Shown here in pieces: positions 1 through 64,000 of a DNA stretch of 64,000 bases. The position numbers and the translations under genes are program-made. Source of the DNA: Methylohalomonas lacus. Its GTDB lineage: Bacteria; Pseudomonadota; Gammaproteobacteria; Methylohalomonadales; Methylohalomonadaceae. The number at the start of each line of letters is the position of its first letter. The first letter of the stretch is position 1. Below the pieces are notes generated by a model, which was given only the letters and a program-made list of their open reading frames with translations, was not told where the DNA came from and made no database searches. Where the stretch lies: NCBI RefSeq assembly GCF_024808875.1, contig NZ_JANUCT010000001.1, forward strand, positions 1 through 64,000, written 5' to 3'.

Positions 1-385
1 CACTCTTTCCAGGGCATCGGAGGTCTCCCTCAAATGCCTTTATTGTGTAACCCATGTCTCCGGAATACGCTGTCACCTATGTATCGGGAAGCTCATCCAA
101 TTTAACTCCAGCTTCCTGAAGATTCCCTTGAGGCAGGTTGCCGGATTCGAACCTGCGACCATCAAAAAAATATAGGTTCGACAGCCGCACCACGTGCGGC
201 TGAACGTCGCCGCGCAGCGGCGGCGGCCCGAAGGGCGAGCGGGTCAACACTAATTTCCCTGCCGGGCGCACGATTATCGGTTTGACGCGTCTGAATGACT
301 GTCCGATAGTGCTGTTCAATTCGTTTCGTTTGAGTCCCTATATAATATGTCAGCAGTGCCACCATCGTTACAGTCAGCCAGACCG
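1..385. other. Intergenic region left of selO with repeat-like debris
   Basis: No gene is supported here. At 50-88 two related motifs, ACCCATGTCTCCGG and CACCTATGTATCGG, lie in direct repeat; this style of repeat is seen at the ends of some insertion sequences, but no transposase is adjacent. At 133-156 a 7-bp inverted repeat (GCAGGTT/AACCTGC) contains a tRNA T-loop-like string on the minus strand, without a tRNA body. At 182-202 there is a perfect 9-bp hairpin (CAGCCGCAC/GTGCGGCTG). A TATAAT at 341-346 could be the -10 element of selO; no convincing -35 is present at the normal distance. Confidence 0.4.
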
Positions 386-1855
386 ATGTTCGCTTTCCGG
401 AACAGTTACGCGCAGTTGCCCGAGGCGTTCTACCGGCTCTGCGAACCGACGCCGGTCGCGCAGCCGGCGCTGGTGAAGCTCAACCGGCCGTTGGCCGAGG
501 GCATCGGCCTGGAACTGGGCGACGCTGACGAAGCGGTCCTGGCCGAGCTGTTTGCCGGCAACTGCCTGCCCGCAGATGCCGCACCGCTGGCCACGGCTTA
601 CGCCGGCCATCAGTTCGGCAACTTCGTGCCGCAGCTCGGCGACGGCCGTGCGATTCTGCTCGGCGAGGTCGTCAATGACGCGGGCGAACGCCATGATATT
701 CAGCTCAAGGGTGCCGGCCGCACGCCGTTCTCCCGTGGCGGCGACGGCCGTGCGCCGGCCGGTCCGGCGATCCGCGAGTACCTGCTGAGCGAGGCGATGC
801 ACGCGCTCGGCGTACCGACCACGCGCGCGCTGGCGCTGGTGACCACCGGCGAGCCGGTCATGCGCGAAGAACCATTGCCGGGCGCGGTGCTGACGCGGGT
901 CGCCGCCAGTCATGTCCGCGTCGGCACGTTCCAGTTTTTTGCCGCGCGCGGCGATACCGACAGTGTCCGCCAGCTGGCCGACCATGTGATCGCACGCCAT
1001 TACCCGGACGTTGCCGCCGCCGACAATCCTTACCGGGCGCTGCTCGAGGCGGTCAGCCAGCGCCAGGCCGAACTGATTGCCGACTGGATGGCTATCGGCT
1101 TCATACACGGCGTCATGAACACCGATAACATGAGCATCTGTGGCGAAACGCTCGACTACGGCCCCTGCGCCTTCATGGATCATTACCACCCGGAGACGGT
1201 GTTCAGCTCCATCGATCGCGGCGGCCGCTACGCCTATAAGATGCAGCCCGCCATCGCGCAATGGAACATCACGCGGCTGGCCGAGTGCCTGCTGCCGCTA
1301 ATTGACGACGACGAGGAACAGGCGAAAACGTCGGCGCTGGAAGCCATCGAGGCATTCATGACGCATCACCAGACCGCCTGGCTGACACGCATGCGCGCCA
1401 AGCTGGGCCTGGTCGACGAACACGCCAACGATCAGGCCCTGATCGACGACCTGCTGGCCATCATGGCCACCAGCCAGGTCGACTTTACCGTGCTGTTCCG
1501 CGGTCTCGCCGACGCGGTCGCGGATCCCGGGCGCGCCGATGTGCGCGCGCATTTTACCAACGAACAGGCGTGGGACGACTGGGCAGCGCGCTGGGCCCAG
1601 CGGCTGCAGCAGGATTCGGCCGACACGGGCCGCCAGGCCGCGCTAATGCGCGCCAGCAACCCGGCCATCATCCCGCGCAATCACCGCATCGAGCAGGCCA
1701 TCGACAAGGTCGTCGCCCACGGCGACTTCAGTGACTTCCACCGGCTCGACGCGCTGCTGGCCAAGCCGTTCGCGGACCCGGCACCGGCCGACCGCGACTG
1801 GATGGCGCCGCCGGCGCCCGAGGAGCGCGTCCGGCGCACCTTCTGCGGAACCTGA
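386..1855 (+). CDS. selO: SelO family protein adenylyltransferase (YdiU/UPF0061)
   Basis: SelO proteins are pseudokinase-fold enzymes that transfer AMP from ATP to Ser, Thr or Tyr of target proteins, a redox-linked modification. The family signature is clear: HQFGNFVPQLGDGRAILLGE in the N-terminal third, then HDIQLKGAGRTPFSRGGDGR, the active-site stretch HGVMNTDNMS and DYGPCAFMD, and the short C-terminal FCGT tail typical of the family. The frame is open from an ATG at 347, but that ATG abuts a TATAAT box. The ATG at 386 places the FRNSYAQLP segment near the N terminus as in homologues, so I prefer it (489 residues). No strong ribosome binding site decides between them. It stands alone on the plus strand, 327 bases before nrdJ. 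Family assignment is firm; the targets are unknown. Confidence 0.93.
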   Translation: MFAFRNSYAQLPEAFYRLCEPTPVAQPALVKLNRPLAEGIGLELGDADEAVLAELFAGNCLPADAAPLATAYAGHQFGNFVPQLGDGRAILLGEVVNDAGERHDIQLKGAGRTPFSRGGDGRAPAGPAIREYLLSEAMHALGVPTTRALALVTTGEPVMREEPLPGAVLTRVAASHVRVGTFQFFAARGDTDSVRQLADHVIARHYPDVAAADNPYRALLEAVSQRQAELIADWMAIGFIHGVMNTDNMSICGETLDYGPCAFMDHYHPETVFSSIDRGGRYAYKMQPAIAQWNITRLAECLLPLIDDDEEQAKTSALEAIEAFMTHHQTAWLTRMRAKLGLVDEHANDQALIDDLLAIMATSQVDFTVLFRGLADAVADPGRADVRAHFTNEQAWDDWAARWAQRLQQDSADTGRQAALMRASNPAIIPRNHRIEQAIDKVVAHGDFSDFHRLDALLAKPFADPAPADRDWMAPPAPEERVRRTFCGT

Positions 1856-2182
1856 TGCGGCGGCCAATGCCCCAACAGGCGTAGGCCGGGCGCATGGCGG
1901 CGCTTCAACCAGGGCAGACCGGTCGCAAGATATAGAGCGATCCTGCCTGGCAACCCCCACATTTAGTTTTTACTCGCCAACGCCGGCCATACACGTTACA
2001 GTTTCCTTATCATCCGATGCGGCCGTGACCGGCGCGCGGCACCGCCCCTGTTTCTGCAGGCCGGCGGTTCGCCCAAGCGCTCATGCAAATCGAAGCGCCG
2101 CCGGCCGCCGGCCCATCGGCGATGAATTCGACACCTTGCCATGATCGATAACCTGTAAAAGCAACAGGGGGAGACCGGGACC
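1856..2182. other. Intergenic region between selO and nrdJ
   Basis: No gene, terminator with a T-tract, or riboswitch could be recognised. A cobalamin riboswitch was looked for because nrdJ needs B12, but no B12-box-like conserved block was seen. The last 15 bases contain a purine-rich GGGGGAGA ribosome binding site for nrdJ. Confidence 0.4.
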
Positions 2183-5100
2183 ATGGATCTACCACTCCAG
2201 GGCGTTTCGCAGGACGTTCTTAATACCAAGTACATGAAGGACGGCGAGACCGATCTGTCGCAGATTCACGATCGCATCGCGCGCTCGCTGGCGGCGGTCG
2301 AGTCCGATCCGGCGAAGTGGCAGCCGGTATTCCAGCGCGCACTCGACCAGGGCTTCGTGCCGGCCGGGCGCGTCGTTTCGGCGGCCGGCACCGATCTGCA
2401 GACCACGCTCATCAACTGTTTCGTTCAGCCGATCGGCGACTGCATGCGCGGCATCGATGACGATGGCTATCCCGGCATCACCGACGCGCTGGCCGAGGCC
2501 GCCGAGACCATGCGCCGCGGCGGCGGCGTCGGCTACGACTTCTCGCGCATCCGGCCGCGCAACGGCATCGTGCGCAAGACCCGCTCGACCGCCTCGGGGC
2601 CGATCTCCTACATGCGCATGTTCGACAGCATGTGCAAGACGGTCGAGTCGGCCGGCGCCCGGCGCGGCGCGCAGATGGGCATCCTGCGCTGCGATCATCC
2701 CGACATCGAGCAGTTCGTCGTCGCCAAGAGCCAGCAGGGCGAACTGACCCAGTTCAACATCTCGGTGGGTGTCAGCGACCCGTTCATGGAAGCGGTCGAA
2801 CAGGATCGCGACTGGCCGCTGCTGCACAAGGCCGAGCCCAGCGACGAACTCAAGGCCGAGGGCGCCTATCAGCTCGACGACGGCCGCTGGGTCTACCGCA
2901 CGATCCGCGCCCGCGATCTGTGGGACACGATCATGGAGCAGACCTACGACTTTGCCGAGCCGGGCGTCATCTTCCTCGATCGCGTCAACGCCGATAACAA
3001 CCTCTGGTACGCCGAAACCATCGAGGCGGTGAATCCCTGCGTCACCGGCGACACCTGGGTGCACACGGCGGAAGGCCCGCGCCAGGTGCACGAGCTGATC
3101 GGCCGCCCGGTCGACCTGCTGGTCAACGGCCGGCGCCAGCGCTCCACCGATGCTGGCTTCTTCGTCACCGGCGACAAGCCGGTGCTGCGGCTGATGACGC
3201 GCGAGGGCCAGAGCCTGCGCCTGACCGCCGATCATCCCGTGCTGCGCCGGGTCGAGCCGGCCGCCCGCAACGCGCTGCCGCGCAGCGAATGGGTAGCGGC
3301 CGGCGATCTGCAGGCCGGTGACCGGGTGATATTGCACGACCACGGCGCCGACATCGCCTGGGCCGGCGAGTCGAACGCCGACGAGGGTTACCTGCTCGGC
3401 CTGCTGCTGGGTGATGGCACGCTCAAGGCGCAGACCGCGACCCTGTCGGTCTGGGACGAAGCGGTCGCACCCGCCGCCGACGGCACGCTGCCCGGCAATG
3501 CCGTCATGCGCGCCGCCGAGACGGCCGCGCGCAGCCTGCCGCATCGCTCCGACTTCGGCGGCTGGCACGCGATCGAGGGTCGCAACGAATTCCGTTTGAA
3601 CTCCACCTCATTGCGCGATCTCGCCGGCCGCTTCGGCATGGCGCCCGGCCGCAAGGCCGTGACGCCGGCGATCGAACGCGTCTCCAGCGATTTCTATACC
3701 GGCTTTCTGCGCGGCCTGTTCGACAGCGACGGCAGCGTTCAGGGCACGCAGGTCAAGGGCGTGAGCGTGCGTCTCGCGCAGTCGGACCTGGCGACGCTGG
3801 AAGCCGTGCAGCGCATGCTCGGCCGGCTCGGCATCGGCAGTACCATTTACCGCGAGCGCCGGCCGGCCCGCCGCGCCCAGCTACCGGACGGCAAGGGCGG
3901 CCAGGCCGAATACGACTGCCGTGCGCAGCACGATCTGGTCATCAGCGGCGGCCACCTGCCGCGATTCGCCGAGCGCATCGGCTTCAACGATACCGCCCGC
4001 GCCGAGCGTCTGCGCCGCGCGCTGGGCAGCTACCGCCGCAACATCAACCGGCCGCGCTGGTACGCCACCGTCGACAGCCTCGAGGCCGACGGCACCGAGA
4101 CCGTCTACGACGTCCAGGTGCCGAACGTGCATGCCTTCGACGCCAACGGCCTGTACGTGCACAACTGCGGCGAGCAGATGCTGCCGCCGTACGGCTGCTG
4201 CGATCTCGGCAGCCCCGACTTGACGCGGTTCGTGCGCGATCCCTTCACGCCGGAGGCGCGCTTCGACTTCGATGCGTTCAGCGAAGTGGTGGCGACGGCC
4301 ACGCGCATGCTCGACAACGTCCTCGATGCGACCTACTGGCCGCTCGAGTCGCAGCGCGAGGAGGCGATGAACAAGCGCCGCATCGGTCTCGGCTTCCTCG
4401 GCCTCGGCGACGCGCTCATCATGCTGGGCCTGCCGTACAACACCCAGGCCGCGCGCGACAAGGCCGAGCAGATTATTGCCGCCGAGCGTGACGCCGCCTA
4501 TTGGGCGTCGGTGGAGCTGGCGCGCGAGAAGGGCGCCTTCCCGCTGTTCGACGCGGACAAGTACCTGGCCTCGGCCTTCACCCAACGTCTGCCCGAGGAT
4601 CTGCGTAAGGCCATTGCCGAACACGGCATCCGCAACAGTCACCTGCTGTCCATCGCGCCGACCGGCACCATCAGTCTGGCGCTGGCGGACAACGCCTCGA
4701 ACGGTATCGAGCCGCCGTTCGCGCTGGCCTACAACCGCCGCGTGCGCCAGCACGACGACACACACCGCGACTACCTGGTCGAGGATCACGCCCTGCGCGT
4801 GTTCCGTCACGTCAAGGGCATTGCCGATCCGCGCCCGGGCGAGGCCATCGGCGACTGGCTCATGGCGCTCAAGCCGCAGCTCGGTCCCGAGTGGGTCACC
4901 GCGCTGGAGATGTCGGCGGCCGACCACCAGAAAATGGTGTCGGTGATCGCACCGTACGTCGACTCGGCGATCTCGAAGACCGTGAACGTGCCGGGCGACT
5001 ATCCGTACGAGGACTTCAAGCAGCTGTACACGGAGTCCTGGAAACACAACGCCAAGGGCCTGGCGACCTACCGGCCCAGCGACGTGCGCGGCGCCGTGCT

Positions 5101-6202
5101 GTCAACCCACGACAGTAAGACCGAACAGGTCAGCGACATGGACGAGTCGGACCCGGACCGCCGCCTGCGGCTCGACGAAGTGCCGGAACCGCCGCTCGCC
5201 AGCCTGCGCTGGCACAAGCGGCCGCGGCCGGCCGCCGGCAACATGGCGTGGACGTATCTCATCGATCACCCGAACAGCTCGTTCGCCGTGTTCATCGGTC
5301 AGCTGTCGGGCGGCGACGGCCGCGAACAGCCGTTCGAGGTTTGGGTCAACGGCGCCGAACAGCCGCGCGGCCTCGGCGCGCTGGCCAAGTCACTGTCGAT
5401 GGACATGCGCTCCGCTGACCGCGCCTGGCTGAAGGCCAAGCTCGAGTCGCTGGGCAAGCTGTCTGCCGACGACGCCTTCGACATGCCCATGCCGCCGGAC
5501 GGCGAGGTCATGCGCCTGCCGTCACTGGTGGCCGCGTTCGCGCGTCTGGTGCAGTACCGCTGCGAGGCGCTGGGCGCACTGAACGACGACGGCGACACGC
5601 CGGTGCTGAACGCGCTGATGAGCGCCAAGGAACCGAAAACCGGCACCGACGGCACGCTGTCTTGGACTGTCGACATCAACAACCCGGCGACCGGCGACGA
5701 CTTCATGCTGGGCGTCAAGGAACTGGTGCTGCCGGACGGCCAGCGGCGGCCGTACTCGCTGTGGCTCTCCGGGGTCTACCCGCGCTCGCTGGACGGCCTG
5801 GCGAAGAGCCTGTCATTCGACATGCGCATCATCGACCCGGCCTGGGCCGGCGCCAAGCTGCGCCAGCTGCTCAGCTACGCCGAACCGCAGGGCGATTTCC
5901 TCGCCTGGGTGCCCGGTGCCGATCGCCAGGCCAGCTACCCGTCGACGGTGGCCTATATCGCCCGACTGGTGATCCACCGCTACGCCATGCTCGGCATCCT
6001 CGACGAGGAAGGCTATCCGATGGACGCCATGGGCGTGCTCGCCTACAGCCAGGACCATGACAACGTCGTGCCGCTACGCAACGCCGGCGCCCAGGAAGTC
6101 ATGCCCGGCCGCGGCTGCACCGAATGCGGCAACTACGCCGTCATCAAAAAGGACGGCTGTGACTTCTGCACCGCCTGCGGTGCTATGGGTGGGTGTGGCT
6201 AA
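2183..6202 (+). CDS. nrdJ: Adenosylcobalamin-dependent (class II) ribonucleotide reductase with intein
   Basis: Reduces ribonucleotides to deoxyribonucleotides using a 5'-deoxyadenosylcobalamin radical, so it needs no oxygen and no separate small subunit. The precursor is 1339 residues. Residues 1-285 are the N-extein, 286-661 an intein, and 662-1339 the C-extein, leaving a 963-residue mature enzyme. Visible motifs include NCFVQPIGD, GGGVGYDFSRIRP, the split NP/CGEQ active site, the phosphate-loop region APTGTISLALADN, two tandem repeats around residues 1020-1250 (each with an AKSLS[MF]DMR core), and a C-terminal Cys-rich tail CTECG...CDFCTACG that probably serves as the reductant or zinc site. 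No N-terminal ATP-cone is evident. The start is set by GGGGGAGA at 2170. Its last 358 bases are duplicated at 10357-10714 and an eroded relative lies at 8057-8156. The assignment is firm. Confidence 0.96.
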   Translation: MDLPLQGVSQDVLNTKYMKDGETDLSQIHDRIARSLAAVESDPAKWQPVFQRALDQGFVPAGRVVSAAGTDLQTTLINCFVQPIGDCMRGIDDDGYPGITDALAEAAETMRRGGGVGYDFSRIRPRNGIVRKTRSTASGPISYMRMFDSMCKTVESAGARRGAQMGILRCDHPDIEQFVVAKSQQGELTQFNISVGVSDPFMEAVEQDRDWPLLHKAEPSDELKAEGAYQLDDGRWVYRTIRARDLWDTIMEQTYDFAEPGVIFLDRVNADNNLWYAETIEAVNPCVTGDTWVHTAEGPRQVHELIGRPVDLLVNGRRQRSTDAGFFVTGDKPVLRLMTREGQSLRLTADHPVLRRVEPAARNALPRSEWVAAGDLQAGDRVILHDHGADIAWAGESNADEGYLLGLLLGDGTLKAQTATLSVWDEAVAPAADGTLPGNAVMRAAETAARSLPHRSDFGGWHAIEGRNEFRLNSTSLRDLAGRFGMAPGRKAVTPAIERVSSDFYTGFLRGLFDSDGSVQGTQVKGVSVRLAQSDLATLEAVQRMLGRLGIGSTIYRERRPARRAQLPDGKGGQAEYDCRAQHDLVISGGHLPRFAERIGFNDTARAERLRRALGSYRRNINRPRWYATVDSLEADGTETVYDVQVPNVHAFDANGLYVHNCGEQMLPPYGCCDLGSPDLTRFVRDPFTPEARFDFDAFSEVVATATRMLDNVLDATYWPLESQREEAMNKRRIGLGFLGLGDALIMLGLPYNTQAARDKAEQIIAAERDAAYWASVELAREKGAFPLFDADKYLASAFTQRLPEDLRKAIAEHGIRNSHLLSIAPTGTISLALADNASNGIEPPFALAYNRRVRQHDDTHRDYLVEDHALRVFRHVKGIADPRPGEAIGDWLMALKPQLGPEWVTALEMSAADHQKMVSVIAPYVDSAISKTVNVPGDYPYEDFKQLYTESWKHNAKGLATYRPSDVRGAVLSTHDSKTEQVSDMDESDPDRRLRLDEVPEPPLASLRWHKRPRPAAGNMAWTYLIDHPNSSFAVFIGQLSGGDGREQPFEVWVNGAEQPRGLGALAKSLSMDMRSADRAWLKAKLESLGKLSADDAFDMPMPPDGEVMRLPSLVAAFARLVQYRCEALGALNDDGDTPVLNALMSAKEPKTGTDGTLSWTVDINNPATGDDFMLGVKELVLPDGQRRPYSLWLSGVYPRSLDGLAKSLSFDMRIIDPAWAGAKLRQLLSYAEPQGDFLAWVPGADRQASYPSTVAYIARLVIHRYAMLGILDEEGYPMDAMGVLAYSQDHDNVVPLRNAGAQEVMPGRGCTECGNYAVIKKDGCDFCTACGAMGGCG
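3038..4165 (+). other. Intein with LAGLIDADG-type homing endonuclease, in NrdJ
   Basis: A 376-residue protein-splicing element (precursor residues 286-661) inserted between Pro and Cys of the NPCGEQ active-site motif. The N-terminal splicing block begins with Cys1 (CVTGDTWVHTAEG). Block B has the TxxH motif (LTADHPVLR). The C-terminal block (VYDVQVPNVHAFDANGLYV) ends in His-Asn and is followed by extein Cys+1, which is also the catalytic RNR cysteine. Between them lie two endonuclease motifs, YLLGLLLGDGTL and GFLRGLFDSDGSV, with both acidic residues kept. All residues needed for splicing are present, so it is probably active in splicing, and the endonuclease may be intact too. RNR large subunits are well-known intein hosts at this motif. 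Confidence 0.95.
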
Positions 6203-6204
6203 CG
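5847..6204 (+). repeat. Direct repeat, copy 1 (3' end of intact nrdJ)
   Basis: The functional copy of the 358-bp direct repeat whose second copy is at 10357-10714. The repeats bracket 4.15 kb of accessory DNA. Near-perfect identity implies recent duplication, ongoing gene conversion, or a single-crossover integration of a circular molecule carrying an nrdJ tail. Confidence 0.93.
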
Positions 6205-6522
6205 TTAGCACTGCGCTCGGCCATACTCCTGGCGATGGCAGCTTGAGTCATTAAAACCGAGGGTTACAGCTTGGCAAGGCCCTCAAGCTGTCCAAAAGAA
6301 TGGATCCACTTCATCTATTCATAACCATTAAGACTTTTTAACTTTCTGATTTAATTGAAAAAATAAAGCCAATTTGTCGCGCTAATACCACACCCCGGTT
6401 TGCCCCTGGGGGGGATATCTCTGTATGGTTGGGCACAGGATTGATGAACATTCAGCCACTGGTTCAGGCCTGTGGTTGACTTGTATTCAATCAAATCAAT
6501 ACAAAGAATAAGGGGAATTGCC
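6203..6522. other. AT-rich intergenic region after nrdJ
   Basis: It begins with a perfect palindrome, GCTAACGTTAGC (6197-6208), spanning the nrdJ stop codon. After it comes sequence much richer in A+T (6300-6380) than the flanking genes, then a ribosome binding site AAGGGG near 6510. No gene was found. The composition change starts exactly where the nrdJ reading frame ends, consistent with acquired DNA beyond that point. Confidence 0.5.
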
Positions 6523-7989
6523 GTGGACGCAGGCTCAACTTTTTCATCATTTCAGGAAGTCATGGGCATGCAACTGCCCCGCATTCTGGGTGCTGTTATC
6601 GTACTGGCGGTCGGCTGGATACTGGCCATTATCATTCGCGCCGGCAGTCAAAAAGCACTCGCCGCCCTCAAGCTGAACCAGCGCATCACCAAGGAGGCCC
6701 ACACCAAGCCTGACGTTGATCTGGAGTCGGGCATATCAGCCGGTCTGTTCTGGCTGGTCATTCTGGTGACGGCGATTGCGATTCTGGACGTGCTCAGCAT
6801 GCAAGTGGTTTCGACGCCACTGAATGCGCTGGCGACCCAGATATTCGATTACATGCCGAATCTCATCGGCGGCACGTTGTTGATTCTTGTTGCCTGGCTG
6901 GTGGCATCGGCTATCCGTTTTCTCATCAATAAGACACTTACCTCGACCAGTCTCGATGAGAAGCTATCCAGTGAGGCCGGGATCAGCTCAGTCAGTGACA
7001 ATCTTTCAAATGCACTCTACTGGTTTGTCATCCTGCTGTTTTTACCCGCGATACTGAGCGCCTTCGAACTGCAGGGATTGCTGGCCCCGGTAGAGCGCAT
7101 GCTGGACAAGGTACTGGCGTTTATTCCGAATATCTTTGCCGGCGCGGTGCTGGGTGTGGTCGGCTGGTATGTCGCCAAGGTATTGCGTGATCTGGTCACC
7201 AACCTGCTTATGGCAACCGGCGCCGACAGACTGGGTCAAAAGGCCGGGCTGAATGAGGATTTCAGTGTCTCGCGGCTGGCCGGCATCCTGGTGTTCATCT
7301 TCATCTTCATTCCGGCGCTCATTGCGGCGCTGAATGCGCTGGAGATACGCGCAATCTCCGAACCGGCAACAGAAATGCTGGGTGTCATCCTTAATACCAT
7401 CCCGAACCTGTTCGCAGCGGTCATTATCATCTTCGTGACCTACTATGTCGCCAGGCTGGTTGCAGGGCTGGTCGTTAATCTGCTGGACAGCATGCAGTTC
7501 AACACCCTGCCGGAAAAAATCGGCTTGGCGGGTGTCTTCGACAGCAGCCTGACACCGGCGACCCTGGTCGGTCGTATCATCGTGTTCTTCGCCATGTTGT
7601 TCGCAACGGTCGAAGCCGCCAACAGTCTCGGTTTCGATCAGGTTAGCGAGATTGTCTCGATGTTCATCGAGTTCGGCGGTCAGATCGTGATTGGTGCCAT
7701 CATCCTGGTTGTCGGCTTCTGGCTGGCCAATCTCATTCACCAGGGCATTATGCGTGTCAGTGGTGAGGATTCCAGGGCACTGGCCGGTCTGGCCCGGGTG
7801 GCTATTCTGACGCTCGTGATTGCCATGGGCCTGCGCTCGATGGGTATTGCCAATGACATCGTCAACCTGGCCTTCGGCCTGACACTCGGCGCCGTTGCCA
7901 TCGCCGTGGCCCTGTCTTTCGGTCTGGGCGGCCGCGAGGCGGCCGGTAAACAGATGGAATACTGGCTGAGTAAACTGCGCAAGGAATAG
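6523..7989 (+). CDS. Mechanosensitive-channel-related multi-pass membrane protein (conserved TM helix repeats)
   Basis: About 488 residues with roughly ten to twelve hydrophobic segments arranged as repeats. Each repeat has a segment of the form P-x-[IL]-x-G-x(3)-[IL] followed by a helix, for example MPNLIGGTLLILVAWLVASA, IPNIFAGAVLGVVGWYVA and IPNLFAAVIIIFVTYYVA. The C-terminal ALSFGLGGREAAGKQMEYW is a glycine-rich turn found in the MscS-related TM-helix family. The canonical MscS beta domain is not evident, so gating by tension is only an inference. A GTG at 6523 with AAGGGG 7-8 bases upstream is the best start; the frame is open from 6472 but that ATG has no ribosome binding site. It is followed by a GC-rich hairpin (8017-8044) and then the eroded nrdJ tail. 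Base composition is lower in G+C than nrdJ. Confidence 0.8.
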   Translation: MDAGSTFSSFQEVMGMQLPRILGAVIVLAVGWILAIIIRAGSQKALAALKLNQRITKEAHTKPDVDLESGISAGLFWLVILVTAIAILDVLSMQVVSTPLNALATQIFDYMPNLIGGTLLILVAWLVASAIRFLINKTLTSTSLDEKLSSEAGISSVSDNLSNALYWFVILLFLPAILSAFELQGLLAPVERMLDKVLAFIPNIFAGAVLGVVGWYVAKVLRDLVTNLLMATGADRLGQKAGLNEDFSVSRLAGILVFIFIFIPALIAALNALEIRAISEPATEMLGVILNTIPNLFAAVIIIFVTYYVARLVAGLVVNLLDSMQFNTLPEKIGLAGVFDSSLTPATLVGRIIVFFAMLFATVEAANSLGFDQVSEIVSMFIEFGGQIVIGAIILVVGFWLANLIHQGIMRVSGEDSRALAGLARVAILTLVIAMGLRSMGIANDIVNLAFGLTLGAVAIAVALSFGLGGREAAGKQMEYWLSKLRKE

Positions 7990-8016
7990 TCATTACGGCT
8001 ATCCAAACCAGGAAAG

Positions 8017-8045
8017 AATCGGCCTCGCAGGAAGGAGGCCGGTTC
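8017..8045 (+). terminator. Hairpin after the MscS-like gene
   Basis: A 10-bp stem with one G-T pair (AATCGGCCTC/GAGGCCGGTT) and an 8-base loop lies 27 bases after the stop codon. It lacks a clear T-tract, so termination strength is uncertain. Confidence 0.4.
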
Positions 8046-8056
8046 TAACATTCCAC

Positions 8057-8156
8057 GACAACGTGGTGCAGCAGCGTAACGCCGGCGCCAGGGAAGGCAT
8101 GCCGGCCGCGGCTGTTCGGAGTGTAGCAATTACGCCGTCATCAAGAAGGACGGCTG
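8057..8156 (+). pseudogene. Eroded remnant of an nrdJ 3' end
   Basis: This stretch aligns with nrdJ 6058-6160 along its length but with many substitutions and several single-base indels that destroy the frame. Conserved words include AACGCCGGCGCC, GGCCGCGGCTG and TACGCCGTCATCAA. Many substitutions fall at third codon positions (for example GTG for GTC and AAG for AAA), so it derives from a divergent nrdJ rather than from decay of the local copy. It sits between the MscS-like gene and the HflK-like gene. Confidence 0.8.
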
Positions 8157-8282
8157 AGATCTGAACCTGACTCTGCCCCCAGTTTCCTCCCCAGTTCCCT
8201 TGGCATTCGTTGTAAACGATAGGCGCTGTTCCGGAGCGTTCTGGACGCGTAGACTGGCCGTTCGATTCAAGAGGGGGCAGGC

Positions 8283-9335
8283 ATGATTCAATCGGTAAAA
8301 GGCAATGGTCGCGGGCAACCCGGACCACCCGATCTGTTCGAGTTGATGAAAAAATTCACGCGCCGACTGCCGTCCGGCAAGGGCCTCAGTAGCGGCATCG
8401 GTGTTGTCATTCTCATCCTGCTGGTCTGGGCTGGCCTGACCTGCTTTTACACGGTTCAGCCCGAAGAGCGGGCGGTGGTCAAGCGCTTCGGTGCCGTGAT
8501 CGGTATTACCGATCCTGGCCTGCACTTCAAGATCCCGTTCGGCGTGGATCAGGTGCAACTGGTCGCCACTGAACGCGTATTGAAGCAGGAATTCGGTTTC
8601 CGTACCCAGGGCACGCACAGCAGTGGTCGTACGAACTACAGCGAGCAGGCCTTCGAGGACGAGTCGCTCATGCTGACAGGCGATCTCAACATGATCGACG
8701 TGGAATGGGTCGTGCAGTACCGCATCGCCGATCCGATCAAGTTCCTCTATGAAACGCGCGAACCGACCCGAACTCTGCGCGACATCGCGGAATCCGTCAT
8801 GCGCCGCATCGTCGGCAACATGCTCGGCTCCGAGGTGCTGACCATCGGTCGGGTGGAAATCCAGAAGCAGGCGACCACCGAAATCCAGGAAATCCTCAGC
8901 GGCTACGACACTGGCATCCACATCAATACGGTGGAGATGCAGGATGTGGTCCCGCCGCCGGCCGTACAGCCCGCCTTCAACGAAGTCAACGAAGCCCGCC
9001 AGGAACGCGAGCGTATGATTAATGAGGCCCAGAAACAGGTAAACCAGAGAATCCCCAACGCTGAGGGTACCGCTCTGCGAACCGTTGCCGAAGCCGAAGG
9101 CTATGCGACGGAGCGTGTCAATCGGGCCGAGGGTGAGAGCACGCGCTTTTCCGCCGTATTACGCGAGTATCGCCAGGTACCGGAAGTGACGCGTACGCGG
9201 CTCTACCTGGAAACGCTTAACGATATCCTGCCCAACATAGGCCAGGTCCTGGTTGTTCAAGACGGACAGGTCGGGCCATTGCCTTTGCTGGATGTGAACC
9301 GTCAAGGTCGCCAGGCCATTGGAGGTGACCAATGA
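8283..9335 (+). CDS. HflK-like SPFH-domain membrane protein
   Basis: A 350-residue band-7 (SPFH) protein with one N-terminal transmembrane helix (about residues 39-58) preceded by the PPDLFELMKKF segment typical of HflK. Next come YTVQPEERAVVKRFG at the start of the SPFH domain and a charged coiled-coil region (EARQERERMINEAQKQVNQ). In Escherichia coli, HflK and HflC form a cage around the FtsH protease and modulate turnover of membrane proteins. The start has GAGGGGGCAGGC upstream, a strong ribosome binding site. It overlaps the next gene by four bases (ATGA), showing translational coupling. It lies away from the usual hfq-hflX-hflK-hflC locus and between two nrdJ-tail copies, so it is probably an accessory paralogue rather than the housekeeping pair. 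Confidence 0.88.
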   Translation: MIQSVKGNGRGQPGPPDLFELMKKFTRRLPSGKGLSSGIGVVILILLVWAGLTCFYTVQPEERAVVKRFGAVIGITDPGLHFKIPFGVDQVQLVATERVLKQEFGFRTQGTHSSGRTNYSEQAFEDESLMLTGDLNMIDVEWVVQYRIADPIKFLYETREPTRTLRDIAESVMRRIVGNMLGSEVLTIGRVEIQKQATTEIQEILSGYDTGIHINTVEMQDVVPPPAVQPAFNEVNEARQERERMINEAQKQVNQRIPNAEGTALRTVAEAEGYATERVNRAEGESTRFSAVLREYRQVPEVTRTRLYLETLNDILPNIGQVLVVQDGQVGPLPLLDVNRQGRQAIGGDQ

Positions 9336-10273
9336 AAACGACATTGCTTGCCATCATAGTGGCCATTGCCGCCATTCTCGGCTCTACCATGCTCTATACC
9401 GTGGATGAAGCCAAACAGGCCATCGTCGTTCAATTCGGCGAACCCATCGGCGATGTCATCAATGAACCGGGCCTCAAGGTCAAGTTGCCCTGGCAGGACG
9501 TGCGCTATTTCGACAAGCGCCTGCTGGTCTGGGATGGCGACGTCACGCAGATTCCTACCCTGGGGCGTGAGTTCATACTCGTCGACACCACCGCGCGCTG
9601 GCAGATCACCGACCCGCTGCTGTTTCTCACCAGCGTGCGTGACGAAGCCGGTGCGCGTACGCGCCTGGATGACATCATCGACTCGGTCGTCCGCGACATG
9701 GTTTCCTCCACCGAACTCGAGGAAATCGTCCGTTCACAGGACTGGGAAGTCGACATGGATAACCTGGATGATCCGGCACTGGCCGAGCGCAGCGACGTCA
9801 ACCTGGAAGAACAGCCGAAGCTGGGTCGTGAACTGCTGGAGCGCGAAATCCTGGAGCGGGCACGACAGTCCATGCCCGACCTCGGCATCAAGCTCGACGA
9901 CGTGCGGATCAAGCGCGTGAACTATATCCAGTCTGTCAGAAAACAGGTGGAAAGCCGCATGATTGCCGAGCGCCAGTCCATCGCCGAGCGCTTCCGCTCT
10001 GAAGGCCGTGGTCGCAGCCAGGAAATCCTCGGCAACATGGAACGCGATCTCCGCCGCATCCAGTCCGAAGCGGCCAAAACGGCCGAAGAAATCCGTGGTG
10101 AGGCCGACGCCGAAGCCACGCGGATCTACGGTCAGGCCTTCGGTGCCGATCCGGAGTTCTACGCCTTCTTCCGCACCCTGGAAAGCTACCGCGCCCTGGG
10201 CGAGAACAGCACCCTTATGCTGCGCTCGGACTCGGACTTTTTCCGTTATCTGGAAGAATCCCAGCGCCAGTAA
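9332..10273 (+). CDS. HflC-like SPFH-domain membrane protein
   Basis: A 313-residue partner of the upstream HflK-like protein. It has one N-terminal transmembrane helix (about residues 5-22), then YTVDEAKQAIVVQFG opening the SPFH domain, PGLKVKLPWQDVRYFDKR, and a C-terminal charged helix rich in Glu and Arg (residues 205-260). Compared with canonical HflC it has an extra acidic stretch around residues 135-165 (QDWEVDMDNLDDPALAERSD). The start overlaps the stop of the preceding gene in ATGA. A strong terminator follows immediately. The pair presumably forms a membrane-anchored complex; whether FtsH is its partner here cannot be read from sequence. Confidence 0.87.
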   Translation: MKTTLLAIIVAIAAILGSTMLYTVDEAKQAIVVQFGEPIGDVINEPGLKVKLPWQDVRYFDKRLLVWDGDVTQIPTLGREFILVDTTARWQITDPLLFLTSVRDEAGARTRLDDIIDSVVRDMVSSTELEEIVRSQDWEVDMDNLDDPALAERSDVNLEEQPKLGRELLEREILERARQSMPDLGIKLDDVRIKRVNYIQSVRKQVESRMIAERQSIAERFRSEGRGRSQEILGNMERDLRRIQSEAAKTAEEIRGEADAEATRIYGQAFGADPEFYAFFRTLESYRALGENSTLMLRSDSDFFRYLEESQRQ

Positions 10274-10284
10274 ACAGGACCGCG

Positions 10285-10323
10285 ACCCGCCGTGCCACAA
10301 AGCCTGGCATGGCGGGTTTCTTT
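10285..10323 (+). terminator. Rho-independent terminator after the hflK/hflC-like pair
   Basis: A 13-bp stem with one G-T pair (ACCCGCCGTGCCA/TGGCATGGCGGGT), a 7-base loop and a following TTTCTTT tract, 12 bases after the hflC-like stop codon. Confidence 0.85.
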
Positions 10324-10356
10324 GAAAAGCCGGGATACCCTGCCAATTTAGTCACT

Positions 10357-10714
10357 CCGGCGCCAAGCTGCGCCAGCTGCTCAGCTACGCCGAACCGCAG
10401 GGCGATTTCCTCGCCTGGGTGCCCGGTGCCGATCGCCAGGCCAGCTACCCGTCGACGGTGGCCTATATCGCCCGACTGGTGATCCACCGCTACGCCATGC
10501 TCGGCATCCTCGACGAGGAAGGCTATCCGATGGACGCCATGGGCGTGCTCGCCTACAGCCAGGACCATGACAACGTCGTGCCGCTACGCAACGCCGGCGC
10601 CCAGGAAGTCATGCCCGGCCGCGGCTGCACCGAATGCGGCAACTACGCCGTCATCAAAAAGGACGGCTGTGACTTCTGCACCGCCTGTGGTGCTATGGGG
10701 GGATGTGGCTAACG
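10357..10714 (+). pseudogene. Duplicate of the nrdJ 3' end (truncated, 358 bp)
   Basis: This repeats 5847-6204 with an offset of 4510. The first 331 bases are identical. The last 27 carry three differences (C to T, T to G, G to A relative to 6178, 6190 and 6193), all synonymous, so the final residues CTACGAMGGCG and the stop are preserved. An internal ATG would allow a 97-residue peptide from 10419, but it lacks a ribosome binding site and the whole RNR catalytic core. It starts 33 bases after the hflC-like terminator, and its stop codon lies inside an attC-like core. Confidence 0.93.
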
Positions 10715-10774
10715 CTTTGCTCTGGAAAAACCGAGGCGCAGCGCAGGTTTGTCTCTAGCAGCATTTTGTTATGC
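10707..10774 (-). repeat. attC-like integron recombination site f
   Basis: Read on the minus strand, the site opens with an R''-like core GCATAAC (10768-10774) and closes with an R' core GTTAGCC (10707-10713), with imperfectly paired arms between. The R' core overlaps the stop codon of the duplicated nrdJ tail, so the array's distal end is fused to nrdJ sequence. The R'' core matches that of site b. Weaker than sites d and e because the inner arms pair imperfectly. Confidence 0.6.
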
Positions 10775-10777
10775 ACG

Positions 10778-10806
10778 AATTAAATTACTCCGACCCCTTT
10801 TATTCT
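10778..10806 (+). repeat. RAYT-associated repeat, isolated copy
   Basis: Contains TTAAATTACTCCGACCCC, nearly the same as the inverted repeats that flank the RAYT transposase at 12361-12385 and 13139-13165. It lies between attC-like sites e and f, in a mini-interval with no gene. Confidence 0.75.
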
Positions 10807-10847
10807 TTTGGTATTGCCATAACTCCACCTTCCCTGTTTCCGATGAC

Positions 10848-10958
10848 GCTCAACGTTCAGTTGAGCGGCGCGTTACAGCGGGCTTGTCGGAAGTGAAAAT
10901 GCGAAGCCGCTAGAGGAAGGCCCGCTGTAATGCGTCCGCCTCGAACCGATGGTTAGAT
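10848..10958 (-). repeat. attC integron recombination site e
   Basis: Read on the minus strand, it begins with ATCTAAC (10952-10958) and ends with GTTGAGC (10848-10854), both exact fits to the RYYYAAC and GTTRRRY cores. Between them is a long hairpin with arms GCGTTACAGCGGGC and GCCCGCTGTAATGC. It directly follows the stop codon of the HNH gene, as expected for a gene cassette. At 111 bp it is within the normal attC size range. Confidence 0.88.
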
Positions 10959-10962
10959 TTCA

Positions 10963-11403
10963 CTATTTCGGCCTCCGCGCAACGATTTTATCTATGTCAC
11001 CTGCCGTGATCTTGTTGAACATAAATTTATGGCCATCCAACGAACTGTGGCATAGAGCGCATAGTGCACTCAAATTCGATTCATAGTTGTTCTTGGGATT
11101 TCTATCGTGGTGATGCACATGCAGAAGTTCTCGGCAGTCTTTCAAGTCTGCCTTACACCTCTGGCATCGGTATCCATTCTTCTCCCGGAAATTCGATGAT
11201 ATCGAAAATGACCATTCAAGTGTATAGGGCCCTTCGTCAGTTTCCGTACCTTGTACGAACGCTGCGTGTTCTGGATCGGGCCGCGAACCTTGGCCCAGAC
11301 GATATGGATCGGTGAGTTCGGGATCGTGGAACTCTTCGGACCAATCGCTTCCATCCCAGTCGTCTTGCGAATACTCATCGGATTGACGTCTGCGGGGAGG
11401 CAT
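10963..11403 (-). CDS. HNH endonuclease domain protein (integron cassette)
   Basis: A 146-residue protein. The N-terminal 65 residues are acidic and low in complexity. The C-terminal half is an HNH nuclease: a CQRCKAD zinc knuckle, then LLHVHHHDRNPKNNYESNL with the catalytic His pair and Asn, then CALCHSSLDGHKF as second knuckle. Such domains cut DNA, and many small HNH proteins act in restriction, mobile elements or DNA repair; the target cannot be inferred here. The gene starts eight bases after the R' core of site d and stops five bases before the R'' core of site e, the compact arrangement of a cassette. No Shine-Dalgarno sequence is obvious, which is common for cassette genes. Confidence 0.85.
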   Translation of the reverse strand: MPPRRRQSDEYSQDDWDGSDWSEEFHDPELTDPYRLGQGSRPDPEHAAFVQGTETDEGPYTLEWSFSISSNFREKNGYRCQRCKADLKDCRELLHVHHHDRNPKNNYESNLSALCALCHSSLDGHKFMFNKITAGDIDKIVARRPK

Positions 11404-11409
11404 CGGGAA

Positions 11410-11484
11410 ATCTAACGCCCGCCATAAACGGCGCGAGGAACGAGCGCCCGGCGGCAGAGAGCGAATTTGATGGCTTTGTTAGCT
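11410..11484 (-). repeat. attC integron recombination site d
   Basis: On the minus strand the R''-like core AGCTAAC (11478-11484) and R' core GTTAGAT (11410-11416) enclose 61 bases. Arms GCCATCAAATTCGC and the reverse side pair imperfectly, with a central GCGCTCGTTCCTCGCGCC-type stem. Its inner sequence is nearly the same as that of site a at 14479-14556, showing both belong to one array. Confidence 0.88.
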
Positions 11485-11694
11485 GACTTCCGCGCTACAC
11501 GCCGGACACTTAGGTTTTGTTGCACGCACTGCCTCCGAGTAGCTCATTTGAACTGGTTTCTCTACTTGTTTTGAAATGCAATCAAGGTTGTTGAAGGTCC
11601 AAATCCCATAGGAGGAATAAGGGTTGTCTTCTTCTCGGTAATAAGCGGATGCGATATAACCGCATGAACACGTAATCTCTTTTATTTCTGCTAC
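11479..11694 (-). CDS. Possible small Cys-rich zinc-ribbon protein (cassette ORF without a normal start)
   Basis: An open frame of 71 codons ends with TAA inside the R'' core of site d, as cassette genes often do. It encodes CSCGYIASAYYREEDN near the N terminus and CPACSAEVS at the C terminus, a CxC...CxxC pattern that could bind zinc. Just upstream in frame is a TAG stop, and the first codon after a possible ribosome binding site (AAAGG) is GTA, not a start codon; the first in-frame ATG leaves only 22 residues. Either the start has mutated, a rare start is used, or it is a decayed gene. The upstream lipoprotein gene ends only 12 bases away, so the two form one cassette. Confidence 0.45.
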   Translation of the reverse strand, partial: VAEIKEITCSCGYIASAYYREEDNPYSSYGIWTFNNLDCISKQVEKPVQMSYSEAVRATKPKCPACSAEVS

Positions 11695-11706
11695 GGAAAG
11701 CTACCT

Positions 11707-12045
11707 TTAACGATGCTCGATAATAATATCGCTATCTCTCCGTTCATCAGCACGGATGAAAGCAGGATGATCTTCATCAAGACAGCGAAACTCAAGAACC
11801 GTTTCACCTGCTTCATTGAACCACCGGTCATTTGTCATGCTGGATTTCAATAAACGCTTACCTTGAGACATGCAGAACTCTCCAGCCTCTTTATAAGCCA
11901 TAGTTGTTGATTTTGTGGTTCCGCCACAAGCTGGACAGGCTACCGTGCTAATCATGTATGAATCTGGCCCGGTAGGGACAATGTCGCCAGTCATGGTGCA
12001 AGACACAACTAAGCCAGCAATTGGCAACAAAAATAATTTCTTCAC
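11707..12045 (-). CDS. Small lipoprotein (integron cassette)
   Basis: About 112 residues with a lipoprotein signal: VKKLFLLPIAGLVVSC, where the lipobox is VVSC. Downstream lie a CPACGG motif and conserved-looking Cys residues. The start is the GTG at 12045 with AAAGGAGAAAAT upstream; the frame is open to an ATG at 12117, but that codon lies inside attC site c and the signal peptide would then be internal. The cassette boundary (R' core GTTGTAC, 12059-12065) falls just before the ribosome binding site, so the cassette brings its own translation signal. I do not recognise the family; an outer-membrane or periplasmic location is inferred from the lipobox. Confidence 0.75.
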   Translation of the reverse strand: MKKLFLLPIAGLVVSCTMTGDIVPTGPDSYMISTVACPACGGTTKSTTMAYKEAGEFCMSQGKRLLKSSMTNDRWFNEAGETVLEFRCLDEDHPAFIRADERRDSDIIIEHR

Positions 12046-12058
12046 ATTTTCTCCTTTT

Positions 12059-12125
12059 GTACAACTAGCGTTTTCATTAACCGGCGCCGACTTTGCCGGC
12101 GTCCGAATTGCATGCATAGTTAGCC
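12059..12125 (-). repeat. attC-like integron recombination site c
   Basis: Minus strand: GGCTAAC (12119-12125) opens and GTTGTAC (12059-12065) closes a 67-bp site whose inner stem is GACGCCGGC/GTCGGCGCC-like. The cores fit RYYYAAC/GTTRRRY loosely. Position directly upstream of the lipoprotein ribosome binding site supports it. Confidence 0.7.
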
Positions 12126-12235
12126 GTCATTTAGCTCATCCTTTTACGCAGATTTGAGATGTTAGGGAATCCACGAATGGGTACAGAGTCTATGTTAATA
12201 AAACAATTTGCAACAGGCGAAATAATTGCAAGAAG

Positions 12236-12360
12236 TGAACCGCCCCGGTTGTCCCGGAGACTGATTTGTGTGAGTCAGGCGGAAATGGCCTGACGGTTCA
12301 GGGTTTCATGGTACTGCTGTTCCAGTTCGACCGGTGGCCGGTAACCATTCGGTTCCAGGA
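12236..12360 (-). mobile_element. IS3-family insertion sequence remnant (3' end of orfB)
   Basis: Reading the minus strand, bases 12357-12275 encode EPNGYRPPVELEQQYHE followed by TLNRQAISA and a stop. This is the typical C terminus of IS3-family OrfB integrases (the YRPPxEFE motif). Beyond the stop, the element seems to end at TGAACCGCCCCGG (12236), resembling an IS3-type terminal inverted repeat. The remainder of the transposase is absent; the fragment is cut off exactly where the RAYT repeat begins, so the RAYT element or a deletion truncated it. Confidence 0.8.
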
Positions 12361-12385
12361 ATTAAGGGGTCGGAGTGATTTAATT
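12361..12385 (+). repeat. RAYT-flanking inverted repeat, left
   Basis: AAGGGGTCGGAGTGATTTAA, the inverted partner of the copy at 13139-13165. The pair brackets the transposase gene and probably marks the element's ends or its recognition sites. Confidence 0.85.
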
Positions 12386-12441
12386 TTCATCAGTTATTCG
12401 TTACTCTGACACTTGGCTCCATACACGGCAAAGGAACTGCC

Positions 12442-13143
12442 ATGCCCCGTAAGCCACGGATGTATCTACCCCATATTCCGGTCCATCTGGTCCAGCGTGG
12501 GAACAATCGGAACGCCTGCTTCTTCGCCGAGGACGATTATCACTTCTATCTCGACTGCCTCGGCCGGGGCCTGCGCCGCTATGGCGTCCAACTGCATGCC
12601 TATGTGCTGATGACCAACCATGTTCATCTCCTGCTCACACCCCAGGATGAAACAGGGATTTCGCGTCTAATGCAATACCTCGGTCGTCAGTATGTTGGCT
12701 ATATTAACAAGACCTACCGACGTAGCGTCACCCTCTGGGAGGGTCGCCACAAGGCCAGTCTGGTGCAGGCGGACAATTATCTGCTCACCTGCATGCGCTA
12801 TATAGAATTGAACCCGGTCACAGCGGGCATGGTGGAAAGACCGGAGCAGTATCCATGGACTTCTTATCACCACAATGCCTGGGGCAAAACGGATAATCTC
12901 ATCAGTCAACAATTGGTATATCAGGCACTGGGCGCATCATCCACCGAGCGCCAGCTCGCTTACCGAGCGTTATTCCGCAATCAACTTCCAGACACCGACA
13001 TACACGAGTTGCAGGCGTGTCTGACGTATAATTATCCCCTCGGCAATAGCCGGTTTAGGGATGAGATTGAGGCCATGCAAGGACGACCCATCGGCAAGCG
13101 TCAGCGAGGCAGACCGAGCAGTCCATCAACTGGCGAAGATTAA
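12442..13143 (+). CDS. REP-associated tyrosine transposase (RAYT, Y1/HUH family)
   Basis: A 233-residue single-strand DNA transposase related to IS200/IS605 TnpA. It starts MPRKPRMYLPHIPVHLVQRG, a typical RAYT opening. It has the HUH motif as HVHLLLT (about residue 57) and the catalytic Tyr in MRYIELNPVTAGMV (about residue 118), then a basic C terminus with KRQRGRP. RAYTs cut and move REP-like palindromes flanking their own gene. Here the gene is bracketed by inverted copies of a 20-base repeat, with a third copy 1.6 kb to the left. It has an AAAGGAA ribosome binding site and opposes the surrounding leftward cassettes, consistent with insertion into the array. All catalytic residues appear present. 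Confidence 0.93.
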   Translation: MPRKPRMYLPHIPVHLVQRGNNRNACFFAEDDYHFYLDCLGRGLRRYGVQLHAYVLMTNHVHLLLTPQDETGISRLMQYLGRQYVGYINKTYRRSVTLWEGRHKASLVQADNYLLTCMRYIELNPVTAGMVERPEQYPWTSYHHNAWGKTDNLISQQLVYQALGASSTERQLAYRALFRNQLPDTDIHELQACLTYNYPLGNSRFRDEIEAMQGRPIGKRQRGRPSSPSTGED

Positions 13144-13165
13144 ATCACTCCGACCCCTTTTTCCC
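13139..13165 (+). repeat. RAYT-flanking inverted repeat, right
   Basis: TTAAATCACTCCGACCCC followed by a T-run, overlapping the stop codon of the transposase gene. It is the inverted counterpart of 12361-12385 and near-identical to 10778-10806. Confidence 0.85.
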
Positions 13166-13173
13166 CTTTCCTT

Positions 13174-13674
13174 CTATGCCGCGGACAGGTAAGGCTGGAA
13201 CAGTGATTTGAGTTCACGGTTTTCCTCTGCAAACCAGTCTACAAGTGCCTCGATGTTTTCTTCCGCCGTGGAGTACTGGCGATCGTGCGAATTATTCTTC
13301 TCTCCGTCAATTCGATCAACGAGCCTCTGCATCTTCCAGGCGTTCTGAACGAACTGCTTTGCTTTGTCTTCTACGTCAGGCATCTCGAGATGTCCGTGCT
13401 GTTCGATCTCCCACTTGAACGTGTCGATCCGAGCCGCCAGTTTCCGGCTGCGTCTAACCTCTCCCATGTGATACAACGTCCAGTACGTGGAGCAGTAGTG
13501 CGAAAAGTGGTGCATCGCCTGAAACACCTGCAGTCGAAGAGGCCGCCGGCTTTCTCGCGTGGAAATCTCGTTAGCTCGCTTAGCCGCGTTCCGTGCGCCA
13601 CGAGAGTAGATTGTGGAAAGCACCGCGACAAGTAAGGCGGCCAAGGCAATGAAATCGGTTGGCGACAGTGCCAT
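13174..13674 (-). CDS. Membrane-anchored hypothetical protein (integron cassette)
   Basis: About 166 residues: one N-terminal transmembrane helix (FIALAALLVAVLSTIYS) followed by a basic stretch (RGARNAAKRANE) and a soluble, helix-rich domain with several Trp, His and acidic residues. I do not recognise the family. The frame is open to an ATG at 13686, but that codon lies within the R' core of site b (GTTATGCC); the ATG at 13674 is a better start. Its own downstream attC is missing because the RAYT repeat begins nine bases after its stop. Base composition is lower in G+C than the core genes. Confidence 0.65.
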   Translation of the reverse strand: MALSPTDFIALAALLVAVLSTIYSRGARNAAKRANEISTRESRRPLRLQVFQAMHHFSHYCSTYWTLYHMGEVRRSRKLAARIDTFKWEIEQHGHLEMPDVEDKAKQFVQNAWKMQRLVDRIDGEKNNSHDRQYSTAEENIEALVDWFAEENRELKSLFQPYLSAA

Positions 13675-13682
13675 CTTAAGCG

Positions 13683-13755
13683 GCATAACGCCTGTCTTCA
13701 GCCAGCAGCGGCATAGCGTAGCGAAGCCGCTGTCGGCTGCAAGGCATTGTTATGC
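13683..13755 (-). repeat. attC-like integron recombination site b
   Basis: A 73-bp palindrome whose outer arms are GCATAACGCC on the left and GGCATTGTTATGC on the right. Inner arms CAGCAGCGGC and GCCGCTGTCGGCTG form a long stem. The cores GCATAAC/GTTATGC resemble those of Vibrio-type attC sites. It lies six bases after the stop of the DUF2513-like gene. Confidence 0.87.
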
Positions 13756-13761
13756 ATAAAA

Positions 13762-14115
13762 TCACGACAACGCACCCCGGACCACCTGCGAGAGAGCGAT
13801 CTTTAGCGTCTCAATCGTGAGCGCAGACCCGCGCTCTACAACAATACTCTTGGCCTTTTCCCAAATAGTATTGTTCCTGGCCGCATCAAGGAAGTCATGC
13901 CCCGCGGATGTCAAAGAGGTCGCCACCCACTCAGGACCATCATCTGTCGACCAGTTCTGCGCATCGATAAGACCGGCCTCGAACAAAAGCTTAATGTGGT
14001 AGACAACCTCGTGCTTCGATCGATCCGGTATATCTGGAATGACAGGCTCATCAAAGCTTTCCAGCTCTTCTAGCGCAACCAGAATATCCCGAGCGAGCTC
14101 GATATCACGTTTCAT
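13762..14115 (-). CDS. DUF2513-like small protein (integron cassette)
   Basis: 117 residues beginning MKRDIELARDILVALEELES, a typical DUF2513 opening, followed by HEVVYHIKLLFEAGLIDA, which looks like a winged-helix fold, and then LTSAGHDFLDAARNNTIWEK. DUF2513 proteins are common in mobile DNA; many resemble MarR- or YjcQ-like winged helices, but no molecular function is established that I know of. Its start overlaps the end of the upstream lipoprotein gene by four bases, so the two are translationally coupled and share one cassette, ending at attC site b. Confidence 0.75.
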   Translation of the reverse strand: MKRDIELARDILVALEELESFDEPVIPDIPDRSKHEVVYHIKLLFEAGLIDAQNWSTDDGPEWVATSLTSAGHDFLDAARNNTIWEKAKSIVVERGSALTIETLKIALSQVVRGALS

Positions 14116-14462
14116 TCAGCCAGCCTCTCCAATTCTCGGCACGCATTATCGCCTTTGCTTAGCATCAACAGATTTCGAACCACACACATTTCAACCCAGC
14201 CGGAAATGTTGTTTGGCTGCACTGAAGCCTCAAACGCCTCATGATTAACGGAGCCATGATCACTGAACTCATATAACTCAACCCTGTCTCCAGCCCACTC
14301 GCCGCTCCATCCATCATTAGCGCCAACCATCTGAAAAATCTGCTGCTCGTCCTTCTCAAATCCTGCTACCTCCGCGCCATCGATTGACAAATTCTCTGCG
14401 GCTTGCCCGCAACCGAACAGAGCTAACAAGGCCACCAAAACTAGCGGATTCATCCTGCGCAT
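14112..14462 (-). CDS. Small lipoprotein (integron cassette, first gene of a two-gene cassette)
   Basis: 116 residues with a classic lipoprotein signal: MRRMNPLVLVALLALFGCGQ, lipobox LFGC. The mature part is acidic (NLSIDGAEVAGFEKDEQQ), with two later Cys residues. The start at 14462 has AAGGAGG seven bases upstream, and that ribosome binding site begins directly after the GTTATGC core of site a, so the cassette carries its own translation signal. It overlaps the DUF2513-like gene by four bases. The family is not recognised. A two-gene cassette pairing a lipoprotein with a winged-helix-like protein is unusual. Confidence 0.75.
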   Translation of the reverse strand: MRRMNPLVLVALLALFGCGQAAENLSIDGAEVAGFEKDEQQIFQMVGANDGWSGEWAGDRVELYEFSDHGSVNHEAFEASVQPNNISGWVEMCVVRNLLMLSKGDNACRELERLAE

Positions 14463-14478
14463 GGCATTACCTCCTTAT

Positions 14479-14556
14479 GCATAACGCTTCACATAAACGG
14501 CGCGAGGAACGAGCGTCCGGCGACCGTAGGGAGCGAATTTAATGTGATTGTTATAT
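14479..14556 (-). repeat. attC-like integron recombination site a
   Basis: A 78-bp site with outer arms GCATAACGCTTCACAT and ATGTGATTGTTATATGC. The inner sequence ATAAACGGCGCGAGGAACGA is shared almost exactly with site d at 11410-11484. The stop codon of the HEPN-motif gene lies inside its R'' core. Confidence 0.87.
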
Positions 14557-15048
14557 GCCATTCGGCACCCTCTCCAAGAACTTTCTTAGCAGGCATGCTG
14601 AATGCGTAAAATTTTCAAACTGGTCGTGCAGATCGTATGCCCACTTGACGCCATGAAAGAAATTATTTCTGAAACGATAAACTATGATCAGGCAACCGAT
14701 CAGCTGAGAAGCTGAATCTACATTCTCACCGGTTAGCACCATACGCACCAAATCGGGGTTGTCATTGTTACGTAGATGGAGATTCTCAAAGCGTTGGTTC
14801 GTATTACCGCCATCAACATATCGGTTGGAGAAGTAGTCTAAATGTTCAGCGAACCAACCGCCGCGAATGATCTCCGGCTCAGCATTTTCGACTTTCTCAG
14901 AAATCTTCCTGACGGATGCATTGCTCCCCAACATTTGAGCCTCGAACAGCGTCCAGAGCAGCGTAAACCTTTGCAGCGCTTCATGCTCTTCAGGCGACAG
15001 GTTCGCAACACCAGGAGCGATCCTTTCAATATCGGCTAGCTGAACCAC
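14551..15048 (-). CDS. HEPN-motif protein (integron cassette)
   Basis: 165 residues, predicted mostly helical. Near the C terminus it has IVYRFRNNFFHGVKW, which fits the Rx4-6H motif (R-N-N-F-F-H) of HEPN nucleases and HEPN-like toxins, domains that often cleave RNA. An upstream ENAEPEIIRGGWF segment supplies acidic residues. The start is a GTG at 15048 with AAAGGAGGG in good position. A core-like GTTATATGCC (about 15062-15070) upstream marks the cassette start. The stop codon overlaps attC site a. No MNT or other antitoxin is adjacent. The HEPN reading rests on one short motif plus fold appearance, so function is provisional. Confidence 0.65.
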   Translation of the reverse strand: MVQLADIERIAPGVANLSPEEHEALQRFTLLWTLFEAQMLGSNASVRKISEKVENAEPEIIRGGWFAEHLDYFSNRYVDGGNTNQRFENLHLRNNDNPDLVRMVLTGENVDSASQLIGCLIIVYRFRNNFFHGVKWAYDLHDQFENFTHSACLLRKFLERVPNGI

Positions 15049-15484
15049 AGACCCTCCTTTGGCATATAACTTAAATTCGATGCCCTAAATGGCGTAATAA
15101 ATCACCCCAATTTTGGGATCTAACATCAATGTTAATGCTCCATGTTGTTGTTTATACGTGCCTTTAATGAGTGTCTTAGAGCAAAATCGGACAAATAACA
15201 GAAGAGAAAACCAGACACGTATAACGCGTTTTCTCGCGCGTCACCACGTTGATGATTTCCCATCCCCCTGATTCTGGTGTCATGACCTTAGTAATTAATG
15301 GTTGCTCATAGGGACCATAGCGTCAATGTGATGCTCGGATGATGCAGCGCGACATTCCTGCTTATAGCTTTCTGCTTGGCGCTACCAGGCTGAAACCACG
15401 CAAAATCCTATTGTTTCCAGGTTCTGCTTTTTCCTGTGGGTGCCGGTGATGGCCATGCAGTGCGGTGACATACTGGTAGCGGTG
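15049..15484. other. Intergenic region between the cassette array and recQ
   Basis: The left end carries a cassette-boundary-like core (GTTATATGCC on the minus strand, 15062-15070). A short CCCAA/TTTTGGG palindrome lies near 15107-15118 and an ATCTAAC near 15119. No integrase gene, complete attI site or promoter is recognisable, and no coding sequence was found in the remainder. Confidence 0.4.
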
Positions 15485-17332
<1,848 letters not shown>

Positions 17333-17468
17333 GTTCGGCTGGGCTACAGAAGGAAGGCGGCTGTTGTAACAGATTCATGTTTAATAATCGCGCGCGTGGG
17401 TTGGTGTTGTCGCTGCCTTCATTGTTGCCGTCCCTGTGTCCGTAGCCGGACCAAGTGTTCCATATACA

Positions 17469-17481
17469 GTACAGACTGTAC
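17469..17481. promoter_or_regulatory. Palindromic operator-like site upstream of the -24/-12 promoter
   Basis: GTACAGACTGTAC, a perfect 6-1-6 inverted repeat 100 bases upstream of the -24 element. Matches to its left half occur beside the sigma-54 activator gene: GTACAGAGTGT at 22365 and GTACAAATGT at 22345. That fits an enhancer site for the activator, by inference. Confidence 0.55.
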
Positions 17482-17580
17482 CGCGGCGGTCCGCAATGAC
17501 CCGTTCTTTTAGACGGTTGCAGCCGGCAACGCAACCGGTTTGTGCCTGTAAACGATTGTTTTACTGAATAATAACGCTAT

Positions 17581-17596
17581 TGGCATTGCCATTGCA
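17581..17596 (+). promoter_or_regulatory. Sigma-54 (-24/-12) promoter of the dmmD-like gene
   Basis: TGGCATTGCCATTGCA keeps the GG-N10-GC spacing and differs from the consensus TGGCACG-N4-TTGCA mainly at two weakly conserved positions. It lies 136 bases upstream of the ATG. Confidence 0.75.
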
Positions 17597-17731
17597 TTTC
17601 CTGTTGCCACTGACTGCAGGCCCACAAGGGCTGCCGTGCCGCGTGGCCCGGTGGCCGGGGAGTTGCCGGTCTGCACGAACATGAATGCCCCGCACGGGGC
17701 GCCCATAAGGAATAACCGGAGGAATAGAGTA

Positions 17732-18847
17732 ATGGCAAGCCCGACGAGAGAATCCGTACTCGATGAACGTCATCGCCAGCTGGGTTGCAACCTGGATGGC
17801 GAAATGTGGAACAGCATGGTCATGCCCTGGGACTATCACACCGATCCCTACGTCGAGATCGCTGTCATGCGCACCTGGGCGGGACTCTACGATGTCTCGG
17901 GTCTGTACGTGAAGCACGTCAAGGGTCCGGACGCCGAAGCGGTGGTCGATCACCTGGTGACCTGCGACTGCACGGCGCTCAAGCCCGGCCAGGCCGCGCT
18001 CGGTTGCGAGCTCAACGACCAGGGCCATATCGTCGACGATATCATGATCAGTCGCGATGGTCCGGATCATTTCCGCCTCACCCATGGTGAAGGCGCCACG
18101 CCCGAGAACCTCGACGCCAGCGCCGAAGGCCGCGACGTCACCATCGAGGACGACAACGACACGCATATCCTGTCGCTGCAGGGACCGCGCTCGCTGGCGA
18201 TTCTTGATGCCGAAGCCGACGTCAACCTAGCCGATCTGAAGTATTTCCATCACACGCCGGCGAAGCTGTTCGGCAAGTCGGTGATCATCGGCCGCGGCGG
18301 CTACTCCGGCGAACTGGGCTACGAGATCTATTGCCACGCCGCCGATGCGCTGGAAATCTGGGATTCGATCCTCGATTCCGGTGAGGACGAGGGCGTTATG
18401 CCGTGTTCCTGGAACGCGCTGGATATTTCACGCGTGGAAGCCGGCCTGTTGTTCTTCCCGTTCGACATGCCGGAAGGCGACACCACGCCGTGGGAAATCA
18501 ACTACGGCTGGTCGGTGTCCGACAAGGGCGACTACCGCGGCAAGGATGCAGTCATGGCGTCCAAGGGCAAGGAGCGCTTCAAGCAGGCCGGTATCTCGGT
18601 CGATCACACGGAAGCGATGGAAGTGGGTGACACCATCTACAAGGATGGCAAGGAAGTCGGCCGCGTCAACAGCCCGACCTTCAGCCAGCACCTGGTGCAG
18701 TCGATCGCGCTGGTGCACCTGGCCCATGAGGCGGCGGACCTCGGTACCGCCCTGGAAGTGGAACATGGTGGCAAGCGTTATCCGGCCACCGTCGTGCGTA
18801 CGCCGTTCTATGATCCCATGCGTCTGCGTACCAACGGCCTCAAGTAA
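17732..18847 (+). CDS. GcvT-family (aminomethyltransferase fold) protein, DmmD-like
   Basis: 371 residues of the glycine-cleavage T-protein superfamily, which bind tetrahydrofolate and accept one-carbon units. Seen: VMPWDYHTDPYVEIAVMRTW, DVSGLYVKHVKGPDAEAVVDHL, YSGELGYEIYCHAADALEIWD and a C-terminal barrel with RTPFYDPMRL. Members in methylated-amine clusters (dmmD beside dmmABC) are thought to channel formaldehyde to folate; DmdA-type demethylases belong to the same superfamily, so a demethylase role is possible. The ATG at 17732 has GGAGGAATAG upstream; the in-frame extension to 17636 lies in the leader. The sigma-54 promoter and location at the edge of the amine island support the DmmD reading, which remains an inference. 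Confidence 0.75.
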   Translation: MASPTRESVLDERHRQLGCNLDGEMWNSMVMPWDYHTDPYVEIAVMRTWAGLYDVSGLYVKHVKGPDAEAVVDHLVTCDCTALKPGQAALGCELNDQGHIVDDIMISRDGPDHFRLTHGEGATPENLDASAEGRDVTIEDDNDTHILSLQGPRSLAILDAEADVNLADLKYFHHTPAKLFGKSVIIGRGGYSGELGYEIYCHAADALEIWDSILDSGEDEGVMPCSWNALDISRVEAGLLFFPFDMPEGDTTPWEINYGWSVSDKGDYRGKDAVMASKGKERFKQAGISVDHTEAMEVGDTIYKDGKEVGRVNSPTFSQHLVQSIALVHLAHEAADLGTALEVEHGGKRYPATVVRTPFYDPMRLRTNGLK

Positions 18848-18855
18848 AGGTCGTG

Positions 18856-18903
18856 CAACCGCGCTTGTCGTTGCCGGAGATGGCGCGACACGGCGCGGTT
18901 GTT
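18856..18903 (+). terminator. Hairpin after the GcvT-family gene
   Basis: Nine-base arms CAACCGCGC and GCGCGGTTG enclose a 28-base loop, followed by only TTCT. A weak terminator at best. Confidence 0.4.
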
Positions 18904-18985
18904 CTATGATTTGTCTAATCGCGCCCCGTTACGACGGGGCGTTCTGTTTGTGCCATGGCATGCCACGCTGCATGCCGGAGAGATC

Positions 18986-20197
18986 ATGATGTCCAGCCGC
19001 TCGTTGGCCGAGGCCATGCGTAACGAACCGGATCACGCGCTGTTCGCGCTGCTCGAGGCTATCGGCAGTGCGGTGGTCGTCTGTGATGATGACGGCCGGA
19101 CCGTGTTCGCCAATGCCGCGGCCCATGATCTGCTGGGTGAATCCATTGCCACGGCAACGTCGCTGGCGGGCAGCTTGCCGGCAGCCGAACAGGCGTCATT
19201 ACGGCAATTGCTGGCCGACGCGGCCGGGCAGCACGACCTGCTGAAGCGCACGCTGCAGTTCCGCGATACCGGCGGTGCGCGGTCGCGCCTGCGGATCAGT
19301 GTGCGCCAGTTGCCGCGTCCGGATCGCTGCTGGCTGATCTGTACCCTGCAGCCGGAAGCCGCCGGCATGGCTGCGCCGCCGCCGGCCGTGGCGGCCGACG
19401 ACACCATGCTCGCGCGCCTGCTCGACGGTTTCCCGGGGCTGGCCTATCGCGGCCGCGCCAGCGGCGACTGGGACATGACGCTGGTCAGCCAGGGTGGCCG
19501 GACATTGACCGGCTATCCACCGCAACAGCTGCAGGCGGGCGGCTCGGTCAATTATCGTGATTTGATTCATCGTGACGACCGCGCCCGCGTCTGGCAGGAA
19601 CTGCATTCGGCCCTCGGCGAACAGCGCTGTTATCAATTGACCTATCGCATTCGTGCCGGCCACCAGACCGAGAAGTGGGTCTGGGAGCACGGCGTCGGCA
19701 TCTACGACGGCGCCGAGCCGATGATCGAGGGTTTCATCGTCGACATCACCGACAGCAAGCGCGCCGAGTTCCGCATCCGCGAGGGCCAGCGCTCGCTGGC
19801 GACGCTGGTCAGCAACCTGCAGGGCATGGCCTATCGCTGCAGTCACACGCGCGAATGGGACATGTACTTCGTCAGTGACGGCTGCGCGCAGCTGACCGGT
19901 TACGCGTCGTCGGAACTGCTCTACAGTCGCAAGATCGCCTACGGCGATCTGGTGCATGCCGATGATCGCGACGCGGCGGTCGCCGAGGTCGAGCGCGCCG
20001 TGGCCGAGCACCGGCCGTTCCGCGTGGTCTACCGCATCATTACCGCCGGCGGCCAGGAAAAGCTGGTCTGGGACCAGGGCTCGGGCGTCTTCGCCGAGGA
20101 CGGCAGCGTTACCGAGCTGGAAGGTTTCATCACCGAACTCGACAGTTCGATGTACCGCGCCGGCATCAAGCCGGACACGACGACCGCCGGTTCGTAA
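18986..20197 (+). CDS. PAS-domain sensor protein without an output domain
   Basis: 403 residues made almost only of PAS modules. A first one spans about residues 18-110 (LLEAIGSAVVVCDDDGRTVF). Two PAS-PAC repeats follow at about residues 145-265 and 270-385, each with a GLAYR/GMAYR opening, an LTGY core and a PAC end (EGFIVDITDSKRAE and EGFITELDSS). No kinase, GGDEF, methyl-accepting or DNA-binding domain follows; the protein ends 17 residues after the last PAC. The start at ATG 18986 has GGAGAG upstream. It lies between the dmmD-like gene and the convergent sigma-54 activator, so it may sense a ligand or redox state and act through protein contacts, but no function can be assigned. Confidence 0.75.
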   Translation: MMSSRSLAEAMRNEPDHALFALLEAIGSAVVVCDDDGRTVFANAAAHDLLGESIATATSLAGSLPAAEQASLRQLLADAAGQHDLLKRTLQFRDTGGARSRLRISVRQLPRPDRCWLICTLQPEAAGMAAPPPAVAADDTMLARLLDGFPGLAYRGRASGDWDMTLVSQGGRTLTGYPPQQLQAGGSVNYRDLIHRDDRARVWQELHSALGEQRCYQLTYRIRAGHQTEKWVWEHGVGIYDGAEPMIEGFIVDITDSKRAEFRIREGQRSLATLVSNLQGMAYRCSHTREWDMYFVSDGCAQLTGYASSELLYSRKIAYGDLVHADDRDAAVAEVERAVAEHRPFRVVYRIITAGGQEKLVWDQGSGVFAEDGSVTELEGFITELDSSMYRAGIKPDTTTAGS

Positions 20198-20203
20198 CCC
20201 GGC

Positions 20204-20298
20204 AATCCGTCATCCCGGAAACGGCGTAGCTGTTATCCGGGATCCTGTCTTCGTTGTCATGGACCCCGGATAGCCTGTGGCTTCCGGGGTGACGGATT
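20204..20298. repeat. Nested REP/BIME-like inverted repeats
   Basis: Outer 17-base arms (20204-20220 and 20282-20298, AATCCGTCATCCCGGAA versus its complement with one mismatch) enclose inner arms ATCCGGGATCC and GGACCCCGGAT. It sits between two convergent genes, the usual place for REP-type elements or bidirectional terminators. Confidence 0.75.
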
Positions 20299-20342
20299 CT
20301 GAGGTTGTGTGCGTTTGGTGACGGCCTGGGTGCCTGGATTAA

Positions 20343-22301
<1,959 letters not shown>

Positions 22302-22344
22302 CGTTCTGCCCTGTCCCGGGGCAGGGCCATGCGGTTGTGACGCA

Positions 22345-22375
22345 GTACAAATGTTCCGTTCATGGTACAGAGTGT
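22345..22375. promoter_or_regulatory. Pair of operator-like motifs for the sigma-54 activator
   Basis: GTACAAATGT (22345) and GTACAGAGTGT (22365), 20 bases apart, resemble the palindrome at 17469. They lie about 45-75 bases upstream of the activator start codon and about 180 bases upstream of the dmmA -24 element, suiting both autoregulation and enhancer use. Confidence 0.5.
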
Positions 22376-22551
22376 GATCATTTGCATGCGTTTGTCACCC
22401 CCTTCAACCCGCCCTTGTAACCCGGCCGCCTGGGGCATTATCGGGGGAAATCCCTAATAAATTATATGAATCAAATAGTTATTTTATTATCCGGAGACGA
22501 TTGTGCGCCCCGACGCCGGTCGGGTGTGACACAAAAGGCCGTCGCTGTGAC

Positions 22552-22567
22552 TGGCATATTAATTGTA
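22552..22567 (+). promoter_or_regulatory. Probable sigma-54 promoter of the dmmABC operon
   Basis: TGGCATATTAATTGTA keeps the -24 TGGCA and the spacing but has GT instead of GC at -12, so it is weaker than the site at 17581. It lies 96 bases before the dmmA ATG. Confidence 0.5.
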
Positions 22568-22662
22568 TGTGAAATTATAGTAAAAATATTTTCCTATAAG
22601 TGAAGCATGCGTCCTGCCGTGCCCGGCAATACGCAGCTGGAGTTCAGTGGGAGGTTTTAACA

Positions 22663-23265
22663 ATGATTGAAGGCATCAAGAGCAGACCCGTCTACAGCGA
22701 TCTGCGACCCGACCTGGATGGTTCGCACCATCTCCTGGTCGCCGAGGGCGCCGGCGCCGAGGCGCTGGTGCGATTCTGCCACGCCTGGGACGCCGCCGGT
22801 GACCCGGACGCAGACTATGACATTCTTTATCACCCCGACGAGGATCGCCGGTGGATTGGCACGGTGAACGAGCTGGCCCGCGAGGCGGTGGCCGTGTTCG
22901 TCAACCGCGTGGGTCTGGAAAGCGTGCTGGCGCGACGCCTGGCTGCGGCCCGCATGGGACTGCGCCTGTACGTCGCCGGCAGCGAAGGTTTTATCTGGCG
23001 CGTGGTGGCGATCGCCCGCGAAGCCGGTCTGAGCGAGGACGCCATCCAGAAGGAACGCTGCGGTACGCAGGCCCGGCCGGTCAGCTGCGTGCATTGCAAG
23101 ACCATAGCGGATGACGTCACCACGAATGTCTACCAGTGCCCCGGTTGCGGGCTGCACGTGTTCGTCCGCGATCATTTCTCGCGTCTTCTGGGCGCTTACC
23201 AGTCGGTGTGCGTCGACGCTGAAAACCCCGGCGAACTGCCCGAGATCGAGGAGGTGTACGCATGA
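22663..23265 (+). CDS. dmmA: Dimethylamine monooxygenase subunit, DmmA family
   Basis: 200 residues. The middle part (AARMGLRLYVAGSEGFIWRV) resembles a nucleotide-binding half of the DmmA family. The C terminus has a zinc-ribbon-like CVHCKT...YQCPGCGLHVFVRDHFSRLLGAY, typical of that family. Dimethylamine monooxygenase uses O2 and reduced nicotinamide to turn dimethylamine into methylamine plus formaldehyde. The ATG at 22663 follows GGAGG; the longer frame to 22600 begins in the leader. It overlaps dmmB by four bases, showing coupling. The family call rests on the Cys motif and the neighbouring DUF3445 and oxidoreductase genes; subunit letters vary among publications. Confidence 0.8.
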   Translation: MIEGIKSRPVYSDLRPDLDGSHHLLVAEGAGAEALVRFCHAWDAAGDPDADYDILYHPDEDRRWIGTVNELAREAVAVFVNRVGLESVLARRLAAARMGLRLYVAGSEGFIWRVVAIAREAGLSEDAIQKERCGTQARPVSCVHCKTIADDVTTNVYQCPGCGLHVFVRDHFSRLLGAYQSVCVDAENPGELPEIEEVYA

Positions 23266-24218
23266 GTCATCCCGCCCACATACCGGTCCGCGTGGCCAAC
23301 GTTGAAACCGTCACGCCGTTTGTCAAAACGTTTACTTTCGAGCCGCGAAACGGCGCGACGCTGCCGCGGTTTTCCGCCGGCAGTCACGTCGTTGTCACCA
23401 TGCCCGGCGACGAGCGTCCGTATCGCAACCCGTATTCGCTGATGAGTTCGCCGTTCGAACTGGACTACTACCAGGTATCCGTGCGGCGCGAGGACGAAGG
23501 TCGCGGCGGCTCGCTGTACATGCACGAGCGGGTCAGCATTGGTGATGAACTGGATATCTCGGCGCCGACCAACATGTTTGCGCTCCACCCGCTGGCGCGC
23601 CGGCACCTGTTGATCGCCGGCGGCATCGGCATTACGCCGTTTCTCGCCCAGCTGCACGAGCTCGAGCGCATGCAGGCCGATTACCAGATGCATTACGCCT
23701 TCCGTAACCAGGACAACGCCGCGTTTCACGATTATCTGCAGGACCACTACAGCGATCACCTGCATTGCTACGAAAGCGATAACGGCGTGACCCTCAATCC
23801 GGCGCGGCTGCTCGCCGACCAGCCCCTGGGTACGCATCTTTACGTCTGCGGACCGAAGGGCCTGCTGGAGGCCGTGACTGACACCGCGCGGCGCCTCGGC
23901 TGGCCGGAGAGCTGCATTCACTACGAGGAATTCGCGGCGCCGCCGGTGGGCAAACCGTTCACGGTTGAGCTGGCCAAAAGCGGCCGCAGCCTGGAAGTCG
24001 CCGGCAGCGCAACGGTGCTGGAGACGCTGGAGCAGGCCGGGCTGGAACCGAACTGCCTGTGCCGCGGCGGCGTCTGCGGCGAATGTGAAACGGTCGTGCT
24101 CGAAGGCGACATCGACCACAACGATCATTTTCTGTCCGACGAGGTCAAGGCCAGCAATGAACGCATGATGATCTGCGTTTCCAGGGCGCGCTCCGAGCGC
24201 CTGGTACTGGACCTGTAA
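23262..24218 (+). CDS. dmmB: Dimethylamine monooxygenase reductase subunit (PDR/VanB-type)
   Basis: 318 residues: a flavin- and NAD(P)H-binding oxidoreductase half (RPYRNPYSLMSSP near residue 55; nucleotide-binding LLIAGGIGITPFLAQL; HLYVCGPKGLLEAV) joined to a C-terminal plant-type [2Fe-2S] ferredoxin domain with CLCRGGVCGECET and a later Cys in MMICVSRA. It would pass electrons from NAD(P)H to the haem oxygenase subunit. The start overlaps dmmA, and dmmC follows after 29 bases with AGATT-type spacing. The fold is certain; the partner is inferred from the operon. Confidence 0.88.
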   Translation: MSHPAHIPVRVANVETVTPFVKTFTFEPRNGATLPRFSAGSHVVVTMPGDERPYRNPYSLMSSPFELDYYQVSVRREDEGRGGSLYMHERVSIGDELDISAPTNMFALHPLARRHLLIAGGIGITPFLAQLHELERMQADYQMHYAFRNQDNAAFHDYLQDHYSDHLHCYESDNGVTLNPARLLADQPLGTHLYVCGPKGLLEAVTDTARRLGWPESCIHYEEFAAPPVGKPFTVELAKSGRSLEVAGSATVLETLEQAGLEPNCLCRGGVCGECETVVLEGDIDHNDHFLSDEVKASNERMMICVSRARSERLVLDL

Positions 24219-24247
24219 ACCGCCCGTTCACGATTGGAGAATTAATT

Positions 24248-25312
24248 ATGTCCGCTCAGCTGCAAATCAACGATCCGAAGATCAAGCCGATAGAGACCTT
24301 TCGCGACGACTTCACCTATAGCAACAGTCCCGAAGCGATCCGTCGCTTTCCGTTCCCGTTCCACGAAGACAAGTACATGTACTCGGTGAATATCGAACCG
24401 CATAACGTCGGTCCGGCCGGGTCGGTCTTTGCACCGGCGTTCGATATCGACGAGCACTACCTGTCGGAAATCGAGGAACGCCGCCGCGTACTGGAAGAGG
24501 ACCCGGGCCGCTGCGCCGTGCTGCCGCACATGATGGAAGCGCAGTGGGATACGCTGGAACTGCTGATGACCTCGCTGGCGCGTGATTACCCGCAGCACTT
24601 CAAGCTCGAACGTAACGGCGATCGCTGGACCTGGGAAAACCGTCTGCTCGGCATCAAGGATACCTTCACGTTCGACGATGCCAGCACGCTGCCGTACGAA
24701 CCGTTCGAATACATCACCCGCCAGGTGCAGGGCGATTTCACCCTGCACGGTCAGCGCAACAACATGCTGTACATGGACGGTGGCATGGTGACCTGCCAGG
24801 CCGACTGGTCGCTGCAGTTCGACCTGGGCATGGATTTCTACGAGTGGCACGGGCCGGTACCGAAGGCGCACGAGATGGGTATTTTCGAACGCGCGCTCAA
24901 GTACCTGCTGAACCTGCAGGTGGGCCAGCCGGTGCGGCGCCTGAACTGGACCATGACGGTGCATCCGCGCATGGACACCTCGCCGGAGAATTATCACAAG
25001 TGGGGTATCGACCGCTCGCAGGTGACGGCGGACAACGTTGGCGAGCTGGCGCATCTGCGGGTCGAGCTGCAGTCGCTGTTCCGGCTGCCGCGCAGCAACG
25101 CCATCATCTTCAGCATCCGCTGCTATCTCATCAGCCTGAACGAGCTGGTGACGGTGCCGAAGTGGGCGCGGCGCTTTCACCGCGTGCACAAATCGCTGCC
25201 GCCGGAGCTGGCCGACTACAAGGGCTTCAGCGGTTACCAGCCCTACGTGATCGACTTTCTGTCACAGTACGACGACGGCGCGCCGACCTCGCCGGGGACG
25301 CAACCCGACTGA
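24248..25312 (+). CDS. dmmC: Haem-dependent oxidative N-demethylase (DUF3445), dimethylamine monooxygenase catalytic subunit
   Basis: 354 residues of the DUF3445/HODM family, whose members bind haem and oxidatively demethylate amines. Characteristic stretches are LLEEDPGRCAVLPHM-like (VLEEDPGRCAVLPHMMEAQW), VTCQADWSLQFDLGMDF, VPKAHEMGIFERALKYL, VRRLNWTMTVHPRMDTSPE and LFRLPRSNAIIFSIRCYL. It completes the dmmABC operon begun at 22663 and is followed by a terminator. Together with methylamine-handling genes downstream, the best substrate guess is dimethylamine. Related enzymes act on other N-methyl compounds, so the exact substrate is an inference. Confidence 0.87.
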   Translation: MSAQLQINDPKIKPIETFRDDFTYSNSPEAIRRFPFPFHEDKYMYSVNIEPHNVGPAGSVFAPAFDIDEHYLSEIEERRRVLEEDPGRCAVLPHMMEAQWDTLELLMTSLARDYPQHFKLERNGDRWTWENRLLGIKDTFTFDDASTLPYEPFEYITRQVQGDFTLHGQRNNMLYMDGGMVTCQADWSLQFDLGMDFYEWHGPVPKAHEMGIFERALKYLLNLQVGQPVRRLNWTMTVHPRMDTSPENYHKWGIDRSQVTADNVGELAHLRVELQSLFRLPRSNAIIFSIRCYLISLNELVTVPKWARRFHRVHKSLPPELADYKGFSGYQPYVIDFLSQYDDGAPTSPGTQPD

Positions 25313-25629
25313 GCCTGACCGCTTGCAAAGCACCGCCGGTCCGAGCCTCTCCGGAGCCGGCGGTAACCACCGGGCCGCCCGGCGACAGTCTCCGGCTGTT
25401 CCGGGCGGTCTTTTTTTGTCCTGCCGGCGGTTTTCTGGCGGCAAGCGGCTTCCTCAAGATAAAAAAATATTCACTACAGTAATAATTTTTTCTTGAAGTT
25501 TCCTCATAGCAAAATTATTATAATCATAGTAAACACGGCCCGCGACCGGGTCGACCGGCGGCCGGTCGGCACGCCGCGCACATGCAGCGATTCGATGAAA
25601 AGCGAACGATTACAGGAGCTTGAGGATTA
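25313..25629. other. Intergenic region between dmmC and mgdA
   Basis: Holds the dmm terminator (25375-25418), then an AT-rich stretch (25460-25530) with TTGAAG at 25493 and TATAAT at 25519. These are spaced 20 bases apart, too far for an ideal sigma-70 promoter, but they may still drive mgdABCD. The leader ends with AGGAGCTTGAGG before the ATG. Confidence 0.45.
25375..25418 (+). terminator. Rho-independent terminator of the dmmABC operon
   Basis: Eight-base GC arms (CCGCCCGG/CCGGGCGG) with an internally paired 18-base loop are followed by TCTTTTTTT. Lies 62 bases after dmmC. Confidence 0.85.
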
Positions 25630-26871
25630 ATGCCATTTGCATTACTGAAATATGGGCTCAGCGGTAAATACCCCAGCCAGCGCCATTTTCCGGTCCGTCC
25701 GGCGCTCAAGTCCAGCTACGACGTCGTCATCATCGGCGGTGGCGGCCACGGTCTGGCGGCAGCCTATTACCTGGCGAAGGACTGGGGCATCACCAACGTC
25801 GCGGTGCTGGAAAAGGGCTATCTTGCCGGCGGCAATACCGCCCGCAACACCACCATCGTGCGGTCGAATTACCTGACGCCCGAGGGCGTGCGCTTCTATG
25901 ACGAGTCGCGCCAGCTGTTCAGCGACCTCAGCCACGAACTCGACTATAACATCCTCTATTCCGAACGCGGCCACCTGACCCTGGCGCACAACGACGCGGC
26001 GATGCGCACCAGCCGCTGGCGCGCCGAGGTCAACAAGCATATGGGCGTCGATTCGGAACTCGTCTACCCGGACGAGATCGCCAAAATCTGTCCGCAGCTC
26101 AACCTGTCGCGCGACGTGCACCACCCGATCGAGGGCGCGCTGTATCACCCGCCCGGCGCCATCGCCCGCCATGACGGCGTCGCCTGGGGTTACGCCAAAG
26201 GCGCGACCGAGCGCGGCGTCGAATTGCACACCCATACCGAGGTGACCGGCCTGAAGGTGAATAACGACGAGGTCACGCAGGTGGAAACCGACCGCGGCAC
26301 GATCAAGGCAGGCGTGGTGCTGCAGGCGGTCGCCGGCATGAGCTCGGAAGTCGCGCGCATGGCCGGGCTGAAACTGCCGATCAAGACCATTCCGCTGCAG
26401 GCCTGCGTATCCGAACCGGTGAAGCCGTATCTCGACAGCATCGTCGTGTCCGGCTCGCTGCATACCTATGTCTCGCAGTCGTCGCGCGGTGAAATGGTCA
26501 TGGGCTCGGCCGCCGATCCTTACGGGCTCTATTCGACGCGCTCGACGCTCGAATTCAAGGAAGACCTGATGATGAACATGCTCGAACTGCTGCCGTGTCT
26601 GGCCAGTCTGCGCGTGCTGCGCCAGTGGGCCGGCATGGCCGACATGACGCCGGACTTCAGCCCGGTCATGGGCGAGACGCCGCTGAAGAATTACTACATC
26701 GACGCCGGCTGGGGCACCTGGGGCTTCAAGGCCACCCCGGTGAGCGGCAAGCGCATGGCCGAGACGATCGCCACCCGCCAGGTGCCGGATCTCATCAAAC
26801 CCTTTGCCCTGTCGCGGTTCGAGCGCTTTGCCCAGGTGGGCGAGCGCGGTGCCGCCTCGGTCGGACATTAA
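25630..26871 (+). CDS. mgdA: N-methylglutamate dehydrogenase subunit A (sarcosine oxidase beta-like)
   Basis: 413 residues of the SoxB/DAO flavoprotein family. It has a dinucleotide-binding motif near the N terminus (VVIIGGGGHGLAAAYYLA), then GNTARNTTIVRSNYLT and a C-terminal WAGMADMTPDFSPVMGE, WGTWGFKATPVSG. SoxB-type subunits carry FAD and a covalent FMN and oxidise the N-methyl amino acid. Four co-directional genes (SoxB, D, A, G order) make a heterotetramer; beside gmaS and mgsABC this composition is known as MgdABCD, which oxidises N-methylglutamate to glutamate. True sarcosine oxidase has the same layout, so the substrate is judged from context. Confidence 0.87.
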   Translation: MPFALLKYGLSGKYPSQRHFPVRPALKSSYDVVIIGGGGHGLAAAYYLAKDWGITNVAVLEKGYLAGGNTARNTTIVRSNYLTPEGVRFYDESRQLFSDLSHELDYNILYSERGHLTLAHNDAAMRTSRWRAEVNKHMGVDSELVYPDEIAKICPQLNLSRDVHHPIEGALYHPPGAIARHDGVAWGYAKGATERGVELHTHTEVTGLKVNNDEVTQVETDRGTIKAGVVLQAVAGMSSEVARMAGLKLPIKTIPLQACVSEPVKPYLDSIVVSGSLHTYVSQSSRGEMVMGSAADPYGLYSTRSTLEFKEDLMMNMLELLPCLASLRVLRQWAGMADMTPDFSPVMGETPLKNYYIDAGWGTWGFKATPVSGKRMAETIATRQVPDLIKPFALSRFERFAQVGERGAASVGH

Positions 26872-26885
26872 AAAGGAAAGACGCC

Positions 26886-27176
26886 ATGAAGATCATGCCC
26901 TGTCCCCTGAACGGTCCGCGCAACATTGCCGAGTTTGTCTGCGGCGGCGAAGTGAAGGCCATGCCGCACCCAAGCCAGGCCGGCGATGCCGAGTGGGCCG
27001 ACTACCTGTTTCTGGAAGACAACACGCTGGGCTTCGTCACCGAGTGGTGGCTGCATGTGGCCAGCGGTTACTGGTTCATTGCCGAGCGGCATACGGCCAG
27101 CAACGAAATCATCCGTACCTATCCGGCCAGCGAGTTGTTCAGTCAGCGCGTCGAATTTCAGGAGAATAATGAATGA
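26886..27176 (+). CDS. mgdB: N-methylglutamate dehydrogenase subunit B (sarcosine oxidase delta-like)
   Basis: A 96-residue SoxD-family subunit with MKIMPCPLNGPRNIAEFVCG at its N terminus. The two Cys and an internal His are those that bind zinc in sarcosine oxidase delta subunits. The C-terminal half has the aromatic run FVTEWWLHVASGYWF. The ATG at 26886 is preceded by AAAGGAAAGACGCC. It overlaps mgdC by four bases (ATGA), so subunits B and C are coupled. It is too small to act alone and caps the SoxA/SoxB core. Confidence 0.9.
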   Translation: MKIMPCPLNGPRNIAEFVCGGEVKAMPHPSQAGDAEWADYLFLEDNTLGFVTEWWLHVASGYWFIAERHTASNEIIRTYPASELFSQRVEFQENNE

Positions 27177-30091
27177 GTGACAGTACCCGCCTGCCGGCAC
27201 CGGCCGGCAGCCTCATCGATCGTTCCGCAACGCGCACGTTCACCTTTGAAGGCCGGCAGTACACTGGCTACGCGGGCGACACGATCGCCAGCGCCCTGCT
27301 CGCCAATGGCGTCAATGTACTGTCGCGTTCGTTCAAGTATCACCGGCCGCGCGGGCCGCTGGTGTTCAACGGCCAGGACACCAACTGCTTTCTGCAGGTT
27401 GGCAGCACGCCGAACGTGCGCGCCGATCGCGCGCCGTTGACGGAAGGCCTGAACGCGACGCCGCAGAATGTCTTTGGCAGCCTGCGCTTCGATTTCGGCA
27501 GTGCGGTCGGCCTGCTGGCGCCGTTTCTGCCGGTGGGTTTCTACTACAAGGCCTTTTACAAGCCGCGCGGCGCCTGGCGTTTCTGGGAGCCGGTCATCCG
27601 CCGCATGGCCGGGCTCGGCAAACTCGATCACGACGCCAGGCCTGCCTATCGCGACAAGGCCTACCGCTTTGCCGACACGGTCGTCATCGGCGCTGGTCCG
27701 GCCGGGCTGGCGGCGGCGCTGGAAGCCTCGAGTCACGGTGCCAGCGTCATGCTGGTCGAGGCCGGACCGCGGCTTGGCGGTTCGCTGAACTATGCCCGCT
27801 TCATGGTCGAGCGCGATCGCGTGGTCACTGCCCGCGATGAACTCGTCGCGGCGGTTGAAGCAGATCCCAATATAGAAGTACTGACCGACGCCGCCTGCAC
27901 CGGCTGGTTCGACGACAACTGGCTGGCGGTGATGCTGGAAGAACGTCTGCTGAAAGTGCGGGCGAAGTCGGTGGTGATCGCCAGCGGTTCGATCGAACAG
28001 CCGATGGTCTTTCGCAACAACGATCTGCCCGGCGTCATGCTCGGCTCGGCGGCGCAGCGGCTGATGCGCGAGTATGCGATCCAGCCCGGCCGGCGCGCGG
28101 TGGTGGCAACGGCGAACAGCGACGGTTACGGCGTCGCGCTGGATCTGCTCGACCACGGTGTCGAGGTTGCCGCCGTGGTCGATCTGCGGGCGGTGCCGCC
28201 GGACTGTGAATTGTCCCGGGCGGTTGCCGAGCGCGGTGTGCGCATCATCACCGGCCATACGCCGTACGAGGCGCTGCCAGCCGGCGGCAAGCGCGGCATC
28301 CGCGGCGTGGTGATCGATGCCCTGGGTCACGGCTCCGGCCTGGTCGCCGGTCAGCCGCAGACGATCGACTGCGATCTGCTGTGTACCTCGATCGGTTATA
28401 CGCCCGCCGGCCAGCTGGTGTGTCACTCCGGCGGCGCACTCGCCTACGACGAAAAGCTCGCCATGCTCACCATCGAGCAGCTGCCGGGTGACACGGCCGC
28501 CGCGGCCGGCTCGGTCAATACCGTGTTCAACCTCTATGCGGTATTCGAGGACGGCCGCCATGCCGGCTGGTCGGCGGCCCGCGCCGCCGGTCTCGCCGTC
28601 GGCGCCGAACCCGGCCGCGAGCATGAATCCGATGCCGGGACGCAGAATCATCCGTGGCCGATCTTCCCGCATCCGAAGGGCAAGGACTTCATCGATTTCG
28701 ACGAGGACCTGCAGGTGAAGGACATCCTGCACGCGATCGAGGACGGCTATGACGACCTGGATCTGGTCAAGCGCTACTCGACCGTGGTCATGGGTCCGTC
28801 GCAGGGACGTTATTCGGCGCTGAATACATTGCGCGTGGCCACTAGGGCCACCGGTCGCGAACTGCACGGTGCGCGCGTGACCACCCAGCGGCCACCGTTC
28901 GAGCCGGAGACGATCAACAATCTCGCCGGCCGCGCGTTCCAGCCGGTCAAGTACACACCCATGCACCAGCGTCATGTCGATGCCGGCGCCGAGCTCATCA
29001 GCGCCGGTGCCTGGCTGCGCCCGGCCTATTACGGCGACCGCGATCAGGTGGCGGCGGCGATCGAGCGCGAGGCGCGCGCGATCCGCGAGGGCGTCGGCCT
29101 GATCGATGTGTCGACGCTGGGCAAGATCGAGATCCGCGGCCCGGACGCGGCCGAGTTTCTCAACCGGGTCTACACCTTTGCCTACGTCAAGCAGCCGATC
29201 GGCAAGACGCGCTATCTGCTGATGACCGAGGCCAGCGGTGCCATCACCGACGATGGCGTCGCCTGTCGGCTGGCCGAGGATCATTTTTACGTGACGGCCA
29301 CCACCGGCGGTGTCGATGCGGTCTATCGCAACATGATGCGGTTGAATGCCGAGTGGTGCCTGCAGATCGACATCACCAACGTCACCGGTGCCTGGGCGGC
29401 AGTCAACCTGGCCGGGCCCGAATCGCGCAAGGTGCTGGAGAAGCTGACCGACGACATCGACTGTTCCAGCGAGGGCTTCCCGTACCTGTTCTACCGCGAG
29501 GGTCACGTCGCCGGCGTGCCGGCACGGCTGGCGCGGGTCGGCTTCGTCGGTGAACTCGGCTACGAGATTCACGTGCCGGCCGGTTACGGCGAACATCTCT
29601 GGGACGCGATCCTGGCGGCCGGCGCCGACCACGGCATTCGCCCCGTCGGCGTCGAGGCGCAGCGCTTGTTGCGGCTGGAGAAAGGCCATCTGATCGTCGG
29701 CCAGGATACTGACGGCCTGACGACGCCGCACGAGGCCGGCATGGCCTGGGCGGTCGCCGGCAAGAAACCCTTCTTCGTCGGCAAGCGCGCCGTCGAGGTG
29801 CTGGCGCGCGGGCCACTGACGCGTCAGCTGGCCGGCTTCGAACTGCCGGCCGGCAGCCCGGTGCCGCAAGAGTGCAACATCGTCGTGCGCGGCGAAGAGA
29901 TCACCGGCCGGGTCACCTCGGCGGCGGCGTCGCCGACGCTGAACAAGGTTATCGGCCTGGCCTATGTCGCTCCCGATCAGAGCGAGCCGGGCACGACCAT
30001 ACAGATCAAGCTGTCCGACGGCCGGCTGCTGCCGGCAAAGATCGTCACCGCGCCGTTTTACGATCCGGACAGCGAACGCCAGGCGCTGTAA
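27173..30091 (+). CDS. mgdC: N-methylglutamate dehydrogenase subunit C (sarcosine oxidase alpha-like)
   Basis: 972 residues. An N-terminal ferredoxin-like domain (RTFTFEGRQYTGYAGDT; SFKYHRPRGPLVFNGQDTN) is followed by an NAD/FAD-binding region (VVIGAGPAGLAAALEA, about residues 172-187) with VIASGSIEQP and CDLLCTSIGYTPAG. The C-terminal 370 residues form a GcvT-like tetrahydrofolate-binding domain (EAGMAWAVAGKKPFFVGKRA) that collects the methylene group, so one-carbon units leave as folate derivatives rather than free formaldehyde. Large size and domain order match sarcosine oxidase alpha. A very long antisense frame on the other strand is a shadow of this gene's high-G+C codon use. Coupled to mgdB upstream and mgdD downstream. 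Confidence 0.92.
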   Translation: MSDSTRLPAPAGSLIDRSATRTFTFEGRQYTGYAGDTIASALLANGVNVLSRSFKYHRPRGPLVFNGQDTNCFLQVGSTPNVRADRAPLTEGLNATPQNVFGSLRFDFGSAVGLLAPFLPVGFYYKAFYKPRGAWRFWEPVIRRMAGLGKLDHDARPAYRDKAYRFADTVVIGAGPAGLAAALEASSHGASVMLVEAGPRLGGSLNYARFMVERDRVVTARDELVAAVEADPNIEVLTDAACTGWFDDNWLAVMLEERLLKVRAKSVVIASGSIEQPMVFRNNDLPGVMLGSAAQRLMREYAIQPGRRAVVATANSDGYGVALDLLDHGVEVAAVVDLRAVPPDCELSRAVAERGVRIITGHTPYEALPAGGKRGIRGVVIDALGHGSGLVAGQPQTIDCDLLCTSIGYTPAGQLVCHSGGALAYDEKLAMLTIEQLPGDTAAAAGSVNTVFNLYAVFEDGRHAGWSAARAAGLAVGAEPGREHESDAGTQNHPWPIFPHPKGKDFIDFDEDLQVKDILHAIEDGYDDLDLVKRYSTVVMGPSQGRYSALNTLRVATRATGRELHGARVTTQRPPFEPETINNLAGRAFQPVKYTPMHQRHVDAGAELISAGAWLRPAYYGDRDQVAAAIEREARAIREGVGLIDVSTLGKIEIRGPDAAEFLNRVYTFAYVKQPIGKTRYLLMTEASGAITDDGVACRLAEDHFYVTATTGGVDAVYRNMMRLNAEWCLQIDITNVTGAWAAVNLAGPESRKVLEKLTDDIDCSSEGFPYLFYREGHVAGVPARLARVGFVGELGYEIHVPAGYGEHLWDAILAAGADHGIRPVGVEAQRLLRLEKGHLIVGQDTDGLTTPHEAGMAWAVAGKKPFFVGKRAVEVLARGPLTRQLAGFELPAGSPVPQECNIVVRGEEITGRVTSAAASPTLNKVIGLAYVAPDQSEPGTTIQIKLSDGRLLPAKIVTAPFYDPDSERQAL

Positions 30092-30106
30092 CGAGGAATG
30101 GAGATC

Positions 30107-30823
30107 ATGAACCAGAATACCGTCACTCCCGAAGCGCAGCCGTACCGGAGCTTTGTCTACCGCCAGCTGCAGGCCGCCGGCGCGCATTTCAGCCACTGCC
30201 GGCAGGCAGCCATCGCCGCCGGTTACGCCGGTGCCGACATCGAACAGGCGCGCCTGCAGCGCCTGGCGCTGGCCGACCTGTCGCCGTTGCCGCGGCTCGG
30301 ATTCAAGGGCGTCGGCGTGCCCGCCTGGCTGCAGGGTCAGGGCGTCAACATGCCCGAGACGGCCAACACGGCCGTGGCCGATCCGCAGTACGGTCTGGTC
30401 GCGCGGCTCGGTTATAACGAACTGTTGTTGCTCGGCCGTGACGCGGCGCAGGGCGACGCCCAGGAACGCCTCGCCGCGACCTGGCAGGCCGGCGCGGATA
30501 TCCCGGCGCAGGGCAACCTGCTGCTGCGCGCGCACAGCCATGCCTGCTTCGGCCTGTACGGCGCGTTCGCCGACCAGGTGCTGGCGAAACTCTGTGCCGT
30601 CGACCTGCGGCCGCGGACATTTGCCCAGCACGCTGCCGCCCTGACGTCCGTAGCCCGTGTTGGCGCCATCATCATTCGTGACGACGTCGCCGGGGTGACG
30701 GGCTATCAATTGCTGGTCGACGGCAGTTACGCGGTCTACCTGCTGGATTGCCTGAGCGATGCCATGACCGAATTCGACGGTGATTTTATCGGTCTTGATA
30801 CCCTGGCGGCGGCTGCCGGCTGA
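30107..30823 (+). CDS. mgdD: N-methylglutamate dehydrogenase subunit D (sarcosine oxidase gamma-like)
   Basis: 238 residues of the SoxG family, which packs against the alpha and beta subunits and resembles part of the GcvT fold. Evidence is the position as fourth gene, the length, and stretches such as LPRLGFKGVGVPAWLQGQG, VARLGYNELLLL and HSHACFGLYG. Two ATGs are close together (30098 and 30107); GAGGAATGGAG favours the second. It ends the mgd operon; an XRE-cupin regulator gene begins 82 bases later. SoxG sequences are poorly conserved, so the call leans on context. Confidence 0.83.
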   Translation: MNQNTVTPEAQPYRSFVYRQLQAAGAHFSHCRQAAIAAGYAGADIEQARLQRLALADLSPLPRLGFKGVGVPAWLQGQGVNMPETANTAVADPQYGLVARLGYNELLLLGRDAAQGDAQERLAATWQAGADIPAQGNLLLRAHSHACFGLYGAFADQVLAKLCAVDLRPRTFAQHAAALTSVARVGAIIIRDDVAGVTGYQLLVDGSYAVYLLDCLSDAMTEFDGDFIGLDTLAAAAG

Positions 30824-30905
30824 GCGGCTCCGGCCCCAATTGCCACGGGTAGGGGGCGATACTATAGTGTCGCCGATACTTACCAGCCAGGATGCCCGGA
30901 AAAGG

Positions 30906-31583
30906 ATGACGGAAAAGAAAAAGAGTCGCGCCAGAAGCGTTCCTGCCGAGGCGGATACCGAACAGCAACTCGACGATGGGCAGGGCTCGGCGTTGTCTAC
31001 CGCGGACGAGGCGTCGCGGCTGGAAATGGCGATCGGCCGCGAAGTGCGGGCGTTTCGTACCCATATGGGCATGACCGTGGTGGAACTGGCCAAGGAGGCC
31101 GGCCTGTCCTCCGGCATGCTGTCGAAGATCGAAAACGGCATGACCTCGCCGTCGCTGTACACTATCCAGGCACTGTGCCGTGCCCTGAACATTCCCGTGA
31201 CCTCCCTGTTCCGGCGTTTCGAGGAACAGCGTGACGCCACCTTTGTGCGCGCCGGCGAGGGCCTGATCACCGAGCGCCGCGGTAGCCGGGCCGGCCACCA
31301 GTACCAGCTGCTGGGCCAGTCGATCGGCGGCGACGTCTACGTGCATCCCTATCTCGTGACCATGACCGAGGAGTCGGACGTCTTTCCGCTATTCCAGCAC
31401 GAGGGGGTCGAATTCATCTACATCCTTGAGGGCGAAGTGGCGTATCGCTACGCCGACAAGACCTACCAGATGAAACCGGGCGACTCGCTGTTTTTCGACG
31501 GCGATGCCCCGCACGGGCCCGAGCACTTGACCCAGTGTCCGATCCGGCTGCTGTCGATCATCTGCCGGGCCGGTACCGACTAG
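30906..31583 (+). CDS. XRE-family transcriptional regulator with cupin sensor domain
   Basis: 225 residues: a charged N-terminal tail (about 40 residues), a helix-turn-helix (VRAFRTHMGMTVVELAKEAG, then SSGMLSKIENGMTSPS) at about residues 45-100, and a C-terminal cupin (FQHEGVEFIYILEGEVAYRY, MKPGDSLFFDGDAPHGPEHL) with the His and Glu residues that bind metal. PuuR-type regulators of this build repress amine or polyamine catabolic genes and respond to ligand or metal in the cupin. The ATG at 30906 has GGAAAAGG upstream; the frame is open from 30780 but that part overlaps mgdD. Its target may be the flanking mgd or mgs genes, by position. Confidence 0.87.
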   Translation: MTEKKKSRARSVPAEADTEQQLDDGQGSALSTADEASRLEMAIGREVRAFRTHMGMTVVELAKEAGLSSGMLSKIENGMTSPSLYTIQALCRALNIPVTSLFRRFEEQRDATFVRAGEGLITERRGSRAGHQYQLLGQSIGGDVYVHPYLVTMTEESDVFPLFQHEGVEFIYILEGEVAYRYADKTYQMKPGDSLFFDGDAPHGPEHLTQCPIRLLSIICRAGTD

Positions 31584-31902
31584 GGCAGCCGCCCAGCCCG
31601 GCAGTCGCGGCGGTAAAAACAGGCCGGCAGCAGCGATCCTGGCGATCGCATGTTGCAGTGCATTTGTTCAGGTCACGGGCAATTTTTTCACCCGCCGTTC
31701 CCGGCCGGATTCCCCGTCTGGCTGTAAAATCTTTTTTATTCAATACCCTGCAGCATATTCCCGCTTTTTCATTTCAGGAATTTTTTTTTCATCACAGGTT
31801 GTTTTTTCACTGTTGTTAAAGTATGTTTCCTAACAGTGTTTTTTGGTAACTAGCCCGTCCGGCCCGACCGGGGACCGGATCAACGACAATTTAGGTGAGT
31901 CT
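31584..31902. other. Leader region upstream of mgsA
   Basis: No gene. A T-rich region with a terminator-like hairpin (31808-31844) sits 59 bases before mgsA. The composition becomes clearly richer in A+T from about 31680. Confidence 0.55.
31808..31844 (+). terminator. Terminator-like hairpin in the mgsA leader
   Basis: Arms CACTGTT (31808-31814) and AACAGTG (31832-31838) with a 17-base loop are followed by TTTTTT. It could end the regulator transcript or act as an attenuator for mgsABC. Confidence 0.65.
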
Positions 31903-32802
31903 ATGTGCGGAATAGTAGGTTTATTCATCAAGAACCCGGCCATGGAGGCCAACCTGGGAAACTGGCTGTCGGACATGCTGATTGAGATGACCGATCGCGG
32001 CCCCGACAGTGCCGGTATCGCTATCTACAGAAATCCGGTCGCCGCCAACCAGACGAAAATAACCTTGCTCAGCCGGGACGAGGATATCGACTGGAAAAAA
32101 CTGGGCGAGCAGCTGAAAAAAGATTTGCATGCAGCGTTCGAGATCGAACCCGTTCTCAATCACGCCATTGTCACGACAGATGCAAACGCTGACGACATAA
32201 AAACCTGGCTGGAACAGAACCGCCCGGAAATACTGGTCAATGCCTCCGGCAAGGTCATTGAGGCCTATAAGCAGATCGGTCTGCCCGAAAACCTGATCGA
32301 ACGGTTCAATGTCCGCAAGATGCAGGGCACCCATGCGCTGGGCCACTCCCGCATGGCCACGGAGAGTAATGTGACCACCGAACATTCCCATCCTTTTGCC
32401 ACGGGTGAGGATCTTTGCCTGGTTCATAACGGTTCCCTGTCCAACCATAACCGTCTGCGTACATTTCTCAGGGATCAGAAAATCAAATTCCAGACCGACA
32501 ATGACAGTGAAGTGGCGGCGGGATATCTGACCTGGAGGCTGCGTGAGGGCGACAGCCTGGAACAGGCGCTTGAGGCAGCGATGAAAGACCTGGATGGCTT
32601 TTATACATTCGCCATCGGTACACAAGACGGCTTTGCCGTGTTGCGGGACCCGATTGGCTGCAAGCCCGCTGTTATGGCGGAAACTGATGACTGGGCCGCC
32701 ATGGCTTCGGAGTTCCGTGCCATCGAGTGCCTGCCCGGCGCAGAGTCCGCGAAGATCTGGGAACCCGAGCCCAGCAGAATATACAGCTGGCAACGGGACT
32801 GA
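31903..32802 (+). CDS. mgsA: N-methylglutamate synthase subunit A (class II glutamine amidotransferase)
   Basis: 299 residues of the Ntn-type (class II) amidotransferase fold, the glutaminase-like part of glutamate synthase. It begins MCGIVGLFIK. After Met removal, Cys2 is the N-terminal nucleophile, which fixes the start at 31903 rather than the open extension to 31843. Further matches are DRGPDSAGIAIY, GTHALGHSRMATES, HPFATGEDLCLVHNGSLSNH and TDNDSEVAA. In the N-methylglutamate pathway MgsABC moves methylamine, delivered as gamma-glutamylmethylamide, onto a carbon skeleton to give N-methylglutamate. It heads an operon with mgsB, mgsC and gmaS. Confidence 0.92.
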   Translation: MCGIVGLFIKNPAMEANLGNWLSDMLIEMTDRGPDSAGIAIYRNPVAANQTKITLLSRDEDIDWKKLGEQLKKDLHAAFEIEPVLNHAIVTTDANADDIKTWLEQNRPEILVNASGKVIEAYKQIGLPENLIERFNVRKMQGTHALGHSRMATESNVTTEHSHPFATGEDLCLVHNGSLSNHNRLRTFLRDQKIKFQTDNDSEVAAGYLTWRLREGDSLEQALEAAMKDLDGFYTFAIGTQDGFAVLRDPIGCKPAVMAETDDWAAMASEFRAIECLPGAESAKIWEPEPSRIYSWQRD

Positions 32803-32926
32803 TTGTCGTTATGGCGATTTTTGCGCCATACAGTGGTTATTAGAACTGATATGAGTTAACGGCAAGTCCGTAAGGCAATTCGGTCAGTACATGACTGATG
32901 GTGGACTACAAAAAATTGGTGAACAA

Positions 32927-33613
32927 ATGATTGAAATCGATCTTGATAAGGTAACGATTCGCGAGTTTAACCAGCAACTGCATGATCTGAATGGCACCGA
33001 TAAAAAGGAGGCCTATAAGATTATGAATCCCAGAGGCAAGCATTCTGTTGCTGTTGGTGCGGATGCCCCCGTCGACATTACTGTTGAAGGCCACGTTGGC
33101 TATTACTGCGGCGGTATGAACAAGCACGCGAATATTGATATCAAGGGCAATGCCGGACCGGGTGTTGCCGAAAACATTATGTCGGGCTGCGTGCGTGTAC
33201 AAGGGAATACGTCGCAGTATGCAGGAGCAACGGGTCGTGGCGGCATGCTGGTTATAGAAGGCGACGCGAGTTCCCGTTGCGGCATATCAATGAAAGGTGT
33301 CGATATTGTGGTAGGCGGCTCCGTCGACAATATGAGTGCATTCATGGGGCAGGCGGGAAATCTTGTTGTGTGTGGGAATGCGGGGCACGCTCTTGGTGAT
33401 TCACTTTATGAAGTCAAGATTTACGTTCAGGGTGAAGTGAAAAGTCTCGGGGCCGACTGTGTTGAAAAAGAGATGACCGAAGAGCATGTTGCGAAACTCG
33501 CCGAGTTACTGGAAAAGGCGAAGATCAATGCCGACCCGAGAAAGTTCAGGCGTTATGGCTCTGCAAGGAAGCTATACAATTTCAAGATTGATAACGCCAG
33601 ATTGCCCGAATAA
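32927..33613 (+). CDS. mgsB: N-methylglutamate synthase subunit B (GXGXG / glutamate synthase C-terminal domain)
   Basis: 228 residues forming the right-handed beta-helix domain found at the C terminus of glutamate synthase large subunits. Characteristic repeats include VEGHVGYYCGGMNKHANIDI, GPGVAENIMSGCVRVQGN, GRGGMLVIEGDASSRCGISM and GQAGNLVVCGNAGHALGDSL. This domain has a structural role linking the amidotransferase and synthase parts. The ATG at 32927 has GGTGAACA close upstream and gives the usual MIEIDLDKVTIREFN opening; an ATG at 32891 is in frame but has no ribosome binding site. Codon use is less G+C-rich than in the dmm and mgd genes. Confidence 0.9.
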   Translation: MIEIDLDKVTIREFNQQLHDLNGTDKKEAYKIMNPRGKHSVAVGADAPVDITVEGHVGYYCGGMNKHANIDIKGNAGPGVAENIMSGCVRVQGNTSQYAGATGRGGMLVIEGDASSRCGISMKGVDIVVGGSVDNMSAFMGQAGNLVVCGNAGHALGDSLYEVKIYVQGEVKSLGADCVEKEMTEEHVAKLAELLEKAKINADPRKFRRYGSARKLYNFKIDNARLPE

Positions 33614-33658
33614 TTCACACCGCGAATATTACTGTTGCGTAGAACCCGGAGTATTACC

Positions 33659-35011
33659 ATGAGTGATTCAACCGATAACGAACATAAACCACAAAGACCT
33701 CTGCCCCCACTGGTAGAGTCGTTTACCTGGAATAGGGGCACGATCAGTGAAATACAGCGTGCGGCCGAAGAGGGTATTTACAGTATACGTGGTGGCGGTG
33801 CCAAACGTTATGTGCCCCATTTTGACGATCTGCTGTTTCTGGGCGCCAGTATGTCCCGTTATGCGCTGGAGGGTTACCGTGAGCGCTGTGATACCGACGT
33901 AGTACTCGGTAGCCGTTTTGCCAAGAAACCGTTGCATCTGGATATCCCGATTACCATTGCCGGCATGAGTTTTGGTGCCCTCTCGGCGGAAGCCAAGGAT
34001 TCGCTGGGTCGCGGTGCGAGCATGATGGGGACCAGTACCACGACAGGTGACGGCGGCATGACACCAGAGGAACGCAAGTCGTCGAAGACCCTTGTGTATC
34101 AGTTGCTGCCTTCGCGCTATGGCATGAATCCGGACGACCTGCGAAAGGCCGACGCCGTCGAAGTCGTATGTGGTCAGGGTGCCAAGCCCGGTGGCGGCGG
34201 CATGCTACTCGGCCAGAAGATCAGTGATCGCGTTGCCGAAATGCGTACTCTGCCGAAGGGCGTGGATCAGCGCAGTGCCTGTCGGCATCCCGACTGGACC
34301 GGTCCGGACGATCTGGAAATCAAGATCCAGGAGCTGCGTGAAATCACTGACTGGGAGAAGCCCATATACATCAAGGTCGGTGCGACGCGAACATATTATG
34401 ACGTTAAGTTGGCGGTAAAGGCCGGCGCAGATGTCATCGTGGTAGACGGCATGCAGGGCGGGACTGCTGCCACACAGGACGTATTCATCGAACAAGTGGG
34501 GATTCCGACCATGCCGGCAGTGCGTCTCGCCGTTAAAGCATTGCAGGAGATGGGCATGCATCGAAAAGTGCAGCTCATAGTATCGGGCGGAATCAGAAAC
34601 GGCAGCGATGTTGCCAAATGCATGGCTTTGGGTGCTGATGCTGTTTCTATAGGTATGGCCGCATTGTATGCACTGGGCTGCAACGATCCAAAATACGATG
34701 AAGACTATCGCCAACTGGGTACCCGGGCCGGCTTTTACGATGCCTATCATGAGGGTCGTTGTCCCGCCGGCATATCCACCCAGGATCCGGAACTGTCCAA
34801 ACGACTGGATCCCGAGCTTGGCGGCCGCCGGATAAAGAATCTTCTACAGACCATGATGCTGGAAGCGCAGACCCTGGCCCGGGCCTGTGGCAAATCGCAT
34901 CTGCACAACCTTGAACCGGAAGACATGGTGGCATTGACGGTGGAATCCGCAGCTATGGCCGGTGTGCCACTGGCGGGTACGGACTGGATTCCCGGCAATA
35001 CAAGGTACTGA
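33659..35011 (+). CDS. mgsC: N-methylglutamate synthase subunit C (FMN-binding glutamate synthase domain)
   Basis: 450 residues of the FMN-binding central domain of glutamate synthase. Seen are ITIAGMSFGALSAEAKDSLG, TTGDGGMTPEER, QLLPSRYGMNPDDLRKADAV, IKVGATRTYYDVKLAVKAGA, DVIVVDGMQGGTAATQDVFI, and a Cys-containing loop (ALGCNDPKYDEDYRQLGTRA ... HEGRCPAGISTQDP) that could bind an iron-sulfur cluster as in glutamate synthase. CGGAG precedes the ATG at 33659. With MgsA and MgsB it forms the three-part synthase. Confidence 0.93.
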   Translation: MSDSTDNEHKPQRPLPPLVESFTWNRGTISEIQRAAEEGIYSIRGGGAKRYVPHFDDLLFLGASMSRYALEGYRERCDTDVVLGSRFAKKPLHLDIPITIAGMSFGALSAEAKDSLGRGASMMGTSTTTGDGGMTPEERKSSKTLVYQLLPSRYGMNPDDLRKADAVEVVCGQGAKPGGGGMLLGQKISDRVAEMRTLPKGVDQRSACRHPDWTGPDDLEIKIQELREITDWEKPIYIKVGATRTYYDVKLAVKAGADVIVVDGMQGGTAATQDVFIEQVGIPTMPAVRLAVKALQEMGMHRKVQLIVSGGIRNGSDVAKCMALGADAVSIGMAALYALGCNDPKYDEDYRQLGTRAGFYDAYHEGRCPAGISTQDPELSKRLDPELGGRRIKNLLQTMMLEAQTLARACGKSHLHNLEPEDMVALTVESAAMAGVPLAGTDWIPGNTRY

Positions 35012-35062
35012 TCAATTAATCAAATGATAGCGATATCAATGTAAGTCTTAAGGGGAATAACG

Positions 35063-36400
35063 ATGGTTGACGCATTCAAAGAAACGAATCCCAAGGGGAT
35101 TAACCTCAAGGACGTGGCGAAGGAAAAAGGGATTGAGTACTTTCTGGTCAGCTTTGTTGATTTGTTTGGTGCGCTACGCTCCAAACTGGTTCCGACCCGG
35201 GCCATAGAGCAGATGCAGAATGACGGCGCCGGCTTTGCCGGTTTTGCCACCTGGCTCAACATGACGCCGGCACATCCGGACCTGTTCGGTGTGCCCGATC
35301 CGGAAAGCCTGGTGCAGATCCCGTGGCAGAAGGAGATCGGCTGGCTGGCCTCCGATCTGTACATGGACGGCAAGCCGGTTGAAGCGTCGCCGCGAGTGGC
35401 CCTGAAGAACCAGCTGAAACGCGCCGAGAAGATGAACCTGCGCATGAAAACCGGCGTGGAATGCGAGTTCTTCATTATCAACCAGAGCGGCACTGCGATC
35501 GCCGACACTGCCGATGAGGCCACCAAGCCCTGTTACGACCAGCTCGCATTGATGCGTCGATTCCCGGTGATTCGCAAGATTTGCGACGCCATGATCGAGC
35601 TCGGCTGGAATCCCTATCAAAACGATCATGAGGATGCCAATGGCCAGTTCGAGATGAACTGGGACTTTGACGATGCGCTGAAGACGGCCGACCGGCATGT
35701 ATTCTTCAAGTACATGGTCAAGGCACTGTGCGAGAACGAGGGCATGCGGGCGACTTTCATGCCCAAGCCGTTTTCGCATCTCACCGGCAACGGTTGTCAC
35801 GCCCATATTTCATTATGGGATCCGTCCGGCGAGGAAAACCTGTTTCTGCATGGGCCGAATGAGCTTGGCCTGTCGGAACTGGCCTACGATTTCCTCGGCG
35901 GCATCATGCACAATGCCGAAGAGTTGTGCGCCTTTTTCAACCCGACGGTCAACAGTTACAAGCGCATTAACGCGCCACGCACTTCGTCCGGTGCTACCTG
36001 GGCGCCCAGTTCGGTCACCTATTCCGGTAACAACCGCACGCACATGATCCGCGTGCCCGGCGAAGGCCGTTTCGAACTGCGCCTGATGGATGGTGCGGCC
36101 AACCCCTATCTGCTACAGGCCTCGGTACTGGCTGCCGGTCTCGACGGTATCAGTAACAAGCGCGATCCGGGCAAGCCGCATTACATCGACATGTACGAGG
36201 AAGGTCATACTGTCGAGGCGGACAAGAATCTGCCCAAGTGCCTGCTCGACGCTATTCGTTTGCTGGACAAGAGCACCATCCTGCGCAAGGAAATGGGCGA
36301 CGATCTGATCGATTCGTTCGTATTTCTCAAGAACCAGGAGTGGCGGGATTATGCCACCCACCTGACGGAGTGGGAACGGGCCAATACGCTGGATATTTGA
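35063..36400 (+). CDS. gmaS: Gamma-glutamylmethylamide synthetase (glutamine synthetase family)
   Basis: 445 residues of the glutamine synthetase fold (GlnT/type III-like group). It joins methylamine to the gamma-carboxyl of glutamate at the cost of ATP, the first step of the N-methylglutamate pathway. Motifs: GVECEFFIIN (metal-binding Glu), NDHEDANGQFEMNWDFDDAL, MPKPFSHLTGNGCHAHISLW (the His of the substrate site), KRINAPRTSSGATWAPSSVT and the Arg-rich RVPGEGRFELRLMDGAANPY. AAGGGGAATAACG precedes the ATG at 35063. Its place next to mgsABC makes gmaS more likely than a glutamine synthetase isozyme for ammonium. The adenylylation loop of GlnA is not apparent. Confidence 0.92.
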   Translation: MVDAFKETNPKGINLKDVAKEKGIEYFLVSFVDLFGALRSKLVPTRAIEQMQNDGAGFAGFATWLNMTPAHPDLFGVPDPESLVQIPWQKEIGWLASDLYMDGKPVEASPRVALKNQLKRAEKMNLRMKTGVECEFFIINQSGTAIADTADEATKPCYDQLALMRRFPVIRKICDAMIELGWNPYQNDHEDANGQFEMNWDFDDALKTADRHVFFKYMVKALCENEGMRATFMPKPFSHLTGNGCHAHISLWDPSGEENLFLHGPNELGLSELAYDFLGGIMHNAEELCAFFNPTVNSYKRINAPRTSSGATWAPSSVTYSGNNRTHMIRVPGEGRFELRLMDGAANPYLLQASVLAAGLDGISNKRDPGKPHYIDMYEEGHTVEADKNLPKCLLDAIRLLDKSTILRKEMGDDLIDSFVFLKNQEWRDYATHLTEWERANTLDI

Positions 36401-36517
36401 TGCCGGCCATGTAACGCGTCCGGCGGCAAACATAACAATACGGTCGCCTCGATCAGGAACGGGGTCCGGTATAGATAATAATAAAGGGATTCTGAAACCT
36501 GTTCGGACAGGTGACTT

Positions 36518-36591
36518 ACCTGGCCAGTCGGCCAATCTTTGATTTTTTAACGGGTTAGTGGGAATTGACCTGGCCAGTTTTCGACCTGGCC
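36518..36591. promoter_or_regulatory. Three direct repeats upstream of the porin gene
   Basis: ACCTGGCCAGT at 36518-36528 and 36568-36578, with a third partial copy ACCTGGCC at 36584-36591. The core CTGGCCAG is itself palindromic. They lie 70-140 bases before the porin ATG and may bind a regulator of the porin-amt operon; no known factor is assigned. Confidence 0.45.
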
Positions 36592-36659
36592 CGTACAGGG
36601 AGGTACATCGTTGTAATCAATAATTATTAAATAAAAAGCGAGTTCTCAGGAGGTTGATG

Positions 36660-37385
36660 ATGCATAAGCGAGGAAGTTGTCTTCTTGCAGGCATGCTTGC
36701 CTGTGTTGCCAGTGGTGCAGCACAGGCGAACAGTCCGCATTCTTTCAGTGCCAATGTCGGTTTGTTCTCCGACTATATCTATCGTGGCATATCCCAGACT
36801 GATCGGGGCCCTGCGGTTCAGGGCGGTTTTGACTATGCCTATGATGCCGGCGATGTTGATGCCTATCTGGGTGTCTGGGGATCCAATGTCGAGTTTGGCG
36901 GCGGTGATGATAACAGTGTAGAACTGGATGTTTATGGCGGTCTGACCGGTGAGCTTCTGGATTCCGGTGTTGGCTGGGATCTCGGTGGCATTTATTACAT
37001 CTATCCCAAGGATGACAACGATCTGGATTTTGGCGAGGTCTATCTGGGGCTGGACTACACCTTTCAGAATGCGCCATTGAGTCCGACGCTGGCGACCTAT
37101 ATTTATTACTCGCCTGACTTCTCCGGTAACACCGGCGATGCCTACTATATCAATCCCAGTCTGGGGTTGAGCCTGCCACATGAGTTCAGCCTGAACCTGT
37201 CTTATGGCTATCAGGATGTTGACGATATCGGTAACTATTCGAACTGGAGTGTCGGCGTTTCCCGCGATATCAGTATATTTACACTGGGTTTGAGCTACTC
37301 GGATACATTCGATAATGAAGATTTCTGTGCCGGTAGCTCCATCTGTGACGATACATTCGTATTCAGCGTTTCAAGCAGTTTCTAG
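36660..37385 (+). CDS. TorF-type putative outer-membrane porin
   Basis: About 241 residues. A Sec signal peptide (MHKRGSCLLAGMLACVASGAAQA) precedes a beta-barrel sequence with alternating aromatic and small residues. It opens with FSANVGLFSDYIYRGISQTD, the hallmark of the TIGR02001/TorF family, and ends with Phe as outer-membrane proteins do. CAGGAGG six bases upstream selects the ATG at 36660. Members of this family are often found beside ammonium transporter genes, as here. It probably lets small charged amines or ammonium cross the outer membrane, but the substrate is inferred. Confidence 0.85.
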   Translation: MHKRGSCLLAGMLACVASGAAQANSPHSFSANVGLFSDYIYRGISQTDRGPAVQGGFDYAYDAGDVDAYLGVWGSNVEFGGGDDNSVELDVYGGLTGELLDSGVGWDLGGIYYIYPKDDNDLDFGEVYLGLDYTFQNAPLSPTLATYIYYSPDFSGNTGDAYYINPSLGLSLPHEFSLNLSYGYQDVDDIGNYSNWSVGVSRDISIFTLGLSYSDTFDNEDFCAGSSICDDTFVFSVSSSF

Positions 37386-37463
37386 GCAACAGGAAATAAC
37401 ACAGAAGTATTGCCTGAAGCAGTTTGGATATTCCATCAACACTTAGTTCGGGAGTGAGGATAA

Positions 37464-38885
37464 ATGGATAATGAATTAACAGCATTATCAACAATATTTA
37501 CCGAGTTCTATTACTGGGTAACGGTCGTCATGATGTTTCTGATTCATGTCGGCCTGGTTGCCTATGAGTTCGGCGCGACACGACCCAAGAATGTCAACCA
37601 GACCCTGATACGTCATATCATGAGCCTGGCCATTGTAACCATCACCTGGTTCCTGTTTGCCTGGTGGATCTACTGGGCATTCAATAACGGGCCGTTCCTG
37701 TTTGGCGGATTAATCTCCAATGATCTGACAGCCGCGGCATTACCATGGGCGAAGGAGATGGGACCGCACTTCCAGGATCATATCTGGGGCGTGTTCTGGG
37801 CCGCCTTCCTGCTGTTCTCGTGGGTCATGAGTGCCATCCTGTCCGGCGTCGGTATCGAGCGCGTACGTACCGGTGCCTTCATGATTCTGTCCGTGCTGGT
37901 CGGTTCGGTGACCTGGATCTGGCATGCCTCCTGGGGCTGGCATGCGGAAGGCTGGACCACGCAGTTGCTGGGTTATCACGATGCCTATGCCTCGGGCGTG
38001 ATTCACGCCATCGCCGGTGGTGCCTGTCTGGCGCTGGCCATTGTGCTGGGACCGCGTATCGGCAAGTTCGGCAAGAACGGCGAGGTCCGTGACATCAAGC
38101 CGCACAACTCGTTCCAGGCGGTTATTGGCCTGTTGATCATCTACACCGGCTTCTGGGGCTTTTATGCAGCCTGCAATATTCCGATCATGGAATTCACTGC
38201 CGGTGGCGAGGCCATCTTCACGGCAACGACCATCTACGGAACTCCGACGACGCTGTCGGCCATTACCTTCAACTTCCTGATGTCGCTGACCGGTGGCCTA
38301 ATGGCCGGTTACATCGTCAGTAATCGGGATCCGTACTGGACGGTATCCTGTGGTCTGGCCGGCATTATCGCCGCCTCGGCCGGTAATGATCTGTACCATC
38401 CGCTGATCGCCATGTTCGTCGGTATCGGCGGTTCGGTTATCGCCTACAAGATGCATCACTATGTCGAACGCCGTTTCAAGATCGACGATCCGGTTGGCGC
38501 CGTCGCGGTACACGGTTATGCCGGCACCTTCGGTCTGCTTGCCTGTGGCTTCCTGCTCTGGGGTTACCCGGCAGCACCGGCAGCACCGGGCGTTCAGGAC
38601 TGGGCCGGCAGTGTCGGCTGGCTGGGCACGACGCCGATGGGCGACCCGGCGATCAATCCGCTCGGCATGTTCATCGGTGCGATACTGTGCTTCGGTGTGT
38701 TCGGTTTCCTGGCGACCTGGATCGTCTGTCGTGTACTCAATGCGATGGGCATCCTGCGTGAGCCGGCTGAAGTCGAGGTGGCCGGTGCCGATACCTGGCT
38801 TGAACAGGATATTTATCCCTACAGTGCCGGTGCGGTAACCGAGTTCGAGGCCATCGAGCTTGCAGAGATGAATAAAAGGGACTAA
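37464..38885 (+). CDS. Amt-family transporter (ammonium/methylammonium)
   Basis: 473 residues with about eleven transmembrane helices and no long signal region. Conserved Amt features are ASGVIHAIAGGACLALA (first pore His) and VAVHGYAGTFGLLACG (second pore His), plus LLIIYTGFWGFYAACN and FNFLMSLTGGLMAGYIVS. The sequence is a divergent branch compared with E. coli AmtB; many bacteria with the N-methylglutamate pathway carry such a copy beside gmaS, where methylammonium uptake is the likely role. It follows the porin by 78 bases and is followed by a hairpin and a small membrane protein gene. No GlnK gene is adjacent. Confidence 0.9.
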   Translation: MDNELTALSTIFTEFYYWVTVVMMFLIHVGLVAYEFGATRPKNVNQTLIRHIMSLAIVTITWFLFAWWIYWAFNNGPFLFGGLISNDLTAAALPWAKEMGPHFQDHIWGVFWAAFLLFSWVMSAILSGVGIERVRTGAFMILSVLVGSVTWIWHASWGWHAEGWTTQLLGYHDAYASGVIHAIAGGACLALAIVLGPRIGKFGKNGEVRDIKPHNSFQAVIGLLIIYTGFWGFYAACNIPIMEFTAGGEAIFTATTIYGTPTTLSAITFNFLMSLTGGLMAGYIVSNRDPYWTVSCGLAGIIAASAGNDLYHPLIAMFVGIGGSVIAYKMHHYVERRFKIDDPVGAVAVHGYAGTFGLLACGFLLWGYPAAPAAPGVQDWAGSVGWLGTTPMGDPAINPLGMFIGAILCFGVFGFLATWIVCRVLNAMGILREPAEVEVAGADTWLEQDIYPYSAGAVTEFEAIELAEMNKRD

Positions 38886-38897
38886 ATGACAAGTATC

Positions 38898-38922
38898 GCC
38901 TCTCCCGCATGGCGGGAGAGGC
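38898..38922 (+). terminator. Hairpin between the amt gene and the small membrane protein
   Basis: A perfect 11-base stem (GCCTCTCCCGC/GCGGGAGAGGC) with a 3-base loop and no T-tract. It may stabilise the upstream mRNA end or reduce readthrough. Confidence 0.5.
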
Positions 38923-38960
38923 TGTCCTAAACTGACTGTAATCAGATCGAGGAAAAGATT

Positions 38961-39206
38961 ATGTCGACAGGAATACAGGATTGGGTGAATTTTTCGGAAA
39001 TCACGGCTATCTATCCCTTTCAGGGATTCGAAGGCATTCTGGTCATCGCCGCGGTAGTGTTCTGGCTGTGGTGGCATTTCCGGGCCATTCGGGACGAGGA
39101 CCGGGAAATGAAAGAGGCGGCGGAATACTATCGCCGGGTGGGTCTGGAGAATGTTCTTCATCCGGATGGCAAGGCCCGCAAGAAGAAGTTGATGTCGGAC
39201 GATTAG
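38961..39206 (+). CDS. Small single-pass membrane protein downstream of amt
   Basis: 81 residues. One transmembrane helix (GILVIAAVVFWLWWHFRA, about residues 24-41) is followed by a charged cytoplasmic tail with a short helix and a basic end (GKARKKKLMSDD). GAGGAAAAG precedes the ATG. It is the last gene before a strong terminator, so it likely shares the porin-amt transcript. I do not recognise a named family; a small accessory or stability partner of the transporter is possible, but nothing in the sequence proves it. Confidence 0.7.
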   Translation: MSTGIQDWVNFSEITAIYPFQGFEGILVIAAVVFWLWWHFRAIRDEDREMKEAAEYYRRVGLENVLHPDGKARKKKLMSDD

Positions 39207-39253
39207 CTATCTTCCGAATTTCCAGCTGATCGTTAACACGGATGGTTAACGAG

Positions 39254-39282
39254 GATGGCCCCGCCAGGGGCCATCTTTTTTT
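39254..39282 (+). terminator. Rho-independent terminator ending the amt region
   Basis: GATGGCCCC/GGGGCCATC with loop GCCA and seven T residues, a textbook terminator 48 bases after the small membrane protein gene. It marks the right end of the amine island. Confidence 0.93.
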
Positions 39283-39484
39283 GTGCCCTGCCAATAAAGC
39301 CCCGTAATCCTGCCCCTGACAAGGCTGTGCAGACAAAACGGTAGCCGGATTGAGCTGTTGTGATGGCGGTCACGGATTTGCCTGGTTTGTTACACAATCA
39401 CTGCATCATTCAGGTCTGTAATGACTATGGGCATGCTGGTTGTACTGCATGCCCGTCCATTCTAAATGAAGGAAGGTGATTGCC

Positions 39485-39844
39485 ATGAAAACCAGACTGC
39501 TGGCCTTTTTGGGCCTGATACTGTTGTCAGCCCCTGCGTTTGCCGATCACCGCCACGACCAGAGCATCGATTCTGCTATTGGTGGCGGCCTGGGCGGTGC
39601 GCTGGGTGGTTTCCTGGGTGCCGAGCTGGGTGATCGCGACGGCGGCATTATCGGCGCCGGCGCGGGTGCCGCACTGGGTGCGGCGTACAATACCCGCGAT
39701 ACCGAACCGCGGCGTTATTATGCCCATGATCGCAAGCGCTACGGCAAGTACCATCACGAACCGCGTTACAAGCGACACGATCGCGGCCATGGTCACGGCC
39801 AGCATTTCTGCCCGCCGGGCCAGGCCAAAAAGGGTCGTTGCTAA
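39485..39844 (+). CDS. Secreted glycine-zipper protein with basic C terminus
   Basis: 119 residues. A signal peptide (MKTRLLAFLGLILLSAPAFA) is followed by a glycine-zipper segment (IGGGLGGALGGFLGAELGDR, then GGIIGAGAGAALGAAYN), and then a His-, Arg- and Tyr-rich basic tail ending HFCPPGQAKKGRC. Glycine zippers often insert in membranes, and similar small proteins occur widely in gammaproteobacteria with no fixed function. AAGGAAGGTG precedes the ATG at 39485. It stands alone, with a strong hairpin 20 bases downstream. Confidence 0.75.
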   Translation: MKTRLLAFLGLILLSAPAFADHRHDQSIDSAIGGGLGGALGGFLGAELGDRDGGIIGAGAGAALGAAYNTRDTEPRRYYAHDRKRYGKYHHEPRYKRHDRGHGHGQHFCPPGQAKKGRC

Positions 39845-39863
39845 GCAGGGTGGCACCTGCATT

Positions 39864-39890
39864 GCCCCGGAAGCGGGTGGCTTCCGGGGC
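39864..39890 (+). terminator. Hairpin after the glycine-zipper gene
   Basis: A perfect 11-base stem (GCCCCGGAAGC/GCTTCCGGGGC) with a GGGTG loop; no T-tract follows. Confidence 0.55.
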
Positions 39891-39968
39891 ATCAGGATAG
39901 TATCGAGATAGCTCGTACTGTTTATGCGATGACGACGCCGTGCCAACGGTTGCGGTCATGATGGTTGC

Positions 39969-40223
39969 CTAACCGGCATCCGTTTGTATTTGCTGCATCA
40001 GCAGGTCGCGCTGGAAGACCAGCACCTTGCCCTGGGTGAGGGCCAGTTCGCGACACTGCGCCAGTGCCTGTTCCGACTTGGTGATTTCAGCGGCCAGCGT
40101 TTCATAGGCTTCCTTGTCCAGTTCCTGGTAGAGCGCGGCGTCCGGCCGGTCGCTCTGGCTAAGCTCGTCGGCCTCGTTCAACTCGGCGCTGCTGAGCGGT
40201 GTCAGGGAATCGGTGGCGATCAT
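39969..40223 (-). CDS. Small hypothetical cytoplasmic protein
   Basis: 84 residues, acidic and helical (ELDKEAYETLAAEITKSEQA, then LAQCRELALTQGKVLVFQRD), with no signal peptide or transmembrane helix. GGAGGT lies just upstream of the ATG on the minus strand. It follows rmuC by 66 bases on the same strand. No family was recognised. Confidence 0.6.
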   Translation of the reverse strand: MIATDSLTPLSSAELNEADELSQSDRPDAALYQELDKEAYETLAAEITKSEQALAQCRELALTQGKVLVFQRDLLMQQIQTDAG

Positions 40224-40289
40224 GTGCGGCTACCTCCTTGTTCGCTGTTTGGGGTTGATGCGTTTGTATACGACATCCGGGTCCAGCGG

Positions 40290-41666
40290 TTAGGTGTTGT
40301 TGTTCCCGGAATTTTTGTCATCGGCTTCGAGTGACTGCGTGGCCGTGTCGTCGCCCGCCTGACTGGTCCAGTCGGCCGACAGGCGCTTTTTCGGCGTCAG
40401 GCCCATGTCGCGCAACTGTTCGATCTGGCGGACGACGTTGCCGGAACCATCGAACAGGCGCTTGCGCGCATCGCTGTAACTTTTCTGGGCACGGTCGAGG
40501 TTGGTACCGATCTGATCCATGGCCTCGCTGAAATTGACGAACTTGTCGTACAGGTTGCTGGCGCGGTCGATGATCGCCTGGACGTTGTTGTTCTGGCGCT
40601 CGTACTGCCAGATGCGTTCAATGGTCTTCAGTACGGCGAACAGCGTTGTTGCGCACACGGGAATCACGCGCTTTTGCATGGCCAGTTGCACGAGCCCCGG
40701 GTCCTCCTGCATGGCGGCAAAGTAGGCCGGTTCGATCGGTACCCACATGAGTGTGTAGTCGAGCGTATGAATGGCCTTGATGTGGTCGTAGCGCTTGCCG
40801 GCAAGTTCGTCGATATGGCGGCGCATCGACTGGACATGGGCTTTCAGCTGGGCGTCGCGCTCGGTGGCGTCGTCACTGTTGGCATAACGTTCGTAAGCGG
40901 TGAGTGACACCTTGGAGTCGATGACGATTTCACGCTGCTCGGGCAGATGGATGATGACGTCCGGACGCAGCCGGCCGCCGCCGTCGGCATCATCGGTGGC
41001 GTAGCTGGTCTGCACCTCGTACTCTTCACCCTTGCGCAGACCCGAGTTTTCAAGAATCCGCTCCAGCACGATCTCGCCCCAGTCGCCCTGGCTTTTGCTG
41101 TCGCCCTTGAGGGCATTGGTCAGTGCGCTGGTCTCGCTGACTATATGCCGGATCTGTTCGCCCAGGGTGTGGCGTTCCTTGCTGGCTTCGCGGACATCGC
41201 GATGCAGGCTTTCGACTTCGTTGCGGAACGGCTTGAGCAGATTCTGCAGCTGGTCGGCGCTGGCCTTGCGGAACTGTTCGGATTTCGAATCGAACAGCCG
41301 GCTGGCGATGTTTTCGAATTGTTCGCCGAGTTTCTTTTCCGCCTGCTGCAACAGTTCGAGTTTCTCGTTCAGGCTCTTGCGCTCGGCGTTGAAGCCGGCT
41401 TCCTGGCTCTTGAGATCGGACTGCAGTGTGCTGACCTCGCGCGCCAGGCGGCTGGTCTCCTGCTTGTAGGCTTCGAGTTCCTGGCCCAGTTCACGCTGAC
41501 GCTGTTCGGCATAGTCGCGTGCCTGTTCGGCGCGCTGCCGGGCCGCTTCGGATTCGGCCAGGCCGGCGGCGATTTCGGCACGGCTCTGGCGGCCACGCAG
41601 CCACCAGGCCAGCAGGAATCCGGCGATGAGTGTCGCGATACTGATCAAGGGCCATTCGATGGCCAT
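40290..41666 (-). CDS. rmuC: DNA recombination protein RmuC
   Basis: 458 residues: an N-terminal membrane anchor (WPLISIATLIAGFLLAWWLRG), a long coiled coil (about residues 30-160), and a nuclease-like domain with GDWGEIVLERILENSGLRKG, RPDVIIHLPEQREIVIDSK and LMWVPIEPAYFAAM. RmuC limits inversions at short inverted repeats and is predicted to be a PD-(D/E)XK nuclease; the Asp, Glu and Lys of that core are visible. It stands on the minus strand between a hypothetical gene and a convergent SprT-like gene region, without a clear operon. Confidence 0.95.
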   Translation of the reverse strand: MAIEWPLISIATLIAGFLLAWWLRGRQSRAEIAAGLAESEAARQRAEQARDYAEQRQRELGQELEAYKQETSRLAREVSTLQSDLKSQEAGFNAERKSLNEKLELLQQAEKKLGEQFENIASRLFDSKSEQFRKASADQLQNLLKPFRNEVESLHRDVREASKERHTLGEQIRHIVSETSALTNALKGDSKSQGDWGEIVLERILENSGLRKGEEYEVQTSYATDDADGGGRLRPDVIIHLPEQREIVIDSKVSLTAYERYANSDDATERDAQLKAHVQSMRRHIDELAGKRYDHIKAIHTLDYTLMWVPIEPAYFAAMQEDPGLVQLAMQKRVIPVCATTLFAVLKTIERIWQYERQNNNVQAIIDRASNLYDKFVNFSEAMDQIGTNLDRAQKSYSDARKRLFDGSGNVVRQIEQLRDMGLTPKKRLSADWTSQAGDDTATQSLEADDKNSGNNNT

Positions 41667-41743
41667 GTACGGCTCCCTGTCTTAGTGAACAATGAGTTGA
41701 TAGTGTAACCGATCGCGTGCAACGGACTGTACCGTACGGCCTT

Positions 41744-42328
41744 TCATGCCGACGCTGTACTGACCGGGCCGCGATAACGCAGCGGTGCGTGGCAACGGCG
41801 ACAATAGTACTGCCGCTCGCCGCGTTGTTGTCGGTTATGGCGCACCGTGGTGAGTTGTTGCTCTGTGTCGCAGTCACAGTGATAACTGAAGCGCCGCTGG
41901 CGACGTACGGCCACTGCACTCAGGTCGTACTGGTGACAGCGTTCGGCCGGCTGACCGAAGTCGGCCATGATATGTTGCCATGTCTGGCCGTGTCCCAGTC
42001 CCTGGCGGCCATGTCGCAGAACCGCGACGGCATGGGCGATTTCATGAGCGACGGTTGTGTGGATATAGGTGTCCGCATTGTGTCGGGCGATGGTCAGGTT
42101 AAAGCGAATGGCAAGCGGTCGGATGCGTCGCGGCCGGCGTGTAAACTGGACCTGACCGGCGCTGCTGCCACCGAGATCGAAGCGGATCGCCGGCAGTGCC
42201 TGACCGTGTAGAACGCCCGGGTAGAGCCGATCGGCCAATTGCCAGTAATAGCGGGCGGTCTCCAGGATGCGGTGACGGAGTGCCTCGCCGTCAGACACCG
42301 TGCCTGGGCTTGTGGGCGATTTGACCAT
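41744..42328 (-). CDS. SprT-like zinc metalloprotease domain protein
   Basis: 194 residues. The zinc site HEIAHAVAV (about residues 85-93) is followed by a third ligand candidate in HGQTWQHIMADF. The C terminus has YHCDCDTEQQL...YYCRRCHAPLRYRG, the zinc-ribbon-like Cys motif of SprT proteins. Eukaryotic relatives (SPRTN) digest DNA-protein crosslinks; the bacterial role is unsettled. I start it at 42328 (MVKSPTSPG); the frame is open to 42433, but that reaches into the region shared with the divergent M48 gene. It is divergently arranged with that gene. Confidence 0.85.
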   Translation of the reverse strand: MVKSPTSPGTVSDGEALRHRILETARYYWQLADRLYPGVLHGQALPAIRFDLGGSSAGQVQFTRRPRRIRPLAIRFNLTIARHNADTYIHTTVAHEIAHAVAVLRHGRQGLGHGQTWQHIMADFGQPAERCHQYDLSAVAVRRQRRFSYHCDCDTEQQLTTVRHNRQQRGERQYYCRRCHAPLRYRGPVSTASA

Positions 42329-42459
42329 GACGCCTATTGTACCGATCAATAATATTGTCTGGCAGTGTTCGGCGGCGCGCAAACAAGCCGCGCGGCTGTC
42401 TATATAATGTGATGGGTCGCCACGATGCGGCACTTGTTTAACCTGAAGGAGTGATCACT

Positions 42460-43254
42460 ATGCCTGTGCGAAGTCTTTTGCTGCCCCTGTTGTTGATTGT
42501 GGCGGCCTGCACAACGTCACCGACCGGCCGCCAGCAGTTATTGTTGGTCGGTGATGACCAGATGCAGCAGATGGGCGCGACCGCGTTCGCGCAGATGCGC
42601 GAAGAGATGCCGCAGACGAACGACAGCGGCAAGCGCAATTACGTCAATTGCGTGGCCGACCGGATTATCGAGCAGTTGCCGCAGGGCAGCGGCCAGAACT
42701 GGGAAGTGGCGGTGTTCGAGGATGACAGTGCCAATGCCTTTGCCTTGCCGGGCGGCAAGATTGGCGTGCATACCGGTCTGCTCGATACGGCCGAAAACCA
42801 GGATCAGCTGGCGGCGGTGATCGCCCATGAAGTGGCGCACGTGCTGGCCCAGCACAGCGCCGAGCGCGTCTCGCAGCAGTACGCCACGCAGGCGGGCGTG
42901 GACCTGGTCGGTGCGCTGGCCGGCGGTGAGGGTCAGATGCGCCAGCAGTTGCTCGGACTGCTCGGTGTCGGTGCCCAGGTCGGCATACTGTTGCCGTACT
43001 CGCGCCTGCAGGAGAGCGAGGCGGATGTCTATGGACTGGAACTGATGGCCAAGGCCGGTTTCGACCCGCGGGCCAGCGTGCCGCTGTGGCAGAACATGAA
43101 AAAGACCGGCGGCGGCTCGCCACCGGAGCTGTTGTCGACGCATCCGGCGCCGGACACCCGTATTCGTGAGCTGCAGAATCAGATCCCGAAGGTCATGCCT
43201 GCCTACGAGGCGGCGCGGGAACGCGGTAACCGGCCGAACTGTCAGGTCCGCTAG
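42460..43254 (+). CDS. M48-family metalloprotease lipoprotein (LoiP/YggG-like)
   Basis: 264 residues. Lipoprotein signal with lipobox VAAC at about residues 13-16, then DDSANAFALPGGKIGVHTGL and the zinc motif HEVAHVLAQH, with the third ligand Glu in SRLQESEADVYGLELM and a final STHPAPDTRIRELQ. The family degrades damaged outer-membrane or periplasmic proteins. GAAGGAG lies eight bases before the ATG at 42460. A second, larger M48 lipoprotein is encoded at 52672-54150. Confidence 0.9.
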   Translation: MPVRSLLLPLLLIVAACTTSPTGRQQLLLVGDDQMQQMGATAFAQMREEMPQTNDSGKRNYVNCVADRIIEQLPQGSGQNWEVAVFEDDSANAFALPGGKIGVHTGLLDTAENQDQLAAVIAHEVAHVLAQHSAERVSQQYATQAGVDLVGALAGGEGQMRQQLLGLLGVGAQVGILLPYSRLQESEADVYGLELMAKAGFDPRASVPLWQNMKKTGGGSPPELLSTHPAPDTRIRELQNQIPKVMPAYEAARERGNRPNCQVR

Positions 43255-43269
43255 ATATCCGCCGGCGGC

Positions 43270-43301
43270 AAAAAAGACCGCGGCCATCCCTGACCGCGGT
43301 C
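43270..43301 (-). terminator. Terminator between convergent genes
   Basis: GACCGCGG/CCGCGGTC arms with a 10-base loop; read leftward the stem is followed by six T residues. It would end transcripts from the leftward sigma/cupin operon and may also stop the rightward M48 gene. Confidence 0.75.
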
Positions 43302-43467
43302 AGCCTCCTCTTCTATCGTGAACAACGCGGGTGGTGGCATTTGCCTGCGTTCGTCATCAAGGGGCATGACGACTGCGCTGCCGGCTCCACCCGTGACCGT
43401 TCACGATCATCTCTACGTCGTTTGCGTCTCGGCAGATGCAGTGTCGCGGCGGTCGATTATGAGCGTT

Positions 43468-43968
43468 CTAGGATTTGAACAGGCCGTAGAGGAAGCGTGT
43501 CAGGCGGCTGGTTTCCGGTACCAGCTCGCTGCGGATGAGCAACAGCGCGCCGGTGGCGGTGAAGAACTCGGCCTGCTCGACACCCTTGCGGGCGTACAGG
43601 TAATCGCCGGCGTTGAAGGTTTCGTCGCCCATGCTGATACTGCCTTCCAGCACCAGGCATTCTTCCTCCTGGATGTGGCTGTGGCCGGGAATGCGGCTGC
43701 CGGGGGCCAGCTCCCAGAGACTCGTCTGCGTGCCCTGGTCGCGGTCCAGCCGCAGGTTCTTGATGCGAATGCCGGGCAGTAACGGTCGCCATTCGCCACT
43801 GTCGGCGCGCACGATTTCGGTCTCCGGCTGGCCGACATGCTGCATGATGCGGCCGCGCATGCGTGCCCGTGCCGCGGCATCCGGCGATACCGGCGTCAGC
43901 GCCTCGGCCAGCGCCTGCTCCAGGCGCGGGTCCAGATCGTCCGGTGAATGCTGCGGTTCGTCAGCCAT
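43468..43968 (-). CDS. Cupin-domain anti-sigma-like protein (ChrR-related)
   Basis: 166 residues. The C-terminal cupin has PGHSHIQEEECLVLEGSISM and FNAGDYLYARKGVEQAEFF, close to the cupin of ChrR anti-sigma factors. Its N-terminal 45 residues lack the CxxC zinc site of classical ChrR anti-sigma domains. The start overlaps the end of the ECF sigma gene by eight bases, the standard coupling of sigma and anti-sigma. It likely modulates that sigma factor, but without the zinc domain its binding mode must differ. Confidence 0.8.
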   Translation of the reverse strand: MADEPQHSPDDLDPRLEQALAEALTPVSPDAAARARMRGRIMQHVGQPETEIVRADSGEWRPLLPGIRIKNLRLDRDQGTQTSLWELAPGSRIPGHSHIQEEECLVLEGSISMGDETFNAGDYLYARKGVEQAEFFTATGALLLIRSELVPETSRLTRFLYGLFKS

Positions 43969-44560
43969 GCTGCCCGTTATGCTCGTCGAGTAGTTCGCGC
44001 AGCCTCAGCAGACCGCGACGAATATTGGATTTAACCGTTCCCAGTGGTGTGGCCAGGCGCTCGGCGATTTCCTGGTGCGACAAATCTTCGAGAAAGCTGA
44101 GCGAGATAGCCTGCCGCTGGGCGGGAGTCAGTTCAGCCAGCGCGGCATGTATATGCTGGCTGGTTTCAGTCAGGTCCAGCAGGTCCACCACCGGGACCTG
44201 TTCATAGTCGCTATACGTCGGCGATGACGCTTGCAGATGCTGCTGGCGTTGCTGGCTATGACGACCCAGTTTGCGCAGTCGGTCCAGTGCCCGGCTGCGG
44301 GCCATGGTCAGCAGCCAGGCCATGACCGGGCCGCGTTCCCGGTCGAAACGCTGCGCCTGGTCCCAGACCTGGTTGTACACGTCGACGGCCACTTCCTCGG
44401 CATCAGGCGGCTGGTGCAGGATGCGCAGGGCCAGCCCGTAAACGCGGCCGATCGTGGTTTCGTAAAGTTCGGCCAGCGCGGTGGCGTCGCCCGACTGAAT
44501 GCGGATGACCAGTGCCTCGAGCTGGGCGTCAATGTCGGTGTCGGACGCGTCCCGGTTCAT
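43961..44560 (-). CDS. ECF-type RNA polymerase sigma factor
   Basis: 199 residues with sigma region 2 (YETTIGRVYGLALRILHQPP, DAEEVAVDVYNQVWDQAQRF, MAWLLTMARSRALDRLR) and region 4 (LAELTPAQRQAISLSFLEDL, SHQEIAERLATPLGTVKSNI). The GTVKSNI helix is the -35 recognition element. Its cupin partner is encoded next. ChrR-partner sigmas respond to singlet oxygen or oxidative damage; that is only a family-based guess here. A 125-base gap separates it from the DMT transporter gene. Confidence 0.93.
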   Translation of the reverse strand: MNRDASDTDIDAQLEALVIRIQSGDATALAELYETTIGRVYGLALRILHQPPDAEEVAVDVYNQVWDQAQRFDRERGPVMAWLLTMARSRALDRLRKLGRHSQQRQQHLQASSPTYSDYEQVPVVDLLDLTETSQHIHAALAELTPAQRQAISLSFLEDLSHQEIAERLATPLGTVKSNIRRGLLRLRELLDEHNGQHG

Positions 44561-44685
44561 GATTGCGTCAGCATAACAGAGACCGTGCCGAGGTCCGTTG
44601 CCACGGTTGCTGGCTGTGCCTCGTGCCGGCAGCGGTTTTTGCTAATGGTAGTGTCAGGTTTGGTGACGGCAAATCGAACGTCGTC

Positions 44686-45141
44686 TCAGCCGCGCTGTAC
44701 GAGGTAGACGCCCAGGGCCAGCAGCAGCAGTCCGCCGAGACGCGTCAGTGACACGCTTTGTACCGGCACATCGAAAAAGCCGAAGTGATCGAGTATGACC
44801 GCGCCGGCCATCTGCCCGGTCAGCATCGCTGCCAGAAACGCGGTGCCGCCGATCTGCGGTACCGCCAGCAACGAGCCGGTAACAAACAGCACACCGAGCA
44901 TGCCGCCGAAAAACAGATACCAGGGAATCTTGCGCAGGCTTTCGGCCGCCGGCAGCGCCGGCTGCAGGCACAGCAGGATCACGGCCAGAAACAGGGCGCC
45001 GCCGACAAAATTGATCGCCGAGGCCTGCAGCGGATGGTGGAGATACTTGCTGAGCAGGCCGTTCATCGCGGCCTGATAGGGCACCAGCATGCCGGCGCCG
45101 ACGGATATCAGCAGAAAAACGGGGGTGGCGGTCGAACTCAT
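44686..45141 (-). CDS. DMT-superfamily transporter (YdcZ/DUF606)
   Basis: 151 residues with five predicted transmembrane helices (FLLISVGAGMLVPYQAAMNG, ASAINFVGGALFLAVILLCL, YLFFGGMLGVLFVTGSLLAV, GTAFLAAMLTGQMAGAVILD, GGLLLLALGVYLV). This is the size and pattern of DUF606 proteins, half-size relatives of the drug/metabolite transporter family that usually pair as dimers. The substrate is unknown. A bidirectional terminator lies upstream at 45228-45255. Confidence 0.85.
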   Translation of the reverse strand: MSSTATPVFLLISVGAGMLVPYQAAMNGLLSKYLHHPLQASAINFVGGALFLAVILLCLQPALPAAESLRKIPWYLFFGGMLGVLFVTGSLLAVPQIGGTAFLAAMLTGQMAGAVILDHFGFFDVPVQSVSLTRLGGLLLLALGVYLVQRG

Positions 45142-45227
45142 CAGGGCTGTCCGGATGTAAAAAAGTCGATTTTACAGGCTCGCACGCGCCTGTCATCCGG
45201 CTTTGGCCATGATTGCCATGGCGGATC

Positions 45228-45255
45228 AAAAAACCCGGCTTGCGCCGGGTTTTTT
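45228..45255 (-). terminator. Bidirectional-looking terminator upstream of the DMT gene
   Basis: ACCCGGC/GCCGGGT flanked by A-run and T-run; it ends the leftward small periplasmic gene at 45284 (in the leftward direction T-tracts follow the stem). Confidence 0.85.
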
Positions 45256-45283
45256 GATGCTGCAGTAATGTCGTCCGTGCTGA

Positions 45284-45637
45284 TTACTGCGGCGGCGGGG
45301 TGCCACCACCACCTTGCTCTTTCTGCATCTGTTCCATGCGCTTGCGCATCTGTTCCTGCCGCTGACGCTGCATTTCCTCGAGCTGGTCGCGCTGGTCGGC
45401 AGTCAGGACATTGTTGATGTCTTCCTGGGTCTGCTGCTGCAGCTCCATCTGTTTTTCGCGCTGTTCCTGGATGATGCCCTCGATTTCGCTCTTTTGGTCG
45501 TCGCTCAGGCCGAGCTGCTCAGCCAGGCGGTCCATCGGGTCACCGCCGGGGGCACCGCCGCCAGCGCCCGCGCCCGCCAGCGCCACGCCCGGGGCCAACA
45601 TGGCAGTGAATACAACCGCACTGAGTAATTTTTGCAT
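45284..45637 (-). CDS. Small periplasmic Gln/Glu-rich protein (Spy/CpxP-like)
   Basis: 117 residues. A signal peptide (MQKLLSAVVFTAMLAPGVALA) is followed by a glycine-rich linker and a helical region rich in Gln, Glu, Arg and Met with LGLSDDQKSEIEGIIQEQRE and LTADQRDQLEEMQRQRQEQM. That is like the LTxxQ repeats of Spy/CpxP stress chaperones, though the motif is not exact. AAGGA precedes the ATG at 45637; the frame continues to 45673 without a better start. An envelope-stress chaperone is a possible role. Confidence 0.7.
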   Translation of the reverse strand: MQKLLSAVVFTAMLAPGVALAGAGAGGGAPGGDPMDRLAEQLGLSDDQKSEIEGIIQEQREKQMELQQQTQEDINNVLTADQRDQLEEMQRQRQEQMRKRMEQMQKEQGGGGTPPPQ

Positions 45638-45784
45638 AACTGAATCCTTGGAGAATGTATTTATATAGAACAATAACTTAGTCAGTCGCCGTCGGCCATC
45701 GTTCCCTCCGGCGCCGCGGCAGGCATGACCATGACTGAGATGGCGCCTGACTGCAAGAGTTCACGGCGATTCGCGTTTGCCGGG

Positions 45785-46723
45785 CTATTGCGAGCTGTCC
45801 CCGGCCGGGCTGGTTTCGACCGTGACCGGTACCACGTCGGCCGGTGGCTCGACGACCAGCTTTTTCAGCGGCTGTTTGCTCGCCGCCTGCAGGCGGCTTT
45901 CCAGCTGCGCCTGGCGATCGCGCAGCTGCTCGATGCGCTGCCGGGCGTTGGTCAGTGCCGCGCGTTCGCTCTGCAGTTGTGCGCGCAGCTGCAGTTGCTG
46001 CTGCTGCAGTCTGCTGACCTGGCTGACGCGCTCGATCTCGGCCGCGGGCAGGTCGCGCGTTGTCGCCGCTGCCTGGGCGGCCAGCAGGTCGTGCTGGCGT
46101 TGGGCCTCGGCGCGATCCACCACCTGTACCAGCTCGGCTTCAACAACCGCGCGAACGGCACGGCTATAACGCTGGCTCAGCGTTTCATGCTGCAGCTCGA
46201 GTGTGTCGTAAGCGTCCTTGGTATTTTGCAGGCGTTCTTCCAGCGCCTGGTAGCGCTTTTCGGCAAGCTCGCGCTGGCTCTCGGCCTTGGCGTTCAGGAC
46301 CTCGATGGTCTCGTCGAGGCGATCATTGTCGTCCTGCAGCTGGCTGTAATCCTGCTCCAGCTGCGCGTGGTTCTCTTCCAGGCGGGCGTAGCGTTCGGGC
46401 CAGTTGGCTGCCTCGAACTCGGCCAGCTGCTGTTCGCTCTGTTCGAGCCGGGTCTCGAGTTCGTCGATCGATTCGCGGCTGTCGGCCAGTGCCGTCTGGC
46501 TGTCCGCGTAGCGTTTTTCCAGCGCGGCACGCTCGTTTTTCTGTGCCTGCAAGGCGGCGCGCAGCTTTGATTCACGCTGCTCGAGGGTATTGATGCGTTG
46601 CTGCTGGTCGGCGTCGTAGCGCTGCCAGAATTGTGACCAGAATACCGAGGTGATGCCGGCCACGGCGACCGCCGTGACCAGCAACAGCGCGATAGGAGTC
46701 CGTTTGCCTGTTGCCCCCTGCAT
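45785..46723 (-). CDS. Membrane-anchored long coiled-coil protein
   Basis: 312 residues: an N-terminal signal anchor (TPIALLLVTAVAVAGITSVF), then about 250 residues of almost uninterrupted coiled coil rich in Gln, Glu, Arg and Leu. It ends with a Pro- and Val-rich tail (LVVEPPADVVPVTVETSPAG). No enzymatic motif is seen. It lies between a Spy-like gene and dsbA on the same strand. A scaffold or envelope-spanning role is possible but unproven; coiled coils also give false matches to many families. Confidence 0.7.
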   Translation of the reverse strand: MQGATGKRTPIALLLVTAVAVAGITSVFWSQFWQRYDADQQQRINTLEQRESKLRAALQAQKNERAALEKRYADSQTALADSRESIDELETRLEQSEQQLAEFEAANWPERYARLEENHAQLEQDYSQLQDDNDRLDETIEVLNAKAESQRELAEKRYQALEERLQNTKDAYDTLELQHETLSQRYSRAVRAVVEAELVQVVDRAEAQRQHDLLAAQAAATTRDLPAAEIERVSQVSRLQQQQLQLRAQLQSERAALTNARQRIEQLRDRQAQLESRLQAASKQPLKKLVVEPPADVVPVTVETSPAGDSSQ

Positions 46724-46772
46724 GCAGCGGATTTTGAGTCAGGCGCCGGTGCGGGTCAATTGCCGGGCGCTG

Positions 46773-47402
46773 TTATTGGCTTTCACGCTCGATCAGGTCG
46801 TTCATGACCCGGATCATGCCCTCGTAGGTACCGGCCATCGGGCCGCTGGTCTGGTACTTGCCGTTGACAATGACCGCCGGTACGCCGGTTACCTCGTAGC
46901 GGCGCAGCATGGCCAGAGAGCGCTGGAGCTGCGATTCGACGCTTTGCGAATTGTAGGCCTTGGTGAAGGCGTCAGCGTCGATGCCCTGGGCGACGAAGAA
47001 TTCCTTCAGCTCGGCTTCGCTGGCCAGGCGCTTGCCCTGCTCGTGGATGGCCGCGAACATCGCGCCGTGGATCGGGTCGATCGCATCGAGCTCCTTGGCG
47101 GTGTAGTAGGCCTTGGCGTGCGGCAACCAATCCTGGCGGAACACCGCCGGCATGCGCACGAATTCGACATTGTCCGGCTTGTTCTCCAGCCATTCCTCCA
47201 GGTGCGGCTCGAAGTCGTAGCAATGCGGGCAGCCGTACCAGAAGATTTCGACGACCTCGACCTTATCCTCGGCGGTACTGGTCGGCTGCGGCTTGGACAG
47301 GCGCTTGTAGCCGTCATTGCCCTGACTGCTCGCGGTCAGGGGTGCTGTCAGCAGCAGTGCAAAGAACAGCGTTATCAGTAACGGTTTGATCAGTTTTGGC
47401 AT
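46773..47402 (-). CDS. dsbA: Thiol:disulfide interchange protein DsbA
   Basis: 209 residues. A signal peptide (IKPLLITLFFALLLTAPLTA) precedes a thioredoxin-fold domain with active site FWYGCPHCYDF (CPHC) and the cis-Pro loop VTGVPAVIVNGKYQT. DsbA forms disulfides in secreted proteins. The ATG at 47402 has AGGGAACC upstream; the frame runs on to 47426. Its neighbours ccsB and resB need thiol chemistry for cytochrome c assembly, and engB-cytochrome c4-dsbA order is common in gammaproteobacteria. Confidence 0.95.
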   Translation of the reverse strand: MPKLIKPLLITLFFALLLTAPLTASSQGNDGYKRLSKPQPTSTAEDKVEVVEIFWYGCPHCYDFEPHLEEWLENKPDNVEFVRMPAVFRQDWLPHAKAYYTAKELDAIDPIHGAMFAAIHEQGKRLASEAELKEFFVAQGIDADAFTKAYNSQSVESQLQRSLAMLRRYEVTGVPAVIVNGKYQTSGPMAGTYEGMIRVMNDLIERESQ

Positions 47403-47447
47403 GGGGTTCCCTGTAGCTGTAAACATTCCGGAAGTTGCTAGGTAGGA

Positions 47448-48602
47448 CTACAGCTCGCCGTAAGAGTGCAGTCCGGAAAGAAACATGTTGACGCCGAGAA
47501 AGGCAAACAGCGTCACAAACAGGCCGACGATTGCCCACCAGGCCATGGCGGGACCGCGCCAGCCCTTGGTCATGCGCATGTGCAGCCAGGCGGCGTAGTT
47601 GAGCCAGACGATCAGCGCCCAGGTTTCCTTCGGATCCCACGACCAGTAGCCGCCCCAGGCTTCGGCCGCCCACAGCGAACCGAGGATCGTGGCCAGGGTG
47701 AAGAATGCGAAACCGAGCGCAATCGCGCGGTACATGAACTCTTCCAGCAATGCCGGTTCGGGCAGCAGTTGCGCCAGGCGACCGGCCGGTGCGGCGCGGT
47801 AGCGCAGCAGCGCGGCCACACCGATCATCGCGGCGAGGCTGAAGCAGCCGTAGCCGATAAAGTTGGCCGGCACATGGATCTTCATCCAGTAGCTCTGCAG
47901 CGCCGGAACCAGTGGTTCGATCACGTGGGCGCCGCGGCTGTGACTGTACCAGAGCAGGAAACCGACCGCGGCGCTGATCACCAGCATGGCGAAACCGCCC
48001 AGCGCGCGCGTCTGGAAACGGCGTTCGTAGAACAGGTAGATGAGCGCGGTGATGAGGCAGAACAGGACGAACACTTCGTACAGGTTACTGATCGGAATAT
48101 AGCCGATGTCGGCGCCGACCAGGTAGGTCTCGCGCCAGCGGACCAGCAATCCGGTCAGGCCCATGGCCACTGCCGACCAGGTCAGGCCCGAGGCCACCTG
48201 GCCGGTGAACGGCGAGCGTGCCAGCAGGGCGGCGAAATAGGTCGGCGTCGCCAGGATGAACAGGGCACTCATCCACATGATCGCTGACTGGCTGGCGAGT
48301 ACGTAGACCAGCAGGAAGCGAGTGTCGGCATTGGCAAGCTGGTCGCCGTACTGTTGTAGCCCGACCAGCGTCAGCACGGCGACCGCCAGCGTCAGGCCGC
48401 GAAAGCTGGGCCAGGCATGGCCCAACCACAGCGTGCCGGCAGCGGCCAGCAGCAGGATGATCACCTCGTAGCCGTTCATCAGCGGCTGCAGGCTGAACAG
48501 GGCGTAACCGGCGGCGGCGAGCACCGCCACGGCCCAGGCCAGAAAACCGGCACGGCCACCGGCATACGACGGGTTGGATAGGGAATTAACAGCGCTCGTC
48601 AT
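47448..48602 (-). CDS. ccsB: Cytochrome c biogenesis protein CcsB/CcsA family
   Basis: 384 residues with about nine transmembrane helices and the haem-handling WWD-type motif (AWGGYWSWDPKETWALIVW). It belongs to the System II haem export/ligation complex, where CcsA/CcsB works with ResB. The gene follows resB on the same strand after 81 bases, consistent with a two-gene operon. The family naming is inconsistent: this is the ResC/CcsA homologue, annotated CcsB in many genomes. It would mature the nearby cytochrome c4. Confidence 0.93.
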   Translation of the reverse strand: MTSAVNSLSNPSYAGGRAGFLAWAVAVLAAAGYALFSLQPLMNGYEVIILLLAAAGTLWLGHAWPSFRGLTLAVAVLTLVGLQQYGDQLANADTRFLLVYVLASQSAIMWMSALFILATPTYFAALLARSPFTGQVASGLTWSAVAMGLTGLLVRWRETYLVGADIGYIPISNLYEVFVLFCLITALIYLFYERRFQTRALGGFAMLVISAAVGFLLWYSHSRGAHVIEPLVPALQSYWMKIHVPANFIGYGCFSLAAMIGVAALLRYRAAPAGRLAQLLPEPALLEEFMYRAIALGFAFFTLATILGSLWAAEAWGGYWSWDPKETWALIVWLNYAAWLHMRMTKGWRGPAMAWWAIVGLFVTLFAFLGVNMFLSGLHSYGEL

Positions 48603-48683
48603 AACTTTTTACTTGTTGAGTGAAATGGCGCGGGCAGCGATTGGACGCCGGGTTCCTGCCAGGGTTGCAAGTGCCTGTACATT

Positions 48684-50654
48684 TTAACGGCTGGCCTGCT
48701 CCGGCGCCTGTCGCGCCTGGCTGGCCAGTTGTTCGAATTCCTGCCGGAACTCGTCCTGCAGCCGGTTGCTTTCGCCGGCAATGTCCACCTGAACGCGGCC
48801 GTCGTCGGCTTCGCGCAGCTCGATCCAGACGCGCCGCTGGGCAATATAAAACAACAGGAAGATACCGGCCAGCAATAACGCGAAGCCCGGATACACCAGT
48901 AGCTTGCCGGGACTGCGGGCGATCAGCAGACCGGAGGCCTGGCGCTGTTCGTAGTCGTTCAAGGCAATATAAAACGGCGCACCATAGTTTGGCACCCCGG
49001 CCAGTGCGCTGATGGCGTCGTCGAGAAACAGCGACTGTGACTCGCTCAGGCCGCTGTCGGCAGATTGATCCAGCACTTCCAGGTAAAGGCTGCGCAAACC
49101 GCCATGCAGCAGCTTGATGTAGGCTTCGCTGGCGAACTGGCGCTGGTCTTCCGGTACGCTGGTGTCCATGTGTTCGGCGATGGCGCCGTAGCCGCCGTCA
49201 CGGAACAGCTTGAGGATCGTCAGGGTGGCGCCGGTCAGCTGTTGCGTCAGTTCACGCTCGTCTTCACTGGGCCGTTGCCCGGCGCGGTCGCGAATGACCT
49301 GCGCCAGGCGGTCGTCGTCATGTAACAGGTGTAGCATCTCGAAAAACGTGTCGGCGCTGCCGGCGGCATCGACCGGAATATACAGATAGCGGAATGGCTC
49401 GGCCTGCGAGCCGCGCGTACCGCTGAGCAGGTAGTCGCGGCCTTCGAGCGTGACCGGGCGCATGTAATTGCGGTATTCGCGGGCGCTGCCGTCAACGCGC
49501 CGCAGCTTGAACTGGAAACTTGGACCGTCGTCGCGGAAATCCTGGCCGCGCTCGACACTGGCCGCGGTGCGATTGATGTTGTACGCGCGGAAATCCTCGA
49601 TTTCCAGTTTCAGTTCTGAACTGTCGGGCGCCGTGACTTTGACGCTGTCGTTGACGCGCACGCTGACGTCCAGAGCCTCGGGATTGGCGGCCGGCTCGAT
49701 CAGTGGCCGCAGGGTCAGGTCGAGTTTTGAACCGCCGTCCTCGAAACTGGCCTGGTAGATATTGAAACCGCGGTAACGCAACGGTTCATTGACGGAAATG
49801 GTTTTCTCCAGCGTCGTGTCGCGTTCGGGATCGCGCAGCACCAGGTCGCTCTGAAACGATTTCGGCTGACCGGTGCTGTAGTGTTCGATACGGAAATCCT
49901 TGAGCCGGATCTGGAACGGCAGCTCCTGCAGGACGTAACCGCGACCGACGTTGATAAAGGCGAAGTCCGCCGCCGAGCCCTCGGGAATGCTGATGTTGGC
50001 GCGGAAGGCGCTGTTATCGGTGTCCAGCCGGCTGGCCGCCGGTACCTGCGAAGCCGGCAGGTCGCGGGTTTCGATCGCCAGGCTGCCGAACAGACTCTGC
50101 CATTTCATCGGGATGTTGCCGTCGAGCAGACCGCCGATGCAGATTACGACCACCGCCAGATGCGCACAGATGTAGCCGAAGCGGTTGGCCGAGCCCTTCT
50201 TGGCCGCGATCAGAACGCGCTCGCCGTCGGCGCGGCTGCGCAGCCGGTAGCCGTATTGCTGCAACAGCTGCTGCAGCTGCCCCTGGACCAGGCTCAGCGG
50301 TGCGAAGACCCGCCACTGCTGGTGTTCGGGCATGTGTGCGAGGATCTTGCTGTGCAGATGCTCGCGGTAGTCGCTCGCGCTGGCGACGATGGCCGGACCG
50401 TTCAGCAGCAGGCAGACGCTGGTCGAAGCGACCAGAAAGGCGAGCAGCAGCAGAAACCACAGTGAACTGTAGACATCGTACAGCCCCAGGCTCAGGTAGA
50501 CCTGGTGCCAGAACGGCCCGAACTTGATGAGATAGTCCTGGTAGGGCTGGTTCTGCTGGAGCAGGGTGCCGATAACCGAGGCGATCGCCACCGCGCTGAG
50601 CAGCGTGACCGCCAGCGGCATGGAACCGAGAAAGCGCAGTAGACGCGACGACAT
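48684..50654 (-). CDS. resB: Cytochrome c biogenesis protein ResB
   Basis: 656 residues. Three N-terminal hydrophobic helices are visible (FLGSMPLAVTLLSAVAIASV, SSLWFLLLLAFLVASTSVCL, FGYICAHLAVVVICIGGLLD) with a large periplasmic domain and a fourth helix near the C terminus (LLVYPGFALLLAGIFLLFYI). It is System II ResB, which holds apocytochrome and assists haem ligation with its partner encoded downstream. SLGLYDVYSSLWFL matches the family. Size is at the upper end for ResB because of the long periplasmic domain. Confidence 0.95.
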   Translation of the reverse strand: MSSRLLRFLGSMPLAVTLLSAVAIASVIGTLLQQNQPYQDYLIKFGPFWHQVYLSLGLYDVYSSLWFLLLLAFLVASTSVCLLLNGPAIVASASDYREHLHSKILAHMPEHQQWRVFAPLSLVQGQLQQLLQQYGYRLRSRADGERVLIAAKKGSANRFGYICAHLAVVVICIGGLLDGNIPMKWQSLFGSLAIETRDLPASQVPAASRLDTDNSAFRANISIPEGSAADFAFINVGRGYVLQELPFQIRLKDFRIEHYSTGQPKSFQSDLVLRDPERDTTLEKTISVNEPLRYRGFNIYQASFEDGGSKLDLTLRPLIEPAANPEALDVSVRVNDSVKVTAPDSSELKLEIEDFRAYNINRTAASVERGQDFRDDGPSFQFKLRRVDGSAREYRNYMRPVTLEGRDYLLSGTRGSQAEPFRYLYIPVDAAGSADTFFEMLHLLHDDDRLAQVIRDRAGQRPSEDERELTQQLTGATLTILKLFRDGGYGAIAEHMDTSVPEDQRQFASEAYIKLLHGGLRSLYLEVLDQSADSGLSESQSLFLDDAISALAGVPNYGAPFYIALNDYEQRQASGLLIARSPGKLLVYPGFALLLAGIFLLFYIAQRRVWIELREADDGRVQVDIAGESNRLQDEFRQEFEQLASQARQAPEQASR

Positions 50655-50740
50655 GATGTAACTCTAGTGACAGCGACCGGCGCTGCGGGCGGGGGCCACG
50701 CGCCGTCCGCGGGCCGTATCGGCAGACAGCGACAAGGGAA

Positions 50741-51355
50741 TCAGTACAGGCCGCTGACGTATTCCGCCAGGGCTTTTATCTCTTCATCGCTCAGGTGCTT
50801 GGCAACCGCGGTCATCATGTCAGCCTGACCGCCGCCGCGCTCGCCGGCGCGATAGGCCTTGAGTGTGGCAGCGGTGTAGGCGGCGTGCTGGCCGCTGATC
50901 CTGGGATAGCCGGCCCCCGGCACACCGTTACCCTTGGGCCCGTGGCAGGCGATACACGCGGGCATGCCGGCGTCGGCCTTGCCGGCGCGATACAGCGTCT
51001 CGGCCTGCTCGATGGCCTCCTCGGACGCCGTTTCCAGGGTTATTTCCTGGCTGGAAAAATAGGCCGCCAGGTCGTGCATGTCCTGCTCGCTCAGATCCTG
51101 CGCCATGGGCGACATCTGGGGATTCTCGCGCGCACCGGACTTGTACGCCTGCAGCTGGGTGACGATGTAGTCGGCCTGTTGGCCGGCGATTTTCGGCCAG
51201 TCGGCATTGCTGCTGTTGCCGTCGGCGCCATGGCAGGCGGCGCAGGACTGGGCCTTCTTCTTGCCGGCATCCGGATCGCCGTTGACGGCGGTCTCCGCCG
51301 TTACGGCCATGAACGGGGTCATGATAAACAGCAGCGCAGCGTACAATCTCAACAT
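50741..51355 (-). CDS. Cytochrome c4 (dihaem)
   Basis: 204 residues with a signal peptide (LRLYAALLFIMTPFMAVTAE) and two class I cytochrome c domains, each with a CxxCH haem site (CAACHGADGNSS and CIACHGPKGNGV) and a Met ligand region (NPQMSPMAQDLSEQDMHDLA; ADMMTAVAKHLSDEEIKALA). Cytochrome c4 carries electrons from the bc1 complex to terminal oxidases. It precedes the ResB/CcsB maturation pair on the minus strand and is divergent from engB. AGGAATCC precedes the ATG. Confidence 0.94.
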   Translation of the reverse strand: MLRLYAALLFIMTPFMAVTAETAVNGDPDAGKKKAQSCAACHGADGNSSNADWPKIAGQQADYIVTQLQAYKSGARENPQMSPMAQDLSEQDMHDLAAYFSSQEITLETASEEAIEQAETLYRAGKADAGMPACIACHGPKGNGVPGAGYPRISGQHAAYTAATLKAYRAGERGGGQADMMTAVAKHLSDEEIKALAEYVSGLY

Positions 51356-51549
51356 CGTCTTGGATTCCTGTTGTAACGGTCAGATTCAAAGCCGCCTATT
51401 GTAAGCGGCCAGCAGCCGTGATGCGAGTGGACAAAGTTTCCCGCGGCTACACCGTGATGATGCCAGTGCGCCGGCAGGCAGTGCATGGCCGTCGTTATCG
51501 GGCTAGACTCGGCAGGCTTTTTACTAGCCCAACCATGGATCATTGCCTC

Positions 51550-52155
51550 ATGCCGGCCCAGCTTTTTCAGGACAGTCGCTTTTTACTCGCCGCCACCCGC
51601 CTGGCCCAGTGCCCGGAGGACGCCGGTATCGAGGTGGCCATTGCCGGCCGTTCGAATGCCGGCAAGTCGAGCGCGGTCAATGCCATTTGCGGCCGCAAGG
51701 CACTGGCGCGGGTGTCGCGCACGCCCGGACGCACGCGTGAGCTGCTGTTCTTCGAACTCAAGCCGGACTGTCGGCTGGTCGATCTGCCCGGTTACGGTTA
51801 CGCCAAGGCGCCGGCAGCCCTGGCACGCCAGTGGCCGGCGATGATCGAGGACTACTTTGCCCGGCGCCAGGCGCTGGCCGGGGTTCTGATTATCATGGAT
51901 AGCCGCCATCCGTTGACCGATCTCGACTGGCACATGCTCGAGTTCTGCCTGGCGCACGACCTGGCAGTGCATGTATTGCTCAACAAGGCCGATAAAATGT
52001 CGCGCGGTAAGGCCCAGCAGACACTGGCGGCCGTACGCCGTGAACTGCCGGAAGGTGTCAGCGCCGAACTGTTGTCCTGTCAGACGACGCTTGGCCACGA
52101 GGCCCTGCGCCAGCAGCTGGAAAGCTGGTTTGCGCCGCATACCGAACAGGCATAA
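51550..52155 (+). CDS. engB: Ribosome biogenesis GTP-binding protein EngB (YihA)
   Basis: 201 residues of the TRAFAC GTPase class, needed for 50S subunit assembly. G1 is GRSNAGKSSAVNAI, G2 TPGRTRELLFFEL, G3 DLPGYGYAKAP, G4 LLNKADKMSRG. Start at the ATG at 51550 (MPAQLFQDSRFLLAA) gives the usual length; the frame extends to 51418 without a ribosome binding site and with low conservation. It is divergent from cytochrome c4. Downstream lies a candidate small RNA on the opposite strand. Confidence 0.95.
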   Translation: MPAQLFQDSRFLLAATRLAQCPEDAGIEVAIAGRSNAGKSSAVNAICGRKALARVSRTPGRTRELLFFELKPDCRLVDLPGYGYAKAPAALARQWPAMIEDYFARRQALAGVLIIMDSRHPLTDLDWHMLEFCLAHDLAVHVLLNKADKMSRGKAQQTLAAVRRELPEGVSAELLSCQTTLGHEALRQQLESWFAPHTEQA

Positions 52156-52320
52156 AAAAAGACGGCCCCGGTACGTTCAGGGGAAGGAGGGCACACCGGG
52201 GCCTAAGGTTACCCGGCTGGGGAGACCGGGTCCGGCCGCCACTCTGGGAGAAGAGTGGGCTTGCCAGGAAAATGTTGGATGCGGCCTGACGGCCAAAGTT
52301 CAAGGCTTGACAAGGGCCTT
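52154..52320 (-). ncRNA. Candidate trans-acting small RNA, C/U-rich loops, in the Spot 42/ErsA position
   Basis: Reading leftward, three hairpins end in a terminator. Hairpin A has arms 52239-52245/52252-52258 and loop TCTCCC. Hairpin B has arms 52211-52216/52226-52231 and loop TCTCCCCAG. The terminator has a 9-base stem (GGCCCCGGT/ACCGGGGCC, 52164-52172 and 52195-52203), a loop with CCCTCC and CCCC, then GTCTTTTTTT. The 5' end is not defined; 52265-52320 is a guess and no good promoter was found. Position next to the 3' end of engB and pointing toward it matches E. coli spf and Pseudomonas ersA. Unpaired C-rich loops are typical of sRNAs that bind Shine-Dalgarno sequences. polA is not adjacent here. 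Confidence 0.6.
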
Positions 52321-52671
52321 TTCCCCGGCATTTTTATGCACAATTAATTTTTGCCGCCCTGATGTGCGCTGCAACATCCCGGTCTGGCCGCACCAACCCC
52401 GCCGCAAGCCCCGGGTTGTTTTGTAACTAATTGATTTTTTTAACAAAAAGATTACTGGTTAAATTTTAATAAATCCGTCATAAAGTCAGCAATGACGCCG
52501 GATCAGGCCGCATGACCGCATATGTTCCACAGAGTTATCCACAGATTCTGTGAATAAAAACCCGAACGGTTGTTGTGGCAACGCCTTAATGTCCTGAGGT
52601 TAGAATTGACATTAACTCTGGCGTGTAACTGACAGCATGGAGCAGTCCCGGTCGGTGCCCGGGCGGGTGGC
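52321..52671. other. AT-rich gap with DnaA-box matches
   Basis: An AT-rich stretch at about 52425-52490 is followed by TGTTCCACA (52523-52531, 7/9), TTATCCACA (52535-52543, exact) and the inverted TTATTCACA (52549-52557, fits TTATNCACA). No gene was found. This could be a DnaA-binding regulatory region or an origin-like segment; nothing else in the gap is recognised. Confidence 0.5.
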
Positions 52672-54150
52672 CTATTCGACGATTTTCAGACGCTGTTCCG
52701 GCGCCGGCCGGGCGTCGGGGTAATCGCCGTTCAACAGGCGCAATTGCTCCTCGGCGTAGTACGCCAGCGGCGATTCGGCAGCCAGTTCGGCGTAGTCCCG
52801 GTCGTTCGCTGCGACGATCCGCAGGCGCAGTTCCTGCGCCAGCTGCCGTTCGTCGGCGTCGAGTTCACGGAAGCTGCGCATGGCCGGCAGGAAGGCGTCG
52901 TCATGCGCCCCAACCGCATCGGCGTCACGGCTGATGCCGATGAGCGTGTAGGCCTTGTCGCGGAAGAACAGCGTCGTGTAGCGCGCCGGCCGCTGGCCCC
53001 ACTGGGTACGCACGCTGGTGCGCAGCGTATGCGCCGGCAGGCCATTGATGGTCAGATCCTCGGCCGCGCTGGTTGAGCCGCTACCGAGGTTCTTGCGCAG
53101 GTAGTCGCCGGGGCTGGTGCGCTTGTTCAGGTCCTGGGCGCTCAGCACCAGCAGGGCGCCGCCGTCGGGGGCGGTGGCGATAACCTGGCTGGGCTGATTG
53201 TCGATGCGCCAGCCGGCGGGGAAATCGAGCGCAAAGCCGAGATCGGCGTGGTACAGGCTGCTGTCGCGGACGATACCGTCCTTTTCGCTGTCGCCGTAGA
53301 CCAGGCCGTCGATGAGTTCCAGGAATGCGTCGCGGCCGATCAGTGGTTCGCCGGGGGTGCGCAATGTACGCGCGGTGCCGACGATTTCCTGCAGGCGCGT
53401 GTCATTGTCCGGGTGGGTGGCGAACAGACCGTGATAGGTCTGCGGTTCGCGGCCCTCGCGTTCGGCGATCTTCTGCGCGTAGACCTGCTGGTCCTTGAGC
53501 ACGCCCAGCACGTCGAGAATTTTTTCCGGGTCGTAGCCGCTCTGCGCCATGTACTCGGCGCCGAGGCGGTCGGCCTGCAGCTCGTGTTCGCGACCGTAGC
53601 CGCGCAGGATCGCGGTGCCGGCGATGTTCATCAGCGAACCGGCGGCCTGGTTGTTCATGCCCGGCACGAAGATCGCCGTCAGGGTGGCGCCGATGTTGGC
53701 CATCTGCGCGGCGCTGTACTGCTGTACCGAGTGTCGCGCGGTGACGTGGCCGATCTCGTGGCCGAGCACGGCCGCCATCTCCGCTTCGGAGTTCAGATAG
53801 GCGAGCAGGCCGCGGGTGATGTAGATGTAGCCGCCGGGCAGCGCGAAGGCGTTGATGTCGGCGCTGTCGAGCACCGTGAAGCGGTAGATGAGCTCCGGCC
53901 GGTGGCTCTGCGCGGCCAGGCGCTTGCCGATGTCGTTGACGTAGCGCTGCAGTTCGGGATCATCGTATTCGCCAAACGCATCAATGATTTCCGCGTGCGT
54001 CTGCCGGCCCAGCGCCAGCTCCTGCTCCTCGGACATGAAGACGATGTCCTGCTCGCCGCTGACCGGATTGGTGGCGCAGGCGCCCGTCAGCAGCAGGGTC
54101 AGCAGCAGCAGCGGCAACAGTGATGTACGCCAGAGGCGGGTGTTGGGCAC
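52672..54150 (-). CDS. M48-family metalloprotease lipoprotein (BepA-like)
   Basis: 492 residues. A lipoprotein signal (LLPLLLLTLLLTGACATNP, lipobox TGAC) precedes the M48 domain with zinc motif HEIGHVTARH, third ligand in EHELQADRLGAEYM, and FATHPDNDTRLQEI. The C-terminal 230 residues form a second domain with LYHADLGFALDFPAGWRIDN. BepA-like proteases help outer-membrane protein assembly and remove stalled LptD or BamA substrates. A TPR region, as in BepA, is not obvious, so it may be a different M48 subgroup. Confidence 0.9.
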   Translation of the reverse strand: MPNTRLWRTSLLPLLLLTLLLTGACATNPVSGEQDIVFMSEEQELALGRQTHAEIIDAFGEYDDPELQRYVNDIGKRLAAQSHRPELIYRFTVLDSADINAFALPGGYIYITRGLLAYLNSEAEMAAVLGHEIGHVTARHSVQQYSAAQMANIGATLTAIFVPGMNNQAAGSLMNIAGTAILRGYGREHELQADRLGAEYMAQSGYDPEKILDVLGVLKDQQVYAQKIAEREGREPQTYHGLFATHPDNDTRLQEIVGTARTLRTPGEPLIGRDAFLELIDGLVYGDSEKDGIVRDSSLYHADLGFALDFPAGWRIDNQPSQVIATAPDGGALLVLSAQDLNKRTSPGDYLRKNLGSGSTSAAEDLTINGLPAHTLRTSVRTQWGQRPARYTTLFFRDKAYTLIGISRDADAVGAHDDAFLPAMRSFRELDADERQLAQELRLRIVAANDRDYAELAAESPLAYYAEEQLRLLNGDYPDARPAPEQRLKIVE

Positions 54151-54215
54151 GACGGTTGTCCTCGTCCATTGAGTCCTTAGTTAGGACCGGTCGTCGGGTC
54201 GGACGTTCCGCGTCA

Positions 54216-54995
54216 TCAGTACAGTGTCCAGGCGTCGGGATGCGACAGGGTCAGGCGCAGCTGACCGCTGCGCCGGTAGATCTTGCCGCGCGCCTCGAGC
54301 CGCTGGCCGACCAGTGCATCCCAGTCCGTTATCCCGAATCGGCTGCTGTCGTCACGCGCGATGCGCAGCGCCACGTCCTCGGTCAGGTTCAGCCAAATGC
54401 AGCAGCGGCTGTGACCGACGCGTTGCACCGTGCCGGTGACGACGCGGTAGCCGCGCGTGTCCGCCGGCAGTGCCGCGGCCGGCTGCGGCTGGTAGGCCGG
54501 TAACGCCCACAGGCCGCGGCGCTGTTCGCGCGCCTGGCGCGCGGCGGCGCGGTAGCAGTCGCGGTGGCCGAGATTGGGGGCGATGGTCAGTGGCGTGGCC
54601 AGGCCGGCGCGCAGCAGTTCAGCCTGGATATTGACGTCGTCGGCGTAGAGATGGCCGAGCAGGCGGCCGTAATGATCGCGGCGTTCCGCGCCGTAGCGCA
54701 CGCGCAATGTATCGGCATTGGCGACGATGGCCCGCAGGCGCTCGCGGGCACGCCGGGCGCCGGCTTCGGCCGGTCGATCATCGCGCGCGAGTTCCGGTGT
54801 GTCGATGCCGATGAGGCGCAGGCTTTCGCCATCGGCGCGCTTGACCGTATCGCCGTCGTGGACATGGCGCAACGCAATGGTTTGTGTGGCGGGGCTGAGG
54901 CAGCCGGACTCGGCGGCGGCCGGGCCGGCCGCAGTCAGGCAGAAAAGCGCGAGCAGCCAGCGGCCGCTGCGCCAGCGCCGTGCCGGGGACGGCAC
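54216..54995 (-). CDS. Staphylococcal-nuclease-like (thermonuclease) family protein
   Basis: About 259 residues. A signal peptide (RSGRWLLALFCLTAAGPAAA) precedes an SNase domain with VHDGDTVKRADGESLRLIGI, DTPELARDDR and the later GLATPLTIAPN, where D-T-P-E-L-A-R and R-x-R-x-G carry catalytic residues. The C-terminal 80 residues (YRVVTGTVQRVGHSRCCIWL) resemble an OB-fold extension. The open frame reaches 55106, overlapping rpmE, so I place the start at the GTG at 54995, 13 bases after the rpmE stop; no strong ribosome binding site is seen and coupling to rpmE is likely. Periplasmic nuclease is the likely role. Confidence 0.8.
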   Translation of the reverse strand: MPSPARRWRSGRWLLALFCLTAAGPAAAESGCLSPATQTIALRHVHDGDTVKRADGESLRLIGIDTPELARDDRPAEAGARRARERLRAIVANADTLRVRYGAERRDHYGRLLGHLYADDVNIQAELLRAGLATPLTIAPNLGHRDCYRAAARQAREQRRGLWALPAYQPQPAAALPADTRGYRVVTGTVQRVGHSRCCIWLNLTEDVALRIARDDSSRFGITDWDALVGQRLEARGKIYRRSGQLRLTLSHPDAWTLY

Positions 54996-55008
54996 GGCGG
55001 TAGAACGG

Positions 55009-55209
55009 TTACATGCCGTACTTGCGGCGGAACTTGTCGACACGACCGGCGGTGTCCAGCATCTTCTGCTTGCCGGTATAGAACGGGTGGCACTTGGAGC
55101 AGACATCCAGGTGCAGTTCCTCGGTGTGGGTCGAGCGCGTCTTGAACGTCTCGCCGCAGCTGCAGCTGACGCTGATTTCTTCGTACTGAGGATGAATGTC
55201 CGCTTTCAT
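55009..55209 (-). CDS. rpmE: 50S ribosomal protein L31
   Basis: 66 residues, [20 protein letters not shown] then [20 protein letters not shown] and [15 protein letters not shown]. The four Cys (CSCG, CSKC) mark the zinc-containing type of L31, which is replaced by a Cys-free paralogue under zinc starvation in many bacteria; no paralogue is in view. The start is at 55209, since L31 begins MKADIHP; the frame reaches 55221. It is upstream of the nuclease gene on the same strand. Confidence 0.96.
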
Positions 55210-55321
55210 GATTCTGGTCACATCTTGCTGTAAGACGCCCGCGGGGCGTCGGTGGTTCGTATAATCGGTTTCATTGACCGCAACCGATCCCGGGCGGTCA
55301 AGGGCGAAGCAGTCTAGTCGA

Positions 55322-55350
55322 AAGCGCGCGCCGACGCAACGCCGACGCGC
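55322..55350 (-). terminator. GC-rich hairpin between xth and rpmE
   Basis: Arms GCGCGCG and CGCGCGC (on the minus strand) enclose a 15-base loop just after the xth stop; only TTT follows. A weak terminator. Confidence 0.45.
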
Positions 55351-55353
55351 GCG

Positions 55354-56124
55354 TCAGGGCTCGAATTCGGCCACCACCGGGGCGTGATCGGAAGGCCGTT
55401 CGAGGCCGCGCGGCGCCTTGTCGATGTGGCAGCCGACACACTGCCTGGCCAGCGCCTGGCTGGCGAGGATGTGGTCGATGCGCAGGCCGCGATTGCGCTT
55501 GAAGCCGTTGGCGCGGTAGTCCCACCAGGAGAAGTCTGCCGCCGGCTGCTCGAACAGGCGGTAGCAGTCGATCAGGCCGAGCGCGGTCAAATCGCGGAAC
55601 GCCTGCTTTTCCGGTTCGCTGAACAGCACCTTGCCGCGCCATTCGTCCGGGTCGTGGACGTCGCGGTCATCGGGCGCGATGTTGAAGTCGCCGACGACGA
55701 TGAGCTGGCGGTACTGCTGGCGCAGTTCGCCGACGTAGGCCTGCAGCCGGTTCAGCCAGTCGAGCTTGTAGGCGTACTTGTCGGAGCCGACTTCCGAGCC
55801 ATTTGGGATGTAGAGGTTGAGAAAGCACAGATCATCATCGGCGACGCACAGCACCCGTTTCTGCGGGTCGTCACTGCCCGGCAGCGCGGTGGCGCGTGTC
55901 GTGAAGGCGCGCTCGCGGAAGGCGACGGCGACGCCGTTGTAGGTTTTCTGACCGGAGAACAGAACCTGGTAGCCGGCGGCCTCGAAGTCGGCGACCGGGA
56001 AGTCGGCGTCAGCGAGCTTGGTTTCCTGCAGACCGATGATGTCGACCGGGTTCGCGGCCAGCCAGTCGAGCACCTGCGGGCCGCGCACGCGCAGGGAATT
56101 GACGTTCCAGGTGGCGACGCGCAT
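55354..56124 (-). CDS. xth: Exodeoxyribonuclease III / AP endonuclease
   Basis: 256 residues of the EEP superfamily. Catalytic elements: ATWNVNSLRVR (N-terminal Asn), GLQETKLADADFP (metal Glu), VGDFNIAPDDRDVHDP (Asp-Asn pair), WWDYRANGFKRNRGLRIDHI (Asp-His region) and PSDHAPVVAEFEP (terminal Asp-His pair). It repairs abasic sites and 3' blocked ends. Its stop and the upstream SH3-domain gene lie six bases apart, so they may share a transcript. Confidence 0.95.
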   Translation of the reverse strand: MRVATWNVNSLRVRGPQVLDWLAANPVDIIGLQETKLADADFPVADFEAAGYQVLFSGQKTYNGVAVAFRERAFTTRATALPGSDDPQKRVLCVADDDLCFLNLYIPNGSEVGSDKYAYKLDWLNRLQAYVGELRQQYRQLIVVGDFNIAPDDRDVHDPDEWRGKVLFSEPEKQAFRDLTALGLIDCYRLFEQPAADFSWWDYRANGFKRNRGLRIDHILASQALARQCVGCHIDKAPRGLERPSDHAPVVAEFEP

Positions 56125-56130
56125 GGCGTT

Positions 56131-56763
56131 TCAGATCCGGAAGCCGCCGTGACGACGGCGCTGGCGGTAGTCCATCAGCCAGCCACCGACGAGCATGCCG
56201 ATCAGCAGCAGCACGGCCGCGGCCGCCAGCAGGTAGCGCGGCGTCAGCCAGACCGGCGCATGCCCGGCAGCCGCGCCCGGATCGCGCCGGCTTTGCTGCT
56301 GTTGCCGGAGTTGCTTGCGCAGCTCGGCGACTTCGGCGCGCTTGCGGCCGAGCTCGGTCTCCAGCCGATCGTGACTGGCGCGCAGATCGGCCAGCGTCGC
56401 GCTGGTGTCGTCCGCGGCTTGCGGTTCGAGCTGACGCAGCCGCGCCAGCTCGGCGCGGCTGGCCTCCAGCGCCGCGCGCGTTGCCTCCAGCTTGGCGCGC
56501 GTCGGTTCGTCTTCCATGAGGTAGCGGGCGTCCAGCCAGCCGACCTGGTCGTCGGCAGTGCGCACCTGCACGCGTTGGTCGTCCGCGCGCGCCAGTATCT
56601 CCACCTCGGTGCCGGTGGGCAGCAGTTCGATGATCGGGCTGGCGGTGCTGTTGTCCTCATGCAGCCCGGCCTCGACGCGGTCGATGATGTAGGCGCGCTC
56701 GGCCGGCGCTGACAGCGGCAGCAGCAGCAGTGTGGTCAGCAAAGTGCGTCGCAGTGCAGTCAT
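56131..56763 (-). CDS. SH3-domain envelope protein (TIGR04211/YgiM-like)
   Basis: 210 residues: a signal peptide (LRRTLLTTLLLLPLSAPAE), a bacterial SH3 domain (VEAGLHEDNSTASPIIELLP, VQVRTADDQVGWLDARYLME), a coiled coil (about 95-165), and a C-terminal transmembrane helix (LAAAAVLLLIGMLVGGWLMD) with a basic tail. This architecture fits the TIGR04211 family. The ATG at 56763 lies four bases after the prlC stop, suggesting coupling. It is probably anchored in the inner membrane with its SH3 domain in the periplasm, perhaps binding cell-wall peptides. Confidence 0.87.
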   Translation of the reverse strand: MTALRRTLLTTLLLLPLSAPAERAYIIDRVEAGLHEDNSTASPIIELLPTGTEVEILARADDQRVQVRTADDQVGWLDARYLMEDEPTRAKLEATRAALEASRAELARLRQLEPQAADDTSATLADLRASHDRLETELGRKRAEVAELRKQLRQQQQSRRDPGAAAGHAPVWLTPRYLLAAAAVLLLIGMLVGGWLMDYRQRRRHGGFRI

Positions 56764-56767
56764 GGCG

Positions 56768-58816
56768 TCAGGCGGCGATACCGCTGTGGCGCAGCAGGGG
56801 CTCGATGCTCGGTTCACGGCCGCGAAACTCGACGAACAGGTCCAGCGGATCGCGCGCGCCGCCCTGCTCGAGAATGCTGTGCAGGAAAGCCTGGCCGGCA
56901 GCCTGGTCGAACAGGCCGCGCTCCTCGAACAGCGAGAAGGCGTCGGCCGACAGTACCTCGGCCCACTTGTAGCTGTAGTAGCCGGCGGCGTAACCGCCGG
57001 CGAAGATGTGTGCGAAACCGTGCTGGAAGCGGTTGAACGCCGGCGGCTTGATCACGGCAACCTCGTCGCGCACCTGGTCGAGCAGCTGCTGGATGGCGGC
57101 GCTGTCGTGGTTGGCGTAGTCCAGGTGCAGGCGGAAGTCGAACAGCGAGAATTCCAGCTGGCGCACCATCTGCATGCTCGACTGGAAGTTTTTTGCCGCC
57201 TGCATGCGCGCAAACAGATCGTCCGGGATGGCTGCCCCGGTCCGATAATGGCGCGCGAACAGGTCCAGCGCCGCGCGTTCCCAGCACCAGTTCTCCATGA
57301 ACTGGCTTGGCAGCTCGACCACGTCCCAGGGTACGCCATTGATGCCGGCCACCGCCGGGTGATCGATGCGCGTCAGCATGTGATGCAGGCCGTGGCCGAA
57401 CTCGTGGAACAGCGTCTCGACTTCCTGGTGCGTCAGCAGCGCCGGCCTGTCGCCCACCGCCGGGCTGAAGTTGCAGGTCAGGTAGGCGACCGGCAGTTGT
57501 ACTGCACTCGCCGAGCGCCGGCGCACGCGGCACTCGTCCATCCAGGCGCCGCCGCGCTTTTCCGGGCGCGCGTAGAGGTCGAGGTAAAAGCCGGCGCGCA
57601 GGGTGTCGTCGGCATCGTAAATGTCGTAATAGCGCACGTCGTCGTGCCAGACGGCGACACCGTCGCGTTCGCGAATGCGGATGCCGTAGAGCTTGTGGAC
57701 AACCGTGAATAGGCCCTCGATCACGGCATGCGCCGGGAAATACGGCCGCAGGTCTTCCTGCGACAGTTCGTACTTCGCCTGGCGCAGCTTCTCCGTGTAG
57801 TAGGCAACGTCCCAGGCCTCGAGCCGGTCGAGACCGTCGGTTTCGGCGGCGAATGCGGCCAGCGCCTGGTATTCCTGCTGCGCGGCCGGCCGTGCCCGTT
57901 CGGCCAGGTCGCCGAGGAAGTCGAGCACGGTTTCCGGCGTCTTCGCCATCTTGCGTGCCAGCGAGTAGTGCGCGTAGCTGGCAAAGCCGAGCAGCTGTGC
58001 CAGCTCGTGGCGCAGCGCGAGGATCTGTTCCATGACTTCGCTGTTGTCCCAGCGGCCGGCGTGCGGTCCCTGATCCGAGGCGCGCGTGACGAAGGCCGCG
58101 TAGACCTCACGGCGCAGTTCGCGGTTGTCGCAGTAGCTGACCACCGGTACGAAGGACGGGAAGTCGAGGCCGATCAGCCAGCCGTCGCGATTGTCGCGGC
58201 GGGCATTGTCGGCCAGCAGGTCCAGCGCCGAGTCGGGCAGGCCGGCGAGCGCTTGCGGATCAGTGACGTGCTTGTGCCAGGCGTTGGTGGCGTCGAGCAG
58301 GTTTTCCTCGAACTTGGTCTGCAGTTTCGAGAGCTGCTGCTGGATCGTCCGGTAACGGGCGCGGTCGTCGCCCTCGAGATCGATCCCGGACAGGCGGAAA
58401 TCGCGCAGGGCATTGTCGACTATCTTCTGCTGCGCCGTATCCAGGCGCGCGTACTCGGCGCTGTCGGCGACCTGCTTGTAGGCCTGGTACAGGCCGCGGT
58501 GCTGGCCCATCTCGGTGGCGTAGTCGGACAGTTTTTCCAGGCAGGCGTTGTAGGCACTGCGCAGGGCCTCGTTGTCGGCGACGCCGTGCAGGTGACTGAC
58601 CGGCGACCAGACACGGTTGAGCTGATCGTCGAGTTCCTCCAGCGGCTGCAGGGTGTTGTCCCAGCTGTAGTCGGCGGTCGCGTTCAGCAGTTCCTCGATG
58701 CGCTCGCGGTTATACGCGAGCTGTTGATCGATGGCCGGTTCAACGTGTTCCGGGCGGATGCGATCAAAGGCCGGCAGGTCGCCGGTTTGGAGTAATGGGT
58801 TGTCGCTGTCGTTCAT
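56768..58816 (-). CDS. prlC: Oligopeptidase A
   Basis: 682 residues of the M3 metallopeptidase family. The zinc motif is HEFGHGLHHMLTRID with the third ligand region ELPSQFMENWCWER. The C-terminal FAHIFAGGYAAGYYSYKWAE is also typical. It degrades signal peptides and other short peptides in the cytoplasm. Length matches E. coli PrlC (680). I choose the ATG at 58816 (MNDSDNPLLQTGDLPAFDRI), since the open frame to 58846 lacks support. The downstream SH3-domain gene follows by four bases. Confidence 0.96.
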   Translation of the reverse strand: MNDSDNPLLQTGDLPAFDRIRPEHVEPAIDQQLAYNRERIEELLNATADYSWDNTLQPLEELDDQLNRVWSPVSHLHGVADNEALRSAYNACLEKLSDYATEMGQHRGLYQAYKQVADSAEYARLDTAQQKIVDNALRDFRLSGIDLEGDDRARYRTIQQQLSKLQTKFEENLLDATNAWHKHVTDPQALAGLPDSALDLLADNARRDNRDGWLIGLDFPSFVPVVSYCDNRELRREVYAAFVTRASDQGPHAGRWDNSEVMEQILALRHELAQLLGFASYAHYSLARKMAKTPETVLDFLGDLAERARPAAQQEYQALAAFAAETDGLDRLEAWDVAYYTEKLRQAKYELSQEDLRPYFPAHAVIEGLFTVVHKLYGIRIRERDGVAVWHDDVRYYDIYDADDTLRAGFYLDLYARPEKRGGAWMDECRVRRRSASAVQLPVAYLTCNFSPAVGDRPALLTHQEVETLFHEFGHGLHHMLTRIDHPAVAGINGVPWDVVELPSQFMENWCWERAALDLFARHYRTGAAIPDDLFARMQAAKNFQSSMQMVRQLEFSLFDFRLHLDYANHDSAAIQQLLDQVRDEVAVIKPPAFNRFQHGFAHIFAGGYAAGYYSYKWAEVLSADAFSLFEERGLFDQAAGQAFLHSILEQGGARDPLDLFVEFRGREPSIEPLLRHSGIAA

Positions 58817-58879
58817 GAATCGAATGGCCTGGCTGGAGGACGCCACACTTTAACCGACATGCGCGGCTAATGGGAGACG

Positions 58880-59800
58880 TCAGCCGGCCAGTCGTGTCGT
58901 GATGAGAAAACTGGCCAGTGCGCCACCGGCCAGCGCCAGAATGAAGTAGCCGAACAGGCGGCGCTGCAGGCGCCGGACCAGGTCCGACTGCGGCAGGGCG
59001 GACAGCAGGTACGGCCGGCGTGCGTCATGCGTGTCGGTCAGCGTGTGCACTGGCGTGGCGTTCTGCAACCCGGTGTGCTGAGCGACGACCTCGGCCCAGG
59101 CGGCGGCGCGCACCGCTTCCCATTCGGCCAGGCATATCTCGCCGTCGTTATTCCGGTCGAAGCGCTCGACCAGCATCTGCGTGTCCGCCTTCCATTCGCG
59201 CAACAGGCTCTTGAGCATGGTTTGCGTGTCACTGCCGCCGGCGCCACCGGTGGTCTCGAACAGGCCGATGGCGTACAGCGGTTCGCCCGGCTTGAGCAGT
59301 GACTCGGTGAAGCGGAAGCGACCGCCAAGCAGGAACCAGCGGCTGCCGGTGGTCCGCGGGCGACTGTCGCGGTTCGGGCCGTACCATTTCTGCCGCTGGC
59401 GCGGGGTCACACGGGCACCGTCCGGATCGATGACGCATTCGCCGGTACTATCGACGAGCAGGAACAGGTCGTCGCTGGTACCGGACTCGAGCGTCACCCA
59501 GCGGCGGTTCTTGCCGCTGCCGCGACGCTCGTGGATGGCGTACTGATACCAGGTGCAGTGCAGGCCGCTTAGCGGCGCGATAATCGGCGGCCCGTCCATG
59601 AGCTCGCAGCGGCCCTCGAGCTCGACGTAACCCTGGGCCGCCGAGCGGATTTTCGAGGTCGGCACATCCTCGACCATGCGCTTGCGCAGCAGATGTATGA
59701 AACCGCGGAACAGGCCGAAGCCGCAGGCGGCGACCGCCAGCGCGGCCAGCAGCCAGAAATCATCGGTCTCGGCATGCCGGATCCAGGCGCTGAAGTCCAT
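58880..59800 (-). CDS. GIDE-domain membrane protein with EF-hand
   Basis: 306 residues. An N-terminal membrane helix (WLLAALAVAACGFGLFRGFI) is followed by a GIDE-type domain (SKIRSAAQGYVELEGRCELM, PIIAPLSGLHCTWYQYAIHE, DDLFLLVDSTGECVIDPDGA). Near the C terminus is a single EF-hand, FDRNNDGEICLAEWEAV, with Asp, Asn, Asp and Glu in calcium-loop positions, then a final transmembrane helix. GIDE domains occur in the mitochondrial E3 ligase MUL1, but no RING is present here. It follows the LemA gene by 15 bases; LemA and GIDE-type pairs recur in bacteria. A role at the membrane sensing calcium is a guess. Confidence 0.8.
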   Translation of the reverse strand: MDFSAWIRHAETDDFWLLAALAVAACGFGLFRGFIHLLRKRMVEDVPTSKIRSAAQGYVELEGRCELMDGPPIIAPLSGLHCTWYQYAIHERRGSGKNRRWVTLESGTSDDLFLLVDSTGECVIDPDGARVTPRQRQKWYGPNRDSRPRTTGSRWFLLGGRFRFTESLLKPGEPLYAIGLFETTGGAGGSDTQTMLKSLLREWKADTQMLVERFDRNNDGEICLAEWEAVRAAAWAEVVAQHTGLQNATPVHTLTDTHDARRPYLLSALPQSDLVRRLQRRLFGYFILALAGGALASFLITTRLAG

Positions 59801-59815
59801 CGCAGCGGCTGCCGT

Positions 59816-60388
59816 CTAGTCGAATAGCGCCGTCATGTCGACGTCGCGCACTTCTTCCTCGGAAAACTCCAGCAGGGGTTTGGCCTCGAACCTGAACACT
59901 CGGGCGATAAGCACGTCGGGAAACTGTTCGATGCGGATGTTGTTCAGGTTGACCGACTCGTTGTAGAACTCGCGGCGGTCGGCGATGGCATCCTCGAGCC
60001 CGCTGATACGGCCCTGTAGATGTTTGAAACTCGCGTCGGCCTTGAGATCGGGGTAGTCCTCGGCGACGGCGAACAGGTTGCCCAGGCCGAGGCGCAGTTC
60101 CGTTTCCGCCGGCCCCAGTGCGCCGACGTCGCCGCGTTCGCGTGCCGCCGAGACCTCGGCGCGGGCGCGCATGACGCGTTCGAGTGTCGCCTGCTCGTAG
60201 TTCATGTACTGCTTGCAGGTCTCGACCAGCTTCGGCAGCTCGTCATGGCGTTGCTTGAGCAGGACATCGATGTTCGACCAGGCCTTGTCGACGTTATGCT
60301 TCAACGTCACCAGCTGGTTGTAGAGGATGACGCTGTATAGTACCAGCGCCGCCAGTACACCCAATACGATGTAATTGCCCCAGTCCAT
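59816..60388 (-). CDS. LemA family protein
   Basis: 190 residues: one N-terminal transmembrane helix (YIVLGVLAALVLYSVILYNQ) and a helical LemA domain with KAWSNIDVLLKQRHDELPKL and AVAEDYPDLKADASFKHLQG and YNESVNLNNIRIEQFPDVLI. LemA proteins are widespread, membrane-anchored with an exposed N terminus, and of uncertain function. The ATG at 60388 has GGGGGCAAGG upstream; the open frame to 60451 is less likely. It probably forms an operon with the GIDE-domain gene downstream. Confidence 0.9.
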   Translation of the reverse strand: MDWGNYIVLGVLAALVLYSVILYNQLVTLKHNVDKAWSNIDVLLKQRHDELPKLVETCKQYMNYEQATLERVMRARAEVSAARERGDVGALGPAETELRLGLGNLFAVAEDYPDLKADASFKHLQGRISGLEDAIADRREFYNESVNLNNIRIEQFPDVLIARVFRFEAKPLLEFSEEEVRDVDMTALFD

Positions 60389-60512
60389 GCCTTGCCCCCG
60401 GTCAGTATGGTTGTTGTACGAAACCGCCGATACTTTGCCCCAGTATAGCAACGGCCGCCACAGTGTAGATCGAAACGCGAATGATTATTTCCAAAAATCA
60501 AAAGCTTATGTC

Positions 60513-60541
60513 TTGCTTTGGGCGCCTGCGCCACCTAGAAT
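60513..60541 (+). promoter_or_regulatory. Sigma-70 promoter of bfr
   Basis: TTGCTT (60513-60518), 17-base spacer, TAGAAT (60536-60541). Transcription would start near 60548, 28 bases before the bfr ATG, which has a CCGGAG ribosome binding site. Confidence 0.75.
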
Positions 60542-60575
60542 CTAGCCTGATTTTAACCTTTCCGGAGTAACCGCC

Positions 60576-61040
60576 ATGCAGGGCGACAAGAAAGTCATCG
60601 ACTATCTCAACAAGGCGCTGACCAACGAGCTGACCGCCATCAACCAGTATTTTCTGCATGCGCGCATGTACAAGAACTGGGGCCTGAATCAGCTCAACGA
60701 GATCGAGTACAACGAGTCGATCGACGAGATGAAGCATGCCGACAAGCTGATCGAGCGGGTGCTGTTCTTCGAGGGTGTGCCCAATCTGCAGGATATCGGC
60801 AAGCTCAAGATCGGCGAGAATCCGAAGGAGATGCTGGAGCTGGACCTGCAGCTCGAGCACGAGGCAGTGCCGTTGCTGCGCGAGGCGGCCGCCTACTGCG
60901 AGTCGATCAAGGACTACGTCAGCCGTGACCTGTTCACCGAGATTCTCGACGGCGAAGAGGAGCACATCGACTGGCTCGAAACCCAGCTCGATCTCGTTAA
61001 CCGGGTCGGCCTGGAGAATTACCTGCAGTCGAAGATGTAG
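60576..61040 (+). CDS. bfr: Bacterioferritin
   Basis: 154 residues; a 24-mer haem-binding ferritin that stores iron. Ferroxidase ligands are visible as [20 protein letters not shown] (Glu18), [20 protein letters not shown] (Glu51/His54, with haem Met52), [18 protein letters not shown] (Glu94) and [18 protein letters not shown] (Glu127/His130). CCGGAG precedes the ATG. A strong terminator and then bfd, encoding its iron-release ferredoxin, follow. Confidence 0.97.
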
Positions 61041-61070
61041 CCGCCGGCCCCGGCACACGGGGGTCCGGAA

Positions 61071-61097
61071 AGCCCGGTTGCCGGCCGGGCTTTTTTT
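61071..61097 (+). terminator. Rho-independent terminator of bfr
   Basis: AGCCCGG/CCGGGCT with a 7-base loop and seven T residues, 30 bases after the bfr stop codon. Confidence 0.9.
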
Positions 61098-61111
61098 ATT
61101 GAATTTTTATT

Positions 61112-61130
61112 GCAAACGTTTCTCATTAGT
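61112..61130. promoter_or_regulatory. Possible Fur box upstream of bfd
   Basis: GCAAACGTTTCTCATTAGT matches the 19-base Fur consensus GATAATGATAATCATTATC at about 11 positions and lies about 85 bases before the bfd ATG. bfd is commonly Fur-repressed, but the match is modest. Confidence 0.4.
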
Positions 61131-61214
61131 ACTAATATTCGAATCAAGGTTGAGAATATTAATACCGGCGACAGGCCGCTTCGCGGACGGCGCCGCACCC
61201 ATGGTGAGAAAGTG

Positions 61215-61436
61215 ATGATTGTCTGTGTTTGCAACGCCATAACCGAACGCGATATCGACGAGGCCGTCGCCGACGGCGCCACTTCCATGCAGGCGCTTCA
61301 GGACAGCCTGCGGGTCTCCAGCCAGTGCGGCAGTTGCAGCGGTTGCGCTGAAGCCTGCCTGGAACGCGCCCTGAGCGAGAGAGGCCCCGCGCGGCCCCTG
61401 CCGCTGGTTGCCACCAGCGAGTCATTGCCAGCCTAG
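61215..61436 (+). CDS. bfd: Bacterioferritin-associated ferredoxin
   Basis: 73 residues: MIVCVCNAITERDIDEAVAD with C-x-C, then CGSCSGCAEAC, giving the CxCx31-32CxxC [2Fe-2S] pattern of Bfd. Bfd reduces bacterioferritin-bound iron so that it can be released. The ATG at 61215 is chosen because the N-terminal MIVCVC is the family opening; the open frame to 61110 lies over the putative Fur box. GTGAGAAAGTG upstream supplies a weak ribosome binding site. It has a Pro-rich C-terminal extension beyond the usual size. Confidence 0.93.
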   Translation: MIVCVCNAITERDIDEAVADGATSMQALQDSLRVSSQCGSCSGCAEACLERALSERGPARPLPLVATSESLPA

Positions 61437-61473
61437 ACGCCGGCTGTTTGCTTCGGCACCACGCCGGAGCGCG

Positions 61474-61503
61474 TTCTTATTTTATTGAATAAGAATCCTT
61501 AGC
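61474..61503. promoter_or_regulatory. Inverted repeat and possible Fur box upstream of the TonB receptor gene
   Basis: TTCTTATT (61474-61481) and AATAAGAA (61488-61495) form a perfect inverted repeat with a 6-base loop. Overlapping it, TTGAATAAGAATCCTTAGC (61485-61503) matches the Fur consensus at about 13 of 19 bases. It lies about 80 bases before the receptor ATG. Confidence 0.45.
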
Positions 61504-61578
61504 TTTTATTTTTCATTTTACAAGTCTGGTAAGGACTTACCCGGTGGGGTACCGGGCAATCGATGGGAGAGATGATGT

Positions 61579-63822
61579 ATGTATAAGTACCGATGGGCGC
61601 CCCTCGCGCACTTGTTGGCGGCAGGTTTTGTCGCCGCCGTCCCGGCCGCTGTCCTGGCGCAGGACACTGCGGACAGCGACAGTGCCTCGATTCTTAACCA
61701 GGTCGATGTCATCGGCGATCCGACCGCGATATACACCATCCCGGGGTCGGCCGATTACGTCGACGCCGAGGAATTCCGCGAATTTGGCTATGACGATATC
61801 AACCGCGTGCTCCGCCGCACGCCGGGTGTCTATCTGCGCGAGGAGGACGGCTACGGCCTGTTCCCGAACATCAGCCTGCGCGGTGTCGATACCAGCCGCA
61901 GCGCCAAGGTGACGCTGATGGAAGACGGCGTCCTCGCCGCTCCGGCGCCGTATTCCGCACCGTCGGCCTATTACTCACCGACCACCGGCCGCATGAGCGG
62001 CATCGAGGTGCTCAAGGGCAGCAGCCAGATCCAGTACGGTCCGCAGACCACCGGCGGTGCCATCAATTACCGGTCAACACCGATCCCGACCGAGGAGCGT
62101 ACCTACCTGCGCGGTCAGTTCGGCAGCGACCGCGAATACCGGGCGCATGCCTACCATGGCAACACGGTCGACACTGACATCGGCCGCGTCGGTTACCTGG
62201 CCGAGTTCTACCTGCGCGATACCGAGGGCTTCAAGTCAATCGACACCACTCCGGATTTCCAGGATGGCGACGAGACCGGCTTCCACAACATCGAGCCGAT
62301 GATCAAGCTGGCCTGGGAGCCGAACACCGACGCCTACAACCGTTTCGAGTTCAAGTACGGCTATACCGATAAGGAAGCCGACGAGACCTACCTCGGTCTG
62401 ACCACACCGGATTTCCGCCGCGATCCGAACCGGCGCTATTCCGCCTCGCGGTTCGACAACATCGACACCGAACATCATCGCACGCATCTGCGTCACTTCT
62501 TCTCGCCGCATGACGACTTCGATCTCGTGACGACGGCGTACTACAACGAGTTCAAGCGCAACTGGTACAAGCTGGCCAGCACCAGTGCCGGCGATATTTC
62601 CGAGGCGTTGGCAGGCGGTGCCGGTCTCGACTGCCTGCGCGGTGACGCCGCCTGTGACCTGAACGTGCGTGCCAACCGCCGTTCCTACCGTTCCTACGGC
62701 ATCCAGACCGAGGCCACCCAGCGCTTCGATACCGGTACGCTGGCACACGAGGTCACCGTCGGTCTGCGCTACCACGAGGACTACGAGGAACGTAAGCAGG
62801 AAGAGGATACGTTCAACCAGGCCGCCAACGGCACGATCACCGACGCGACTTTCCGGCCGTTCGGTAGCCGTGACAACCGCAAGGACAGCGCCGAGGCGAT
62901 CGCCGTGTTCATCCAGGATCGCATCGAATACGGCGACTGGTGGGTGACGCCGGGGCTGCGCTACGAGCACATCGACTACGAGCGCGACGATCGCCTCGAC
63001 TCGACCAATAATGGCAAGGAATCACTCGATGTCGTCGGTGGCGGCATCGGTGCCGGCTACAACTGGACCGACGAGTGGCAGACCTTCGGCGGCATCCACT
63101 TCGGCTTCTCACCGCCGGGACCGGGCGGTGCCATCGGCGGCCAGGAAGAGGAAACCAGCATCGCCTACGAACTGGGCAGCCGCTATGCCAGTCGCGATGG
63201 TGTTCTGACGGCCGAGGCGGTGGCCTTCCTGACCGAGTTTGACGACATGATCGTTGTCGACAACATCGGTGCCACCGGCAGCGGCGATTCCGAGAATCTC
63301 GGTGAAGTCCGGTCCTATGGTCTGGAACTGTCCGGCCAGTTCGACCTCGGCCTGGCGCAGGGCTGGTCCTTCAGCAACCCGTATCATATGGCCTATACCT
63401 ATACCAATGCCGAGCAGCGTAGCAGTGCCGCCTCCGCGGATGCCGAATCGATCTTCAGTTTCGGTGCCAAGGGCAACAAGGTGCCGTATATCCCCGAGCA
63501 TCAGCTGAATGTCGGCACGGCGCTGGAATTCGCCCGCTGGGGCACGTCACTCAACGTGACCTACGTCGACGAGACCTTTACCAGTGCCAACAATGTCAGC
63601 ACCGAGGTCAATGGTGACGGTGATCCGGATGCCCGCTTCGGCAAGACCGACAGCTACACGCTGGTGGATCTGGGTGCGCATTACAAGCTGCAGCCGAACA
63701 CCAAGCTATTCGGTGGCGTGCATAACCTGCTCGATCGCGAATACATTGTTTCACGGCAGCCGCTGGGGCCGCGCCCGGGTATCGACCGGACCTGGTTCGT
63801 CGGCATCGAGCTTGAGCTGTAA
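61579..63822 (+). CDS. TonB-dependent outer-membrane receptor (FecA-like)
   Basis: 747 residues. A signal peptide (LAHLLAAGFVAAVPAAVLAQ) is followed by a plug domain (FREFGYDDINRVLRRTPGVY, LFPNISLRGVDTSRSAKVTL, GIEVLKGSSQIQYGPQTTGG) and a 22-strand barrel ending in ELEL. The plug motifs resemble FecA-type ferric citrate or siderophore receptors; no N-terminal signalling domain is present, so it lacks the FecR-linked regulation of FecA. Which chelate it imports cannot be read from sequence. It follows bfd and is preceded by a Fur-like site, so iron regulation is likely. A perfect terminator follows. Confidence 0.92.
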   Translation: MYKYRWAPLAHLLAAGFVAAVPAAVLAQDTADSDSASILNQVDVIGDPTAIYTIPGSADYVDAEEFREFGYDDINRVLRRTPGVYLREEDGYGLFPNISLRGVDTSRSAKVTLMEDGVLAAPAPYSAPSAYYSPTTGRMSGIEVLKGSSQIQYGPQTTGGAINYRSTPIPTEERTYLRGQFGSDREYRAHAYHGNTVDTDIGRVGYLAEFYLRDTEGFKSIDTTPDFQDGDETGFHNIEPMIKLAWEPNTDAYNRFEFKYGYTDKEADETYLGLTTPDFRRDPNRRYSASRFDNIDTEHHRTHLRHFFSPHDDFDLVTTAYYNEFKRNWYKLASTSAGDISEALAGGAGLDCLRGDAACDLNVRANRRSYRSYGIQTEATQRFDTGTLAHEVTVGLRYHEDYEERKQEEDTFNQAANGTITDATFRPFGSRDNRKDSAEAIAVFIQDRIEYGDWWVTPGLRYEHIDYERDDRLDSTNNGKESLDVVGGGIGAGYNWTDEWQTFGGIHFGFSPPGPGGAIGGQEEETSIAYELGSRYASRDGVLTAEAVAFLTEFDDMIVVDNIGATGSGDSENLGEVRSYGLELSGQFDLGLAQGWSFSNPYHMAYTYTNAEQRSSAASADAESIFSFGAKGNKVPYIPEHQLNVGTALEFARWGTSLNVTYVDETFTSANNVSTEVNGDGDPDARFGKTDSYTLVDLGAHYKLQPNTKLFGGVHNLLDREYIVSRQPLGPRPGIDRTWFVGIELEL

Positions 63823-63855
63823 GATAGACTCAGCCTGTTTAGCGACAGTTGTCTG

Positions 63856-63890
63856 ACAGCCTGGCTGATGAGCATCAGCCAGGCTGTTTT
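63856..63890 (+). terminator. Rho-independent terminator after the TonB receptor gene
   Basis: ACAGCCTGGCTGAT/ATCAGCCAGGCTGT, a perfect 14-base stem with loop GAGC and TTTT. Confidence 0.92.
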
Positions 63891-63935
63891 GTCTGAATTC
63901 ATCGTGGTTGTTAATTGAACAAGAGGTTGTCCGGT

Positions 63936-64000
63936 ATGAAACAACGTTTGTGGTTGATGCTGTTCCTGTTAGTCGCGCTTGTGCCGAGTGCACCGGCGGC
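63936..64000 (+). CDS. Start of a secreted protein, cut by the window edge
   Basis: The frame begins MKQRLWLMLFLLVALVPSAP and runs off the window. It is a typical Sec signal peptide with a basic start and a hydrophobic core. AAGAGG precedes the ATG. Only about 21 residues are visible, so no family can be given; its place after the TonB receptor suggests a periplasmic iron-related protein, as a guess. Confidence 0.6.
   Translation, partial: MKQRLWLMLFLLVALVPSAPA

Follow-up and report, generated by a model that had tools for sequence, protein, structure and literature searches.

An integron gene-cassette array at 10707-15070 of the 64-kb stretch of DNA analysed here (the window) is a CALIN, that is, an attC/cassette cluster with no integron integrase in the genome searched. 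The term, used by IntegronFinder, denotes clustered attC sites that have no integron integrase (e.g. PMC9024848, PMC12444791); since there are six attC sites and the genome holds no integron integrase, the array is a CALIN by definition, and an ordinary example of a kind already known. The initial annotation had described it in these terms, and the description is borne out by two covariance models, the gene layout and the lack of intI in the genome. Taken together, the evidence very probably describes a six-cassette CALIN, now decaying, whose cassettes would have been landed at the 3' end of nrdJ by an integrase acting in trans or since lost.

The attC sites and the layout of the array

As an attC site we counted an R'' RYYYAAC core and an R' GTTRRRY core together with paired L''/L' and an extrahelical base. 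Five of the six sites clearly have these features; the sixth, at 12063-12125, has R' GCTAGTT where GTTAGTT is expected. The sites are, in array order:

14479..14556, minus strand: attC 1; R'' ATATAAC, R' GTTATGC; R2 27.4 bits, E=3e-4
13683..13755, minus strand: attC 2, the most canonical; R'' GCATAAC, R' GTTATGC; R1 43.3 bits, E=7e-9, R2 49.2 bits
12063..12125, minus strand: attC 3, decayed; R2 16.4 bits, E=0.12 in the window and 0.01 in a 5.3-kb stretch
11410..11484, minus strand: attC 4; R1 23.6 bits, R2 31.7 bits
10848..10958, minus strand: attC 5, with a long central stem; R1 25.4 bits, R2 29.6 bits
10707..10774, minus strand: attC 6, terminal; R' GTTAGCC; R1 18.3 bits (10708-10774), R2 27.3 bits

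The scores come from two covariance models, neither of which contains any sequence from the window. Model R1 comprises 14 attC of plasmid integrons, both class 1 and others, the class 1 plasmid integrons having been collected via the attI1 sequence and the Desulforapulum and Salinivibrio plasmid arrays via similarity to site 14479; the relatives of site 14479 itself on the Salinivibrio and pHRM2a records were left out. Its alignment was annotated with the R''/R' and L''/L' pairs and one unpaired base, and both sets of pairs covary strongly. Model R2 comprises 150 attC from other genomes and plasmids and was built from the R1 matches across 369 genomes of the class plus plasmid arrays. R1 recovers 13683-13755, 10848-10958, 11410-11484 and 10708-10774, four of the six, and every match is to the minus strand. 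R2 matches exactly the six sites on the 64-kb window, again all on the minus strand and five of them at E<4e-4, and up to E=5 it has no other match in the 64 kb. When all speed filters are switched off, R2 finds no seventh minus-strand site between 10300 and 15600. As a control, six nrdJ loci of other species were scanned with R1 and gave no match up to E=1. The six attC-like sites of the initial annotation are thus all recovered, and the covariance search that it had proposed as a check gives significant matches on one strand and none elsewhere in the window.

Might the sites be chance hairpins, terminators or REP sequences? Plain single-strand folding, a weak test, beats shuffles at only two of the six sites (the z scores on the two strands are -3.7 and -4.4 for attC 2, and -3.1 and -4.3 for attC 5). 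That four sites fold no better than shuffles is what such a reading would predict. However, the significant model matches are confined to the six sites and to one strand, and the sites resemble integron sites on plasmids; the covariance-model matches in practice refute the alternative, to which we give next to no probability. When AAC and GTT must be exact and one mismatch is tolerated at the other positions, the window contains 158 R''/R' pairs; the four best for paired L''/L' and one extrahelical base are all among the six sites. Rfam gives no match at gathering scores.

Two of the sites belong to a recurrent attC type. attC 4 (11410) and attC 1 (14479) share a common inner sequence (repeats D7/D9); the initial annotation had assigned this likeness to its sites a and d, letters that fit the pair only if the sites are counted from the right. 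Over about 70 bp, each has 89% identity with a site of a Salinivibrio plasmid array (88.9% for 14479), and site 14479 is 84% identical to the attC directly before lnu(F) on pHRM2a. The type is present on Salinivibrio and Halomonas plasmids, and that of 14479 additionally on Desulforapulum and Shewanella plasmids.

A CALIN calls for at least two attC in the same orientation, spaced at most a few kb apart; here six sites lie within 3.9 kb, all on the minus strand. Cassettes mostly hold one gene each, all of them leftward, ending in or near R'' and starting just behind R', much as the initial annotation had it when it described leftward genes alternating with the sites and stop codons in or near R''. 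Its statement that the genes are less G+C-rich is in line with the cassette DNA, at 50% against 61% for the 64-kb window. The features between the sites are:

15061..15070, minus strand: first-cassette core GTTATATGCC (from the sequence)
14551..15048, minus strand: 165-aa gene with an R-N-N-x-x-H motif (PHROG 27260, 4e-8)
14112..14462, minus strand: 116-aa gene with a lipoprotein-like signal, LFGC (from the sequence; weak LptM signal-peptide match)
13762..14115, minus strand: DUF2513 gene, 117 aa (PF10711, E=1.3e-28)
13174..13686, minus strand: 170-aa gene with an N-terminal membrane helix (family searches without match)
12364..13159, plus strand: REP-type element inserted in the cassette of the 170-aa gene; transposase 12442-13143
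11707..12045, minus strand: 112-aa lipoprotein-like gene (GTG start behind attC 3)
11485..11700, minus strand: open frame of about 70 aa without a normal start codon (from translation; TAA in R'' of attC 4)
10963..11403, minus strand: HNH nuclease gene, 146 aa (PADLOC PDLC00642, 2.7e-23)
10775..10847, minus strand: gene-less cassette remnant, holding a lone REP-type element end (10778-10799)

Read on the minus strand from 15070, the array opens with the GTTATATGCC core, the 165-aa gene (its TAA within R'' of attC 1) and attC 1, followed by a two-gene cassette whose lipoprotein-like and DUF2513 genes overlap by 4 bp. The cassette of the 170-aa membrane protein comes next, with the opposite-facing REP-type element, then the lipoprotein-like gene and the startless frame (in which Pfam finds no match), and last the HNH gene and the 73-bp gene-less remnant. 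Compared with a typical CALIN nothing essential differs; the particulars here are one decayed site, one gene-less cassette and the inserted REP-type element.

The inserted element has inverted terminal repeats AAGGGGTCGGAGTGATTTAATT / AATCACTCCGACCCCTT (repeat I1), and its transposase matches PF01797 at 7e-13. Like the RAYTs (REP-associated tyrosine transposases), it combines a Y1 transposase with inverted terminal motifs. Unlike them, it has an end motif with only three copies in the genome, all inside the array, and its match to NF047646 (3e-17, 62.8 bits) lies under the curated NCBI cut-off of 80, which places it outside the RAYTs by that measure. The end motif was not found in viral contigs.

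Integrase search and further cassette loci

A complete integron has intI, attI and a cassette promoter, and no IntI is found in the genome searched, a 2.76-Mb draft in 38 contigs that is 99% complete. Across this whole genome nothing exceeds the 265-bit cut-off of TIGR02249, the best match, at 82 bits, being a XerD-like protein (309 aa). It is followed by XerC (300 aa), encoded between DUF484 and hslVU near dapF, and by a short phage-type recombinase (264 aa, contig 1). The initial annotation had seen no intI in the window, and the same holds for the genome, where the search turns up XerC, XerD and a single short recombinase of phage type; because the genome is a 38-contig draft at 99% completeness, an integrase could lie in a gap. 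By the TIGR02249 search of this draft, the array thus has no integron integrase beside it or elsewhere in the genome, and the chromosome has either lost the cassette-moving enzyme or never had it.

A genome-wide search for further cassettes, also proposed in the initial annotation, yielded two more attC loci:

contig 11, 7517-7594 and 7905-7976: attC pair beside dapD (PF14805), found with the attC model
contig 4, 4020-4082: single attC, overlapping the end of a DUF2971 gene

The genome thus has three cassette loci, and in two of them the end coincides exactly with a stop codon, that of the adjacent housekeeping gene.

The array could instead be the remnant of a complete integron once present on the site, its intI and attI having been deleted from the right of 15070. 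The first cassette opens with the full core GTTATATGCC at 15061-15070, as it would after attI, and 400 bp without assigned content lie between the array and recQ. However, six-frame translation shows no trace of an integrase, no attI-like feature is recognised, and the two other integrase-less attC loci would need separate losses or secondary moves. Beyond the 15061..15070 core we recognise no attI, attC or intI, and R2 has no match there, nor does it find a further recombination site right of 14556 within 10300-15600. We consider a deletion of this kind unlikely.

Array ends at the stop codons of nrdJ and dapD

Both multi-site arrays end in the same manner: the R' core of the last attC holds a stop codon belonging to a convergent core gene. 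R' of attC 6 is GTTAGCC, and its complement GGCTAAC is the coding end of nrdJ (Gly-stop-C), with the TAA at 10710-10712; the last attC on the dapD side has R' GTTAAAT, the complement of which, ATTTAAC, is Ile-stop-C of dapD. With the stop codons inside the R' cores, the G^TT crossover point falls directly behind both. The NrdJ end CxFCxxCGxxGxCG is the same in 77 related genes, and as these end at the same residue, the nrdJ stop is the natural one.

The nrdJ end at the array is a second copy:

10357..10714, plus strand: nrdJ 3'-end copy, 358 bp, 355/358 identical to 5847-6204 (by alignment)

The initial annotation had placed the array beside nrdJ, which is right for this duplicated 3' end (10357-10714) and wrong for the full gene, 4.5 kb away. 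The copy is identical for 331 bp, and its three mismatches are all confined to the final 27 bp, next to the array. At the other nrdJ end the sequence is GGCTAACG, an unoccupied G^TTAGCC; the presumed landing site is seen empty only in the form of this paralogous nrdJ end, its right half was not found, and to the right of 15070 there is no match to the sequence after the intact nrdJ. A scan of 80 nrdJ loci gave none with the same neighbours and none more than 65% identical. The 56 comparison genomes are related only at class level. A third, old nrdJ fragment at 8053-8156 is about 80% identical. The nrdJ 3' end at the array is a recent copy, probably produced by homologous recombination around an nrdJ end that bore the array.

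The joint with the duplicated nrdJ end might also be an artefact of assembly across strains, given that the genome is a 38-contig draft and that assemblers can go wrong at a perfect repeat of 330 bp. The copy has mismatches of its own and a clean junction at the integrase core, however, and the old third copy at 8053-8156 suggests that copies arise here naturally. We regard such an error as very improbable, and the attC evidence would be unaffected even if it were real.

The identical 331 bp followed by three mismatches in 27 bp, as at the end of an exchanged tract, would also suit import of the array as a block from a relative, by homologous recombination or another mobile element, in which case no integrase would ever have acted in this lineage. 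Block import accounts for neither the separate dapD pair nor the lone contig 4 site, and no flanking mobile element was found except the internal REP-type element; we judge it a somewhat doubtful alternative.

In the history that we favour, cassettes would have entered the chromosome at the nrdJ 3' end through an integron integrase that was either supplied in trans or has since been lost. The crossover would have been at G^TTAGCC, just past the nrdJ stop codon, and the dapD pair would have come in likewise at G^TTAAAT. The nrdJ copy would date from the arrival or rearrangement of the array, which carried an nrdJ end of slightly different sequence. Without integrase the array would then have decayed, as the mutated attC core, the gene-less cassette, the startless frame and the insertion of the REP-type element suggest.

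Are convergent stop codons a preferred point of entry? Elsewhere, a convergent stop at R' occurs at four of 263 attC and at one of 73 terminal sites. With only 4/263 attC of other genomes, the stop-codon joint is not general, and stop-codon overlap as a rule for array ends was rejected. The four cases elsewhere include apparent reversed genes inside arrays. A G^TTA crossover is available at such stops because it is the reverse complement of TAA plus C, and since R' often offers GTTA (the reverse of TAA), the two joints are only suggestive; those at nrdJ and dapD could be coincidence. Joints of this kind would be expected from insertion at attG-type chromosomal sites. IntI inserts cassettes at attG sites (Loot et al. 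2024, doi 10.1038/s41564-023-01548-y, as cited in PMC12901181 and PMC12444791). As in the insertions so described, the terminal attC here meets ordinary chromosomal sequence at G^TT; unlike in that account, as far as the citing papers relay it, the joints are natural and old, and both arrays lie at convergent core-gene 3' ends. That an integrase repeatedly landed cassettes in this lineage at one harmless type of position, directly behind convergent core-gene stops, making nrdJ and dapD two natural attG sites, is a tentative proposal, to which we give somewhat less than even weight.

In Xanthomonas, CALINs lie near lamG, secF/secD and recD (PMC12444791). The present loci are like these in that cassettes cluster away from intI at few chromosomal loci, and differ from them in that no intI was found anywhere in the genome searched.

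Cassette genes and their possible roles

The cargo comprises an HNH nuclease, a protein with a HEPN-type motif, a DUF2513 protein, two lipoproteins, a membrane protein and the REP-type transposase; expression of the cassette genes is probably absent or weak. The HNH protein aligns with the C-terminal domain of ZorE (residues 189-275 of 283). A Zorya system has a ZorA and ZorB motor and a full-length ZorE; only the HNH domain matches here, and PADLOC gives no match to ZorA or ZorB in any of the seven array genes.

The R-N-N-x-x-H of the 165-aa protein, which we take to be the motif as in HEPN RNases, is invariant in eight relatives. A HEPN RNase is defined by an invariant RX4-6H motif in an all-helical fold, and the structure model of the 165-aa protein is too poor to compare (pLDDT 48); the models built without alignments for two cassette proteins were likewise too poor for a structure search. 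The relatives of the 165-aa protein are found on alphaproteobacterial and Vibrio plasmids, where their neighbours include AAA ATPases, GIY-YIG nucleases, a Lit-type protein, DUF262 and a toxin-antitoxin pair. No plasmid relatives of the HNH and membrane-protein cassettes were found. Judged by their sequences, defence or toxin roles are plausible for the HNH and 165-aa proteins, and a defence or stress role for these two cassettes (HNH/ZorE-like and HEPN-motif) is a reasonable guess; the cassette genes likely include nucleases of the defence or toxin type.

Calculation thus confirms a reading of the array made from sequence alone, and adds a CALIN from a lineage without a close relative in the searched set. 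Its interest is modest and rests on the two stop-codon joints and the cargo: those at nrdJ and dapD offer two natural examples for testing cassette entry at core-gene stop codons, and with the cargo two candidate defence- or toxin-type nucleases join the cassette genes of note.

nrdJ, its intein and its repeated 3' end

The 3' end of nrdJ is present in three copies:
5847-6204, nrdJ 3' end
8053-8156, nrdJ 3' end
10357-10714, nrdJ 3' end

Alignment within the window shows that 5847-6204 and 10357-10714 are almost identical and that 8053-8156 is old (about 80%). The three copies flank mscS-like and hflKC-like genes. nrdJ itself (2183-6202) carries an intein inside the barrel domain, at about residues 329-661 of the protein; the intein matches PF14890 at 5e-8, slightly under that family's cut-off, and contains a LAGLIDADG homing-endonuclease domain (PF14528, domain match at 1e-21).

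A REP-type element in the main array

Two features of the six-attC array belong to this element:
12364-13159, REP-type transposase element with inverted ends
10778-10799, lone end of the element, 1.6 kb from it

A genome search found the end motif at no location beyond these two.

attC sites elsewhere in the genome and the class

Two further loci carry attC sites:
contig 11, 7517-7976, second cassette array, two attC sites
contig 4, 4020-4909, DUF2971 gene with a lone attC at its end

The two-site array ends exactly at the dapD stop codon. The single attC on contig 4 has a degenerate R' (GCTAGAT), closely resembling the decayed core of the main array's site at 12063. Across the class, 150 of 369 genomes have at least one match to the attC model at E<=0.01, a count of attC matches alone, irrespective of integrase.
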